Shown here one piece after another: positions 1 to 64,000 of a DNA stretch of 64,000 bases. The stretch comes from Odiellus spinosus. Its lineage: Eukaryota; Arthropoda; Arachnida; Opiliones; Phalangiidae. The stretch is from contig OY987239.1 of assembly GCA_963920705.1 (NCBI GenBank), positions 12,759,004 through 12,823,003 on the forward strand, given 5' to 3'. The translations under genes and the position numbers were made by a program. The notes beneath the pieces were generated by a model, which did no database searches, had not been told where the DNA came from, and was given only the letters and a program-made list of their open reading frames with translations. Within the stretch, counting starts at the first letter, position 1; each line of letters starts with the position of its first letter.

Positions 1-376
1 TTGTTAAAATGTTTCGCTCATAATCTTATGAAAAGGCTTAGGGAATCAGCCTTCAGCTTGCGTTTAGATGGCCATCAAAACTGACCTCTAGACATCCACG
101 ACACTAACCCAGCTTAACAGTGACCCCGGGGTCGAAGGAAAAAAGGGCTTCGAAAACTATCGTACCTTTCCAATCTTCCATTACGTTAAATAAAATTATT
201 CTATTTCATATTTTGATTCAAAACCTTGTTTTAAATTCATATTTTTAAGAAAGCTTATGCCAAGGCTTAGCAATTTTTCGTATACTTCCCACATTCAAGC
301 TTACGATATTTTCAGATTTACAATCGTATTTTAACAACCCCACTTTATAAGTACAAATAAAAATATTTAGGCTTAC

Positions 377-700
377 CGATATGATCTGGCAGAATTGTTC
401 CAACTTGAATGTATCCCACGCTTCAGTTAATCAACTTCGATGAATGAGATTTCCTTTAATCATTGCTGTGCCAAATTCACCCTAATGGAGCGCAAGGAGA
501 TTGGAGAACTGAAATTGAAAACAGCTTATTAGAACAATACAATTACGGAAGAGCGTAAGATGATCTAATCACTTCCGTAATGCATACAGAAATTACAGAG
601 TGATTAGGCCTAGGTATATCTTACCTTGAATTCTGATGTAAGCTGTAAACTGACAATTCCACATTTAAACACTATTCCATTAACAGTTATTTCCTCGTAA
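377..700 (-). other. possible non-coding 5' exons of a leftward gene
   Basis: On the minus strand a segment 508..377 has a good acceptor (pyrimidine-rich stretch then CAG at 511-509) and a GTAAGC donor at 376-371. Another GTAAGA donor lies at 624-619. All three frames of 508..377 contain stops, and one short upstream-type ORF starts with ATG, so this looks like 5'UTR rather than coding sequence. A gene body would lie left of the window. This rests on splice-site shape only. Confidence 0.25.
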
Positions 701-1074
701 TGCAATGCGGAATGGTGTTAATTCTTACACAAACTTTTATAATAATACTTAACTATCATTAAGACTAACGAACCAACGTAGCAAACTTCTCGCGGCAATT
801 TAGGCTTAGCCTCTACCTAGCAGAAGCAGCATGAGGTCAGGGCTGTACATAATACATAATGGCCTTCTAAAATGTACACCCCCTGGTGGCATATCAAATA
901 ATGTGATTTATTTAGTGCAGACATATTGGAATTAACTAGCCGACTTAATTCAAACTCTTCATCTACTTGTCTGTTTCATAGCCCATTAACATATACAAAT
1001 TTTTGAATTTAGTAATGCCTTTAAAAAGCCATAGATAAAAGCTTCGTCGTTGGATCATTCCTGATAGTAAGGAA

Positions 1075-1356
1075 CAGGCTGGGAAATAAGGCGGTTTTAC
1101 TGGACAAAAGTCCAGTTTAAAAATTAGCTGGGCCAGTTTAAAAATTAAATGCTTGGGGGTCTACTGGCCTTGTGGCCAGTTAATTAATTCCAAAATTTTG
1201 TTTTGTTTCTTAGCCTACGTCATAGTCCTACGTCATGGCGACAGATTGTTAAGCTCATGAAAATTGTAACTGGCCAATGTCCAGTTTTTTAATAAAACTG
1301 CTTGGGCTCTACTGGCCACAAGTCCAGTTTAAAAATAATCCTTATTTCCCAGCCTG
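1075..1356. mobile_element. hAT-like MITE with 8-bp target duplication
   Basis: The ends are inverted: CAGGCTGGGAAATAAGG at the left and its complement at the right. They are flanked by a perfect 8-bp direct repeat GTAAGGAA (1067-1074 and 1357-1364). The interior repeats the words GTCCAGTTTAAAAA and CTGGCC in both orientations and has no ORF. An 8-bp duplication with CAG-starting ends is typical of hAT elements. The element is non-autonomous. Confidence 0.8.
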
Positions 1357-1364
1357 GTAAGGAA

Positions 1365-3950
1365 GTGCTTAAATACTATACAATTTTACAGACTAATGTT
1401 ACTATAGCTCCTAAATTACTGTAATAACTTAAAAATATGAGATATGGCAACCCTGTCACAAAAAACATAAGCATAATAAAATAAAATCCTTAAAATAAAT
1501 TAAAATGAAATTAAAGAGGCATTAAAATACCTTTATTTTAACATAATCTAAAAAAAATCAACTTATAATTCAAAAAAATCCTAGATTAAAATTTTTTTTC
1601 GTTTTTTTTTTGCACATTTGTTTGTCATTTAAAAACCAAATTATTTTTTTTTTAAAAAAAAAGAAATCCAAAGATATATTAAATCGTAAATCTTATAAAA
1701 CAAACAGAAAAAATTAAAACCATAATTTACCCTAGAATATACAAGGTTTTTATTAATAATTAAAACCTGTCTTCTTAAACGCTGGTTAATAATTAATATA
1801 CTAGTAAACGAGACAATTAACTAATGCTTATTTTCCACGCTTTTTTTAATTATATCTAGGTACCGTTGTTACAAATAAAAATACAAATATCGCAGCATTT
1901 TCCACGCTACGAAAATAATTAAAATAAATCCCGTTATGAATTTTTTTGCGATACCAAAAACGTATAGGATTCTTTTTTTTGCGTGATTTATTTAGGCTCT
2001 GGCTGGCGTTCGTTTTCGTTACTATTTTTTCTTTATTTTAAGAAAAACGTTTAAAAATTAAAATATTCGGTGCAGAATTTCCCCGATTGTTTAAGTATTG
2101 CACTCGTAAAAAATGTTTTTTTGTTTAAAAAAGATTAAAATGTGAAGTTAAAAAATAAAAACAATTCGTTTCTATTCAAAAAAAAAAATTAAACTTTTTT
2201 ATTAAATAAAAAATTATAAAAAAAACGGGTTTTTTTCAGTTTTATTCGATATTAAAATCGACAGAAACTTTAACAGTGTCAAAAAAGTGTTAGTTCAAAT
2301 AATTTAACTGTTTTATATCCGCAAAAATAAACGATTTTTTCAAAACACTTTTTTGAAAAATTAAAAAAATTTAAAAAAGTTACTTTTTTTTTTGGGTTTT
2401 TTCTTGTTGAGAAATAGTATTGTTAAAGCTATGTTTATGTTAGTGAGTTTTTGTCATATTTTTTGGGCTTTTTTAATTCTATTTTCTATCAATTTATCAA
2501 TTTTTTTAGAGTTTTTAAATTTTTTTTTTTTCAGTTAAAGCTTCAAAGCTACATTTAATTTTTTTTAATCTCAATTAAATTTCCTATTTTTAAAATTAAC
2601 CAGATGCGGCATTAATAGTTAAGAGTTTGGTAAATGGTTATTTTTTTTAAAATCTGTGTTTTTTTTTTTAGTTTTGACGTTACATTGAAATTTAAATTTT
2701 TTTCCAATTTCGCAAAGGCTTAACTTTTTTTTTAAAAACTTTTAAGAGGAATGGTTGGTTTTTTTAGTTTTTTTTTTTACAGCTGACATTGAAACACGAA
2801 AAAACACCCTTTTGTTTTATTATAATCGCGTCTAAAATTTCAAAATAATTTTTCTAATTTTCAAAAAATGTTTGTCTGAAATTTTCAATTTTTCAAAACT
2901 TTGGAAAAAATTCTAAATTTTCAAAACTTCGTATTTTGAAAATTTATTGAAAATTCTGTGGTTTTAATTTTTGGGAAATAAATTTCAGACTTTTCAGCTA
3001 AGAATTTCAAATTTTTCAAAACTTTTTCAAAACTTTTCTAACGCGTTGAAAAATCAACTAAAATTTTTTTTTCAAATTTCTGCGTGATTTTTTTTAAGAC
3101 TTTTTTTTAGAAATATTTGATGAAAAATCAAATTTTTAAATCACACAAATATTTTTTTACGCGGTAAAAATATTTTTTTTTCCTTATGGCACCAGCAAAG
3201 GCGAGGAATTTAAATTGTCTAAATATTTTAGTATTTTTTAAAACATAGGAGGTTAAAGTTTTCTAACGTAGTTAAACTTTTTCAATTTTTTTTAAATATG
3301 TATAAGAGCACTTGAAATCTTGATTTTCTATTTTTTTAAAGGAATACTATGAACTGAAAATTAGCGCTTATTAAAAATTCACGGAATCAGCGAGATTAAA
3401 ATCTATTTGAAATTATCGAGACTGGTATCATTTTATAGCGGCGCTTAATTTAACCGTCATTGAAAACTGCGATCAATTGATAGCGCTGAAATTAATATTT
3501 AAGCGCTTAATTTAACGAAGGTGGTAATAATATTTAAGCGATAGTGAAATATTAACGATTTAATTGTAATTAAAATCAGAATCTTTAAGCGCTTAAAATA
3601 TATTTGTACGAATAATTAAACACGATGATTTTGGAACGATATCTCAAGTTTTAACTTTTAGTTCATAGTATTCCTTTAAACTGAAGCGTTTGCAAACTAA
3701 TAAGGCTTGTTTTTTTATCTCAATATCAATTTTTTAGTTTTAAAATATCCACTTCTCATTTTTTTCCCCGATCATACCTCGCGCGCTAATCACTCACACT
3801 AATTATTAAATCTTTTTATCATCAAAATAAGCGATTAAGTTTAAGTGAGCAATTAGGTGGGGTTAAGGAAGCCCAGTCAACAAAAATAATTCAAATTTAA
3901 ACTAAAAGAATTTTGTACTTAAATACTTAGAAACGAAATTAAAAACCTAA
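1365..3950. other. AT-rich stretch without recognisable genes
   Basis: The stretch is long homopolymer-rich A/T sequence with runs of T and A. The part around 3400-3600 has several GCGCTTAA/TTAAGCGC words (for example AAGCGCTTAA), which give local dyad symmetry. No ORF, splice-site pair or RNA gene was recognised. Confidence 0.6.
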
Positions 3951-4530
3951 ATTAGGAATAATCAAGATTAATCGCGGATTAATCCAAATTAATCGCCGAT
4001 TAAATCTAAATTAAACGCCAATTAAATCAAATTCAAATTAATCAGCGATTAAATCCAAATTAATTCCAAATTAATCAGCGATTAAATCCAAATTAATCAG
4101 CGATTAAATCCAAATTAATTCCAAATTAATCAGATTAAATCCAAATTAATTCCAAATTAATCAGATTAAATCCAAATTAATTCCAAATTAATCAGATTAA
4201 ATCCAAATTCCAAATTAATCAGATTAAATCCAAATTCCAAATTAATCAGATTAAATCCAAATTCCAAATTAATCAGATTAAATCCAAATTAATTCCAAAT
4301 TAATCAGATTAAATCCAAATTAATCACAGATTAAATCAAATCCAATCGAAATTAATCACCGATTAAATCAAATTAATCAAAATTAATCACGATTTAATTT
4401 TCGTAATTAATCGCGAAAAAATAAAATTAATCACCGATTAACCCAAATTCGATAGAAATTAATGGCGATTAATTCAAATTTAATCTAAATTATTCACGTT
4501 TAATCTAAATTGCGATTAAACTAAATTTAA
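3951..4530. repeat. A/T-rich minisatellite (GATTAAATCCAAATTAATC type)
   Basis: A degenerate tandem repeat is built from the words GATTAAATCCAAATTAAT and TCCAAATTAATCAG, with variable unit length because internal words are duplicated or dropped. The motif resembles the array at 5280-6560, which suggests common origin. The intervening 4530-5280 is AT-rich with scattered single copies of the same words and a G9 run near 4564-4573. Confidence 0.8.
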
Positions 4531-5279
4531 AATTAACTCTTTACGATGGAGAGTATGATTGGAGGGGGGGGGGTTTAAACTACAAATACAAAGCCAAAAT
4601 TGCGTTAAAGATAATTTCGCTAATCGTGATTAAATTTAAATATTTAAAAGTTTCCAATAAATTTCGATAATTTGTAGATAAAGAATTAAATATTATGATT
4701 TATAATCGTAGGAAAAAAATAAACTCGGCTCGTGTTTCTAAAATTACGATCAAAAAAGGTTAAATCTTACCTTTTAGATCGCAACCGATAATAAAATTAA
4801 CTTCAATTTAATTAAATTTTGATTTAATTAAAGCACTTTAGAGAGATTTAATTTTCAAATCAAAAATAATAATAATAATATATTTTTTTTTTATATAATT
4901 TATATCAACTATGTTAATCTAATTAAATAATTTTTAATTTGGGATTAGTTTACGATAATTAGGAAAAAAATTAGTAATAAATTTACGATTTACCGGCGTA
5001 TTTTTTAACGGTGTTTTTTGATAATAACGCACGTTAAAGAAACAGTGGAAGCTCAATTTTTGAACTAAAATGTGAAGTTAACAAGTACATCTCGACTTGT
5101 ATTCGAATAATTAATTAAGAATAATATCAAACTTAACGCGGGCTTTTTTAAACTAACACTCATTTTAGATTTTTTTTTAAGTAATGGGACTGTATGATTA
5201 ATTATTAATTAATCAGAGATGTGTGGGTGGTTTTAAATTGAATTAAATTTTAATTTTTTGGTAGATAATTGAGATTAAT

Positions 5280-6560
5280 TCAAAGTTAACCCGTTATTAA
5301 TCTAATTCGTGATTAATTAAATTTAATCTGATGTTAATCTAAATCACGATAAATCAAATTTAATCAGATATTAATCTAAATTGTGTTTAATCCAATGTTA
5401 ATCTAAATTGTGATTAATCAAATTTAATCCAAATCAAATTGTGATTAATCAAATTTAATCCAAATCAAATTGTGATTAATCTAATTTAATCCAAATCAAA
5501 TTGTGATTAATCTAATTTAATCCAAATCAAATTGTGATTAATCTAATTTAATCCAAATCAAATTGTGATTAATCTAATTTAATCCAAATCAAATTGTGAT
5601 TAATCAAATTTAATCCAAATCAAATTGTGATTAATCAAATTTAATCCAAATCAAATTGTGATTAATCAAATTTATTCCAAATCAAATTGTGATTAATCAA
5701 ATTTAATCCAAATCAAATTGTGATTAATCAAATTTAATCCAAATCAAATTGTGATTAATCTAATTTAATCCAAATCAAATTGTGATTAATCAAATTTAAT
5801 CCAAATCAAATTGTGATTAATCAAATTTAATCCAAATCAAATTGTGATTAATCAAATTTAATCCAAATCAAATTGTGATTAATCAAATTTAATCCAAATC
5901 AAATTGTGATTAATCAAATTTAATCCAAATCAAATTGTGATTAATCAAATTTAATCCAAATCAAATTGATTAATCTAATTTAATCCAAATCAAATTGATT
6001 AATCTAATTTAATCCAAATCAAATTGATTAATCTAATTTAATCCAAATCAAATTGTGATTAATCTAATTTAATCCAAATCAAATTGTGATTAATCTAATT
6101 TAATCCAAATCAAATTGTGATTAATCTAATTTAATCCAAATCAAATTGTGATTAATCTAATTTAATCCAAATCAAATTGATTAATCTAATTTAATCCAAA
6201 TCAAATTGATTAATCTAATTTAATCCAAATCAAATTGATTAATCTAATTTAATCCAAATCAAATTGATTAATCTAATTTAATCCAAATCAAATTGTGATT
6301 AATCTAATTTAATCCAAATCAAATTGTGATTAATCTAATTTAATCCAAATCAAATTGTGATTAATCTAATTTAATCCAAATCAAATTGTGATTAATCTAA
6401 TTTAATCCAGAGATTAATCCAAATCAATCGCGATTTATCAAATTTAATCTAGAGATTAATCCAAATCAATCATGATTAATCAAATTAAACCCAGAGATTA
6501 ATCCAAATCAATCGCGATTAATCAAATTTAATCTAAATCAATACTAATTTATAGAAAATA
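5280..6560. repeat. 31/29-bp minisatellite
   Basis: The unit contains GTGATTAATCTAATTTAATC followed by CAAATCAAATT, 31 bp in total. A 29-bp variant lacks the GT. There are about 35-40 units. Blocks of 29-bp units alternate with blocks of 31-bp units (for example 5960-6045 and 6170-6290), as expected from segmental duplication by unequal exchange. The edges degrade into the motif of the 3951-4530 array. Confidence 0.9.
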
Positions 6561-7494
6561 ATCCAATAAATCAAATCTAAATTACTGAAAATTGAGATTA
6601 ACCGTGATTAATCTTAATCTAATTTTACAAAAAAGTTAATCTCAATTAAATACCAATAAAGCAAAAATAATCCAAAATCTTGAATCCAACACAACTTTTT
6701 TTTTTAAACTAAATCAAATCCTCCTGATTAAATTAATCATTAATCATACAATCCCAATTACTGGTCTAAATTTAACCGCGAATTGTGGTTTCTACGGGGG
6801 TGAAAGAGTAAATTATAAATTGTGGGTTGAAATTAAAAACCAAACGACGTTAAGAAAATTAAAATAGTGCTATTTCGTAATAGTATAATAACTTTGTATT
6901 TGTTTGTATAAACGTTACGAACTATAACGTAAAAAATAGGATTATTTTTGTTTAACGGGAGTTTTTTTACCGTAATATTTTTTGGTTTAAGAGCAACAAC
7001 AATTAAACGCTTATGGACGGTGCAATTTCACTGTTGCAGCTAGCATTTTTATATTAAAAAAGGGGAGGCCTTTATCTTTTATCGATAACCGTAAAAAGTT
7101 CTGTTTTTTTTTAAAAAGAAGGTAGCGCAAAGTCCTTCTACACGAATATACCGGAAAAAATATGAAATTGCGAAAAAAGGCCCGAATAGCGTTTTTTTAC
7201 GGTAATATATTTGTTTTACGGTCAACTTTTTCTTCCTTATTTGGAATCAAAATTAAAATAAAAATATGCCGATGCTCTTAGTATATTTTTTTCCCGTAAT
7301 TTTTAACTTTTACGATGTTATGCGGTTAAACTTTTTTTTACGGTTAAACTTTCTTTTTAAGGTCAACTTTTTTCTACCTTTTTTTGGAATCAAACTTAAA
7401 ATAAAAATGCCGTTGCTCTTAGTATGAATTTTTTCCCCGTAAAAATTAAATTTCCCAGTAATTTTAAATTTTACGGGGTTTTTTAAAAGGGGAA
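6561..7494. other. 3' flank of orb with a direct duplication
   Basis: No gene is visible apart from the probable 3'UTR of the minus-strand orb gene. Two direct copies of about 83 bp start at 7220 and 7361. Both contain GGTCAACTTTTT, a TTTGGAATCAAA-type word, AAATAAAAAT, TGCTCTTAGTAT and a TTTTCCCGTAA end. The spacing (141 bp) and location just past the stop codon place them in or near the 3'UTR. Confidence 0.5.
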
Positions 7495-10400
7495 TTATCG
7501 AATTTGACTACAGTTTGGACCGACAGCTTTGTTATTATTACGCATCAAAGGTTTATGACTACGATAACTATCGACCGAATGCTGCCATTGCCAACAATTG
7601 CGACAAAAATACCTGAAACAATTGACGTCTCGACAAAAAATGGGTCCTTGCGTTTGTTGACAACTCGTACATAATGCGTCTTCGAGGTAAGGATCAACTT
7701 GAACCTTTAAACGATAGAAGAAAAAAAATTGTTTTAAAGCTGATAATTAACCGTAAAAATTATGTTTATTACCTTTTTAGTGAACCTTGGAGTTTTGATC
7801 TCGACAAAAGCGGCTTGAACCGCACGCATGTAACTTTTATTGTTGTTAAATGTTACGCGACCCGAACCTAAACGCGTTTAAAAGATATTTTTTATCAATT
7901 TTTTACGGTTGATAACAAATATTTAGCTTAAATCTGAAAGTAGGCTTAGCAAGGATATATAGAAGTAATTTTCTAACGATTCCTTACAGTTTAATAAACT
8001 TTTACAAATATTTGCCCAATATTTTTTAAACTGAAATTTGAAAGTGGCTTAGCAAGGATTAAAAGTTGTAATTGATATTGTTTATCGAGTCCTTAGAGTA
8101 AAAATGAAATTTGTTCATACTTCAGCTAAATTTACCAATTTAAATATGAAAGTAGGCTTAGCAAGGATCAAAAGACTGCAATGTATTATAAAAGTAATTA
8201 TCTATCGTTGTTTTTACATTTAATTGAATATTTAATGTATATATTATAATTTTATAGGAAATATTTTCCTAAAATTTTTAAATTAAATCTGAAAGTAGGC
8301 TTAGCAAGGATCAAAACTACATTAATGCCTGTTTAAAGTAATTTTCTAGCGGTTATTTATGATTATTAATAATTTCTAATGAGTAAAACTTGTCTAACAT
8401 TAATTTATAACTGAAATCTGAAAGTAGGCTTAGCAAGGATCAAAATAACTACATTAATTCCTATTGAAAAGTAATTTTCTATAAATTTTTACAGTTAATA
8501 TAACTTTTAATAAGAAAAACTTGTCTAACATTAATTTATAACTGAAATCTGAAAGTAGGCTTAGCAAGGATCAAAATATTTTTTGATCTCTAACCCTTTA
8601 AGATATCACTATGATTACAAAGTCTACTTACCAATAGGATACTTGTATTTATCGGTATCGATACCGGCGTAGACGACTCCGTTAAAAAGATCGTTCATAA
8701 TGCTCGCTAAGCCTTCGGCGTTCAACATGCCGTGTAAAGCTCCGACGAAGATGGTTTTTCCGGGATCCAACCTTTGGGAAGGGCAACGGACGTAGTTGCT
8801 ATCACTAATTACCCATGGAATTACTTGAACCTGCGTTTTAAATACGAGTTAGGCTTGGATCCATAACGGTAACGTCATCAACGATAACGAACCTCTTTGG
8901 AACGCATTCTTCTAGAAGATATTTTAAAGTACCAGTTTCCGCCATTACTAAAATCGTGGGTACAAGCTTGTAGAAGAGACTTGACGTGTTTCTCAGACTC
9001 AAATATAATGTAAACGTAACCAGCTATTTCGTATCAATCACGTGGGAAAATTAATTTCAAGTTTTAAGATATTCGTAAAGTTGATTAAGCGTTTACCTTT
9101 GGGTGGGTACGTTGGGCTACGAGCTTCGCGTCCGGGCCATTGAATTTTGATTGGTCCAAATGGGGCGAAAGCTTCTATTAAACCACTTTCCGTAATATCC
9201 CAAGGCACTCCTCCTAAAAACACTTTGCACGAAAAGCAAGGATTCTTGTGGGTTCTCGGAGGTAATTGACCGCTCCAAGTACAAGTTGCGTCGCAATACG
9301 CTAAGAAATCAATGAACTTTTAATATCTTGATGATAACGGGATATTAAAGCTTAGTTAACCACCCAGAAATTGTCCGAAGTTAAATCTGGTTCATTAGGT
9401 TAACAGAAAATAACTTGATGCAACTGCCAAGGCTTAAGGACGATTTCTTTGGCATAAAAACGTCAATGGAATAAGCAGACGATGTTTGGAATAGCTTCTA
9501 TCTGGTATTTGATCTCAAGATCAAATAAGCAGACGAAAGTAAGACTCGTATCTGCTATTTGACCTCAAGATCAAATAAGCAGACGACAGTAAGACTTCAA
9601 TCCGCTATTTGACCTCAAGATCAAATAAGCAGACGACAGTAAGACTTCTATCCGCTATTTGACCTCAAGATCAAATAAGCAGACGACAGTAACACTTCTA
9701 TCCGCTATTTGACCTCAAGATCAAATAAGCAGACGACAGTAAGACTTCTATCCGCTATTTGACCTCAAGAACAAATAAGCAGACGACAGTAAGACTTCAA
9801 TCCGCTATTTGACCAAGATCAAATAAGCAGACGACAGTAAGACTTCAATCCGCTATTTGACCTCAAGATCAAATAAGCAGACGACAGTAAGACTTCAATC
9901 CGCTATTTGACCAAGATCAAATAAGCAGACTACAGTAAGACTTCTATCCACTATTTGACCTCAAGATCAAATAAGCAGACGACAGTAAGACTTCAATCCG
10001 CTATTTGACCTCAAGATCAAATAAGCAGACGACAGTAAGACTTCAATCCGCTATTTGACCAAGATCAAATAAGCAGACTACAGTAAGACTTCTATCCACT
10101 ATTTGACCTCAAGATCAAATAAGCAGACGACAGTAAGACTTCAATCCGCTATTTGACCTCAAGATCAAATAAGCAGACGACAGTAAGACTTCTATCCGCT
10201 ATTTGACCTCAAGATCAAATAAGCAGACGACAGTAAGACTTCTATCCGCTATTTGACCTCAAGATCAAATAAGCAGACGACAGTAATCTTGATACAAGCG
10301 TAAATTTTGGGTGTTTAACTTATTAATTAGTATTTAATTGATGGATTTCTCACAGGCGGCGCTTCGGTAGAGTCTAGCAGCCCTTTCGATCTGATCTAAC

Positions 10401-13400
10401 TCGCTAACTTGACCGCTAAAAGTAGATCCCATTCCCGACCAACGTCTGTCTGAAAAAAATGGCGAAGATAGGAGAGGGGAGTCCATATCTGGTCGGCATT
10501 GGAAAGCGTTGCCGTAAAGGTTTGACTGTAGTCCCAAATTGTTATTAGAGAATGAAGATGGCGTTCCAGTACTGGCCAAATTAAGGCTATTCTGTAAAAT
10601 CATTAACCAAAGATTTAAATTAGTTTTTTTATCGATAAGAACTAACAAAGATCTATGTTTGCTAAGCCTAATTCAAGAAGCAGACGACTAATTCTCTCGG
10701 ATTGGATTTGAACCTCAAATTATTCAAGAATAAAAAGCAGACGATGCCAAGTTCAAATCTAGCTTGTATTTGGCTTTAAATAAATCAACATTACTTAAGC
10801 AGACGAAACTACTGTTACGCGGTTCCAAGATTAAGTTAATCCATCTTAATCAACTACTTTCATCACCTACAAAAGTCGTCTGCAACTTGATCTTGCGTTA
10901 AAATATAGATTAAATTACTTTGAATCGAAAAAATAGAGAAAATTGGGAAATAAAGAAGTTATTGCGGCCTTGCCTCTATGAAAATCATGTTAGGCTTAAA
11001 TTAGGCTTAAAAATTAAGCTTTTAAACTATTAACTGCATCGTAAAGGGAGAATGCAGAGAAAATTGACTTTTTCTCTTCATTCTCCCTTTATTTGAATAA
11101 CCTACGAGTCTTTGTTAAGCGTTTTATCCATAATTATCGCAACTTAATTAAAAACAGTAATTCTCGTTTACATTATCAACATTTAATGTTAAAATATATT
11201 TCGTTTTGCAGGAAAAAAATAGGCTTAAGGTTAAATAAGTTTCGTAATACGATTGTACTTTCCATTGAAAATTGTTTTATATTTTAAACTAGCCTCAATC
11301 TGCGGTTTATAAAAACTTTCCTCTTGCTTATTGAGGAAAGTTGGATAAAAAAATATATTTAAAAACCCGTTTACAGGAAAAAACCATTTTCCTTTAAGAG
11401 TTTCCGAGGGGATAACTGATATTAAAGTGGATATTTAATCATCGTACGACTACTTAAGAGTCCGTAAACTTGACACTTATATTTTCTAAGCCTTTTTAAC
11501 GCTTATTTAGAAAACATTTACGATAAATATTAAGCCCTATAATTTGTGTTCGTTTCCTTTAAAGAATTAAGTTCAGAAACTATTTTTTGGCAAGGCTTAG
11601 CGAATTAAAATAAGGTAGCAGACGACAAGACGTTTCTGAATAGATTTAGTTTAATTTCACTAAGCCTTTGCCAAATATCTTAATTCTTGAATAAAGTCTT
11701 AATTTACATTAAAATTTATCAATTAATACTGAATCTAGGCTTAACAAGGATCAGAGGGGACAAAATCTTACTGAAGGCAATATTTTACAAGAATGTTTAA
11801 TTCAATTTTCAAATTAGGCTTAAGAGGTATGATTGTTATTGGAGTTACCCCATGAATCCCAGCTAAGCCTAATCCTAATAATTTGTTATCAGTTGAAGGG
11901 AGAATTAAGGGTGAAAGATGTATTTAAATTAAACTAGGATTTATTTTTCTATAAGTGCTTAGCTAGGATTGAAGTGTATTGACAATTTCCACATAGCTAA
12001 GCCTAATCAACACCTTTGCTATAATTTATCGCTTACTTAAAGGAATTGAGGATGAAAAACTTAGTTTACTGACTTAAAATATGAAATATTTAACATCCTC
12101 AAAATCAGGCTTAGCTGGGATCAAAACGTTTAGGATTTAGAGGGTGCCATTTGATGATTTTAAACTTTATACCACAAAATTTCGTTATTTCTCTATGGAT
12201 CCCAGCTAAGCCTACTTTAAAAGTAATTAAAATTCAACTTACCATCAGATCTGACAAGCTATTGTCCGAAACACTACTGATTCCGCTGGTATCGGAGTCT
12301 GTCGGTGAGGAACTGCGACTGTCTCGGAGGCCATCGCAACCCATAAGCAGCGCTTGTTCGAGACTCGGGCTTGAGGTGAGGAAAGGTGGCGTACGACCGC
12401 GAATAGGCACCCGAGCGGGTCCCGTTGAGCTAGTAGGACTGTTTCTCGGGTTGTTAAAAGCCTTGGAACTAAATGGTGAGCCGCCGCTGCCAAAGCCATC
12501 GGTAAAGGAACGCATTGAGGAAGAATTGCCGCCAAGAATGTTGCCACTCTGCGAACTGAGGTTAAAACCGGGTGAAGATGCGCCGCTCGTGTTAGTATAT
12601 TGAGATAGTCCGCACGATGAAGGCGCCACTGTGTTAAAAAGTCCATTGCCGCCGTATCTCATGTTGGAGTTTTGGAATATATTTGGAAAACCTAAAAATC
12701 GGTTCACCAAAGCTTAAATATTCACACGTGTCACAAAACGCGTCATTTTAGCGTTTATGCAAAATCTTGCTAACCAGAAAAGGTGCCTGTGAAGTCCAAC
12801 CCTTCAGATTCGCTTAAAGACTGATGGACATCTACTTTAAAAGAAAATTGAGTAAAAATATAACTTTAAATTTTAATAAACTAAGTTTTAATTACACTTA
12901 ACTACACCAATTATTAAGTTATTTTCGTCTAGTATTAATTTTACCACTTGATATTTTAGACCACCATTTTTAAATGGCTATCAACAATATCCCTCAAATT
13001 CATTAGACCTTTGACCTACGTTTAAGCTGATTGGACTAAAAAAAGCTAGCAATTCCGTCGTCTGTTTTAACAAACATTTAACCCTAAAACTTCGTTTTGT
13101 TTTCTAATAGATAAGCTAGTTGTAATTCTTAAAATTCTAATTATAATAAATTAAGACTTACCTCTGTTTTCATTAGCCAAAGCGGATAAATCTAAACCAC
13201 TATTGTCCAACATTGTGGTCAAGTGTTGGTAAAATTCTTTGTTGCTAGAACTAAAAGGGTCACTGGAAGGTAGGAACTTGTTGTCCACCTCTGAACCAGA
13301 CGTATCAAACTGAAACTGTAATTAAAAAAATTATTGATGTAATAAAATATTAATTATATTCTGATCGAAAATCAGAAAATGGAATTTAAACCTTAAGATC

Positions 13401-16400
13401 TCCTATTAAAGGCTTAGAGATAAGGAAAAAAAAAGTTAAGACTAAATAGACATAAATTAGGCTTAACGAAACTATCTTCAAATCATTGCGAAATTGGCAG
13501 CAAAAAGAAACAAACGAGATAAATGAAAACGCAATAGTTTCCAAGATTTCAGACTAACAAAGCAAGTTGCAAGGTTTGTTTTAAAAATAGTTTAAAGGTT
13601 TTTTTACGACGCAGTTTTCGTAGAGTTTCATAATAGAAAACGCTTAACCAATCACCATTACTCCCGCGTTTTTTGAAAATTCGCTAAGCCTAACTCTTTA
13701 AATTTTTAGATTTGTTTTCAAATTATTCACAACAAACACACAAAGATGACACAAGCTAGTTTTAATCTAAAGAAATACGGGAAATATAAATCATATACGA
13801 TTCCTAGCTTTTTGGGTCAATTTTTTAAAAAACCCTGGGAGATTAATGTTACAAGAAATTATCAGTTTAATTCAATGGATATTGTTTGAAATAAACAGAA
13901 TAAAACGGAAGAGTTAGAGAAGAGAGTTAAACAATTAGCCTTGAACTATATTACAGTTTTTAGGTTGGGAGATATCTCCAGGAACGAACAGATTAATGAT
14001 AGTTTCAAATTTACGACTACGAAGCTGCTCCGCTTATCAGAATTGAAAATTGATTTCTTTAGAGACCTTAAAAATATGCCTATGTGGAAAATTTGGCCTT
14101 TTCAACACTCCTTGATTGAAATGAGAGTGATAAATAAAGATTTAAAATGTCTATTTGCCCGAGAATCACGTCCTTCATTAACTCTGTGGGCCAACTATTC
14201 AAATTCGATTAATAATCAGATAAAAAACAATTTGTAAATTAATAAATAAGCCTTGGTCTTTGACAAACTTTAAAGGGACAATCTGCTATTTGAAAATCCC
14301 CTTTAAAGTCGGCTTTTCTCGCGTAGCAGACGACGTCAATGGGCATAAAAATCAAGATTATTTTCAAGGGACATATTAAAGCAGATATATATAATCAGCC
14401 CCTTTAAAGGTCATATCTGTCCAATTTTACACGCTATTCAATTATGCATACAGTCTAGCTTTAAATATACAATTCTCATTGTTAAAATCGTCTGCTAAGC
14501 TAGAAAAAAAGGCGACTTTAAAGGGGATTCAAAAATAGCAGATAATACCTTTAAAGTTTAATTTCCTTACATAACAATGCTAAATTCTTGAGCAGATGAG
14601 CCCTTTAAACGCTTAGGGGGGCGTGGACTCTCCTACCCCCTTGTCATTGACGAAGCCTAAATTTTTAAGAGGTGGGGCAATCGCCCCCTAGATAGTGTAT
14701 GGATTACGTTTTTAAGTGTTAATCTATGTCCTGTAAGTTAAATTTTATTTTTAATCTAAGCTTCAAGGTTAAATCAAAATCTACTCGAAGTAAACATGGT
14801 TTATTCCCGATAGAATTTCCCCGAAATTTTAAGAGACCCACGTCTAATTTCCCCTAAAAATCAATACCTTTAAAAACCCAGAATTATGATTCCCCGAAGT
14901 TTCTAGATTTATCCAGAACTAAAATAAATATAAGTTGAACAAGAACTTAACTAGATCTAACCTTTATCATAAAACAAAACCAAATGTTAACTCATTCTGT
15001 TAATAAAACAAAAGCAACGACTACCTAGAACGCGTACTCGTAAGATTTCCAGCTGGTTAATCAGAATCGTCTGCTTATATTTCAACTATCCTTTCATTGG
15101 TTGTTTTAATTCGTGCCAAAGACAATGGAGATAATAATTTTAAGTGGACGAACAGCTTACGATTATTATAATATATGATAATTAGGAGACTACGCTGAGT
15201 TAGAAACGTAGGTACAAATGTTACCCTATTTTTTTTTAATTATATAAGTAGCATATGGCAAAGGTAACTACTAAGGGGGGTATGAATTAAACAGTATCCT
15301 CAAAGTTTACTAATTTTTAATTATCAGCGCGTGGCGTTAAGCCTAAATACTAAAGTTGAATAACAATCGCAAGGGGTGTAAAAAATTTACCATTTTCTAT
15401 TCGTTGAAACCCTGGGAGATAATTTATTATTACAAAAACCGGCGCAAAGGGATGACTGGGCACAAAAGGACTCGGAGCAGAGCTCACTAGCCTTCTTAAG
15501 TTTTTCATTGATTTTTTGACTCGGACATTTACGGTACAGTAATAATAGCAGAGACAAACTGACTAGACATCTGGCTGCCAGCGGTCCAAGAGCTTTTTTT
15601 TCCCCTCAAAAAATGTTTAGGAACATGAATCATTAGACACACGCTTATTGCTAAAAAAAAACACCCCCTAAATTTTTAAGGGGCCAAAAAATGGGGTTAC
15701 TTATTGATTTTTTAACCAAAAGAATGTCAAAAATGGAATAGGAGTCGTTGACAGTTATTTAAAAATAAGATCTTTAAGGCGATGTCAACCTTTGACACTA
15801 ATTAGCGCAGCTGAGAAATATCTAAACCTTTAAATTTAAAAAGAAAAATGTGTATCATTTTACTACAGTACCCTAAAAGCGCACCGTATAATCTTACAGT
15901 AAAGATCGTGTGTTAATATTTTGAAGCCTCAAAGCTGCTTTCAAAGAATTAAGTCTATTTATTACCACCCCTTAGGTTGACAAAAAAAATACGCCTACTT
16001 TGTATCCCCCCTCAGTAATTCGTAAGAGTCAACGTGTCGTCAAGTAAATTCAATCTTATCAGCTAATTTCGTATTGAAGAGAAACACTGGCAATCCAAAA
16101 AACAAACACCTCCTGATACGCTTATTATTCCCATTAGTAAATCCCAGTAATAAATTTTATTTTTTCTATAAGGAGGGAGAGATCTACAATAGAAAAAGAT
16201 AAAAATAATTTTCCAGTATTTCGTAATCAAACCCTGGCAATAAATTCACGAGGCCTATCCTAGCCACGTTCTATTAAAAGCCCGCATTGCTGGAAGCCTG
16301 ATTAGGCTTAGCTACTTTCGTCGATTTCCGGCGATAACATCGGAAGTAAACTTTCCTCGACATTTAACTACCTTAGAATAAATTCCGAGGATAATTTACC

Positions 16401-16778
16401 GTAAAAACGAAATAAAAATCAACTTTTATTTCCCTTTCATCGGTTATTTTTTTTAAATTATTTCCTTCCTAGTTTCGCTCGGAATCGTACGAAACGCGAG
16501 CCACGTGCAAAATTTAGGGGCGGTACGTAAACAAGATTGCCACGTGATTTGAAAATCGCTTTCTCGGCAGCGGAAGCTCGCGAGCCTAGCGCCGGGAATA
16601 GGAAACTACCGCCGTGACACGAGCAAAAATCCCAGGGGCCGAGGCTTAGCGAATCCCTTATTTTTCCCCCGAGTCCCGTAGGGCTAGAAGCCGAGCGATA
16701 ACGAGTCAACCGATAAAAAAAAAAAAAAAAATAACCCCCGAAGCCGAATTAAGATATTTAACTTACGTTGTTCGACAT
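7495..16778 (-). CDS. orb: CPEB1/Orb cytoplasmic polyadenylation element-binding protein
   Basis: Ten exons join in phase: 16778-16767, 13315-13162, 12831-12775, 12691-12243, 10591-10354, 9300-9097, 9023-8893, 8830-8632, 7867-7773 and 7704-7495 (TAA). They give 582 aa, close to vertebrate CPEB1. The N-terminal half is Ser/Asn-rich and carries [14 protein letters not shown], a conserved CPEB1 block. RRM1 starts near residue 329 ([12 protein letters not shown]), RRM2 near 441 ([14 protein letters not shown]), and the C-terminal ZZ-type zinc domain spans about 525-575 ([16 protein letters not shown]). CPEB proteins bind U-rich elements in 3'UTRs and control poly(A) length and translation, notably in germline and neurons. 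All donors are GT; the weakest is GTTCGT after exon 9023-8893, beside a 62-bp intron. Exon 1 encodes only MSNN. The acceptor of exon 2 could also be 6 bp downstream (13309). Identity is very secure; the N-terminal exon boundaries are less so. Confidence 0.95.
7930..8590. repeat. six diverged ~120-bp repeats in an orb intron
   Basis: Six copies of the core GAAAGTAGGCTTAGCAAGGA lie near 7936, 8041, 8149, 8290, 8420 and 8550, spaced about 105-140 bp. Adjacent sequence (AATCTGAAAG before, TCAAAA after, and a TAATTTTCTA word between) is also shared. The array fills the intron between the exon ending at 8632 and the one starting at 7867. Confidence 0.75.
9485..10290. repeat. 50-bp minisatellite in an orb intron
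   Basis: There are about 16 tandem units of 50 bp, with a 47-bp variant lacking CTC. Each contains AAGCAGACGACAGTAAGACT and TCTATCCGCTATTTGACCTC. Across each unit junction TATTTGA and TCAAATA form a 7-bp stem with an 8-nt loop. Higher-order copies (a 47-bp unit followed by TACAGTAAG variants) repeat, which shows segmental duplication. The array lies in the intron just upstream of the RRM1 exon. Confidence 0.9.
11043..11090. other. near-perfect 21-bp hairpin
   Basis: Positions 11043-11063 pair with 11070-11090 with one mismatch around a 6-nt loop. The stem begins AAAGGGAGAATG, the same word that ends the foldback elements at 17945, 27512 and 42353, so this is probably a minimal deletion derivative of that family. 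It lies in an orb intron. A second, shorter perfect 10-bp hairpin (AACTTTCCTC/GAGGAAAGTT) is at 11314-11342. Confidence 0.7.
12107..12213. repeat. 16-bp perfect inverted repeat next to an orb 5' splice site
   Basis: AGGCTTAGCTGGGATC (12107-12122) is repeated in perfect inverse at 12198-12213, 75 bp away. In the direction of orb transcription the hairpin begins 24 nt after the GTAAGT donor of the 449-bp exon (exon end 12243). Confidence 0.7.
12775..12831 (-). CDS. orb: 57-bp frame-neutral exon of orb
   Basis: This small exon (AG at 12833-12832, GTTAGC donor at 12774) begins and ends in phase 1, exactly matching its neighbours. It encodes [20 protein letters not shown] across the joins. Because it is 19 codons long, skipping it keeps the frame, so it may be alternatively spliced. 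The peptide resembles the segment following the DNS-L-D block of CPEB1. The following intron is only 83 bp and the donor is sub-optimal. Confidence 0.7.
13320..16766. other. first intron of orb
   Basis: This 3.4-kb intron holds no recognised gene. It contains a foldback element (14264-14559), scattered GCAGACGA and AGGCTTAG words, and AT-rich unique sequence. A 98-codon ORF on the plus strand at 13941-14237 has no recognisable domain and was not accepted. Confidence 0.6.
14264..14559. mobile_element. foldback element with ~72-bp imperfect inverted arms
   Basis: The left arm 14264-14336 and right arm 14487-14559 are inverted copies. Both contain AAACTTTAAAGG, an ATCTGCTATTT-type word, ATCCCCTTTAAAGTCG and AGCAGACGA. 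The interior has no ORF. A diverged relative of one arm is seen at 58472-58560. No clear target duplication was found. Confidence 0.6.
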
Positions 16779-17500
16779 TTTCGGGACTTTGTCGTCCTTA
16801 AAATACGGTGTTTCGTTGAATATCGCGAAACCAAATTTCGTATCCGATAATATTTAAAAACAGACCGAAATTTAAGATTAAAATTTTTACGCGATCAACG
16901 CGTAATAGAGCCAGCCGAGTGTTGAGCGAGGTTTTAAAATCAATTTAATTCGCGGAGACGAAGATATTGCGAGGCGAGCTCGCGATAAAATACTGCAACT
17001 CGAAAAAGAGTTATTATTATAAATACGCTAAAAAATCATTCGCGAATACACATCGTTTAAAAATTCCGAGGTGAAGTCCGACTTGGAGCGAGCTTACAAA
17101 GCTAATAGACGATTTTTACACTTTCCCGAGTCTACGTCGCCACGCGGTATCGGCTGAGTCACTTTTTAGACTGGCGCTAGCTACGGCCGGGTTTGTTCAC
17201 GTGGACTACAGTCTCGCGCCAACGGAGAGAGATAGAGGCAGCGGGAGAGAAAAAGGGGGCGGAGCTACGGCTACATGTAGACGAATTACGCTGTACGTCT
17301 ACGCGTCATTCCCGGCGCCTATTTTTCCCCGTTGCGAAGAGTCTTAGAAAATACAAGACGACTTTGGCTTCCAAGGGGTCACTAAAAAACCAAAAAAATA
17401 GACCAATATTCTTAGGCCTAATTATTTTTTTTTCCATAAAGATAAGGGCCTACAAAATTCTTATCAACCCGTAGTAACGCAACCCACAAACCAGCTGATT
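16779..17500 (-). promoter_or_regulatory. orb 5'UTR and promoter region, CpG-richer island
   Basis: The sequence upstream of the orb ATG (16778) is clearly richer in G+C and CpG than the surroundings. The island extends from about 16450 to 17350 and so also covers the first donor. No certain TATA box or start site was identified. ORFs in this region (16458-16709 minus, 17193-17474 plus) look like by-products of high G+C and were rejected. Confidence 0.45.
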
Positions 17501-17944
17501 TTTTTTTGTTTGTTGAAGAAGCAGACGCCCCCTTAGTGAGGACCGTAGTTAGGGTGCAGAAATAGGCCTAATTAATCGCCGGAAGAACTTCCCCCCACCG
17601 CGACAAATCGGAAATAATATAATATCGATATGAAAAAATCTGCCACGGCATATTATAATTTTACGCTACGTTGGAGAAATAACTCTCAAAAACGCGGAAA
17701 GTTAAATATTTTAATCGTCTACTTCCGATAATTTTCAAAAGAAAACAAAAGTTTTTATAACGTCGAAAGAATTTCCCTCAAACTTAATCGGATGTTTTAG
17801 ATAAAGGGGTAGGTTTTTCTTTTAAAAAATCGTCTGCTTGAATTATTATTTGATTGCTATTAAAACTATTCGACGATTTATTTTAAAGACCACTTGCAAC
17901 GGAAGAATACGATTAAATTTAACTTAAACCTAAGCCTATTTCTT

Positions 17945-18612
17945 AAAGGGAGAATGCAACTTAAAAGAAGGGGTCTAAATAGGCCTAATTTAACAGTAAA
18001 CAAATTTAGAAACAAATATTAAACTAGAAATAAATTTAAATGGAGAACTCCCCGACCAATGACATTGATCGATGACTCTTATATGCTGAAAATGGGATCT
18101 CCATGATCATTGGTTGCTACTCCTTATACTACGGAGTATTCAGGAAATCTCCATGAATCCAGCTAAGCCTATTTTGATGCTAAGTTTTAAATATATTTCT
18201 ACTTTAATATGTTTTATCAGAAGTAGATGAAACCCTCCTTTGAAGTCTATTACTCCCTGGTCTTGTCTACCCCTCTCTGTATGGGTTAGTTTTAAAAAGC
18301 GCGATTCGTACGCCTCCTAACGGTAGATATTTTCGGAGCGGGAGTTCGTCCACCGAATATCTCTAGCAGCCTCGGAGTTCGTCCAAAAAACGTCGTCGTT
18401 TGTGGAGAGAGAGAATTTCCAATTTTCCGTAGACAGGGGGGATGAAGTAGGACCCCTCCGATCTCGTAAAATTGGGAATTTTACCCATACAGAGAGGAGC
18501 GCTATATCGAACATTAGAGTAGTAGACTTCAAAGGAGGGTTTCATCGGCTTCTGGTTTTATGGATTAAGCCTATTTAAACGTTAAGGAGTAGTTTGTTTG
18601 TGTTCTGCCTTT
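17945..18612. mobile_element. foldback element C, copy 1, split by a MITE
   Basis: The left end is AAAGGGAGAATGCAAC and the degraded right end is TTCTGCCTTT. The interior is palindromic, with TAGGCCTAAT, AATATTAAACTAGAAATAAA and ATGAATCCAGCTAAGCCTA words shared with the copies at 27512 and 42353. MITE copy 1 (18218-18554) is inserted in its right arm with a GTTTTAT target duplication, so element C is older than that insertion. Confidence 0.75.
18218..18554 (+). mobile_element. CAGAAG MITE, copy 1
   Basis: This 337-bp member has ends CAGAAGTAGATGAAACCC and ..TCATCGGCTTCTG. The 7-bp target duplication GTTTTAT is perfect. The family shares ~32-bp terminal inverted repeats, a GC-richer interior with two GGAGTTCGTCC words, and no coding capacity. 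ORFs called in it are artefacts of the repeat. It is nested in element C. Confidence 0.92.
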
Positions 18613-19121
18613 AAGTGGTTAATCCCTAGGCTTTAGCAGTTGTAGGCCAACAATAGCAGACGATTTTTTTGGAGGTTTTTACTCCCTGCAATCGATTATG
18701 TTGTAAACCCCCACTTGAAATTATTTTTATTTTATTTTTATACTTGAATTGCTGGAATTGCAATTAGTTCAAGTCGTTATAATTTATTCGGAAGGAACTG
18801 ATCTCATTTGGGTAAAAATGCATTGAAAATGAACCCAAGTTTTTAAAAAGTAAACATACAAATATAAAACCATAAGTAAATTATTGCCTATCTTCCTATA
18901 AGTTAGACAAAATATTTAAGAGTCGATTTTACATTTGATTTACTGACACACTACCATTTCTAAATCGGTTTGAAACGGCTTCAAGGCCTAGTATGAACGC
19001 GGCTTATATGGAACCCTCGCGATAGCTAATAGGGGTGGATGATTATCCAATAGGAGACGTGCATCCACGTAAAATAATCAAGAGGTTATTATTCCAATTT
19101 TGGAAGGTTAATTATTTTAAC

Positions 19122-19448
19122 CAGAAGTAGATGAAACCCTCCTTTGAAGTCTACTACTCTAATGTTCGATATAGCGCTCCTCTCTGTATGGGTAAAATTC
19201 ACAATTTTACGAGATCGGAGGGGTCCTACTTCATACCCCCCTGTCTACGGAAAATTGGAAATTCTCTCTCTCCACAAACGACGACGTTTTTTTGACGAAC
19301 TCCGAGGCTGCTAGAGACGAACTCCCGCTCCGAAAATATCTACCGTTAGGAGGCGTACGAATCGCGCTTTTTAAAACTAACCCATACAGAGAGGGGTAGA
19401 CAAGACCAGGGAGTAATAGACTTCAAAGGAGGGTTTCATCGGCTTCTG
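19122..19448 (-). mobile_element. CAGAAG MITE, copy 2
   Basis: This 327-bp copy is in the opposite orientation to copy 1. It is short because part of the interior (the ATATTCGGTGG segment) is deleted. The target duplication TTTTAAC is perfect. Confidence 0.92.
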
Positions 19449-19850
19449 TTTTAACGCGACAGCTGTTTTGTTGTCCAACTTATATATTCATAATCTACTT
19501 ATGGTCTTACGCATCCATAGTTGAAAATATTTGAGGAGGGGTTCTTTTTAAGAGTTCAAAGTTCAATTTCTATCAAATCGAAGTGTTAAGATATGGGTAA
19601 ATATTTTGAAAATAGACTTGTTCTTGTATCACAGCGAAGTCCAAGTGATATCCTCTTTAAAATCGACTGATAAACCAAAATTCACGAGGGAACTAAGTAT
19701 AGGACCATATAATTTAACTTAAGTCGTCAGCAGTTAGTTCAAAAAACAAGATTTGAATTTACTACGAAAAAACTAAGAATAATTATTTAAAACTAGAAAA
19801 AATTAAGTATTTAAGTTAATTGTTTAAATTAAAATACAAATACGTAAGAC

Positions 19851-20187
19851 CAGAAGCCGATGAAACCCTCCTTTGAAGTCTACTACTCCAATGTTCCATA
19901 TAGCGCTCCTCTCTGTATGGGTAAAATTCACAATTTTACGAGATCGGAGGGGTCCTACTTCATCCCCCCTGTCTACGGAAAATTGGAAATTCTCTCTCTC
20001 CACAAACGACGACGTTTTTTGGACGAACTCCGAGGCTGCTAGAGATATTCGCTGGACGAACTCCCGCTCCGAAAACATCTACCGTTAGGAGGCGTACGAA
20101 TCGCGCCTTTTGAGAATAACCCATACAGAGAGGGGTAGACAAGACCCGGGAGTAATAGACTTCAAAGGAGGGTTTCATCGGCTTCTG
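19851..20187 (-). mobile_element. CAGAAG MITE, copy 3
   Basis: This 337-bp copy has a perfect GTAAGAC target duplication and is inverted relative to copy 1. The next 35 bp contain a decayed GGGAGAGTGCAACCC end of the element-C type. Confidence 0.92.
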
Positions 20188-20824
20188 GTAAGACGTATCA
20201 AATTATAGGGAGAGTGCAACCCAACAAAAGAGTCGTTTACTTTCCCTTTGTAATATGTTATAGATTTATGGCACTATAGCATGTCTTATCTTCAATTTAC
20301 TTGACGCAACATCAAAAGATATTACGAGAGAATTAGAAAATAAAGACATCACAGTCCGAGTGACTAGGGTCCCTGAGTCTCACACACGTGATGACGAATC
20401 ATTTAGTTTACGAAAAAAAACATCGCGTGGTCAGACTTGATTCATAGACTAAGCGTATTTACCTGTAAATACGAAAGATATCATACTAGAGAGAGTCATC
20501 TGACCCCTTTTAAATCCCCCTAAAATTACGAATCAGAAGCCGCGGAGCCAACCAGGTTGGAGTCACCCAACCCACCGCGGACAAGAGGCAGCTCCGAGAT
20601 GTCTGTCTCCCCAGCGCAAGTGTGAGTGAGACAGAGAAGTCTATTGCCCGGGAAACGTTTATGAAAAACGCCAAGGTTTCTATCGATTGATGAATTAAAG
20701 CGTTAAATAATACTTCCCCTATAAGTACGAGAAAATCTACGATCTGGATTTTAAGAGGGAAAGAGCCATGTTAGATCACGCGCTTTTCTTTAATAAATCT
20801 CGTGATTTTTAGAGATTGCGCGTA

Positions 20825-21598
20825 TTTGATGAGATTTCCCGCGATTTTGATTAGATTTCCCGCGTTTTTGATCAGATTTCCCGCGTTTTTGATCAGATTT
20901 CCCGCGTTTTTGATTAGATTTCCCGCGTTTTTGATTAGATTTCCCGCGTTTTTGATTAGATTTCCCGCGATTTTGATTAGATTTCCCGCGTTTTTGATTA
21001 GATTTCCCGCGTTTTTGATTGATTGGATTTCCCGCGTTTTTGATCGGATTTCCCGCGTTTTTGATTGGATTTCCCGCGTTTTTGATCGGATTTCCCGCGT
21101 TTTTGATCGGATTTCCCGCGTTTTTGATCGGATTTCCCGCGTTTTTGATCGGATTTCCCGCGTTTTTGATCGGATTTCCCGCGTTTTTGATCGGATTTCC
21201 CGCGTTTTTGATTGATTGGATTTCCCGCGTTTTTGATTGATTGGATTTCCCGCGTTTTTGATCGAATTTCCCGCGTTTTTGTTTGATTGGATTTCCCGCG
21301 TTTTTGATTGATTAGATTTCCCGCGTTTTTGATCGAATTTCCCGCGTTTTTGATTAGATTTCCCGCGTTTTTGATTAGATTTCCCGCGTTTTTGATTGAT
21401 TGGATTTCCCGCGTTTTTGATTGATTGGATTTCCCGCGTTTTTGATTGATTGGATTTCCCGCGTTTTTGATTAGATTTCCCGCGTTTTTGATTAGATTTC
21501 CCGCGTTTTTGATCGAATTTCCCGCGTTTTTGATCGAATTTCCCGCGTTTTTGATCGGATTTCCCGCGTTTTTGATCGGATTTCCCGCGTTTTTGATC
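20825..21598. repeat. 21/25-bp minisatellite with 35 TTTCCCGCG cores
   Basis: By count, 35 copies of TTTCCCGCG are spaced 21 bp apart, with 25-bp variants containing an extra GATT. The unit is GATCGGATTTCCCGCGTTTT plus T. The core is invariant while the linker (GATTAGA, GATCGGA, GATTGATTGGA, GATCGAA) varies. TTTCCCGC matches the E2F/DP consensus. Reading frames through it (for example 20802-21215) are repeat artefacts. Confidence 0.93.
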
Positions 21599-21599
21599 T

Positions 21600-22281
21600 A
21601 CTACTACTACTAATTGCCCCAGAACACTGCATCAATGCTTTTGAAAGTGTTAATTACGTTCTTGTTTAACTTACAAGCTAACAATTATGAACTTATGTTG
21701 ATTCGAATGGAGCCAGGTTGCTTCTTAACCGTATTAGAGTGTTACTCACGAACACGCGTTATACGTAACATACACGCAAAGATAGACACGTAGGCTTTGC
21801 CCGTTTGCCGGGAACTCTCGTGCCTAAAGGGGGAAACCTAGTTGGGAATCAATAAGCAAGGCGACAACGAAGAGTCCGCCAAGAGACTGAAAATCGCCTG
21901 GATAAAATAGGCCAGACATAAAAGCAACCTATATCCATTAAAACAAGAACTAATTACGCATTCTAAGAACATACATTTCTTTGGCAAAATTTGTATGGTA
22001 TTTTGTAGATCATTCTTGATTTTGCCTAGCTTAATAATATTAGCAAAGGTCCCCCTAAAGATTTGTTTCATATCCCATCACTTAAAAAATGGACAAAAAA
22101 AGTCATCACCCCTGTCTTGCTCCTGAGTAATTTGGACTCTTCCCGGATATTTTGAGTCAGGATAGAGATACGGCTTGCCTATATCGCCTCCCCCCTTAAC
22201 TCCGGGATTAATTTCTCCTTGGTTCCTCAGTTTACTATTTACACTGCAACTGCAACCGCTAGTGTCTCTCAAATCTGATAG
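21600..22281. other. unique sequence, part of a larger repeat
   Basis: No gene was recognised. Positions 22093-22135 (AAAAAAAGTCATCACCCCTG and following) recur at 40171-40203 beside MITE copy 9, so the right part belongs to a larger duplicated unit. Confidence 0.5.
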
Positions 22282-22621
22282 CAGAAGCCGATGAAACCCT
22301 CCTTTGAAGTCTATTACTCCCGGGTCTTGTCTACCCCTCTCTGTACGGGTTAGTTTCAAAAAGCGCGAGTCGTACGCCTCCTAACGGTAGATATTTTCGG
22401 AGCGGGAGTTCGTCCACCGAATATCTCTAGCAGCCTCGGAGTTCGTCCAAAAAAACGTCGTCGTTTGTGGAGAGAGAGAATTTCCAATTTTCCGTAGACA
22501 GGGGGGTATGAAGTAGGACCCCTTCCGATCTCGTAAAATTGGGAATTTTACCCATACAGAGAGGAGCGCTATATCGAACATTAGAGTAGTAGACTTCAAA
22601 GGAGGGTTTCATCGGCTTCTG
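22282..22621 (+). mobile_element. CAGAAG MITE, copy 4
   Basis: This 340-bp copy is flanked by CTGATAG and CTGATAA (6 of 7 identical). Its right flank (TAAGCTACGGGGTGTTGTTT) recurs inverted at the left of copy 9. Confidence 0.92.
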
Positions 22622-23325
22622 CTGATAATATTAAGCTACGGGGTGTTGTTTACTTTTATGGAGAATAAAATCATTAACTTTTGATAACATATTATATGGT
22701 TCTACGTACTTGAAGAGGGTATTATTCGTACAATTCTTATTTTAATTTTCAATATTGTTCATTGTGCCTTTTTACACAATTGCATATTGATAGGGAAAGC
22801 AATATTACGTGATAAAATCAAAATGATAATGAGTAAGACCTTTATTTTCCCTATATATATACTTTTAATAGGTTATGGTACACGTTATTAGGCACCAAGG
22901 CTATATGATATTACCTATTATCTTCGTACGAAGTTATTTTAGTCACTTTATATAATATATTTATTATTGAAAGGCGGGTAGGTAGAAGGTCATTTCAATG
23001 GGATCTGTTATTTCCAATATCTCTTCCAAAATTAATTGTTTTTAAAGGCGCGTCGTCATGATCATCAATTAAATTATAATAATTAATTAATTATTAAAAT
23101 AGTTTATTTTCGGAACATAATTAACCAAAAAATCTATTTGAATTGATATGGATTCAAGTACTTTTACGAGAAAGACCGCGCGAAAACGACTTTATCACTC
23201 TAGTGCCCTAGAGTGATGACGTAGAATGAGGGGAATTTTAATTTTGAATAATTCATAAAAGCTAGAATTTGTAAAAAAATGGTGTCACCCTCCCTTTGAA
23301 GTAAATCTTAAGGTTTAAGAATAAT

Positions 23326-23663
23326 CAGAAGCCAATGAAACCCTCCTTTGAAGTCTATTACTCCCTGGTCTTGTCTAACCCTCTCTGTATGGGTTAGTTT
23401 CAAAAAGCGCGATTCGTACGCCTCCTAACGGTAGATATTTTCGGAGCGGGAGTTCGTCCACCGAATATCTCTAGCAGCCTTGGAGTTCGTCAAAAAAACG
23501 TCGTCGTTTGTGGAGAGAGAGAATTTCCAATTTTCCATAGACAGGGGGGGATGAAGTAGGACCCCTCCGATCTCGTAAAATTGGGAATTTTACCCATACA
23601 GAGAGGAGCGCTATATCGAACATTAGAGTAGTAAACTTCAAAGGAGGGTTTCATCGGCTTCTG
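23326..23663 (+). mobile_element. CAGAAG MITE, copy 5
   Basis: This 338-bp copy has a perfect GAATAAT target duplication. Just upstream (about 23130-23250) is a decayed fragment of the second MITE family, with TTCAAGTACTTTTACGAGAA and GCGCGAAAACGAC words. Confidence 0.92.
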
Positions 23664-24046
23664 GAATAATTGACTTTCGCTCTAAAATGCGATGACCTTT
23701 AATATCTAATTGCCTAGATCATTGTAAGATGATTCGAAATATACGAACAGACACTGACCACGTGGACAATGAAACTAGAGAACTCTCCTCACGATGCCCT
23801 TTCAACGTGACATACAAAAAACACATCAGGATCAATAAGTTCACGTTTTCCTCGTGGATAATATTTTATCATACGTGCACAAATTTTTTTCATACTATAA
23901 TCTTTTAAGAGTCCATTTTACAGGAGCGTAAAAGGGGTGTTAGGTAGTATTTTTCTCTGTCATTGGGTTTTCCTACAACTTGATTTTTTTTTTTATTAGA
24001 TAGTGATGTAACTTCATTATCATAAAACAATTCATTTAAATATAAT

Positions 24047-24385
24047 CAGAAGCCGATGAAACCCTCCTTTGAAGTCTACTACTCCAATGTTCGATATAGC
24101 GCTCCTCTCTGTATGGGTAAAATTCCCAATTTTACGAGATCGGAGGGGTCCTACTTCATACCCCCCTGTCTACGGAAAATTGGAAATTCTCTCTCTCCAC
24201 AAACGACGACGTTTTTTTGACGAACTCCGAGGCTGCTAGAGATATTCGGTGGACGAACTCCCGCTTCGAAAATATCTACCGTTAGGAGGCGTACGAATCG
24301 CGCTTTTTGAAACTAACCCATACAGAGAGTGGTAGACAAGACCCGGGAGTAATAGACTTCAAAGGGAGGGTTTCATCGGCTTCTG
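24047..24385 (-). mobile_element. CAGAAG MITE, copy 6
   Basis: This 339-bp copy has a perfect ATATAAT target duplication and is inverted relative to copy 1. Confidence 0.92.
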
Positions 24386-24856
24386 ATATAATTTTAAATA
24401 AATAACTAGAGCAAAAACCCATGAAAAACACCCATATTTTCAAGAATTTTAGGGAATTATCCAGACATTTCTAGAACTTAGAATAATTTTCTATATATCT
24501 AGACTTCTCTGGAAGTTTCTAGAAACTCTGGGAAAAATTACGGACATTGGAAATGAATGGCGTTTAATGATATGGAAATTTTGCAAATTTTCATTTCTTA
24601 GAAATTTAAAATTTTATCCTTGTAAGTTATAGCGGTATTATACGAACAAGGTACTAGTAAAACTAAAAATCGTCTGCCGTCTCAATGACGCGAGTTTAAA
24701 AATCAAAATGATTTCCTTGTAAAATTTGGCAACGTTTGGATTATTTCAAAGAACCCATCGTTAGAAAAGATTACATAGGAAAAGAATTTAATTTCAAAAC
24801 ATTAACTACGTAAAAGGGATAATTAAAGTAACCCCCCTAACGGATTTTTCATCAAC

Positions 24857-25264
24857 TCCAAATTGAAATTGAGTGATATTTTCGGGTTAATCGTTAAAAA
24901 ACGATTCGAAATATATATACATATGTCATAGAACAAAATTACAACGACATTAAAAATACACATTTTTATAATCTAAAGTACTTTTACAAAAAAAACTGCG
25001 CGAAAGCGACATTATCACTCTGGTGCCAGGACGAGAATTAACTGTATTCTCTAATCAAAGCTAAATCACGTGACCATAATGATGACGTAGATTGCGGGAA
25101 ATTTTTATTTTAAAATTTTCGAAAATATAAATTTCGATTATTTAATAATGTATGTTTTAATGTCGCTGTAATTTTGTTTCTATTTGATATGTATATATAT
25201 TTTGAATCGTTTTTTAACGATCAACCCGAAAATATCACTCAATTTCAAATTAGAGTTCGTGAAA
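24857..25264. mobile_element. second MITE family (TGATATTTTCGGG), palindromic full copy
   Basis: The two outer ~110-bp arms (24857-24965 and 25145-25264) are inverted copies. Each holds AAATTGAGTGATATTTTCGG, a CGTTAAAAAACGATT dyad and a run of TATATATAC. The middle contains AAGTACTTTTAC, GCGCGAAAGCGAC, CACGTGACCATAATGATGAC and TAGATTGCGGG. Other copies carry only one outer arm, so this copy may be a head-to-head composite. No ORF of transposase type was seen. Confidence 0.75.
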
Positions 25265-25683
25265 CATCAGTAACAGTTGTTTAATTTAACAAATATGGTG
25301 GCAACGGATTTGTAAATATTTCAACACTATTTTAATTTTTTTTTTTCACTAAATATCCGAAAAAAAAAAAAACTTAACTACTATAAAAAAGCCCAATAAA
25401 AATGCCCCTTAGGCCTAAAAGTAGCGTTAAAATTCCAGTATTACTGACGAAATGACCTCGTATCTAAACTAACCAAAAGTTTTATCATCAAATAACATGG
25501 CCTCCATAAAAGATGTTACTCTCATTTAAAGGCAGACAGGCAATTGATTTCAAAATTATGTTTTTTTCAGTCTCGTGAATTAGGAAAATCTAATGGCCGC
25601 CTAATTGCGCAGTCAAAGGCGAGAGAATGACGTCACGAGAAACATTTAGCTACAAATTCAGAAAAAAAGTTAATGCTTAATAG

Positions 25684-26024
25684 CAGAAGTAGATGAAACC
25701 CTCCTTTGAAGTCTATTACTCCCGGGGGTCTTGTCTACCCCTCTCTGTATGGGTTAGTTTCAAAAAGCGCGATTCGTACGCCTCCTAACGGTAGATATTT
25801 TCGGAGCGGGAGTTCGTCCACCGAATATCTCTAGCAGCCTCGGAGTTCGTCAAAAAAAACGTCGTCGTTTGTGGAGAGAGAGAATTTCCAATTTTCCGTA
25901 GACAGGGGGGTATGAAGTAGGACCCCTCCGATCTCGGAAAATTGGGAATTTTACCCATACAGAGAGGAGCGCTATATGGAACATTAGAGTAGTAGACTTC
26001 AAAGGAGGGTTTCATCGGCTTCTG
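25684..26024 (+). mobile_element. CAGAAG MITE, copy 7
   Basis: This 341-bp copy has a perfect TTAATAG target duplication. Confidence 0.92.
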
Positions 26025-26744
26025 TTAATAGCAAGTTTTCAAGGTTATATAACTGTGGTATTTTTCACAACATACTTTAGAAACAGCCTGAAGAAATTAA
26101 ACTAGTTAGAATTAAAAAAATAAGATTTAAATCATTAATAAAACTTATACCACAAGATTAATTAAATTAGTTTTAATTGAATTTTAATGATTTATATTAT
26201 AATAAAGTTATTTTTGATTTAAAGGGATACCATTGGTTGAAACAACACCTATATTTTATCAAAGCGGGAGAAATTTCGTCAATTTTCCACGATAGAGGGC
26301 GCGATTAAGCAAAGATTTTGGCAGTCGCGTCTCTCCTGTTACCCTGACAACCCCGACGTAGTAACGTCTCCTAATACGAGTTGCCATGGTAGCCGGGAGA
26401 CGCTAAATGATCCCGCCACCTATCGAGAAAAAAATCATATACAAGCTAAAGTTTAGTTAGAAATAAGATAAAATTTGAATGAGAATATTTATTATTTTTT
26501 TACGGTTTAATTACGGCGTAACTTCCTAATTTTCAACGGTAATTTGGTGCACAGATTACCATATAACCTGTGACAAATTAGTTACATTATCTAAGCCGTA
26601 ATCAGTATTTTAAAAACTTAGTAAAGTAATTAAGAAAATATTTGCGAAATGAACCAAAATGTCGTATTACTATTCAAGGTTAATAAGAAACTTCATTAAT
26701 AATTTTGCAATATAATTAACACGCGTTTCAAATCTTAATCTTTC

Positions 26745-26885
26745 CCCGCAATCTACGTCATCATTATATGGCCACGTGTTTCGATATTGTATAGAGAATA
26801 CAGTTGATTCTCGTCCGTAATTATGGCACCATTGTGATAAGGTCGGTTTAACGCAGTCTTTCTCGTAAAAGTACTTGAATCCAGA
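26745..26885. mobile_element. second MITE family, fragment
   Basis: Contains CCCCGCAATCTACGTCATCA, CCACGTGTTTCGATATTGTA, a TTCTCGTCCGTAATTATGGC word and GTAAAAGTACTTGAATCC, in the order seen in the copies at 31905 and 62750. The TATATATA arm is missing. Confidence 0.7.
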
Positions 26886-27511
26886 TCAATTTAATAAACC
26901 TTTCGTATCTAATTTATGGTTTATTATGTTCCGGAAATAATCTACGTCATATAATCATTAAATTTAATTAATTACAGTTTAACTTTAACTATATTGATCC
27001 TGTTAGAGATGTCACGATAAAAAAAATTCGAAAGTAGTTAATTTTCATAATTAAATATGATTCATTAAATGTAATATTAACTTGGTCAAACTAAACAATA
27101 GATTAGGTCGTTATTTAGGCTATTCCCTGAAAGATGTTACGGTTTACAGTACACTTCCGTTTTTTTTTTTTGTTTATTTTTTTGTCATAATCATTTCCGA
27201 TATAGAAAATCAAACTTAGCGTAAAATAATTGTCACAAAAAAATAATATTTTCCTCATATTTTTGCGAATTTTACGACAATTCAACGAACAACGAAAAAA
27301 AAGGTATTATATGAAATAACCAGATCTAAATCACTTCCTTTAGACCCTCTAGGTTCCAAACGCCGCACGCTTAAAGACCACCTCCCCTTTCCAGTTAAAA
27401 TCAAAAGGGGTTCTTCTTAATTTCAAGCTAATATGCAACCGCAAAAACACTATACTAAACTTCATTGAAAATTTTATTTCAAAACACGCGGGTTCATTTC
27501 AAACGTAGATT

Positions 27512-27950
27512 AAAGGGAGAATGCAACCTAATTACAAGTGATTTTTTTATCGATTCCTTATCGATTAAATAGGCCTAATCCATCGATAAAAAGTTTACAA
27601 TACAAATATTAAACTAGAAATAAATTTAAAACTTACCCGGAAAATAGGCTTAGCGGGATTCGTGGAGATCCTGAATCGCCTCCGTGTCAGGTCTAGCGAC
27701 CAATGAGCGAAGGGCCGTCGTTCGCGCGAGATCTCCGCGAGACTTACGTCGCGCGCGATTGGTCGCTAGACCTGACACGCGAGGAAATCAGGACCTCCAT
27801 GAATCCCACTAAGCCTATTTTCAGGGTAAGTTTTAAATTTATTTCTAGTTTAATATTTGTTTGTAAATTTTTTAAATAGTGGATTAGGCCTATTTAAACA
27901 ATAAGGAATCGATAAAAAAATCACTTGTTGTTAGGTTGCATTCTCCCTTT
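27512..27950. mobile_element. foldback element C, copy 2 (intact, 439 bp)
   Basis: The ends AAAGGGAGAATGCAACCTAA and ..GGTTGCATTCTCCCTTT are inverted. The arms pair over most of their length (CAAGTGATTTTTTTATCGAT, TAGGCCTAAT, ACTAGAAATAAATTTAAA). The centre is a second dyad, with GGTCTAGCGACCAATGAGC against CGATTGGTCGCTAGACC. It also contains ATAGGCTTAGCGGGATTC and ATGAATCCCACTAAGCCT, a likely source of the AGGCTTAG words seen elsewhere. Confidence 0.85.
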
Positions 27951-28204
27951 AAGCCTAATTTCAGCTAGTGGGTCAATTTGATTGGTCTATTCTTACGTAT
28001 GGTCTTTAAATATGGTTAAATAATGTAGAAGTAATACAATATAACGTCATAGTTACGTAAAACTTTTCCTTTCGGACTCAAGAAAAAATAAAAAAATTAA
28101 AAAACCAAATTTCCTTTAAAGAACCAAAACTCTCGTTTTGAACGAATTTTTCCTTCAAGACCTTTAAAATTTGAGATTTATAACAAGCGAGAATCAACTA
28201 TAGG

Positions 28205-28870
28205 CTCTACAATATCAAAGTCACGTGACCATAATGACGTAGATTGCGGGGAATTTTTATTTTTAAATTTAAAAAATGGTTGATTATTTAATAATGTATG
28301 TTTTAGTGTGGCTGTAATTTTGTTTTATTTGATATGTATATATATTTTAAATCGTTTTTTAACGATTAACCCGAAAATATGATTTGGGTCCACTTGATCG
28401 ACTCCCAAATGATCGACAAGAGGTCCACTTGATCGACACCCAAATGATCGACTCACAATTGATCGACTCCCAAATGATCGACAAAAGGTCCACTTGATCG
28501 ACTCCCAAATGATCGACAAAGGGTCCACTTGATCGACTCCCAAACGATCGACAAAGGGATCAAATGATTGATGCCTAATCCCAAATTACCGACAACAAAG
28601 GGTGCATTTGATCGTTTCCCAATTGGTCAACTTCGTAATAACGATTATAAATAGATTAATCAACCTAACCTAACCCAAACCTAACCTAACCTAACCTGAC
28701 CTATACTCGTTACTCGCTAAAAAACTGGGCTGTCGATCAATTGGAATGGCTTGTCGATCAAATGGGAGTCGATCAAACGGTAGTCGATCAAACGGACTCC
28801 TTGTCGATCAATTGGAAGTCGAGCAAATGAACCTAAGCCGAAAAGGATCACTCAATTTTAATTAAAAATT
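28205..28870. mobile_element. second MITE family, copy interrupted by another element
   Basis: GGCTCTACAATATC to CCGAAAATAT (28205-28376) is a second-family copy. Its continuation (ATCACTCAATTTTAATT) resumes after 28839. The GATCGAC element 28383-28839 sits between, so it inserted later. Confidence 0.75.
28383..28839. mobile_element. GATCGAC inverted-repeat element, copy 1
   Basis: The left end TTTGGGTCCACTTGATCGAC and the right end, which read in reverse is GGCTTAGGTTCATTTGCTCG, form imperfect terminal inverted repeats. The left half is a run of GATCGACTCCCAAAT units and the right half is their inverse. The centre holds (CCTAA)n-like sequence (about 28668-28700). It is inserted in a second-family MITE copy. 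Confidence 0.8.
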
Positions 28871-29397
28871 TTAAATATAACTCGACACAATGCTAGAATG
28901 AATTTGAAATTAAATTTTATGAATGAAGATAATTAAATTTGAATATAATTAATTAGGTAGAAGGTGCTACCTACCCGAGGAAGCGGTAATATCCGCTTTT
29001 TTGTTTAATTTGTTTCTATACTTTAATATTATTTGGGAATTAAATAGGATTTAGTAGGAAGTTATTGATTGAACTAGATTGGAAATAAATATAGTTTAGT
29101 GACAACTCATCGTGGAAGCGTGAACAATGTATGGACAACCTATTATCTCTATGATATCTCGGATATGGGATACGAAGGGAAGTCTAATTTAAATAGCGCT
29201 GCAAAATCTAACTGATACTGACTATATTTAGCATTCTTACTATAACTATATTTATATATCAAGTTTTTAACCGCCCCTGTAAGGGAGGAAACCGGACAAA
29301 CGGGCACAAAACAAAAATTCACAAGTGGAAAGTGATACAAAAGATTCATTTATTAAACACGAGATTTATAGGAAGATAAAATTGATAAAGATAATTT

Positions 29398-30430
29398 AAT
29401 TTTAATTCGAATTTGTAATGAAATTTTAATTGTAATTTGTAATAAAATTTTAATTGTAATTTGTAATAAAATTTGTTAATTGTAATTTGTAATAAAATTT
29501 GATAATTATAATTTGTAATAAAATTTATTAATTATAATTAGTAATAAAATTTGTTAATTATAATTTGTAATAAAATTTATTAATTATAATTAGTAATAAA
29601 ATTTATTAATTATAATTTGTAATAAAATTTATTAATTATAATTTGTAATAAAATTTATTAATTATAATTTGTAATAAAATTTATTAATTATAATTTGTAA
29701 TAAAATTTATTAATTATAATTTGTAATAAAATTTATTAATTATAATTTGTAATAAAATTTATTAATTATAATTTGTAATAAAATTTATTAATTATAATTT
29801 GTAATAAAATTTATTAATTATAATTTGTAATAAAATTTATTAATTATAATTTGTAATAAAATTTATTAATTATAATTTGTAATAAAATTTATTAATTATA
29901 ATTTGTAATAAAATTTATTAATTATAATTTGTAATAAAATTTATTAATTATAATTTGTAATAAAATTTATTAATTATAATTTGTAATAAAATTTATTAAT
30001 TATAATTTGTAATAAAATTTTAATTATAATTAGTAATAAAATTTTAATTATAATTTGTAATAAAATTTAAATTATAATTAGAAATAAAATTTAAATTATA
30101 ATTAGTAATAAAATTTAAATTATAATTAGTAATAAAATTTAAATTATAATTAGTAATAAAATTTGAATTATAATTAGTAATAAAATTTTAATTATAATTA
30201 GTAATAAAATTTAAATTATAATTTGTAATAAAATTTAAATTATAATTAGAAATAAAATTTAAATTATAATTACTTAATTAGTAATAAAATTTAAATTATA
30301 ATTACTTAATTAGTAATAAAATTTAAATTATAATTACTTAATTAGTAATAAAATTTAAATTATAATTACTTAATTAGTAATAAAATTTTAATTATAATTA
30401 GTAATAAAATTTTAATTATAATTTGTAGTA
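29398..30430. repeat. 26-bp A/T-only minisatellite
   Basis: About 38 units built on AATTTGTAATAAAATTTATT plus AATTAT (26 bp). The centre (29640-30010) is nearly perfect and both flanks degrade, with a variant containing TACTTAATTAG at 30260-30390. That pattern is typical of homogenisation by unequal exchange. Confidence 0.95.
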
Positions 30431-33400
30431 TATTTATAATTGTTTATATGGTAATAAACCTTAATTAACATCCAAAAATAAACTTTAATATAAAAATTAA
30501 AGTTAATATAGTTATAATAATCGGCTTACGAAGCCTCCATAATGCTGTGATATTGGTTATTACGTAAAATGAATTTTAAAGCAACGATTTTAAAAAAACT
30601 TCGCTTAAAAACCAAACCCTTCAAACAGGTTAGATATTGGCGAATAAGCAGCCCGGGGTATACCAGTCCATAAACCTGCAGATTTTTAAAGAAAAACCCC
30701 GAAGACACTTTGCAGCAAGAAGCGGTACATACCCTGGAGATGCATCAAAGAGTTTAAAGTGCCAGTGACACAAGTTCATTTAAAATTAAAATTCCTAAAT
30801 TTTGGTCAGTAAAAATATCTAATTAATTTTGAGATTAATAAACAGTAATTATGAATTATTATTGTAAGGAATTGAATAATAATTAACGGCGATTAATTTG
30901 CGAGTGATATTGAATAAACCTGAAAAATTGGATCGGTATAATTTGGTAGAAATTAATTTTAAAATTGTTGGATTATTCTTGGGATAAATTTTAATTTAAA
31001 TTAATTGTAATAGTGTAATTATTTTGCAATTTAAATTTTTATTTGAGGTGATAAAAACTATGTCACCTAAACTTTAATATAAAAATACATTATTATATTT
31101 TTTTTTCCTTAAATCTAGTGGAAATAGCCACTTCCTGCGACTCTATTTCGTCGTATAAGGTATTTTTAACTTTAAACTATACTGAGGATAAAGGCAGGAC
31201 CAATCGCGATCAAAAACTCAATTTAAAAGCATTATCTTTGTTAGTTTCTAAAAGCGGAAAAATATTCTAATGAAAATTCTACTTCGAATTGATACTAAAA
31301 GTGTACCTTGTATCTCAATATTTCGTTCCCTATTAAGGTAACGTTTACCATAGCTTCGTACACGGTATCAAATCAAGATGAAATTAATTCTAAGTCTCTT
31401 TCAAAGGGGTTAAAAAAAATTTCGTTTTATGATTTAAAAAAAATTTCGGTAATCTTGTTCAAGAAATGTCTCTAGGCGATTCCAGTATTAAAGGGGCAGT
31501 GAATGAAAAATAACTTTGTATTAAATATAATTAATCTGATTAATTAATTTTAGATGTTAAGATTTAAATACTTAATTTATTCTTAAAATTATTTAATTAC
31601 GTATTGAAATTAAATAAATTTTTTTATCTGTTTTAGTTCATTATAAAATAACTCTGTTATACATTTTATAATCACTTTAAATAACTATTTAAAAAAGAAA
31701 ACAAGCGAAAAATTGTTCAACCAATTTTAAAATTTGGATTCAGGCATTCTACCCCCCTTTGTCGGTAAGAAGTTAATAAAATTAATCAAGATTCCAGCGC
31801 CATTTAGCGGAGAAATCTATTATTATCAAGTTCTTGAGGTGTTTATTATGTTAATTTCATAGAATTATGAGTAAAAATAAGCTACTGTTTTTTAAAGCGA
31901 AGCTACCACTGATATTTCACGAATTCTAAATTGAAATTGAGTGATATTTTCGGGTTGATCGTTAAAAAACGATTCAAAATATATATACATATCAAATAGA
32001 AACAAAATTACAGCGACAGGAAAACATACATTATTAAATAATCGAAAATTATATTTTAGAAATTGTAAAATAAACATTTCCCGCATACTACGTCATATTA
32101 TGGTCACGTGTTTCGATATTGTATAGAGAATACAGTTAATTCTATGCGTAATTATGGCACCTGCAGTGATAATGTCGCTTTCGCGCCGTCTTTCTCGTAA
32201 AAGTACTTGAATCCAAATCAATTTAACATCCTTTCGTATGAAAATTTTGATTAATTTCGTTCCGATTTAATTATATTATTTAACTTATTTAGAATTTCAA
32301 GTTATGTCACTTCATGATACGAAATTATTCCTTACACATCAGGCTCCCAATCTATATCAGTCATTCGTGGCAAAGTTTCATTCATAATTAAAAAATTTGG
32401 TGTTTTTTTGCACGAAGCCTTTACATTGCCTACATCTCGTTTGTTCCAGACTATCTGTGTTAAACAATTATTTTACACTACTTTTACTTCCCGTTAAAAT
32501 AACGCTTACAAGTTGTTAAAACTAGGTTAAAACTTACTAATAGTCTATAATAATAATTATAATAATAATTATTATATTACGCAATAACCAAATAAAAAAA
32601 ATGGTTCATATCTAAGTACTTACAAATACCATAAAAATTAAATTAAATTATGTTAATTAATTAGGAAGCTTGTTAAATTAATATTGCATCGAAATTAATC
32701 ACGTGATATTGAAGACATCACGTGGTTGTTTTTATATTCACGCGTGATGTTAATTTTAATTTTAATTTGCGAGGCAAACTTGGACCAATCATATTATTTT
32801 AGCTTTCAACAGCGCTTGTAATGAATTAAATTAATTTAAATACCAAAAAAAAGTGTCTAAAAATTAAATAAGATTAGTTTAAAATCGCGTGATATTATCC
32901 CTTTAAAAAAAATAAAAATAAAATAAAGATGCAAAATTGGCAGAAAATATTATTTAGTCTCTGTTCTAATCATTATGTTTTGGCACATGCAGGGTTAATA
33001 CTCTGTTTACACCTGCTGTTTCTATTCTGGAGAAACAACGGATATTGTACGTTGCAGCTTAACATATACCTTAACTATGCAACAGATTGCACCGTTAAAA
33101 CAGATACCCACATGTTAAAATTAAATGGAAAATTGAAGCTAAAAATGTAACAGCTTTTGAAATAATTTATTTTCGGACTCACCGGATGCTAAAAAAAATA
33201 TCCCATCATTTTTGAACAATTTTAACAAACTTTAAAAATTAATTTAAATACGAAAAACGTATCTAAAAATTCTGTCCAAGTTTCCCTTTAAATCAAAGGG
33301 TTAGTAGCACACGATTTTAAATTATATTTTATATTTTAAAGTGGATCAATCTACTCAAACTCTATTGATATTGCATCCATGTTTTCATTATTCTAAGCTG

Positions 33401-34192
33401 TTTTTTGATTTAATTAAAAATAAGAGAAGCCATGAGGGTTGGCAGATGCAGCTTATATATTATATTTATTTTCCCTAGATCGAATCTATGATTCTATTCG
33501 GCCATGAATAAACCTCAACCAGATGTTCAGACTCTCAACAAGTTTATTTGATTGCAAATATAATTGTGACGTAAAATAATAATGGGGAAAAATATTTTTT
33601 TTTAGGGTTAATTAAAAATCGACTTAATTTTTTTCGACTTGTGATGTGACTAAGGGTTAATAAAGGGTGGTTAATTATTATTATTAATTATGAGTTCCAA
33701 TCTAATACTTAAAAAAATAATTTAAATATAAAAAATGAATTTTCAACTTTTTGGTATTCCGAAATTAAAAAGGTGTTAAAATTTTTAGCTTCATTTTCCC
33801 TTTAATCTGTGCCCCTGTGACGTCACGCACGCGTCAAATATAAATTGATAAAAGCTCAAGGCTTACCATTTTACGTTGTAATCAAGGTACAAGTTGAAAT
33901 AACAGGCACAATAGAAAACCAATAAATATTTCGAATCTTCAATAAATTCGCGTAATAATATATTTCTTATTGTTTCACGAGATTAAAACAATTAAGCTTT
34001 ATGGGTTGTTATATATATTAAACCAGAGGATTGAAATGGAGATTATAAAGATTTATTCAACTCAGTTTCTAACAATGAATTATATTTCTCATGTGGCGAC
34101 GAAAAACATAATCAAAGCTACTTCAAAATTTTTCCCATATCAGATTAAGGGTATATGTAATCGGGTAGCAACATGAGGGTGTTTTGAAATAA
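30431..34192. other. AT-rich stretch without recognisable genes
   Basis: A less AT-rich island at 30520-30790 has a CTGCAG acceptor-like site at 30676-30681 followed by a 28-codon open frame ending in TGA; its meaning is unclear. The rest holds a second-family MITE (31905-32222) and low-complexity A/T sequence. ORFs at 32929-33150 and 33970-34176 have no recognisable features. Confidence 0.5.
31905..32222. mobile_element. second MITE family, ~318-bp copy
   Basis: The order of words is AAATTGAGTGATATTTTCGG, CGTTAAAAAACGATTC, ATATATATACATATC, ACGTCATATTATGGTCACGT, TTCGATATTGTATAGAGAAT, GCACCTGCAGTGATAATGTC and GTAAAAGTACTTGAATCC. This single-arm form also occurs at 62750-63062, so it is probably the canonical structure. 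Confidence 0.75.
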
Positions 34193-34368
34193 AGCTACGT
34201 TCACACTTGACTCTTTCAAACCGTTTCGAATCCGTTCAAATCGACTCTTCGAGATCTTAATTGGATTTTTTTGATGCAAGATCTACACGGGTGACCCCAA
34301 AATATTATAATTTGACCTTTCCAAAGCGGTTCAAAACGGTTTCAAAGTCTCTAGTGTGAACGCGGCTC
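34193..34368. mobile_element. small inverted-repeat element (GTTCACAC ends)
   Basis: The ends GCTACGTTCACACTTGAC and CTAGTGTGAACGCGGCT are inverted. The inner part also pairs (TTTCAAACCGTTTCGAATCC with CAAAACGGTTTCAAAG). Fragments with the same end (TAGTRTGAACGCGGCT type) lie at 18965-19010, 36245-36300, 36395-36435 and 59000-59035. Confidence 0.6.
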
Positions 34369-34369
34369 A

Positions 34370-35872
34370 AGAGGTGTAACGAATATTTTCCTATCTGGTT
34401 TAATTTCGTTCACGTATAATTATTTAATGGTAGTAAAAGGAAGGCCTATTTCTCCATGGGGGTTTTCCGCGGAACCCTCGGAATAGAAATGGTTATCCTC
34501 ATCTGGAAATGGTTATCTTACATCTTTGATTTTCGAAGCCCATCTTAAAATCCCTTTTGTTAATAGCCCCTAGAGTTGAAAAGAGTGAACCCCCGTAACA
34601 ACGCCCAAGACCCCTCGTTTTATATTCTTTTATATTCAAAAAAACATGTTACGCCTTGAGTCTGCTTTGAACTTTTTGTACCGCATCTATAAGCGGATGC
34701 CAAGTAATAAATTGTCAAACTGTTCACCTATTAGTGTTGACATTTTTAGTGTATCGCGCGCGAATCTAAAGCGCCGCTAAATACTTTTAGGATAGGATTG
34801 TAAGCCGCCAATTATTTTAATGAATGCATCGGGAAAATACATGTGCATGCTTTTTGTAGTTTTATTACCCGATGCCAGGGTTAGTCATCCCGACCGATGA
34901 CCATAGAAACTGTTAAGAAGTGGTGCGCGAACTTTCTGCCCCCTTCATGTCGTTGTATGATGTTGCCATCCCGGTCCCTGATTGGGTAAAGAAGAACGGG
35001 CCGCGGACCTAAACAATTAAGTTGGTTTTGGCGGGAAGAAGAAAATAGATTGAAGAAAAAAAAAGAGATGAAGTAAGAAAGGACACTCTCGATGATACGC
35101 TGAAGGAGGAACAACTCTGGATGGTGGCTTCAAGGAGGAACTAGATCGGAAGGAGAGGAAGAAGAAGTCCGAATGTTCTAATACCAAAGAACAAAGCTGT
35201 CGAGAAGTCCGGCTATGTTCGGTTAGCTAACGAGAAACGTTTCGCGCTGGTCGCTGCTAATTTTGGAGGCTCGAACGGAGCAAGCGCTCGCCCTTTGGAC
35301 CACAGCTCGACACCTATGTCGTATAACCTCTTCTAGTCATCTCCATCTTCCCTATCGTCAAAGCATCTCGACCGTCTACCTGCCACGACAATGAACTCGA
35401 TACGACGTCATGTGATAAGTACAATTTTAAGGAGTGTAATATAGTAGTTGTAGTAGTAGTAGTGTAATATAGTAGTAGTTTTATTTGTGTAGCCTGGCAT
35501 CGGTCGGTTAAGTGTGCATGTAGCATGTGTATATATTTTGGAGGGATTTCTAGTATTAGTGTAATAATTTTGTAGTATAGGATTAGTTAATGGCGCAATT
35601 ATAGTAGTAGGTTTTGTAGACGATTAAGGTGATTGATTATGATTGGACAATAGAAAGCCAATATCTCATTGTAGTAGTAATATTTGATGTTGTCCTACAA
35701 CACATAATTAAAACAGACTCATGGTACGACAAGTTATGACTCATTATTCCCACTTAAAGTTTAAGCTAACCATTTCTTAGTAGTAGGAATATCAACGCTT
35801 GGCACGGTTAGGCCGCTGGTAGTAAAAAGCGTTATAGAGGGCTAATCCATTTAGTATCTTTATAAATCGATT
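34370..35872. other. mixed unique sequence, no gene recognised
   Basis: Positions 34860-35420 are richer in G+C and purines than the surroundings and could be a degraded retroelement or exon remnant, but no domain was recognised in any frame. A GTA/TAG microsatellite lies near 35448-35480. Confidence 0.4.
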
Positions 35873-36210
35873 CAGAAGCCGATGAAACCCTCCTTTGAAG
35901 TCTATTACTCCCGGGTCTTGTCTACCCCTCTCTGTATGGGTTAGTTTCAAAAAGCGTGATTCGTACGCCTCCTAACGGTAGATATTTTCGGAGCGGGAGT
36001 TCGTCCAGCGAATATCTCTAGCAGCCTCGGAGTTCGTCAAAAAAACGTCGTCGTTTGTGGAGAGAGAGAATTTCCAATTTTGCGTAGACAGGGGGGTATG
36101 AAGTAGGACCCCTCCGATCTCGTAAAATTGTGAATTTTACCCATACAGAGAGGAGCGCTATATCGAACATTGGAGTAGTAGACTTCAAAGGAGGGTTTCA
36201 TCGGCTTCTG
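35873..36210 (+). mobile_element. CAGAAG MITE, copy 8
   Basis: This 338-bp copy is flanked by ATCGATT and ATAGATT (6 of 7 identical). Confidence 0.92.
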
Positions 36211-36802
36211 ATAGATTTATAGTAGCTTCATCTATCGGTTGTTGAAACTGAATCGGTAATCGAAACTGGTTCCAAGGCTTAGTATGAACGCAACTGGTAA
36301 GAAACTGGTTCCCGAAGCAGTTTCGAGAAATCCAATCAAATCGATTCTAAAAAAAGATTGTTTCTGTTCACAATACTCTAGGGAAACGATTTGAAAGGGT
36401 GTAAATCGATGTCCAAGGCTTAGTATAAACCATGTTATTGTGAAAATGGGTTTTCCCATCTAGGTCAAATTTTTTTACGAGAGGTTATCTTTAAAGATAA
36501 CTTTTGAAATATTAATAAAAAATGGATCCGACGATCGGAAAACTTGTTTCAAAAATAAAATATCTGGATTATTTTTTCTCCTGCCGGGCCTATTTTTGTA
36601 CAGAATAAATATGAGTTTAATAAAAAGTTGAAAGTTGAATAGATCTTACGATCGAGTACAATGGACTGAAATGCTTTTAAATAATTAGTTTCAAGAGGAA
36701 ATCTTAATTCTAATTAATTAATACGGGGTTAATCAGTGTATGTAATTAGCGTACAAGCCTGTAACTAAATTATGACGTAAGTCACAACGTATTTAGTATT
36801 AT

Positions 36803-37220
36803 CAGAGGTACATAATAACCCACTTCGGGGGGAAGTATGAAAGCCCCTAAACTACCAATGCTAAAATGACGAACAACGAGAGCCCGCTGCTGACTATCTA
36901 GGCCACTAGCTCGCGCTGGACTTCTCAATGTCGCTACTCTAGTAAATGGTCTTTGTATAAACAAGACGGCTCGATTTGCGTTTAGAACTTCCTGTCTCGG
37001 GAGTCAGGCTGTCCGTTAAAATGGAGTCGAAGGTTGACTTCGGCTCGCGAGTTCCGGAAGCGCGCGTAGGGAAAATTTAGCGAGATTCAAAATGGCGTAA
37101 CTATTTTTTGGGAGTAAAGCGGCGTGTCGATCCGCCGCGATTTACGCCGGGCACTCGTTGTTCGTCGATTTTTGCCTACCTTTCATACTTCCCCCCGAAG
37201 GGGGTTATTATATACCTCTG
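36803..37220. mobile_element. 418-bp MITE with CAGAGGTA ends and 7-bp duplication
   Basis: The terminal inverted repeat is about 40 bp, starting CAGAGGTACATAATAACCCA and containing CTTCGGGGGGAAGTATGAAA. The perfect 7-bp target duplication GTATTAT lies at 36796-36802 and 37221-37227. The interior is GC-rich and CpG-rich (GGCGTGTCGATCCGCCGCG) and unlike the other families. It sits about 330 bp upstream of the thyropin-like gene. Confidence 0.88.
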
Positions 37221-37546
37221 GTATTATCAAAAGGCTGTAATTCATATTTTAATTTTACGTTAAGTGGTTAACCACTAAGATCAAATAAACGTCAGGTTTC
37301 TGATTCTATCAAATGGGTCTAATAATTCTACGAATGTACATTTCATTGTTGCTATAACTACAGATAAGGTACATATGAAAACAATTTTACATTGAAATCA
37401 GTACAGGTACTGATAGATAAGATAAGGTTCATTCTTTTTCAAATGTCAGCCATCGTTGAAATAACGAGGAATATATTTTCATAGTTCCGAGGAACAAAAT
37501 ATTTAAATTTCTAAGAAATTAAAAAAAATAAGAGTGGTTTCAAATT

Positions 37547-40500
37547 ATGATTCGAAGTTCAATTTTTACGTTTATAGCTATTCTGGGTATCATATTATTC
37601 GCTAACTACCAAGAATTTTCGGTACAAGCCTTGGAATTCGGATGCGCTAGCGATTACTGTGATAAATTTCAAAAAACTTGCGAAAATATTGATTTAGAAG
37701 ATGTAAAAGGACGAATTTTAAAAAACGCGACTAAATGTGGTTGTTGCGATGTAATGATGATTTCTTTGAGTGAGTAAAAGTTTAAATTATCTTATACTGA
37801 ACATTAAAGGGAGAATGAAATGATATTTTTTTAAATTTGTTTTACTAGTTGATTAATCCTGTTTAAATGATAAGAAAATGATAAAAAAACACTTGTTGTT
37901 GGGTTACATTATCCCTTTATCACTCTTAATTAATAAATAATAATTAACTTCTTCATTTTCCCTTTAAAAAACACTCAGTTTCGGTCAATTATAATTTGAT
38001 TAGTTAATAAATTAGCGTGAAACGATTCGTGGAATTTTACACTATAAGTAACGTAGCGCTATCTATTATAGGGTTTAAATTTAATAATATATTTACGTTT
38101 AATTAACACAAAATTTGGTTTTAGAGTGATTTAACAATTATTTTAACTTTTAAATTAAGTTATATTAATATTATAAGTTAGTGTTCAACATGTTTTGAGT
38201 TTGTGAACACTAGACGTCAGTATTTTATTGATTAAAAGATTTATTTTTGCATTGCGCGCGTTAATCAAACTAGTTTCCTGTCTGAATGCAGACTAACTGA
38301 GTTATATCTTGATTATAATACGAATACAGGCAGGTTTTAGCTTGGTCCTTCCTAAAATTAGCGAGGATTTATCTAAATTAGTAGTTTTCCACCTAAAATT
38401 AGTAGTTTTCAACCTAAAATTAGTAGTTTTCGATCTAAAATTTGTATTTTTCCACCTAAAATTCGTATTTTTCCACCTAAAATTCGTATTTTTCGACCTA
38501 CAATTAGTAATTTTCGACCTACAATTAGTAGTTTTCGACCTACAATTAGTAGTTTTCGACCTAAAATTAGTAGTTTTCGACCTAAAATTGGTAGTTTTCG
38601 ACCTAAAATTGGTAGTTTTCGACCTAAAATTGGTAGTTTTCGACCTAAAATTGGTAGTTTTCGACCTAAAATTGGTAGTTTTCGACCTAAAATTGGTAGT
38701 TTTCGACCTAAAATTGGTAGTTTTCGACCTAAAATTGGTAGTTTTCGACCTAAAATTGGTAGTTTTCGACCTAAAATTGGTAGTTTTCGACCTAAAATTG
38801 GTAGTTTTCGACCTAAAATTGGTAGTTTTCGACCTAAAATTGGTAGTTTTCGACCTAAAATTGGTAGTTTTCGACCTAAAATTGGTAGTTTTCGACCTAA
38901 AATTGGTAGTTTTCGACCTAAAATTGGTAGTTTTCGACCTAAAATTGGTAGTTTTCGACCTAAAATTGGTAGTTTTCGACCTAAAATTAGTAGTTTTCGA
39001 CCTAAAATTAGTAGTTTTCGACCTAAAATTAGTAGTTTTCGACCTAAAATTAGTAGTTTTCGACCTAAAATTATTAGTTTTCGACCTAAAATTAGTAGTT
39101 TTCGACCTAAAATTAATAGGTTTATTTTACAGAAAAGGGTGAAGTTTGCGCAATGACGGAAAACAAACCCATTCCAAGAAGCGAATGCGGTGATCAATTG
39201 ATGTGTATTAACGATTCACCAAACCCAAAATGCAAAGAAGGTACGTTACCATATTATTAAACATAATTTATAACAGTTAATGTCAGCCTCACTTTAAAAA
39301 ATAATATTATTAATTGATAATAAATTATATTTAAATTAAAAGCTACCACGAAATGCATGGCTGATTTGCTCGCCTTTGAAAGAGATATTGGAAAACAAGA
39401 ATTAACAACGGGTAAACCTAAACCAAAATGCAACGAAGTTGGACATTACGAAGCAGTGCAGTGTAAAGCGGGATTAATGTAAAATTAATTATCAATTTTA
39501 ATTTAAAATAACAGCTAAGTTAAATATTATCAGAGCTTATATAATAATTAAATTAATTTAATGTCTAATTCTTAATTTAACCAAAACTAATTAATCTCTT
39601 CTAAGGTGCAAATGCGTTGATAAAGATGGTAATAGGATATTCGGAGAAGCTCCATATTCCAAAGATCTCAACATGAATTGTCGTAAGTAAATGTTTTTAG
39701 AAAATAAGTATATCATTACTATCGGCATATATTTTTATTACCAAAAGTCTTTAAGTTCATTCAATAAAAGTAAACAACGCCCCGTAGCTTATTAATATCA
39801 GAAGCCGATGAAACCCTCCTTTGAAGTCTATTACTCCCGGGTCTTGTCTACCCCTCTCTGTATGGGATAGTTTCAAAAAGCGCGATTCGTACGCCTCCTA
39901 ACGGTAGATATTTTCGGAGCGGGAGTTCGTCCACCGAATATCTCTAGCAGCCTCGGAGTTCGTCAAAAAAACGTCGTCGTTTGTGGAGAGAGAGAATTTC
40001 CAATTTTCCGTAGACAGGGGGGTATGAAGTAGGACCCCTCCGATCTCGGAAAATTGGGAATTTTACCCATACAGAGAGGCGCGCTATATCGAACATTAGA
40101 GTAGTTGACTTCAAAGGAGGGTTTCATCGGCTTCTGCTATCAGTAAAGGCCCATCAATTATAACTACCCAAAAAAAGTCATCACCCCTGTCTGAGTAATT
40201 TGCAGTCATAGACTTTTGGTATAATTCTCAATAGAATGCTCGAGAGATATTGATCGGTATGTCAAAACCGGATTGTTGGACGAAGACAGCGATTATTTCA
40301 TGAGATGCTTGGCAAATGGTGATTACGACGGACCCCAATGTACAAGTACTCAATGTTACTGTATTGGAAAAAATGGCGAGCTCAGAAGTCAACAAGTACC
40401 TAGACTAAATGGAACGGCAATCCTGCCTTGTTGTAAGTTATGGTTTAATTAACGCTAATTACGATTTTGTAATTAAAATGAGAGGAATTTCAAAAATAGG

Positions 40501-41931
40501 GTAGGGTCTCCTATCTCTGAACGTTTTTTATCAAATCCGAGATCTCTTTGTTTTGAGGCGGTTTTAAAAACGGTCTAATTAATTAGGCTAATTATCGCGT
40601 TTAGCTAATTAGGGTCGTATCTTCTCCGGATATTTTCCTAGAGTGTTGAAACTTCGTTCCCCGAATAGCCCCTTTCTTAATCTACAAAATAAGCCCTTCC
40701 ATCTTTAAATCGATCCAATCAAAGTTAAGTTATAAATTTTTAAATGAAAGTGTTCGGAAATGAAGCGTTCAGATTTAGGAGAGCTGATTAGTTTTTGTAT
40801 TTTACTTAAAGTTGACGCTAAAATACACTACAAGAACTTCATCACACCGTGTCTAAGGGAAAGACAAGAATTAAAGAATCAAACTAAAGAATTTGAGGAT
40901 AAAGGCATAACGGTATTAGGGATTGATTGGCCCAAATGCGATTTTGATGGATTTTACGCTCCTAAACAATGTCGCGACTCGGAGTAAGTTTAATATAATT
41001 ACTATAAGAATTATGACGTAGAAGAAAATCCGTGTTTTTGATTGGTTCGAAGTGTTTCGCGACCTTTTTTCGAGCCAATTATCGTTGACCATGACCAGAA
41101 GCCGATGAAACCCTCCTTTGAAGTCTACTACTCTAATGTTCGATATAGCGCTCCTCTCTGTATGGGTAAAATTCCCAATTTTCCGAGATCGGAGGGGTCC
41201 TACTTCATACCCCCCTGTCTACGGAAAATTGGAAATTCTCTCTCTCCACAAACGACGACGTTTTTTTGACGAACTCCGAGGCTGCTAGAGATATTCGCTC
41301 GACGAACTCCCGCTCCGAAAATATCTACCGTTAGGAGGCGTACGAATCGCGCTTTTTGAGAATAACCCATACAGAGAGGGGTAGACAAGACCCGGGAGTA
41401 ATAGACTTCAAAGGAGGGTTTCATCGGCTTCTGATCCTAGCAAAATATGAATTTCTAAAATATTGGTTTTTAAATCATTTTTAATTTCTTTGGCTAAATA
41501 CTAGCAGCTAATTTTAATTATCTAGGTGTTATTGCTCAGATAAATTTGGTAAACGCTACCAATCAACTGGGGTTAAAAGATACAGCAAAGAAGAACAAAA
41601 TATGCATTATTGCAGTAAGACACTTTTGCATTTAGTCTTATAGACTTTTGACCATAATCAGAAGTTTTTATTTTTAATTTTTATTTAAGATTGCGTTCGT
41701 GAAAAGGATTATTTGAAAGACATAGTAACCCGAGCTAATCAATTTTCTCAATACAAATGCCAACCAAATGGAGATTATCTACCGATTCAATGTACAACAT
41801 CATTTTGTTTTTGCGTTGATCCAGAGAATGGCTATCAAGAAGGTGAAACTAGACTAATTTCGGCTAGAACCGAACTAACAGCTTGTTACAAAGATGAATA
41901 CGAAGTCTATCTCGACATTAGATTTGATTAA
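37547..41931 (+). CDS. secreted protein with four thyroglobulin type-1 repeats
   Basis: Eight exons join in phase: 37547-37769, 39133-39240, 39343-39478, 39606-39682, 40235-40432, 40812-40983, 41526-41614 and 41690-41931 (TAA). They give 414 aa. Residues 1-28 form a signal peptide (IFTFIAILGIILFA core). Residues ~31-110 are Cys-rich with a CGCCDV motif and a later CGDQLMC, resembling an IGFBP-type N-terminal domain. Four thyroglobulin type-1 repeats follow (~114-181, 183-247, 262-334, 336-402). Each has a QC pair and a CxC variant (CKCV, CYCI, CYCS, CFCV) of the family CWCV motif. Such proteins are extracellular; many inhibit cysteine or aspartic proteases (thyropins). Inhibition here is inference. 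MITE copies 9 and 10 lie in its introns, a 21-bp array fills intron 1, and copy 11 starts 20 bp after the stop. Confidence 0.88.
37806..37918. mobile_element. element C, short internal-deletion derivative
   Basis: A 113-bp segment has both element-C ends (AAAGGGAGAATG and TACATTATCCCTTT) and the ACACTTGTTGTTGGGTTACA sub-terminal sequence, but no central part. It lies in intron 1 of the thyropin-like gene. Confidence 0.65.
38381..39115. repeat. 21-bp minisatellite in intron 1 of the thyropin-like gene
   Basis: About 35 units of CTAAAATTGGTAGTTTTCGA plus C. The central units carry GGTAG, and both flanks carry AGTAG and other variants. The unit is 21 bp, so long frames stay open on both strands (LKLVVFD plus, LGRKLPI minus). 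The array ends 17 bp before the acceptor of exon 2, so it is intronic, not coding. Confidence 0.93.
39799..40136 (+). mobile_element. CAGAAG MITE, copy 9
   Basis: This 338-bp copy lies in intron 4 of the thyropin-like gene. The immediate flanks do not match each other, but both match the flanks of copy 4 in inverted orientation: the CTATCAG right flank is the complement of the copy-4 left flank CTGATAG. Confidence 0.92.
41096..41433 (-). mobile_element. CAGAAG MITE, copy 10
   Basis: This 338-bp copy lies in intron 6 of the thyropin-like gene. The flanks CCATGAC and ATCCTAG do not match, so the locus was rearranged after insertion or the copy arose by conversion or recombination with another member. 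Confidence 0.9.
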
Positions 41932-41950
41932 ATTCTATTATATATTAAAA

Positions 41951-42287
41951 CAGAAGCCGATGAAACCCTCCTTTGAAGTCTATTACTCCCGGGTCTTGTC
42001 TACCCCTCTCTGTATGGGTTAGTTTCAAAAAGCGCGATTCGTACGCCTCCTAACGGTAGATATTTTCGGAGCGGGAGTTCGTCCACCGAATATCTCTAGC
42101 AGCCTCGGAGTTCGTCAAAAAAACGTCGTCGTTTGTGGAGAGAGAGAATTTCCAATTTTCCGTAGACAGGGGGGATGAAGTAGGACCCCTTCTAACTCGT
42201 AAAATTGTGAATTTTACCCATACAGAGAGGAGCGCTATATCGAACATTAGAGTAGTAGACTTCAAAGGAGGGTTTCATCGGCTTCGG
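41951..42287 (+). mobile_element. CAGAAG MITE, copy 11, probably in a 3'UTR
   Basis: This 337-bp copy has a perfect ATTAAAA target duplication and a mutated last base pair (CTTCGG). It begins 20 bp after the stop codon of the thyropin-like gene and ends just before an AATAAA. Confidence 0.92.
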
Positions 42288-42292
42288 ATTAA

Positions 42293-42298
42293 AATAAA
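42293..42298 (+). terminator. candidate poly(A) signal of the thyropin-like gene
   Basis: AATAAA overlaps the right copy of the MITE target duplication. No AATAAA occurs between the stop codon at 41931 and the MITE, so this is the first canonical signal downstream. Confidence 0.5.
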
Positions 42299-42352
42299 AA
42301 ATGTTTTATAAGAAAATTAAAAATTTGAAGCCTTATTTTCGTTAATTAATTT

Positions 42353-42746
42353 AAAGGGATAGTGTAACCGAATAAAGATTAGGTTTTTTTTATCATTTCC
42401 TTATTGTTTAAATAGGGCTAATAAATCAGTAAACAAATATTAAAGTTATTAGGAAAATAGGCTTAGCTGGTTTCATGGTTATCAGCTGAATTTCTACGCA
42501 TTGAGGAGTCAGCGACCAATGAGCAAAGGCCAATCAATAAGGCTAGATTTTGATGATGCATTCGATTGGTTAATGACTCTTTAATGCAAAGAATTCACGT
42601 GATCTCCATGAATCCAGCTAAGCCTATTTTTTAAATAGTAAGTTTTAAATTTATTTATAGTGTTAATATTTATTTGTAATTTAGTTTTAATGTTGTATTA
42701 GGCCTATTTAAATGGTAAGGAATCGATTAGCTTACATTATCTCTTT
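42353..42746. mobile_element. foldback element C, copy 3
   Basis: The ends AAAGGGATAGTGTAACC and ..TTACATTATCTCTTT are inverted. The interior has AATAGGCTTAGCTGG, ATGAATCCAGCTAAGCCTA and a central dyad (CAGCGACCAATGAGC with GATTGGTTAATGACT). It fills the space between two convergent genes. Confidence 0.8.
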
Positions 42747-42821
42747 AAATTAAAACAATACAATTAAGTTAATTTCACATAAATTATTTACAGTAATGTC
42801 TTTGGAAAACAGAAGTTTTTT

Positions 42822-44840
42822 TTAAGAGATCTGTTCTTCCTTGACGTGTACGGTTTCGGGTAGCTCGACTTTGACTTTCAGGCACATTGGTACAGAAACG
42901 TAAAAAAGTTTATGAACTACTTCGGGTATTCGCAACTTCTCGATGTCACTGAAAGATTCGTCGCGTTGTTCGCATACGCGAGTCTGAACTTCCACGGATG
43001 TTCCTTCGCTCGAGACATCGCCATCAGGAACGTCATCATTTTCATCATGACGATTGATATCATTCGATAGGGTTGACGAATGAATTCGGTCACGATGGAT
43101 TTTCAAATTACTTTTTTGATTGCAAGAATATTCGCAAGCGTCGCGTTTAAAAGATTTGATCTTCGAATGAATAGTTTTATGAGGCTTCAAATTGTATTTG
43201 TTAAGCGTTGAGAATTCGCATTCGTCGCATTTGAAGAGTTTGTTCTTGGAATGAATCAATTTATGGCTTTTCAAATTGCTTTGATGGTAGCAAGAATATT
43301 CGCAGGCGTCGCATTTAAAAGGTTTGTAGCCCGAATGAATCGCTTTATGACGCTCCAAATGTTGTTTACGGTGTGTTGAAAAGTCGCATATCGAGTCTTC
43401 AGTCTTCGAATCAATTAATTCGTGAGCATTCAAATATCTTTTCTGCCCTAGTGAATAGTCGCATTTAAAAGGTTTGATATTCGAATGAGTACCTTTATGA
43501 AAGTTCAAAGATTGTATATATTTGGTTGAGAAATCGCATTCGTCGCATTTGAAGCGTTTTCTCTCCTCGTGAATCACATTGTGACCGAATAAACTATCTT
43601 TACGATGGGTGGAAAATTCGCATTTGTCGCATTTAAAGCTTTTCAATTCCGAGTGAGTCAGTTGGTGAGACTTCAAAGAATATTTACGATGCGTGGAATA
43701 ATCGCATTTGTCGCATTTAAAGCTTTTCAATTCCGAGTGCGTCAGTTGGTGAGACTTCAAAGAATATTTACGACGCGTGGAATAATCGCAATTGTCGCAT
43801 TTAAAGCTCTTCAATTCCGAGTGCGTTAGTTGGTGAGACTTTAAACTATCTTTACGATGGGTTGAAAAGTCGCATTTGTCGCATTTAAAGCTTTTCAATT
43901 CAGAGTGAGTTATTTCGTGGGACTTTAAATATGCTTTACGATGTGTGGAATAATCGCATTTGTCGCATTTAAAGCTTTTTAATTCCGAGTGCGTCAGTTG
44001 GTGAAACTTCAAAGTATCTTTACGACGCGTGGAATAATCGCATTTGTCGCATTTAAAGTTTTTCAATTCCGAGTGCGTCAGTTGGTGAGACTTCAAATGA
44101 TACTTATAACGCGTGGAATAATCGCATTTGTCGCATTTAAAGCTTATTAATTCCGAGTGCGTCAGTTGGTGAGACTTCAAATGATACTTATTACGCGTGG
44201 AATAATCGCATTTGTCGCATTTAAAGCTTATTAATTCCGAGTGCGTCAGTTGGTGAGACTTCAAATGATACTTATTACGCGTGGAATAATCGCATTTGTC
44301 GCATTTAAAGCTTATTAATTCCGAGTGCGTCAGTTGGTGAGACTTCAAATGATACTTATTACGCGTGGAATAATCGCATTTGTCGCATTTAAAGCTTATT
44401 AATTCCGAGTGCGTCAGTTGGTGAGACTTCAAATGATACTTATAACGCGTGGAATAATCGCATTTGTCGCATTTAAAGCTTATTAATTCCGAGTGCGTCA
44501 GTTGGTGAGACTTCAAATGATACTTATTACGCGTGGAATAATCGCATTTGTCGCATTTAAAGCTTATTAATTCCGAGTGCGTCAGTTGGTGAGACTTCAA
44601 ATGATACTTATTACGCGTGGAATAATCGCATTTGTCGCATTTGTACGGATCGCGTTGAAACGGAGCGCTGTTAGAATTGCTCGATGGACGAAGTTGGTTT
44701 TCGGTGTCCCGAGCGGAACTTGTTGCAACCAGAACTCCTTCGATTTCATCTTCGGGTTCTTTTTTGACGTTCGCGACGGGTTCGCCAATTTCTAACTTGA
44801 CTTTGACGCATTCTTCGGGCTTGTATTTACAATTCATCAT
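42822..44840 (-). CDS. single-exon C2H2 zinc-finger protein, 19 finger units
   Basis: A 672-aa ORF starts at ATG ATG (44840). Residues ~1-65 are acidic and lysine-rich with VKxE motifs (VKKEPED); a similar short motif (HVKEEQIS) ends the protein. Between them are 19 28-residue C2H2 units of the FKCDKCDYSTxxKxxLKSHQ type joined by THSEL linkers, suggesting a nuclear DNA-binding factor. Units 1-7 (and partly 8-12) are nearly identical at the DNA level and differ mainly at one helix position (RNKYHL or RYKYHL). Three C-terminal units are damaged: unit 15 (FKCDYSLGQ) lacks the second Cys and has ASP for the last His, unit 16 lacks the first Cys, and unit 19 has FKRD for FKCD. There is no ZAD or KRAB domain. 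No orthologue is recognised. A 5' exon cannot be excluded. Confidence 0.88.
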   Translation of the reverse strand: MMNCKYKPEECVKVKLEIGEPVANVKKEPEDEIEGVLVATSSARDTENQLRPSSNSNSAPFQRDPYKCDKCDYSTRNKYHLKSHQLTHSELISFKCDKCDYSTRNKYHLKSHQLTHSELISFKCDKCDYSTRYKYHLKSHQLTHSELISFKCDKCDYSTRNKYHLKSHQLTHSELISFKCDKCDYSTRNKYHLKSHQLTHSELISFKCDKCDYSTRNKYHLKSHQLTHSELISFKCDKCDYSTRYKYHLKSHQLTHSELKNFKCDKCDYSTRRKDTLKFHQLTHSELKSFKCDKCDYSTHRKAYLKSHEITHSELKSFKCDKCDFSTHRKDSLKSHQLTHSELKSFKCDNCDYSTRRKYSLKSHQLTHSELKSFKCDKCDYSTHRKYSLKSHQLTHSELKSFKCDKCEFSTHRKDSLFGHNVIHEERKRFKCDECDFSTKYIQSLNFHKGTHSNIKPFKCDYSLGQKRYLNAHELIDSKTEDSICDFSTHRKQHLERHKAIHSGYKPFKCDACEYSCYHQSNLKSHKLIHSKNKLFKCDECEFSTLNKYNLKPHKTIHSKIKSFKRDACEYSCNQKSNLKIHRDRIHSSTLSNDINRHDENDDVPDGDVSSEGTSVEVQTRVCEQRDESFSDIEKLRIPEVVHKLFYVSVPMCLKVKVELPETVHVKEEQIS

Positions 44841-45958
44841 TTTTCTTTAAGAGCCTTAAACACGATCCAACGTAATTGACGCTTAAAAGATCGATACGTA
44901 TAATTGAAAGATATCGTAACTAAACAGGATATTCGTTTTAATTCGTTTAGATCTTCGATTAACGGCGTCCGCGTTAAATGAGAATGCTAGAGAGACGCGA
45001 TACGTTTAGACGTCAACCAGAATCAAGGGGGTGAAATCCTATCAAAGGTGGGAAAGGGGTTTGGATTGGCTGAAAAGTCGATAAGTGGACGAATTACGCA
45101 AAGTCTGATTTAAACCTTCGCTCTTGAGAAAAAATTCTTCATTTAATATTAACCTAGTTCAACGTAACCCATTCCGAGTGTAATACGTTCATGGATAAAC
45201 TGTTGCTTTATGTCGTTCCATTAGTAGAAAGGGTGGGAGTTTTAGTAATCATTTATAAGAACGCGGACGTGAAAACATTGGTTTGCTTTTAAGAAGACGC
45301 GGCTAAAAGCCACTAGGGAGCGCGCCTGACGTCCCGATTCAATCTAGGTGTACTAAACGGACAGTTACTAAACCTATAACCATTCCATTATAAAAACATA
45401 CGCTGATGATGGGTTTAAGTAACCATAGTCACGCGTGACAAAATCAATAGAACATTTGTTTTTTGTTAGTTTAACCTAGAACACTCGTAAAGTAAGCAGC
45501 TATATTTAATTTTTCATATTCAATATTTTATATGACGTATTTATTTCTCTACCGAAATTAACCAGAATTTTCTTACGAAAGATATGCCTTATATCATTGG
45601 TCTCGCGAGTATGAACTGTAGGCTCTACAATAGCGACATCACGTGACCATAATTATGACGTAGATTGCGGTGAATTTTTATTTTAAATATTTCGAAAAGC
45701 GGTGATTGTAAAGTATGTATTTTTACTGTCGCGGTAATTGTCGAGTTTATTATTTGTTTCTGATAACATTGAATAAAAATGGAAGAGAAATAACGTTTAT
45801 TTCATTTGACAAATAATGTCAACTTGGAGCGTTATCTAAGCTAACGAATTTGACCATTTGATGTTGTTGGTCGCGATGATATCAGCCACTAACAACGTCA
45901 AATGCCAACAATAAGTACAAAGAAACAGAGCCGATACAAAATAAAAGGGCTAGTATAA
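44841..45958. other. upstream region of the zinc-finger gene
   Basis: The promoter of the minus-strand zinc-finger gene is expected here. A CRE-like CCTGACGTCCC lies near 45325. Positions 45622-45745 are a second-family MITE fragment (GGCTCTACAATAGCGAC, CACGTGACCATAATTATGAC). No other gene is visible. Confidence 0.45.
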
Positions 45959-46069
45959 ATGATAGATTCGTTGTTTCGTGATAAAAATGAAACTACACCT
46001 AGTTACTCTTCTAGCTACACATTTTTGGACATCCTAGACAATTACTCGTGGTTAAAAGTAGGGTATAAG

Positions 46070-46540
46070 TACGCTGAACAATTATTTGTGGTAAAAGGTA
46101 GGAACTATGTTGGACAATTACTTGTGGTACAAGGTAGGAACTATGATGGACAATTACTTGTGGTAAAAGGTGGGAACTATGTTGGACAATTACTTGTGGT
46201 ACAAGGTAGGAACTATGATGGACAATTACTTATGGTAAAAGGTAGGAACTATGTTGGACAATTACTTGTGGTAAAAGGTGGGAACTATGCTGGACAATTA
46301 CTTGTGGTAAAAGGTGGGAACTATGCTGGACAATTACTTGTAGTTAAATAGTAGGGTAGGACAATTACTTGTGGTAAAAGGTAGGAACTATGATGGACAA
46401 TTACTTGTGGTAAAAGGTGGGAACTATGCTGGACAATTACATGTAGTTAAATAGTAGGGTATGACAATAACTTGTAAATTGGAGGATATAACTATGATGG
46501 ACAATTACTTGTAGTAAATAGTAGGAACTATGGGATTCTG
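46070..46540. repeat. 36-bp minisatellite
   Basis: About 11 imperfect units of GGACAATTACTTGTGGTAAA plus AGGTAGGAACTATGTT. Because the unit is 36 bp, a plus-strand frame (from ATG 45959) reads a 12-residue repeat GQLLVVKGRNYV until 46351. A TAGTAGGGTA interruption then breaks it. The ORF is probably a by-product; there is no signal peptide or recognised domain. Confidence 0.85.
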
Positions 46541-46793
46541 GGTATTCTATCCTTAGAATCTAAATCCACAGAATTTAGTACAACAAGTAAGGAGTTAGAC
46601 TTGTACTTAAAGAAAGAGTAAGGCGATAATGAGATTATTGAGGTAATATGGAGGAGGGAAATGTGCCCGGCCTAGAAGCCTGGAAAGAGAAAGGTAGCTA
46701 ACCACGCCTACATAAACGTGACGTCACTATTCGACAGGGAAATAAAGCCCAACATCGATCCGACCCCCAGTTAAGTTTCGAATCTGAGGCTAG

Positions 46794-48656
46794 AATGGGA
46801 TACCACATGTTGTTTCCGATGAAGAATACAAATACTTCGCAAACTTTCAGAGGTAAGTACCGAATTATTGATACTATCTCGATTTGCATAGATTTTATGT
46901 TCGTGACTTAAAAAATTAAATTTAAAAATTCTGATAATAATAAGAAAAAGTTGGATTAATCCGATGATAAACAAGTTTTAATCGCTTAATCTATTAACGA
47001 GTTACTCGAATTAAAACGGATAATCCTCGGGAATTATGTAGGTTTCAAGGCGCTGTTGAAGGCTTCAAAAATAGGCCCGAAATTATATTTAGTTTTATTC
47101 AAATTTTACCAAACTAAAAATTAATTTAAACATCAAAAACGTGTCTAAACATTGCTTGAAGTTTCCCTTTAAATATTTGGTTCGTTATAAATAATTATAA
47201 TTCTAGTTTAGAGGTAGATAATAACCTTCGACAATCTCATAGTATTGTCAAAATAGAATGCATTATTTACGGGATTTATTTTAAACTCTAGGATTTAAAA
47301 AAGATAATCTTGACTGACAGGAATGATGCAATAATAGGGCTTAATTCGAATCAATTGTTTGAAATTTTTCTTATGAAAAATATTGTTCTTTTAAAGGTCA
47401 AAGTTGACGCGTAATAAAAAACACGATTTGGGCTAAAATATTAATGTTTCAAATTAAATATAGTGTTTTCAGTTTGGTTTTTCTTGATTTTGAGGAGCAA
47501 AACTCAATATTTAGAACTATAAACGTGTATTTGAAAATTTATCAGTTTTTGGTTACTTGAAAATAATCTCAGATACTTCGGTTGTTGCTTAACTCTAAGA
47601 ATAGTGGGAAACCCTATAGATTTAGCTTAACCTATTGGAAGCCATAGAAACCTTAGCGTCCATAGAAAGTGAAGAAAACTCAATATTAACTTGACCTAAT
47701 GACCTCAAATTCCCAAAAGAATAATTTACTGATTTTAATCTTGATATTAGCGTATGATACCTCTTACATTTACAAGTTTTAGAATAATCCAAGCTTATTA
47801 AAATAAAAAATACGTTTTTGCCATATTTTTGGAGTGACGAAATATAATTTGATTGTCCTAAAATAATCTAAAGAACGTCTACTTTCTAATGGTGCAATCG
47901 GTTTATGTCTAGGATGTCATAGAGAAAAGTTACAACCATTTTAAAATAGACATATTTCTATCAATTTTTAATTCCTATTAAATTGATTTGGGTCCACTTG
48001 ATCGACTCCCAAATGATCGACAAGAGGTCCACTTGATCGACACCCAAATGATCGACTCACAATTGATCGACTCCCAAACGATCGACAAGAGGTCCACTTG
48101 ATCGACTCCCAAACGATCGACAAAGGGATCAAATGATTGATGCCTAATCCCAAATTACCGACAACAAAGGGTGCATTTGATCGTTTCCCAATTGGTCAAC
48201 TTCGTAATAACGATTATAAATAGATTAACCAACCTAACCTAACCGACAAACGAGTACTCTGACCCCATTTTCACGGAATAATTATTATTTGAATTAGTTC
48301 TTATTTATATACCATAATTTAACTTTAATAGTTTCTTGCAAAAAAACTTTGACCTATACTCGTTACTCGCTAAAAAACTGGGCTGTCGATCAATTGGAAT
48401 GGCTTGTCGATCAAATGGGAGTCGATCAAACGGACTCCTTGTCGATCAATTGGAAGTCGAGCAAATGAACCTAAGCCATTAAGATTAGGTTAATATATAT
48501 ATTTAAATGTTTTTTTACAGTTCCAACACTAACACCAACAACAAAGTCAAAACTGTCAAATTAAAGAAAAAGAGAGTCGACCTCGAAGTTAAATTTCACG
48601 GAAAAACAATATCCCTCAAACAGGATTTTTTGATTAGAGGGGAACACAATATTTAG
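46794..48656 (+). other. candidate upstream exons (5'UTR or small ORF) before SLC45
   Basis: A consensus donor (CAGAG|GTAAGTACC) ends a segment at 46852. A strong acceptor (TTTTTTTACAG) ends at 48520. Spliced together, one frame reads NGIPHVVSDEEYKYFANFQ.. then ..KVKTVKLKKKRVDLEVKF.. up to TAG at 48656. The codons look coding-like in the second part. Either these are 5'UTR exons of SLC45 with an upstream ORF, or the end of a small unrecognised gene. The intron contains the second GATCGAC element. Confidence 0.35.
47987..48477. mobile_element. GATCGAC inverted-repeat element, copy 2
   Basis: It has the same ends and order as copy 1 (28383). The central CCTAA run is shortened and replaced by ~110 bp of unrelated A/T-rich sequence (48243-48350). 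It ends 43 bp before a strong splice acceptor. Confidence 0.8.
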
Positions 48657-48701
48657 AACAATAAGAAACTTTATCTTCAAAAGATAAAACACGTGATCAA
48701 G

Positions 48702-51700
48702 ATGAATATCAACGCGGTTTATGTCGAGGGCATTATTAGAACTGTCCGTAATCGTACGAACACGTCCCTCAATTACTTAGGCGACAGCGATTTTGGACGA
48801 GGAGTTAAAAGTTTGCAACGAAAAGCCAAGGAGAAGATAGTACGTTTCCCATCGGAAATGGTAACCGCGTTAAATCGTGGTAATCTATCGGAAGATTATA
48901 GCCACATATACCGCAGAAAAACCAAATGGGAACTGTTTCTTCTAAGCGGGGCTGTTTGTGGCATCGAATTTTGTTATGCGGCAGAAACGGCTTTTGTAAG
49001 TCCAATTTTATTACGATTAGGAGTGAAGATAGAGTTCCTTAGTATGATCTGGTGTTTAAGTCCATTAATTGGACTATTCTTAGCGCCAATCTTAGGGTCT
49101 TTAAGCGATAGTTGCCGGATGAGATTAGGTAGAAGAAGACCATTCATAATCGCCCTTTCAGTTGGGATTTTAATTGGATTAATCTTTGTACCAAATGGTA
49201 AAGATATTGGACTCGCCTTAGGCGACAAAGACTTGATTACCAGTCATAACTCGACCACATTCAACAACACCACGAGTGAAATGAACGAAGCCAATGAAAC
49301 TGTGGAACGAAGACATCCTTGGGGTATTGTTTTCACGGTACTCGGTACTGTATTATTGGATTTTTGTTCGGACGCCTGTCAATCACCTTCCAGAACATAT
49401 TTATTGGACGTGACTGTACCTGAAGATCACGTGGTTGGTTTAAGCGTCTTTACTATAATGGCTGGATTAGGAGGTAGTGTCGGTTACGCTATGGGTGGTA
49501 TTGATTGGGAATCTACCTTTATCGGTACCTTATTGGGTTCCCACGAACGCGCGGTTTTTACCATCGTAACTATACTGTTCCTACTATGTTTATCAGCCAC
49601 AATTACAAGTTTCCGGGAAGTACCCTTAGACGTACTTTGCAATTTAACCGGAAGTGGAATGGAAATCAAAGCCAAAGAAAATAAACCATCTACTAAAAAA
49701 TACGAACAGTTCGCTAACGAAGATGACACCATCGATGGGACAATTGGATCTGGAGATCAGAGCCTCGAATATGACAAAAATACTTATGGAACTGTATCTG
49801 ACCCATCCAGTTCGAACGAACATGGTGGAAAGGAATTAAACCTCGTAAATGGACAACCTCACGGTGAAGACCTTAACATGACTGAATTGGGAAGTCCTCA
49901 AGAAATCAACGACTCAAGTTCGATACAAACCCACGCCCCATCGTTAAAAACTTATTTGAAATCGATAATATTCGTTCCGAAATCGATAAAAATTTTGTGT
50001 CTGACGAATTTATTCTGTTGGATGTCATTGGTCAGTTATTCGTTGTATTTCACCGATTTTGTGGGAGAATGCGTTTTCGGTGGTGACCCCAGTGCCCCGG
50101 AATCTGACCCCAAATACGCCCTTTATCAACAAGGGGTCAGATTTGGATGTTGGGGAATGTCTTTGTACTCATTGTCATGTTCGGGATATTCTTACATCAT
50201 TGAGGCGTTGGTTAAGAAAGTGGGTAAGTATAACTTGATTCTTATATTTATATCTACGTTAATTAACGCGAGGATACGTATCCATCTCAACAGAAAGATG
50301 GATCCATGTGGTTTTATCTAGGCATGCCATCATGGATCGGCATATCATTATAAAATTTGCCATATTTGTTGAGGCTCTTAAAAACTACAATTTTTGTAGT
50401 TTAATAATAAAAATATTAAGGTTTGCCAAAGTTTTGAGTCATAATTTGACCTTGGTCAAGCAATCTATGGTCCGAACTATGGTCAAAGTGTGGTCAAAGT
50501 ATGGCCAAAGTGTGGTCAAATTATCGTCTAAGTGTGGCCAAACTATGGCCAAATAATGGTCAATCTATGGTAAAACTATGGTAAAACTATGGTAAAAGTA
50601 TGGTCAAACTATGGTCTAAGTATGGTCAAATTATGGCCAAACTATGGCCAAACTACGGTCAAATTATAGTCAAACTATGGCCAAATTATGGTCAAATTAT
50701 GGCCAAAGTGTGGTCAAAGTATGGGAAAACTATGGCCAAATTATCGTCTAAGTGTGGCCAAACTATGGCCAAATAATGGTCAATCTATGGTAAAACTATG
50801 GTAAAAGTATGGTCAAACTATGGTCTAAGTATGGTCAAATTAAGGCCAAACTATGGCCAAATTATGGCCAAACTACGGTCAAATTATGGTCAAACTATGG
50901 TCTAAGTATGGTCAAATTATGGCCAAACTATGGCAAAATTATGGCCAAACTACGGTCAAATTATGGTCAAACTATGGCCAAATTATGGTCAAATTATGGC
51001 CAAAGTATGGCCAAAGTGTGGCCAAAGTGTGGTCAAACTAGGGCCAAACTAAATTTTGTTGTTTCTCTCTCCATATTATAACTTTCATTGTTCTATGGTT
51101 TATGTAATACAGACATAAATTGGAGTTAATAGAGATGTTTCCGTATGTTAACAGGTGCCAAGCGTGTTTTTATCGGAGGTCAATTAGTCTACACGGTTGG
51201 AATGATACTGATGGCAATTACCAGACACAAAGTAAGCGTTATACTACTATCGCCGACAGCTGGAGTCATGTACGCCACTCTTTTCACTATGCCTTATTTG
51301 CTGGTAGCGCACTATCATGCCACCGAAACAGTTAAGTATATTCTCTCAATGTTAATTTCAAGTAAGCCTTATACCAACTGCCATAAAATCTTAATCTTTG
51401 GATTTTCACATTGTGAAAAATATTTAAAATGGCCAACATACGAAAATAAAATTATATCATAAGTCTGAAGCAGGTTTTAGCATTTTTTAAAACAAATACC
51501 AATGGGAGATGTTTCGATATTCGGTAATTTAACTTAAATTATTAGTTTAAAAGCTAATTAATCATTGATTTGATTAATTATATTATCAAAACACCGTAGA
51601 AAAGAGTAAAATTACTCCAATTTATGGGAAATCTTAAAAATAAGTTGATAAATGCTTCAATGACCAACGTTAGTTCTAGGCCTATTTGCTCCCTAGGGTT

Positions 51701-52007
51701 ACAAACGTTAACCCTCACGGGGAGAAAAATGTAAGACTAAGATTGAATATTAAAAGATTTCCTACTTTTCAAATAGTTCACGTCGAATGCCGAAGAAGAT
51801 CCAACGAAAGGTCAACAATTACGAGGAATAGGAACTGACGTAGCACTGGTGGGCAGTATGGTCTTTCTTTCTCAATTTCTATTGTCAACTTGTATGGGGT
51901 CCATCGTTTCAGCGGTAAAATCCAGCGTCGCTACTGTCTGCGCGGCTATTTTACTTAGCTTTTGCGGAGCTATTTGCGCTACTCAAGTTCTTTATTTGGA
52001 CTTGTGA
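48702..52007 (+). CDS. Slc45: SLC45-family proton-coupled sugar transporter
   Basis: Three coding exons join in phase: 48702-50223, 51155-51330 and 51777-52007 (TGA). They give 642 aa. The start is ATG 48702 with A at -3; the frame is open slightly further upstream but without ATG. A cytosolic N-terminus of about 70 residues precedes the first membrane helices (ELFLLSGAVCGIEFCYAAET). The MFS/SLC45 loop signature RLGRRRPFI follows TM3-4. A glycosylatable loop (NSTTFNNTTSEMNEANETVE) and a long hydrophilic loop (about residues 325-415) separate the two helix bundles. The last exons encode GAKRVFIGGQLVYTVG and the C-terminal TMs. SLC45 members move sucrose, glucose or melanosome solutes with protons. 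Closest family members are SLC45A1 and insect Slc45-1-like proteins. Intron 1 contains an 11-bp tandem array. Confidence 0.92.
50465..51052. repeat. 11-bp minisatellite in the SLC45 intron
   Basis: About 53 units of the AAACTATGGTC/AAATTATGGCC/TAAGTATGGTC type. A longer block (about 50500-50620) recurs at 50735-50840, which shows segmental duplication. The array lies wholly inside the intron between coding exons 1 and 2. Confidence 0.92.
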
Positions 52008-53465
52008 AACTGTCGTTAATTTATTCAGATTCAGAGGCCGAAATTAGTAAATTGGCGGTTTAGTACTTAAGCCTTGGCCTCGAAGAATAAGATTGTAATA
52101 CCGTTAAAACATTGTCGTTTTCGTTACCGTCTGGGTTCGAGATGTAATAGTTAACGACAAAACTAATCTTACACGTTGAAATTAAACTCGTTAATTTATT
52201 ATCTATTTGTTCAATGATATAATATAATCCGACTTAATGGCGTCGCGAGAGGAATAAGTTAAAGCCTACTGTATAATGAGTTTTTTGTAACGCAGGCCTG
52301 TTCAACTTATGACCTCGAGGCATATTTCAAAAAAACTTATTTCCAGGCCTGCTCTCCATGCTTGGTTCTTAATTTCTCAGAATATTAAATTTCAGCTTCC
52401 TAACACCAGAAGTAAATAACGTAGAGAAGTATATAAAGGTTGTCGAAGTACTAAGAATTATTTTGGTAAAATACTAAGAATTAATTTAGTAAAATACTAA
52501 GAATTCTTTAGGTTAAAATATTTTTCATATTTGTCAAAGTACTAAGAATTCTTCAGGTAAAATAAAGAAAGGTTAAAAAAAATTGATATTATTCATTTGA
52601 AGCAAAAAAAATTCTTCAAAATTCTAGTTAATTAAAAATAATTGGATGTTATGTTAGCGATTAAGTTTAAGCCCTCAATTTGGGTTGTATGTATTAAAGA
52701 ATTTGCTATTCTAATTCTGTACCGCTTCCGGTTCAAAATTGGCAATTGTTAATCGCTTTTACGTGTAAATTAAAAAAACAACAACGAATATGTGAATAAA
52801 ATGTTTCAAATCACGTTTAATAATAATCTTTTTTCTTATTATTTTAATTATTAATTGTAATTAACTTTATGTTACAATTATGGTTTAAGTTATATAAATA
52901 TGACATTAAAAAAGTTTCTAAAATCAGGAGTAGAAATACTAAAATTGTGCTTAAGAGTTAAAAAAGAAACGTACTTTTTACGGTAGCACTAATTAAAAAC
53001 TATCAAAGTTAGGAGGAAAATAAATATCACAGCCTCTAAAAACAATCACGCACAAACCACGATAAAAATACAATGACGCTTATGTACGTGCGGAGCTAGG
53101 AATTATATTTTTTTATCAAGAGACACTCTACCCGCGTCATCTATTAACATGTTAGAGGAAATTTATTACTCGTTACCGTAAATTACCAGGGTAATTTAGG
53201 GTAAAGGTAATTTATGCTTTGATCCGGTAAAATATCATAATGGTAATCTATATTTTACATCTTTTTGTATTAAAAGCGAACAAATTGCTTCTGTAGGTCA
53301 AAGTTTAATGATTTAAATCGTCTACCGACGTACTTTTAAATAGTTATTTATGTTTGGCATCGTTAAGGACATCTTAATCTCATTTTACACGTCCGAATGA
53401 CTTTACAAAGCCAAATGGTTAAGTGTAAAATGAAAAAAAAATTAATTTGAAGAGTTGGAAAGAAG
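52008..53465. other. SLC45 3'UTR and intergenic sequence
   Basis: The first clear AATAAA downstream of the SLC45 stop is at 52795-52800. A short degenerate repeat of GTACTAAGAATT/GGTAAAATACTAAGAATT occupies 52445-52560. No other gene is visible. Confidence 0.5.
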
Positions 53466-54293
53466 AATTACTCGAAAATTCTTCAAATTACTCGAAAATT
53501 CTTCAAATTACTCGAAAATTCTTCAAATTACTCGAAAATTCTTCAAATTACTCGAAAATTCTTCAAATTACTCGAAAATTCTTCAAATTACTCGAAAATT
53601 CTTCAAATTACTCGAAAATTCTTCAAATTACTCGAAAATTCTTCAAATTACTCGAAAATTCTTCAAATTACTCGAAAATTCTTCAAATTACTCGAAAATT
53701 CTTCAAATTACTCGAAAATTCTTCAAATTACTCGAAAATTCTTCAAATTACTCGAAAATTCTTCAAATTACTCGAAAATTCTTCAAATTACTCGAAAATT
53801 CTTCAAATTACTCGAAAATTCTTCAAATTACTCGAAAATTCTTCAAATTACTCGAAAATTCTTCAAATTACTCGAAAATTCTTCAAATTACTCGAAAATT
53901 CTTCAAATTACTCGAAAATTCTTCAAATTACTCGAAAATTCTTCAAATTACTCGAAAATTCTTCAAATTACTCGAAAATTCTTCAAATTACTCGAAAATT
54001 CTTCAAATTACTCGAAAATTCTTCAAATTACTCGAAAATTCTTCAAATTACTCGAAAATTCTTCAAATTACTCGAAAATTCTTCAAATTACTCGAAAATT
54101 CTTCAAATTACTCGAAAATTCTTCAAATTACTCGAAAATTCTTCAAATTACTCGAAAATTCTTCAAATTACTCGAAAATTCTTCAAATTACTCGAAAATT
54201 CTTCAAATTACTCGAAAATTCTTCAAATTACTCGAAAATTCTTCAAATTACTCGAAAATTCTTCAAATTACTCGAAAATTCTTCAAATTACTC
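53466..54293. repeat. near-perfect 20-bp minisatellite (~41 units)
   Basis: The 20-bp unit ATTCTTCAAATTACTCGAAA is repeated about 41 times without any substitution or indel that I can see until the last unit (CTCAAATAAT). Because 20 is not a multiple of 3, every plus-strand frame cycles through the same 20-residue peptide and stays open, giving ORFs of up to 298 codons that are artefacts. Each unit contains GAAAATTC, a minimal nGAAnnTTCn heat-shock-element-like pair. Confidence 0.97.
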
Positions 54294-54798
54294 AAATAAT
54301 TGATATTACTCGAAAATTTCAAGTTAAATTATGTTATAATTAAAGAACGCAAGCAGAGTATCTCTTTAAATATAAATATAGTTAATGAGAATGGGGCGTA
54401 GTAGTTAATATAATAATTAAAACATTTTCTCGCGCAGTTTACGACAATTTACGGATCCGTAAATATTTTATATCGAAATAGTTTAGTGTAGAATTTATTG
54501 ACGCAATTATTGTTTTAGCATTGGCAATTTTTGTGGCATTATTCAAAAAATATTGTGCTGTCTTTTACGATCAATTTTGATCGCGTTGATCGCAAATGTT
54601 TTTCTCAAATCTTCCGAGGCATTTTATCGTAGTTTTTTTTTAACTTTCCTTTTCAAAGAATTTTGTTATATTTGACACACAAACACACACCAAAGTTTCT
54701 TTCCATCGTTGCGAACTCAACTGTTCACGCGTTAAGGAAAGACCGTAATCTTAAATGTTCGCGCAAGTTGCGTTTAAGAAGGATGTTTTTGCCCCATT

Positions 54799-54808
54799 TT
54801 TATTTATT
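54799..54808 (-). terminator. tetraspanin poly(A) signals
   Basis: Two overlapping AATAAA signals (AATAAATAAA on the minus strand) lie about 52 nt past the tetraspanin stop codon. Confidence 0.65.
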
Positions 54809-54859
54809 TTTCTTAATAAATAGTCAACGAACGTGCCCGCGGAAGATTTGCTCCTGCTG

Positions 54860-57618
54860 TCAGTGCCATTTGGCTTTTTGCGCAAAAATATCGGCGCGAA
54901 GATTCTGCGCAAAACAGATCCCTAAGATCTGAATAAACCAGTTGAAAAAAGTTTATCAAAAAGGGATTTTTTTCAGAGATTTTACATTAAAAATACTAAT
55001 AATAATTTAATTATGATAGAAAGTAATATGATTTTGTCTGGTTATGGTCAACGTCGTCTGCTTACTTAATATTTATGATCTTTTTGATTGGTTTCTTAAA
55101 ACGTTCAATGAGTATTCAATGAGTACTCGTTTTTGAGCAAATTAAAATGGAGATGAACTAATTTTAATTGACTAAATATGATCGAGTACTCGTTTTTATC
55201 GATTAAATATGATCGAGTACTCGTTTTTATCAACTAAATATGATCGAGTACTCGTTTTTATCAACTAAATATGATAGAGTACTCGTTTTATCAACTAAAT
55301 ATGATAGAGTACTCGTTTTATCAACTAAATATGATAGAGTACTCGTTTTTATCAACTAAATATGATAGAGTACTCGTTTTTACTGTCTAAATATGATCGA
55401 ATTTTTCGTTTTTAACGAATAAATATGATCGAATTTTTCGTTTTTAACGAATAAATATGATCGAATTTTTCGTTTTTAACGAATAAATATGATCGAGTAC
55501 TCGTTTTAATGCACTAATTATGATCGAGTATTCGTTTTAATTGACTAACTACCATCAAGTTTGTTTTTATCGACTAAATATGATCGAGTACTCGTTTCCA
55601 TCGACTAAATATGATCGAGTACTCGTTTCCATCGACTAAATATGATAGAGTACTCGTTTTTATGCACTAATTATGATCGGGTACTCGTTTTTATGCACTA
55701 ATTATGATCGGGTACTCGTTTTTATGAACTAATTATGATCGGGTACTCGTTTCTATCGACTAAATACGATAGAGTAGGTTTTAAATCCATTAAATATGAT
55801 GAAGTACTTGTTTGAAATGACAAGTTTTAATCGACTAATTATGATATTTTAATGGTTAGGGAACGTCTCACCTGTACCATGGTGATGATGAGAAAAAAGC
55901 CCGTCATAAAGAGCAGATTTCGTTCGACCCAATCTTGCCCAGATTGTAAACAGCCTCTTTCGTAAATTAACCCGGACCTTTTAGGTCCCTACATTTAATT
56001 AATCAACGTTTAATTTAAGTAAATTAATCTTATTTCAACGATTATGTTAATGAATCAATAAAATTCCCAGAGAATAGAGGCCGCCACAATTTTTACGAAC
56101 GTACAACCAATCCTCAAACCTTAAATTCACGATTTTCGTTAAGCCTAACAACCTTTTCGCTAAGCCTAATCCTAGATTTTCCTTAAGCCTACAGATTTAA
56201 TCGTGAATTTCAGTAGTTTTTTAAGAAAAGAGAAGAAAAAAATGTGAAGTAAGTACCTGTAGAACTGCCACCCCAACAGCGACTCCCGCAACCGGAACCA
56301 GATTAGCTTCAATCCACTCTTCACCCGCCCGAAGACATCCCTTTTCATAAATTATCGCAGATTTGTCCCCCGCCTAAATGCGGCAACAATTTTTAAAACC
56401 CCCGTGTTAGTTAAATCATTAAGGATCATGGTTAGATTAGATTGACATGCGTAGTTAAATTCATTCTTACGTAATCGGCTTTACGAACGTCGTACCCGCA
56501 TTGTTTATTTTTAATAATCTCCTATAAATTAAAATTTATGGATTCGTTAAGCCTAATTTTTATTTTGTTAAGCCTTAATTGTTTAAAATATGATAAATCG
56601 AAGACTTACATCTGGTTGCGGCCTGCAACACGAAAATGGCACTCCGCAAGCTTCGCGACTACCTACTTCCCAACTGGAACAGTTAAAATAAATGTTCATA
56701 TCCCAATCTTTGGGACCTTCAATCCCGCAACACTCCAGCTTATTCAAATATTTAATAATAATCAACGATTGTTACGTAACTTAGCAAATAATCGTATCGA
56801 CTTACCCACTGTTCTTGTATCCAATCTATTAAATTTTGTCTATCGGGATCGTCGCGATAATATACTATAAAGGCTTGAAAACCCCCCGTAGCTTGCGCTT
56901 TAATCCAATCTTTAAAAATAAACCCTAATATTCCCGCCGTCATCTCTAGAAGCAATAAAATAGCTAGAAATATCGCGTAAGACGCTAAAAAGCAGGTATT
57001 TTCTCTAAGAGCTCCTATACATCCCGTAAAACCGATGATGAGAGTTACGATGCCTACTAAAACTAATATAAACGCCGGATCCAAAGCGATGTTGGTTAGT
57101 CTCGTTAGGTTACTAAAAATATCCTTCTCCGTCCATGCCCAAAATCCAACGACAAAGATTCCGAGTCCGACCAACTGAAATGATAATAATTAAACTCCCT
57201 TTAAATTTTCGCTTCATACATCACGAAATTCTAACAATGTAACAAACCAGCTACGCCCATTAACCATTGTAAAGTGAAAGTTTGATAAGGTAGAACGTTC
57301 TTGTCGTACGATTTAGACCAGAAAGTTCAGAAACGAAATCAAAAAGTTATTTTTAAGTAAAAATTCAAACGATTTAGTTAAAAATAAACTATGAGAAATC
57401 ATAAGCGAAATTCGCTTTCACCATTTCACATCATTTTTAACAGGGCAAGGCCATTTACATTATCATTTCCAGATTTTTTCGGAATTAGGAATTCATTGTT
57501 TATGAAAAGAAGCCGAGGCTTAAAGGCTTACCCAAAATATAACGTTAAATCCGAAAATTAAGTACTTCAAACAACAACTAATTTCACTACTATCTCTTCT
57601 AGATTTACGGCTAGGCAT
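54860..57618 (-). CDS. TspanC8-type tetraspanin (Tspan5/14/17/33 group)
   Basis: Exons join in phase 0: 57618-57532, 57174-56806, 56738-56610, 56521-56471, then one of two alternative exons (56373-56257 or 55988-55872), and 54928-54860 (TGA). They give 273 aa with either one, about the family length. The N-terminus is [22 protein letters not shown]1 continues FGFNVIFW.., followed by [13 protein letters not shown]2-3 carry GCIGALREN and ELTAGVL-like [15 protein letters not shown]. The large loop has [22 protein letters not shown] and GC: eight cysteines, the C8 signature. TM4 ends [13 protein letters not shown]. Family members bind the metalloprotease ADAM10 and control its exit to the surface and hence Notch cleavage; that role here is inference from the family. 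Confidence 0.95.
55130..55830. repeat. 31-bp minisatellite with CGAGTACTCG palindrome
   Basis: About 22 units of TATGATCGAGTACTCGTTTT plus TATCGACTAAA, each centred on the 10-bp palindrome CGAGTACTCG. Variants change the palindrome (AGAGTACTCG, CGAATTTTTCG). It lies in the tetraspanin intron between alternative exon B and the last exon. Confidence 0.9.
55872..55988 (-). CDS. tetraspanin alternative exon B (39 codons)
   Basis: Same length and phase as exon [20 protein letters not shown] then [14 protein letters not shown]. The acceptor is TGTAG|GGACC and the donor CAG|GTGAGA. It keeps Y, the GC cysteine, W, E and NL but has a different, bulkier TM4. The pyrimidine tract before this acceptor is weak. 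Confidence 0.85.
56257..56373 (-). CDS. tetraspanin alternative exon A (39 codons)
   Basis: Encodes the end of the large loop and TM4: [19 protein letters not shown] then [14 protein letters not shown]. The acceptor is TTTAG|GCG and the donor CAG|GTACTT, phase 0 on both sides. It is homologous along its length to exon B, 268 bp further downstream in the transcript. Confidence 0.88.
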
Positions 57619-57808
57619 TATCGCTATTAAATTATATTAAAATATTATAATTTTTTAACTATATACATTTGAAAGTTCAGAAAAAAACCCTATCGACGCC
57701 ATGAAGTTCCACAACAGAGGAGTCACTGGCTTCCTTCGCTTCAGGGAAAGGGGCGGTAAAATACTTCCTCCCTATCTCTATTGAAAACCAAGGAAGAATA
57801 ATCTAATG

Positions 57809-58214
57809 TGTACTGGAGTGGTATTCAAAGAAGGTAAAGAATTATTCTAATTTATCATTTTAGTAACGATCTATTTAGTTTCTTCGCTACAAGAAAGTTA
57901 TCCTGGACACCGATTTAGATTTAAATTCACTAATTCAATAACGAATTTGCAAAAAATCGTCTGCTAATACTGATACAATACTATAAGCAAGAATACGAAG
58001 TAATAATGAAGACTAAGCATATGACATAAGACAGCGCGATAGATTCTTTAAGCATACGATACAACAGCGATATAGGATCTCTGAGCAGACGACACGAAGC
58101 CATTAGAGGTCATCTAAGCAGACGACGCTACATCGCCTGAGATCCTCTTAGCCTGATATTGTACAACTTTTGAGTAATAGTCTATTAATATAAAGAAAAT
58201 ACCACTCCAGGGTA
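57809..58214. mobile_element. possible inverted-repeat element
   Basis: GTACTGGAGTGGTATTC at the left is inverted at the right as AAATACCACTCCAGGGTAC. The interior holds three GCAGACGA-type words and diverged AGACGACNNNGAAGCC/AGACGACGCTACATC repeats. No target duplication was identified. Confidence 0.45.
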
Positions 58215-59057
58215 CATAGTTTCAATCTTCAAAGGCCCATGAACTCGCTACGCAACAGCGCGATCAGGCGTTTCCTGGTAGCTTTACCAGTTTTACAAGA
58301 AAGGGTGATCGATAATGAATTGTAAATAATAATAAAAAAAATGATCTTGAATCATTTTAATCTTTTTATTTGCAATCAGTTCTTGACTGACAAAAAAAAC
58401 ATCAAAGTTGGGCCTAATTTTGTTGTAAAACTCTGATCAGCTTGATGATTTAAAATCAAGAGTTATTTGGGAGATTAAAGGCACTATCTGCTCTTGAACT
58501 TTCCCCTAGGAGCGTAGCTTTAACTGTACAATTTGTTATGAAAAAGTCGTCTGCTAAGCAAACTTAAAATACTATATTAGGCCTAACTCGAAAAAATAAA
58601 TTTTTGAAGGTTTTTTTTCACGCAAAATTCAAAATTTAAATATTTCTGTAAAGGTTATTTCATGTATATATAAATTTAATGTTAGAATGCATTTTCTTTT
58701 ACACGGACCTTCAAACACGCGATAATATTTAAAGCTTTCCCACAGAAAAACTAACAATTCCTTTATTATTTCACACTCGTTTAACTTTGTATTTTGATAG
58801 AAAGAAAAAAAAAATAAAATAAGAAAGATACGCTTCAAGACTTTCACTTTCTTAAATTTATGCATTTATTTTTTTTGTAATAGTAAAAACGTATGGCTTG
58901 GAGGAGTAATGTCGAGGTAATAGTATTTTTAAATTGAAATCTAAACTCTACTTAAACTCGATAAACTTAATAAATAAAAACATTTTGACCATTCATAAAC
59001 GTTTTTTAAGATCGTTAGTGTAGACGAGGCTTAACGTTCTCGTGAAAACCCAGCTTA
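58215..59057. other. AT-rich unique sequence
   Basis: Includes a diverged foldback arm at 58472-58560 (CACTATCTGCTCTTGAAC to AAGTCGTCTGCTAAGC) related to 14264-14559, and a GTTCACAC-type element end near 59005-59033. No gene was recognised. Confidence 0.5.
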
Positions 59058-59516
59058 ACACTGTCTGTATGTAAAAAAAATCCATCTTCCACCCCTTCCC
59101 ATTATTCCTCCATGATGTAATTTCTACCCTTTGGTACTAACAAGAAGGATCGGATAAGGAGAGGAAAAGTGGGAACGGCGCGGCTCCTACCGCGTCGGCC
59201 TAAACTCCCACTCTGGGAGAACGGGGGACAGACGGGGGTAGAGATGCTTCGTGGTAAATTGTTGTCACGTGGGTAAAACGAATCCTTTACGAGACGCGCT
59301 AGCTAGCGACCACGTGACAACAGTTTACCTCGAGAATTTCCTATCCCCCCTTTCCACCCGAGTGGGAGGTTGGCTCTTCTCTCTCTAACTCAACGCAGCC
59401 CCACATTTCCTCTCCTTATCTGATCCTTCTTGACACTGTCTGTATGTAAAAAAAAATCAATCTTCCACCCCTTCCCATTATTCCTCCATGATGTAATTTC
59501 TACCCTTTGGTACTAA
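59058..59516. mobile_element. inverted-repeat element between 83-bp direct repeats
   Basis: Positions 59141-59432 form an element with inverted ends CAAGAAGGATCGGATAAGGA / TCCTTATCTGATCCTTCTTG and an inner dyad (TTGTCACGTGG / CCACGTGACAA). It is flanked by two direct copies of an ~83-bp sequence (59058-59140 and 59433-59516, starting ACACTGTCTGTATGTAAAAA) that differ by about two bases. These are far too long for a normal target duplication. Confidence 0.8.
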
Positions 59517-60371
59517 ATTCCAATTTTACGGTGGAGTTTTGTTGAAAATGGTGCCAATCTACAACGTTTCTCGATGATTTTAAAGATGATTATGAAAGAG
59601 ATAATCGAGATTTAATTTTAAAGTGAGGTTAATCCTTTTTCTTATAACTTTCATTAGTCAAATCATGAGTAAGAATGAATAATTGACGCCCAAGTGATGT
59701 TTTTAACCTGTTAGGTGAGTTAATTTAAATTGCTCCTAAGTTAACAACCCTTGTAGAAATTATTTCTAACTTCTAACAACAGTCAGGGTGTGTTCGTACT
59801 AATAGAAAAATTCATATTCATGACCAAGAACGCGTTTAATTTATATATATAGAATAAAACATGATAATTTCTTAAATTTTTAAAACTAAAATAATTATTT
59901 AAAGTATCAAACGTCTATAATAATCCATAAAAGTAAACGATTAACTAGCTTAACTATCATTATTGGTTAGGGTTAAACGTATAAAACAGATCCCGCTGGA
60001 TTCGAGAAACTCTAACTTAAAATTTTCGTCTATTATTATATTCCTCGAGATCATTCAACTTCGTTGGGTTAAACTGGTTACTTCTTCATATATATTAGAC
60101 CAGGTGGTAAAGATAGTGCAGTAAGAGAACCAGTAACAACTTTCAACGATTCACAGTCGAGTTGAAACGACTAACCTAATGTTAGTTACAAATTTCAATC
60201 TAACTTAAGAGTGTGTTGAAACCTGACGGAGTTAAACCTAATCCAAATTTTTACGTTGATTTATTTCGTGTAAAAACTCTTTAAAGAAAAGGAATATTAA
60301 GAAAACAGCGTTTTGATGGTGTTACCCCGCGGTCATTTTTTTTATATTAAATAGATTGTTGCGTAATATTT
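59517..60371. other. AT-rich sequence without recognisable genes
   Basis: Nothing recognisable in either strand; only short ORFs and no convincing splice-site pairs. Confidence 0.5.
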
Positions 60372-61141
60372 ATTATTTGCAATAAAATTTGGGTAAAGTT
60401 TGCAAATAAATTTGGGTAAAGTTTACAAATAAATTTGGGTAAAGTTTGCAAATAAATTTGGGTAAAGTTTGCAAATAAATTTGGGTAAAGTTTGCAAATA
60501 AATTTGGGTAAAGTTTGCAAATAAATTTGGGTAAAGTTTGCAAATAAATTTGGGTAAAGTTTGCAAATAAATTTGGGTAAAGTTTGCAAAATAAATTTGG
60601 GTAAAGTTTGCTAATAAATTTGGGTAAAGTTTGCAAATAAATTTGGGTAAAGTTTGCAAATAAATTTGGGTAAAGTTTGCAATACAATTTGGGTAAAGTT
60701 TGCAGTATAATTTGGGTAAAGTTTGCAAATAAATTTGGGTAAAGTTTACAAATAAATTTGGGTAAAGTTTGCAAATAAATTTGGGTAAAGTTTGCAAATA
60801 AATTTGGGTAAAGTTTGCAAATAAATTTGGGTAAAGTTTGCAAATAAATTTGGGTAAAGTTTGCAAATAAATTTGGGTAAAGTTTACAAATAAATTTGGG
60901 TAAAGTTTGCAAATAAATTTGGGTAAAGTTTGCAAATAAATTTGGGTAAAGTTTGCAAATAAATTTGGGTAAAGTTTGCAATACAATTTGGGTAAAGTTT
61001 GCAATACAATTTGGGTAAAGTTTACAAATAAATTTGGGTAAAGTTTGCAAATAAATTTGGGTAAAGTTTGCAATACAATTTGGGTAAAGTTTGCAAATAA
61101 ATTTGGGTAAAGTTTGCAAATAAATTTGGGTAAAGTTTGCA
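60372..61141. repeat. 23-bp minisatellite
   Basis: About 33 units of GCAAATAAATTTGGGTAAAG plus TTT. Variants include GCAATACAATTTGGG and TTTACAAATAAA, which themselves recur at regular distances. The minus-strand frames (QTLPKFICKLYPNLFANFTQ period) are open only because of the repeat. Confidence 0.95.
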
Positions 61142-61788
61142 GTTCTTATTGGAACTTTTTTTCAAAGAATCACGAAATGTAGGTTTAAAATAAAAAATGG
61201 TGTAACTACGCCTTGAAAACATAATGAACTCTAAAGATTTACATTGGTGAGAGTTCATTTAAATTGACTGGATAGGAAAGAAGAAGTTACCTCGCTCGAG
61301 GCGGAAGACTTTTAGGTCTAATAGTATAATAATAAAATAAATTATAGAATTCAACAAGTGGTGACGTACACATACATCTAAACACAAATTCATCAAAGGA
61401 AAAGCGACATAATCTGATTGAAATTTAATTCAAAATGGATAAAACCCTTCATTTTACAAGATCGGATAAAAATGAAGTTGTACTATGCCTTTATTTTGAC
61501 AATATGGACGGACATTGGTTGTCCCCCATACATCTTCCAAGAATCGAAGAAGGGGCATGAAATAGGGTTTCTAGATTTTCTTGCAAATAATAGGGTTTAG
61601 ATTTCATATTATATAATTATCCATGTATTTTTTTCGTCTCACTGGAGCAGATAGATTCGTATCATGACTTAAAACACGCAACCAATATTTATGGGCCTCT
61701 TTGCAATCTTTGATTCAATATGTTTCGTGGTTTAAAATTATAAAGAACGTCAACGTGTACTTGAAGATTCATTACATTCCATGATATA

Positions 61789-62068
61789 GTCCTGGTCGAT
61801 TTGCCGGAAATGGGCCCTTGTCTCATAGCCGCGCCGCCATCTTTTTGTAGTAACAGGTTGCCAGACTATTTCTAATTTTATTTCCCACAAACCAAATTCA
61901 AGATGTTAGTCCAACGCTTCCTATATGATAAAGTATAGGAGGCGTTGGTTAGTCCGTAGCTATTTTCACACTACAAAAAGATGGCGGACGATCACGTGAC
62001 AAAAAGGTTTCCCCGCCAAAATTTTCGCGAGGTTCTCTAGACTTCCGGTTTTGGAAATCGACCAGGAC
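61789..62068. mobile_element. inverted-repeat element with possible TA duplication
   Basis: The ends GTCCTGGTCGATTT and AAATCGACCAGGAC are inverted and flanked by TA on both sides. The inner arms CGCCATCTTTTTGTAGT and ACTACAAAAAGATGGCG also pair, as does the central CCAACGCTTCCTATA with TATAGGAGGCGTTGG. A TA duplication fits a Tc1/mariner-type MITE. Confidence 0.75.
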
Positions 62069-62287
62069 TATTAATTATGATCTGCTACGTCGTCAGTTAA
62101 AGCTACAGGCTCCCATACCGATTAAGTGTCGAGTTTTAACTAAATTTTAATTATTCGAAATTCAATTTAACCCCATGATGACCTCGTGTGGTAAATGAAA
62201 TATCTGTATCCGCTGATAGTATTGTATACTTATATGGAATGAAGTCATATACTTTTGTTATTACCATAATAATAATTAAAACCAACC

Positions 62288-62598
62288 GAATTCATTCAGA
62301 TTCCATAAGAATATGGGAGGGCCGCGATTCAATAACCATCCTCCCAAACTTTGTAGCGAAAGTTCGTCCGCTTCGAATCGATTTTTCAAGTAAATCGCTC
62401 CTGACATTATATTATTAACCCGCGCCACTAACGACCTTGACGTAATATTTTGGGTAATAATAATGGAGCCGACCGAAAAAAGATCTAAGCGTACAAATGT
62501 TGCGAAAATTGCGGACGAACTTTTGTTACAAAGTTTGGGAGGATGGTACCAGAGGCTAAAGCTACGCTGCCATATTCTTATGGAACCTGAATGGATTC
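62288..62598. mobile_element. 311-bp palindromic element
   Basis: The outer ends GAATTCATTCAGATTCCATA and CTTATGGAACCTGAATGGATTC are inverted. Long inner arms (CATCCTCCCAAACTTTGTA and GTTCGTCCGC with their complements near 62510-62547) pair as well. ORFs called on both strands are by-products of the palindrome. Confidence 0.75.
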
Positions 62599-62749
62599 TT
62601 GATATTAGAGATATGAATATAACCAATATATAAGCGTAATTCAAGCGTTGTCTGAATTTATTTCATAGCAATCTCTTACGTTTTAATCACCGGATATTAA
62701 GAGAATTTTTCGAGCGATTATAGGTCTACATATTAATCATTAAAGTGGA

Positions 62750-63062
62750 GCTATCACGAACTCCAAATAGAAATTGAGTGATATTTTCGGGTTGATCGTT
62801 AAAAAACGATTCAAAATATATATACATATCAAATAGAAAATTACAGTGACAGTAAAACATACAAATTTTATAATCGACTATTTTTGAAATTTTGAAAATT
62901 TTTAAAATAAAAATTCCCCGCAATCTACGTCATAATTATGGTCACGTGTTTCCTTAAATTGTAGAGAATACAATTAATTCTCGTCCGTAATTATGGCTCC
63001 AGTGATAAGGTCACTTTCGCGTGGTCTTTTTCGTGTAAGTACATGAATCCAATTCAATTTTC
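62750..63062. mobile_element. second MITE family, ~313-bp copy
   Basis: Same word order as the copy at 31905 (AAATTGAGTGATATTTTCGG, TAAAAAACGATTC, TATATATACATATC, CCCCGCAATCTACGTCATAA, GTGATAAGGTCACTTTCGCG). Confidence 0.75.
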
Positions 63063-63476
63063 AACTACCTTTCGTACGAAAAATATGATTAATTACATTC
63101 CAGGGATTCAGGAGAAAAGGTTACAGTGTAACTTAAAATGTAACAAAACGAATAATCCATAAGGAGGGGTAGTAATCACCATATTCGCCATAGGTAGTAA
63201 ATAAAGTAAAATTAAAAATTGCTCGCAAACTTTCTGTAACCAGTTCTCGACGTAAGATCTTTGAAAATCACTCTAGTCGGTAGTCGCGAGTACCTGTTTA
63301 AATATATGACATTGAAATATTTTTGGAGCTGGATTACAGGGAGGGATTACAGAGAATTTCTAGTCCATAACTAACCCCCGCGAATTTGGAGATTTTCAGC
63401 AATATTTCGTTTACACCTGCTTGGCTCTCTATAGTTTTTCCCAAACACACACCAAGGCTGTACGACTTTCACTCAA

Positions 63477-63676
63477 AAAGCGGCTAGGATTCGTGGTAGA
63501 AACCAGCTGAGCCAGTTAGTTACCTACGGGATTTCGTGTTGGTGTGTCAAACGCAAAACAGTTCTCCGCTAGTTGTAACTAAAAGTTCATTTTTGATAAA
63601 AATTGCGCAGTGAATAATCGTATCACCGTTATTTCAAAAAACGCGGGAAAAAAAACTTGGATCAAATTTGATTTTG
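63477..63676 (+). other. possible first exon of a rightward gene
   Basis: A region of mixed composition ends in a consensus donor (ATTTTG|GTGAGTG at 63677). It contains initiator-like CAGTT words near 63513 and 63562. The frames hold stops, so it would be 5'UTR. The GCGGGAAA array starting 18 bp later would then lie in intron 1. Only the donor supports this. Confidence 0.25.
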
Positions 63677-63694
63677 GTGAGTGTTAATGTTTTT

Positions 63695-64000
63695 GCGGGA
63701 AATTTTCGCGGGAAATTTTGGTGGGAAACTTTCGCGGGAAATCTTTGCGGAAATTATTGGTGGGAAATTTTTGCGGGAAATTTTGGTGGGAAAATTTCGC
63801 GGGAAATTTTGCGGGAAATCTTTGCGGAACTTTTGGTGGGAAACTTTCGCGGGAAATTTTGGTGGGAAACTTTCGCGGGAAATTTTGGTGGGAAACTTTC
63901 GCGGGAAATTTTGGTGGGAAACTTTCGCGGGAAATTTTGGTGGGAAACTTTCGCGGGAAATTTTGGTGGGAAACTTTCGCGGGAAATTTTGCGGGAAATC
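63695..64000. repeat. 26-bp minisatellite with CGCGGGAAA cores, cut by the window end
   Basis: Units of GCGGGAAATTTTGGTGGGAA plus ACTTTC, with shorter early variants. CGCGGGAAA is the reverse complement of the TTTCCCGCG core of the array at 20825-21598, but linker, unit length and strand differ. The array continues past the window. Confidence 0.9.

What the first reader, a model, noticed from the sequence alone, without database searches (positions are those of the whole stretch)
55872..56373. Tandem, equal-length alternative exons for the last ectodomain cysteine and TM4 of a TspanC8 tetraspanin
Exon A (56373-56257) and exon B (55988-55872) are both 117 bp, both phase 0/0 and homologous (YExGCL, W, E, NL conserved), yet the TM4 helix is almost completely different. 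Only one fits a normal four-helix tetraspanin, which predicts mutually exclusive splicing and two membrane-anchor variants of a probable ADAM10 partner. Inclusion of both would stay in frame and add a fifth helix. I know of no description of this for TspanC8 genes, but I cannot search.
Basis: partly seen in the sequence, partly recalled or inferred. Interest (0 to 1): 0.8.

Follow-up and report, generated by a model that had tools for sequence, protein, structure and literature searches.

The report
Two alternative exons in a tetraspanin
A single animal gene for a membrane protein that probably escorts a cell-surface protease carries two related, interchangeable versions of one exon, so it could make two proteins that differ near and inside the membrane; this is a known kind of gene arrangement in a gene where I found no clear description of it.

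Summary
The minus strand carries a tetraspanin gene of seven coding exons (57618-54860). Exons A (56373-56257) and B (55988-55872) are both 117 nt, phase 0/0, AG/GT-flanked and open. They are homologous: 14 of 39 residues, 62 of 117 bases, tblastn E 8e-7, and have diverged as coding sequence: dN 0.54, dS 3.2 (near saturation); 85 of 20,000 simulated unselected copies were open and as protein-similar. Each single-exon product is a 273-residue full-length tetraspanin with eight loop Cys and four hydrophobic segments; inclusion of both gives five segments, skipping gives three. Mutually exclusive use is the best reading, but no RNA, orthologue or paralogue could be examined, so splicing and exclusivity are inferred. 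Corrections: the exon encodes only the outer half of TM4, the rest lies in the shared last exon; the greater divergence of the TM part is not significant (p 0.083). No enforcing RNA structure was found. New member of a known kind (tandem homologous alternative exons); the CD82/KAI1 variant lacking exon 7 affects the same protein region. Interest 0.42.

The parts
57532..57618 (-). exon 1, start codon into TM1 (87 nt, phase 0)
   Evidence: ATG, GT donor
56806..57174 (-). exon 2, rest of TM1, TM2, TM3, start of large loop (369 nt)
   Evidence: tblastn
56610..56738 (-). exon 3, CCG motif to SCC of the large loop (129 nt)
56471..56521 (-). exon 4, 51 nt, seventh loop Cys
56257..56373 (-). alternative exon A, 117 nt: eighth loop Cys, helix E, outer half of TM4 (small residues); donor CAG/gtactt, unmatched to U1 at +4 and +5
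55989..56256 (-). 268-nt intron between A and B, with a 12-nt perfect inverted repeat (12 of 1000 shuffles have one as long) around three copies of a motif that is dispersed in the window
55872..55988 (-). alternative exon B, 117 nt: eighth loop Cys, helix E, outer half of TM4 (bulky residues); donor CAG/gtgaga, best U1 match of the six donors
54929..55871 (-). 943-nt intron after B holding a 31-nt tandem array (55162-55813)
54860..54928 (-). shared last coding exon: inner half of TM4, cytoplasmic tail, stop

Best explanation
A TspanC8-type tetraspanin gene in which the exon for the end of the large extracellular loop (eighth Cys, helix E) and the outer half of TM4 was tandemly duplicated long ago; both copies stayed under protein constraint and are used one at a time, giving two 273-residue isoforms that keep the Cys pattern, the rest of both loops and the cytoplasmic tail but differ in helix E and in the outer-leaflet half of TM4 (A small residues, B bulky). 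Most likely this tunes how the tetraspanin packs, holds its large loop, or is sorted, while its partner (probably ADAM10/Kuzbanian) can still bind. Shown: gene structure, homology, coding-type divergence, four-segment architecture of each single-exon product. Inferred: splicing of both, exclusivity, partner, functional difference.
For: Exact length and phase match with splice sites. Homology E 8e-7. Identities at codon positions 1, 2, 3 are 19, 29 and 14 of 39 (chi-square p 0.0025); NG86 dN 0.54, dS 3.2; of 20,000 simulated unselected decays of A to 62 of 117 identity, 2208 were open and 85 open with at least 14 identities. Both isoforms match PF00335 over residues 17-260 at 179.5 and 174.1 bits, cut-off 32.1. 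Loop Cys at 155, 156, 172, 183, 189, 190, 203, 225 in both; four hydrophobic segments for A or B, five for A+B, three for neither. Both exons end in Q (251), a site where the printed alignments show Q in TSPAN15 and TSPAN7 and E in CD53, though M in CD9. The C-terminal 78 residues with A or with B score 22.2 and 21.3 bits to TSPAN15. Donor of B has the best U1 match of six.
Against: No transcript, orthologue or paralogue seen. Neither frame nor intron size enforces exclusivity. The selector-like 21-mer upstream of both exons is weak (23 of 2000 shuffles) and the best docking site lies inside the null; intron fold z -1.27. dS is near saturation, so dN/dS is only indicative; the constraint test averages over time and cannot show that both exons are in use today. 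With the B end, one search found 2 chains (both tetraspanins), with the A end one search found 5 (four tetraspanins, one unrelated), so B is somewhat further from solved relatives.
Confidence: 0.72

Rival explanations
1. Both exons are functional but not strictly exclusive: some transcripts include both, making a longer protein with a repeated loop end and a weak fifth hydrophobic segment.
For: Both lengths are multiples of three, the 268-nt intron is long enough to be spliced, A+B keeps the frame and still matches PF00335 (182.2 bits, two stretches).
Against: A+B carries a second copy of the eighth loop Cys, cuts TM4 after its outer half and gives five hydrophobic segments, which would put the tail on the other side of the membrane if all insert.
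Confidence: 0.12
2. One exon (B, or less likely A) is a relic duplicate that is no longer spliced, or only at noise level.
For: The acceptor of B is pyrimidine-poor (7 of 15 at -3 to -17), although that of constitutive exon 3 is the same; no RNA evidence for either exon; B matches fewer solved tetraspanins than A.
Against: B is open, keeps Cys, W, E, NL and Q, and its donor has the best U1 match of the six (8 of 9 positions; -11.1 kcal/mol); only 85 of 20,000 simulated neutral decays are as open and as similar.
Confidence: 0.13
3. The pair is an assembly or gene-conversion oddity, for instance a fragment of another tetraspanin gene inserted here.
For: The window is rich in tandem arrays (53 overlapping rows), a setting for local duplication.
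Against: A and B differ at 55 of 117 bases, so they are no recent assembly duplication; no further tetraspanin exon with E below 3.8 in the window. Flanks: upstream introns share only a weak 21-mer; downstream flanks were compared only within, which shows an 11-nt match.
Confidence: 0.03

Closest known systems
Homologous mutually exclusive exons from tandem exon duplication (Kassiopeia, PMC3923563, abstract and passages; PMC7954323, passages)
   Same: Adjacent homologous exons of equal length, same phase and compatible splice sites; such exons are reported as enriched in membrane functions (PMC7954323 passages).
   Different: The gene is a TspanC8-type tetraspanin and half a transmembrane helix is swapped; exclusive use is not shown here; no selector/docking RNA structure found.
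KAI1-SP, splice variant of the tetraspanin CD82 lacking exon 7 (PMC5814219, passages)
   Same: Alternative splicing of the tetraspanin exon for the distal large loop and proximal TM4 (28 residues there); the authors attribute altered partner crosstalk to its loss.
   Different: KAI1-SP drops the exon; here a homologous substitute exists and the four-segment architecture is kept. CD82 is not a TspanC8 (recalled).
Drosophila Tsp26A, listed among genes alternatively spliced in eMIC-minus fly brains (PMC8797185, one passage)
   Same: A fly TspanC8 gene (membership recalled) with regulated splicing in brain; the authors list it under Notch signalling.
   Different: The passage does not say which exon, and the supplementary table was not available. 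It could be the same event, which would make this known.

Membership tests
Tetraspanin (PF00335) | profile match over full length | tested here: met
   179.5 (A) and 174.1 (B) bits, profile 1-221 of 225
Tetraspanin (PF00335) | four transmembrane segments | tested here: met
   hydropathy only: four segments for the A and the B isoform
TspanC8 | eight Cys in the large extracellular loop | tested here: met
   positions; definition from a PMC6036176 passage
TspanC8 | closest relatives are TSPAN5/10/14/15/17/33 | tested here: inconclusive
   best solved match TSPAN15 (133.5 bits), next TSPAN7 (98.9), which is not a TspanC8; only solved structures were compared and no tree was built
TspanC8 | binds and traffics ADAM10 | not testable with these tools
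   needs co-immunoprecipitation
Homologous mutually exclusive exons | adjacent, homologous, similar length, same phase, compatible splice sites | tested here: met
Homologous mutually exclusive exons | exactly one included in the mature mRNA | not testable with these tools
Exclusive splicing by competing RNA structures | selector copies before each exon and one docking site | tested here: inconclusive
   17 of 21 match upstream of A and of B, reached in 23 of 2000 shuffles; best joint docking -14.2 kcal/mol, while at least 7 of 30 shuffled genes reach or beat it

The most novel reading that the evidence does not exclude
One TspanC8 gene makes two protease-escort isoforms by swapping, as a unit, helix E plus the outer-leaflet half of TM4, the joint between the large loop and the membrane, so that substrate choice or sorting of ADAM10/Kuzbanian is set by splicing and not only by using different TspanC8 genes.
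Probability: 0.35. Interest if true: 0.65.

Novelty: new member of a known kind. Interest (0 to 1): 0.42.

Why it matters
TspanC8 proteins are proposed to form distinct ADAM10 'scissors' through six mammalian genes (PMC6036176, passages). A homologous exon swap confined to 39 residues would be a natural experiment on which part of a tetraspanin sets sorting or substrate choice, and a case in which half a transmembrane helix is an exchangeable splicing unit.

Tried and rejected
Orthologue search: viral contigs (by protein, by degenerate pattern) and genome contigs (by protein, by pattern) gave no relative. One search returned six stretches (L001-L006) in records titled as bacterial; I took them for chance matches by title and did not read them. 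The window's own assembly did not complete (below). Structure prediction was not attempted: the spliced isoforms are not read letter for letter from the DNA, which the tool requires.

RNA-structure mechanism: a 21-nt similarity upstream of A (1 nt from the exon) and of B (86 nt from it) was tested as a selector pair; weak (23 of 2000 shuffles), with no docking site beyond the null. A 12-nt inverted repeat in the intron between A and B (12 of 1000 shuffles; whole-intron fold z -1.27) encloses copies of TAGGCTTAR, which I first considered as a splicing signal of this gene and dropped because the motif is dispersed in the window (31 found, 1.29 expected). Helical-face test of the TM4 volume change: no face preferred (permutation p 0.90).

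Literature: ten searches, seen as titles and openings of abstracts; one search listed 20 of 118 papers, one search listed 11 of 12, one search found none. No title or abstract opening in these listings names a homologous exon pair in a TspanC8 gene. Supplements, subscription papers and genome annotations (FlyBase, RefSeq) were out of reach, so this is no proof of absence. Papers opened by passages and not used further: PMC12644648, PMC5100048, PMC13045381. A second look in PMC8797185 for the exon type found no match.

Full report
What is there. The minus strand of the window carries a tetraspanin gene of seven coding exons: 57618-57532, 57174-56806, 56738-56610, 56521-56471, A 56373-56257, B 55988-55872 and 54928-54860, every one a multiple of three, so all introns are phase 0; all have GT-AG ends. 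Intron lengths in order are 357, 67, 88, 97, 268 and 943 nt. A-only and B-only mRNAs encode 273 residues each, A+B 312 and neither 234 (the lengths printed count the stop). The exon borders are read from the sequence and the protein match; no transcript was seen.

The pair. A and B share 14 of 39 residues and 62 of 117 bases. With the A isoform as query, tblastn on the window finds B at E 8e-7 and no further hit below E 3.8. The protein match is more than neutral decay would leave: codon positions 1, 2 and 3 keep 19, 29 and 14 of 39 bases, NG86 gives dN 0.54 and dS 3.2 (near saturation, so a rough guide), and of 20,000 simulated unselected copies at the same nucleotide identity 2208 were open and 85 both open and as similar. 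This null starts from A; one from B was not run. I infer an old duplication, with both copies constrained for a good part of their history.

What the swap changes. Residues 213-251 are exchanged: the stretch after the seventh loop Cys, the eighth Cys (225), helix E (named from recalled CD81 anatomy) and the outer half of TM4 up to Q251. The inner half of TM4 and the tail come from the shared last exon. This corrects the finding, which speaks of the TM4 helix as a whole. In the exon-coded TM part 2 of 13 residues are identical and 7 of 13 BLOSUM-positive; against 12 of 26 identical in the ectodomain part the difference is not significant (p 0.083). Both keep Q at the end, where the printed alignments show Q in TSPAN15 and TSPAN7, E in CD53 and M in CD9. 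Against solved tetraspanins A and B fit about equally to TSPAN15 (22.2 and 21.3 bits; 11 and 12 of 32 identities), A better to TSPAN7 (12 against 7 of 32), and about equally to CD53 (6 and 5 of 28). Calling A the canonical exon thus rests on weak evidence and recall.

Why one at a time. A or B gives four hydrophobic segments and eight loop Cys; both gives five segments (the extra one weak, 1.80) and a second copy of the eighth Cys; neither gives three segments. So only single inclusion makes an ordinary tetraspanin. That is an argument from the product. I found no device that enforces it: frame is kept in every combination, the 268-nt intron is not short, all donors are GT, the selector-like 21-mer is weak (23 of 2000 shuffles), the best joint docking site (-14.2 kcal/mol) is reached by at least 7 of 30 shuffled genes, and the intron fold is ordinary (z -1.27; 19 of 200 shuffles as good). 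The donors differ: CAG/gtactt of A lacks the +4 and +5 matches (-7.1 kcal/mol with U1), CAG/gtgaga of B is the best of six (-11.1). Two constitutive donors have poorer U1 energies than A (-4.9, -4.6), so this is a hint of regulation at most.

Family. PF00335 over nearly the full profile for both isoforms; eight loop Cys meets the TspanC8 definition in PMC6036176 (passage); the best solved relative is TSPAN15. ADAM10 binding is inferred from family. That the organism is an insect was not tested.

What is known. Tandem homologous alternative exons are a described kind (PMC3923563 abstract and passages; PMC7954323 passages), reported as enriched in membrane functions. In CD82/KAI1 the variant lacking exon 7 loses 28 residues of the same region, and the authors attribute altered partner crosstalk to it (PMC5814219 passages). 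Drosophila Tsp26A is listed among genes alternatively spliced in eMIC-minus brains (PMC8797185, one passage), the exon not named; it may be the same event. I file the finding as a new member of a known kind and leave open that it is already annotated in flies.

Limits. No RNA data, no orthologue and no access to the window's own assembly (ten unanswered calls).

Noticed in passing
window 5400-6409, 29402-30441, 38375-39114, 53466-54318, 55162-55813, 60376-61141: Long minisatellite arrays with units of 20 to 31 nt; five of these six are 94 to 98% uniform, the one in this gene's last intron 86%; another starts about 540 nt past its stop.
   Followed up: no
31 places in the window, e.g. 56139-56191, 10991-11871, 8296-8564: Short motif TAGGCTTAR is dispersed on both strands, 31 copies against 1.29 expected, not confined to one array.
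   Followed up: partly
18 to 19 of 128 bins of 500 bp across the window: 10-mers such as ATGAAACCCT and CCTTTGAAGT recur, which suggests a dispersed repeat, perhaps a mobile element.
   Followed up: no
window 42822-44840, minus strand: 672-residue C2H2 zinc-finger ORF with an 84-nt array of 12.3 units 93% alike (43609-44642), suggesting recent expansion or homogenisation.
   Followed up: partly
window 48693-50321, plus strand: Long ORF of a Major Facilitator type transporter (PF07690, 49.8 bits), SLC45-like by recall.
   Followed up: partly
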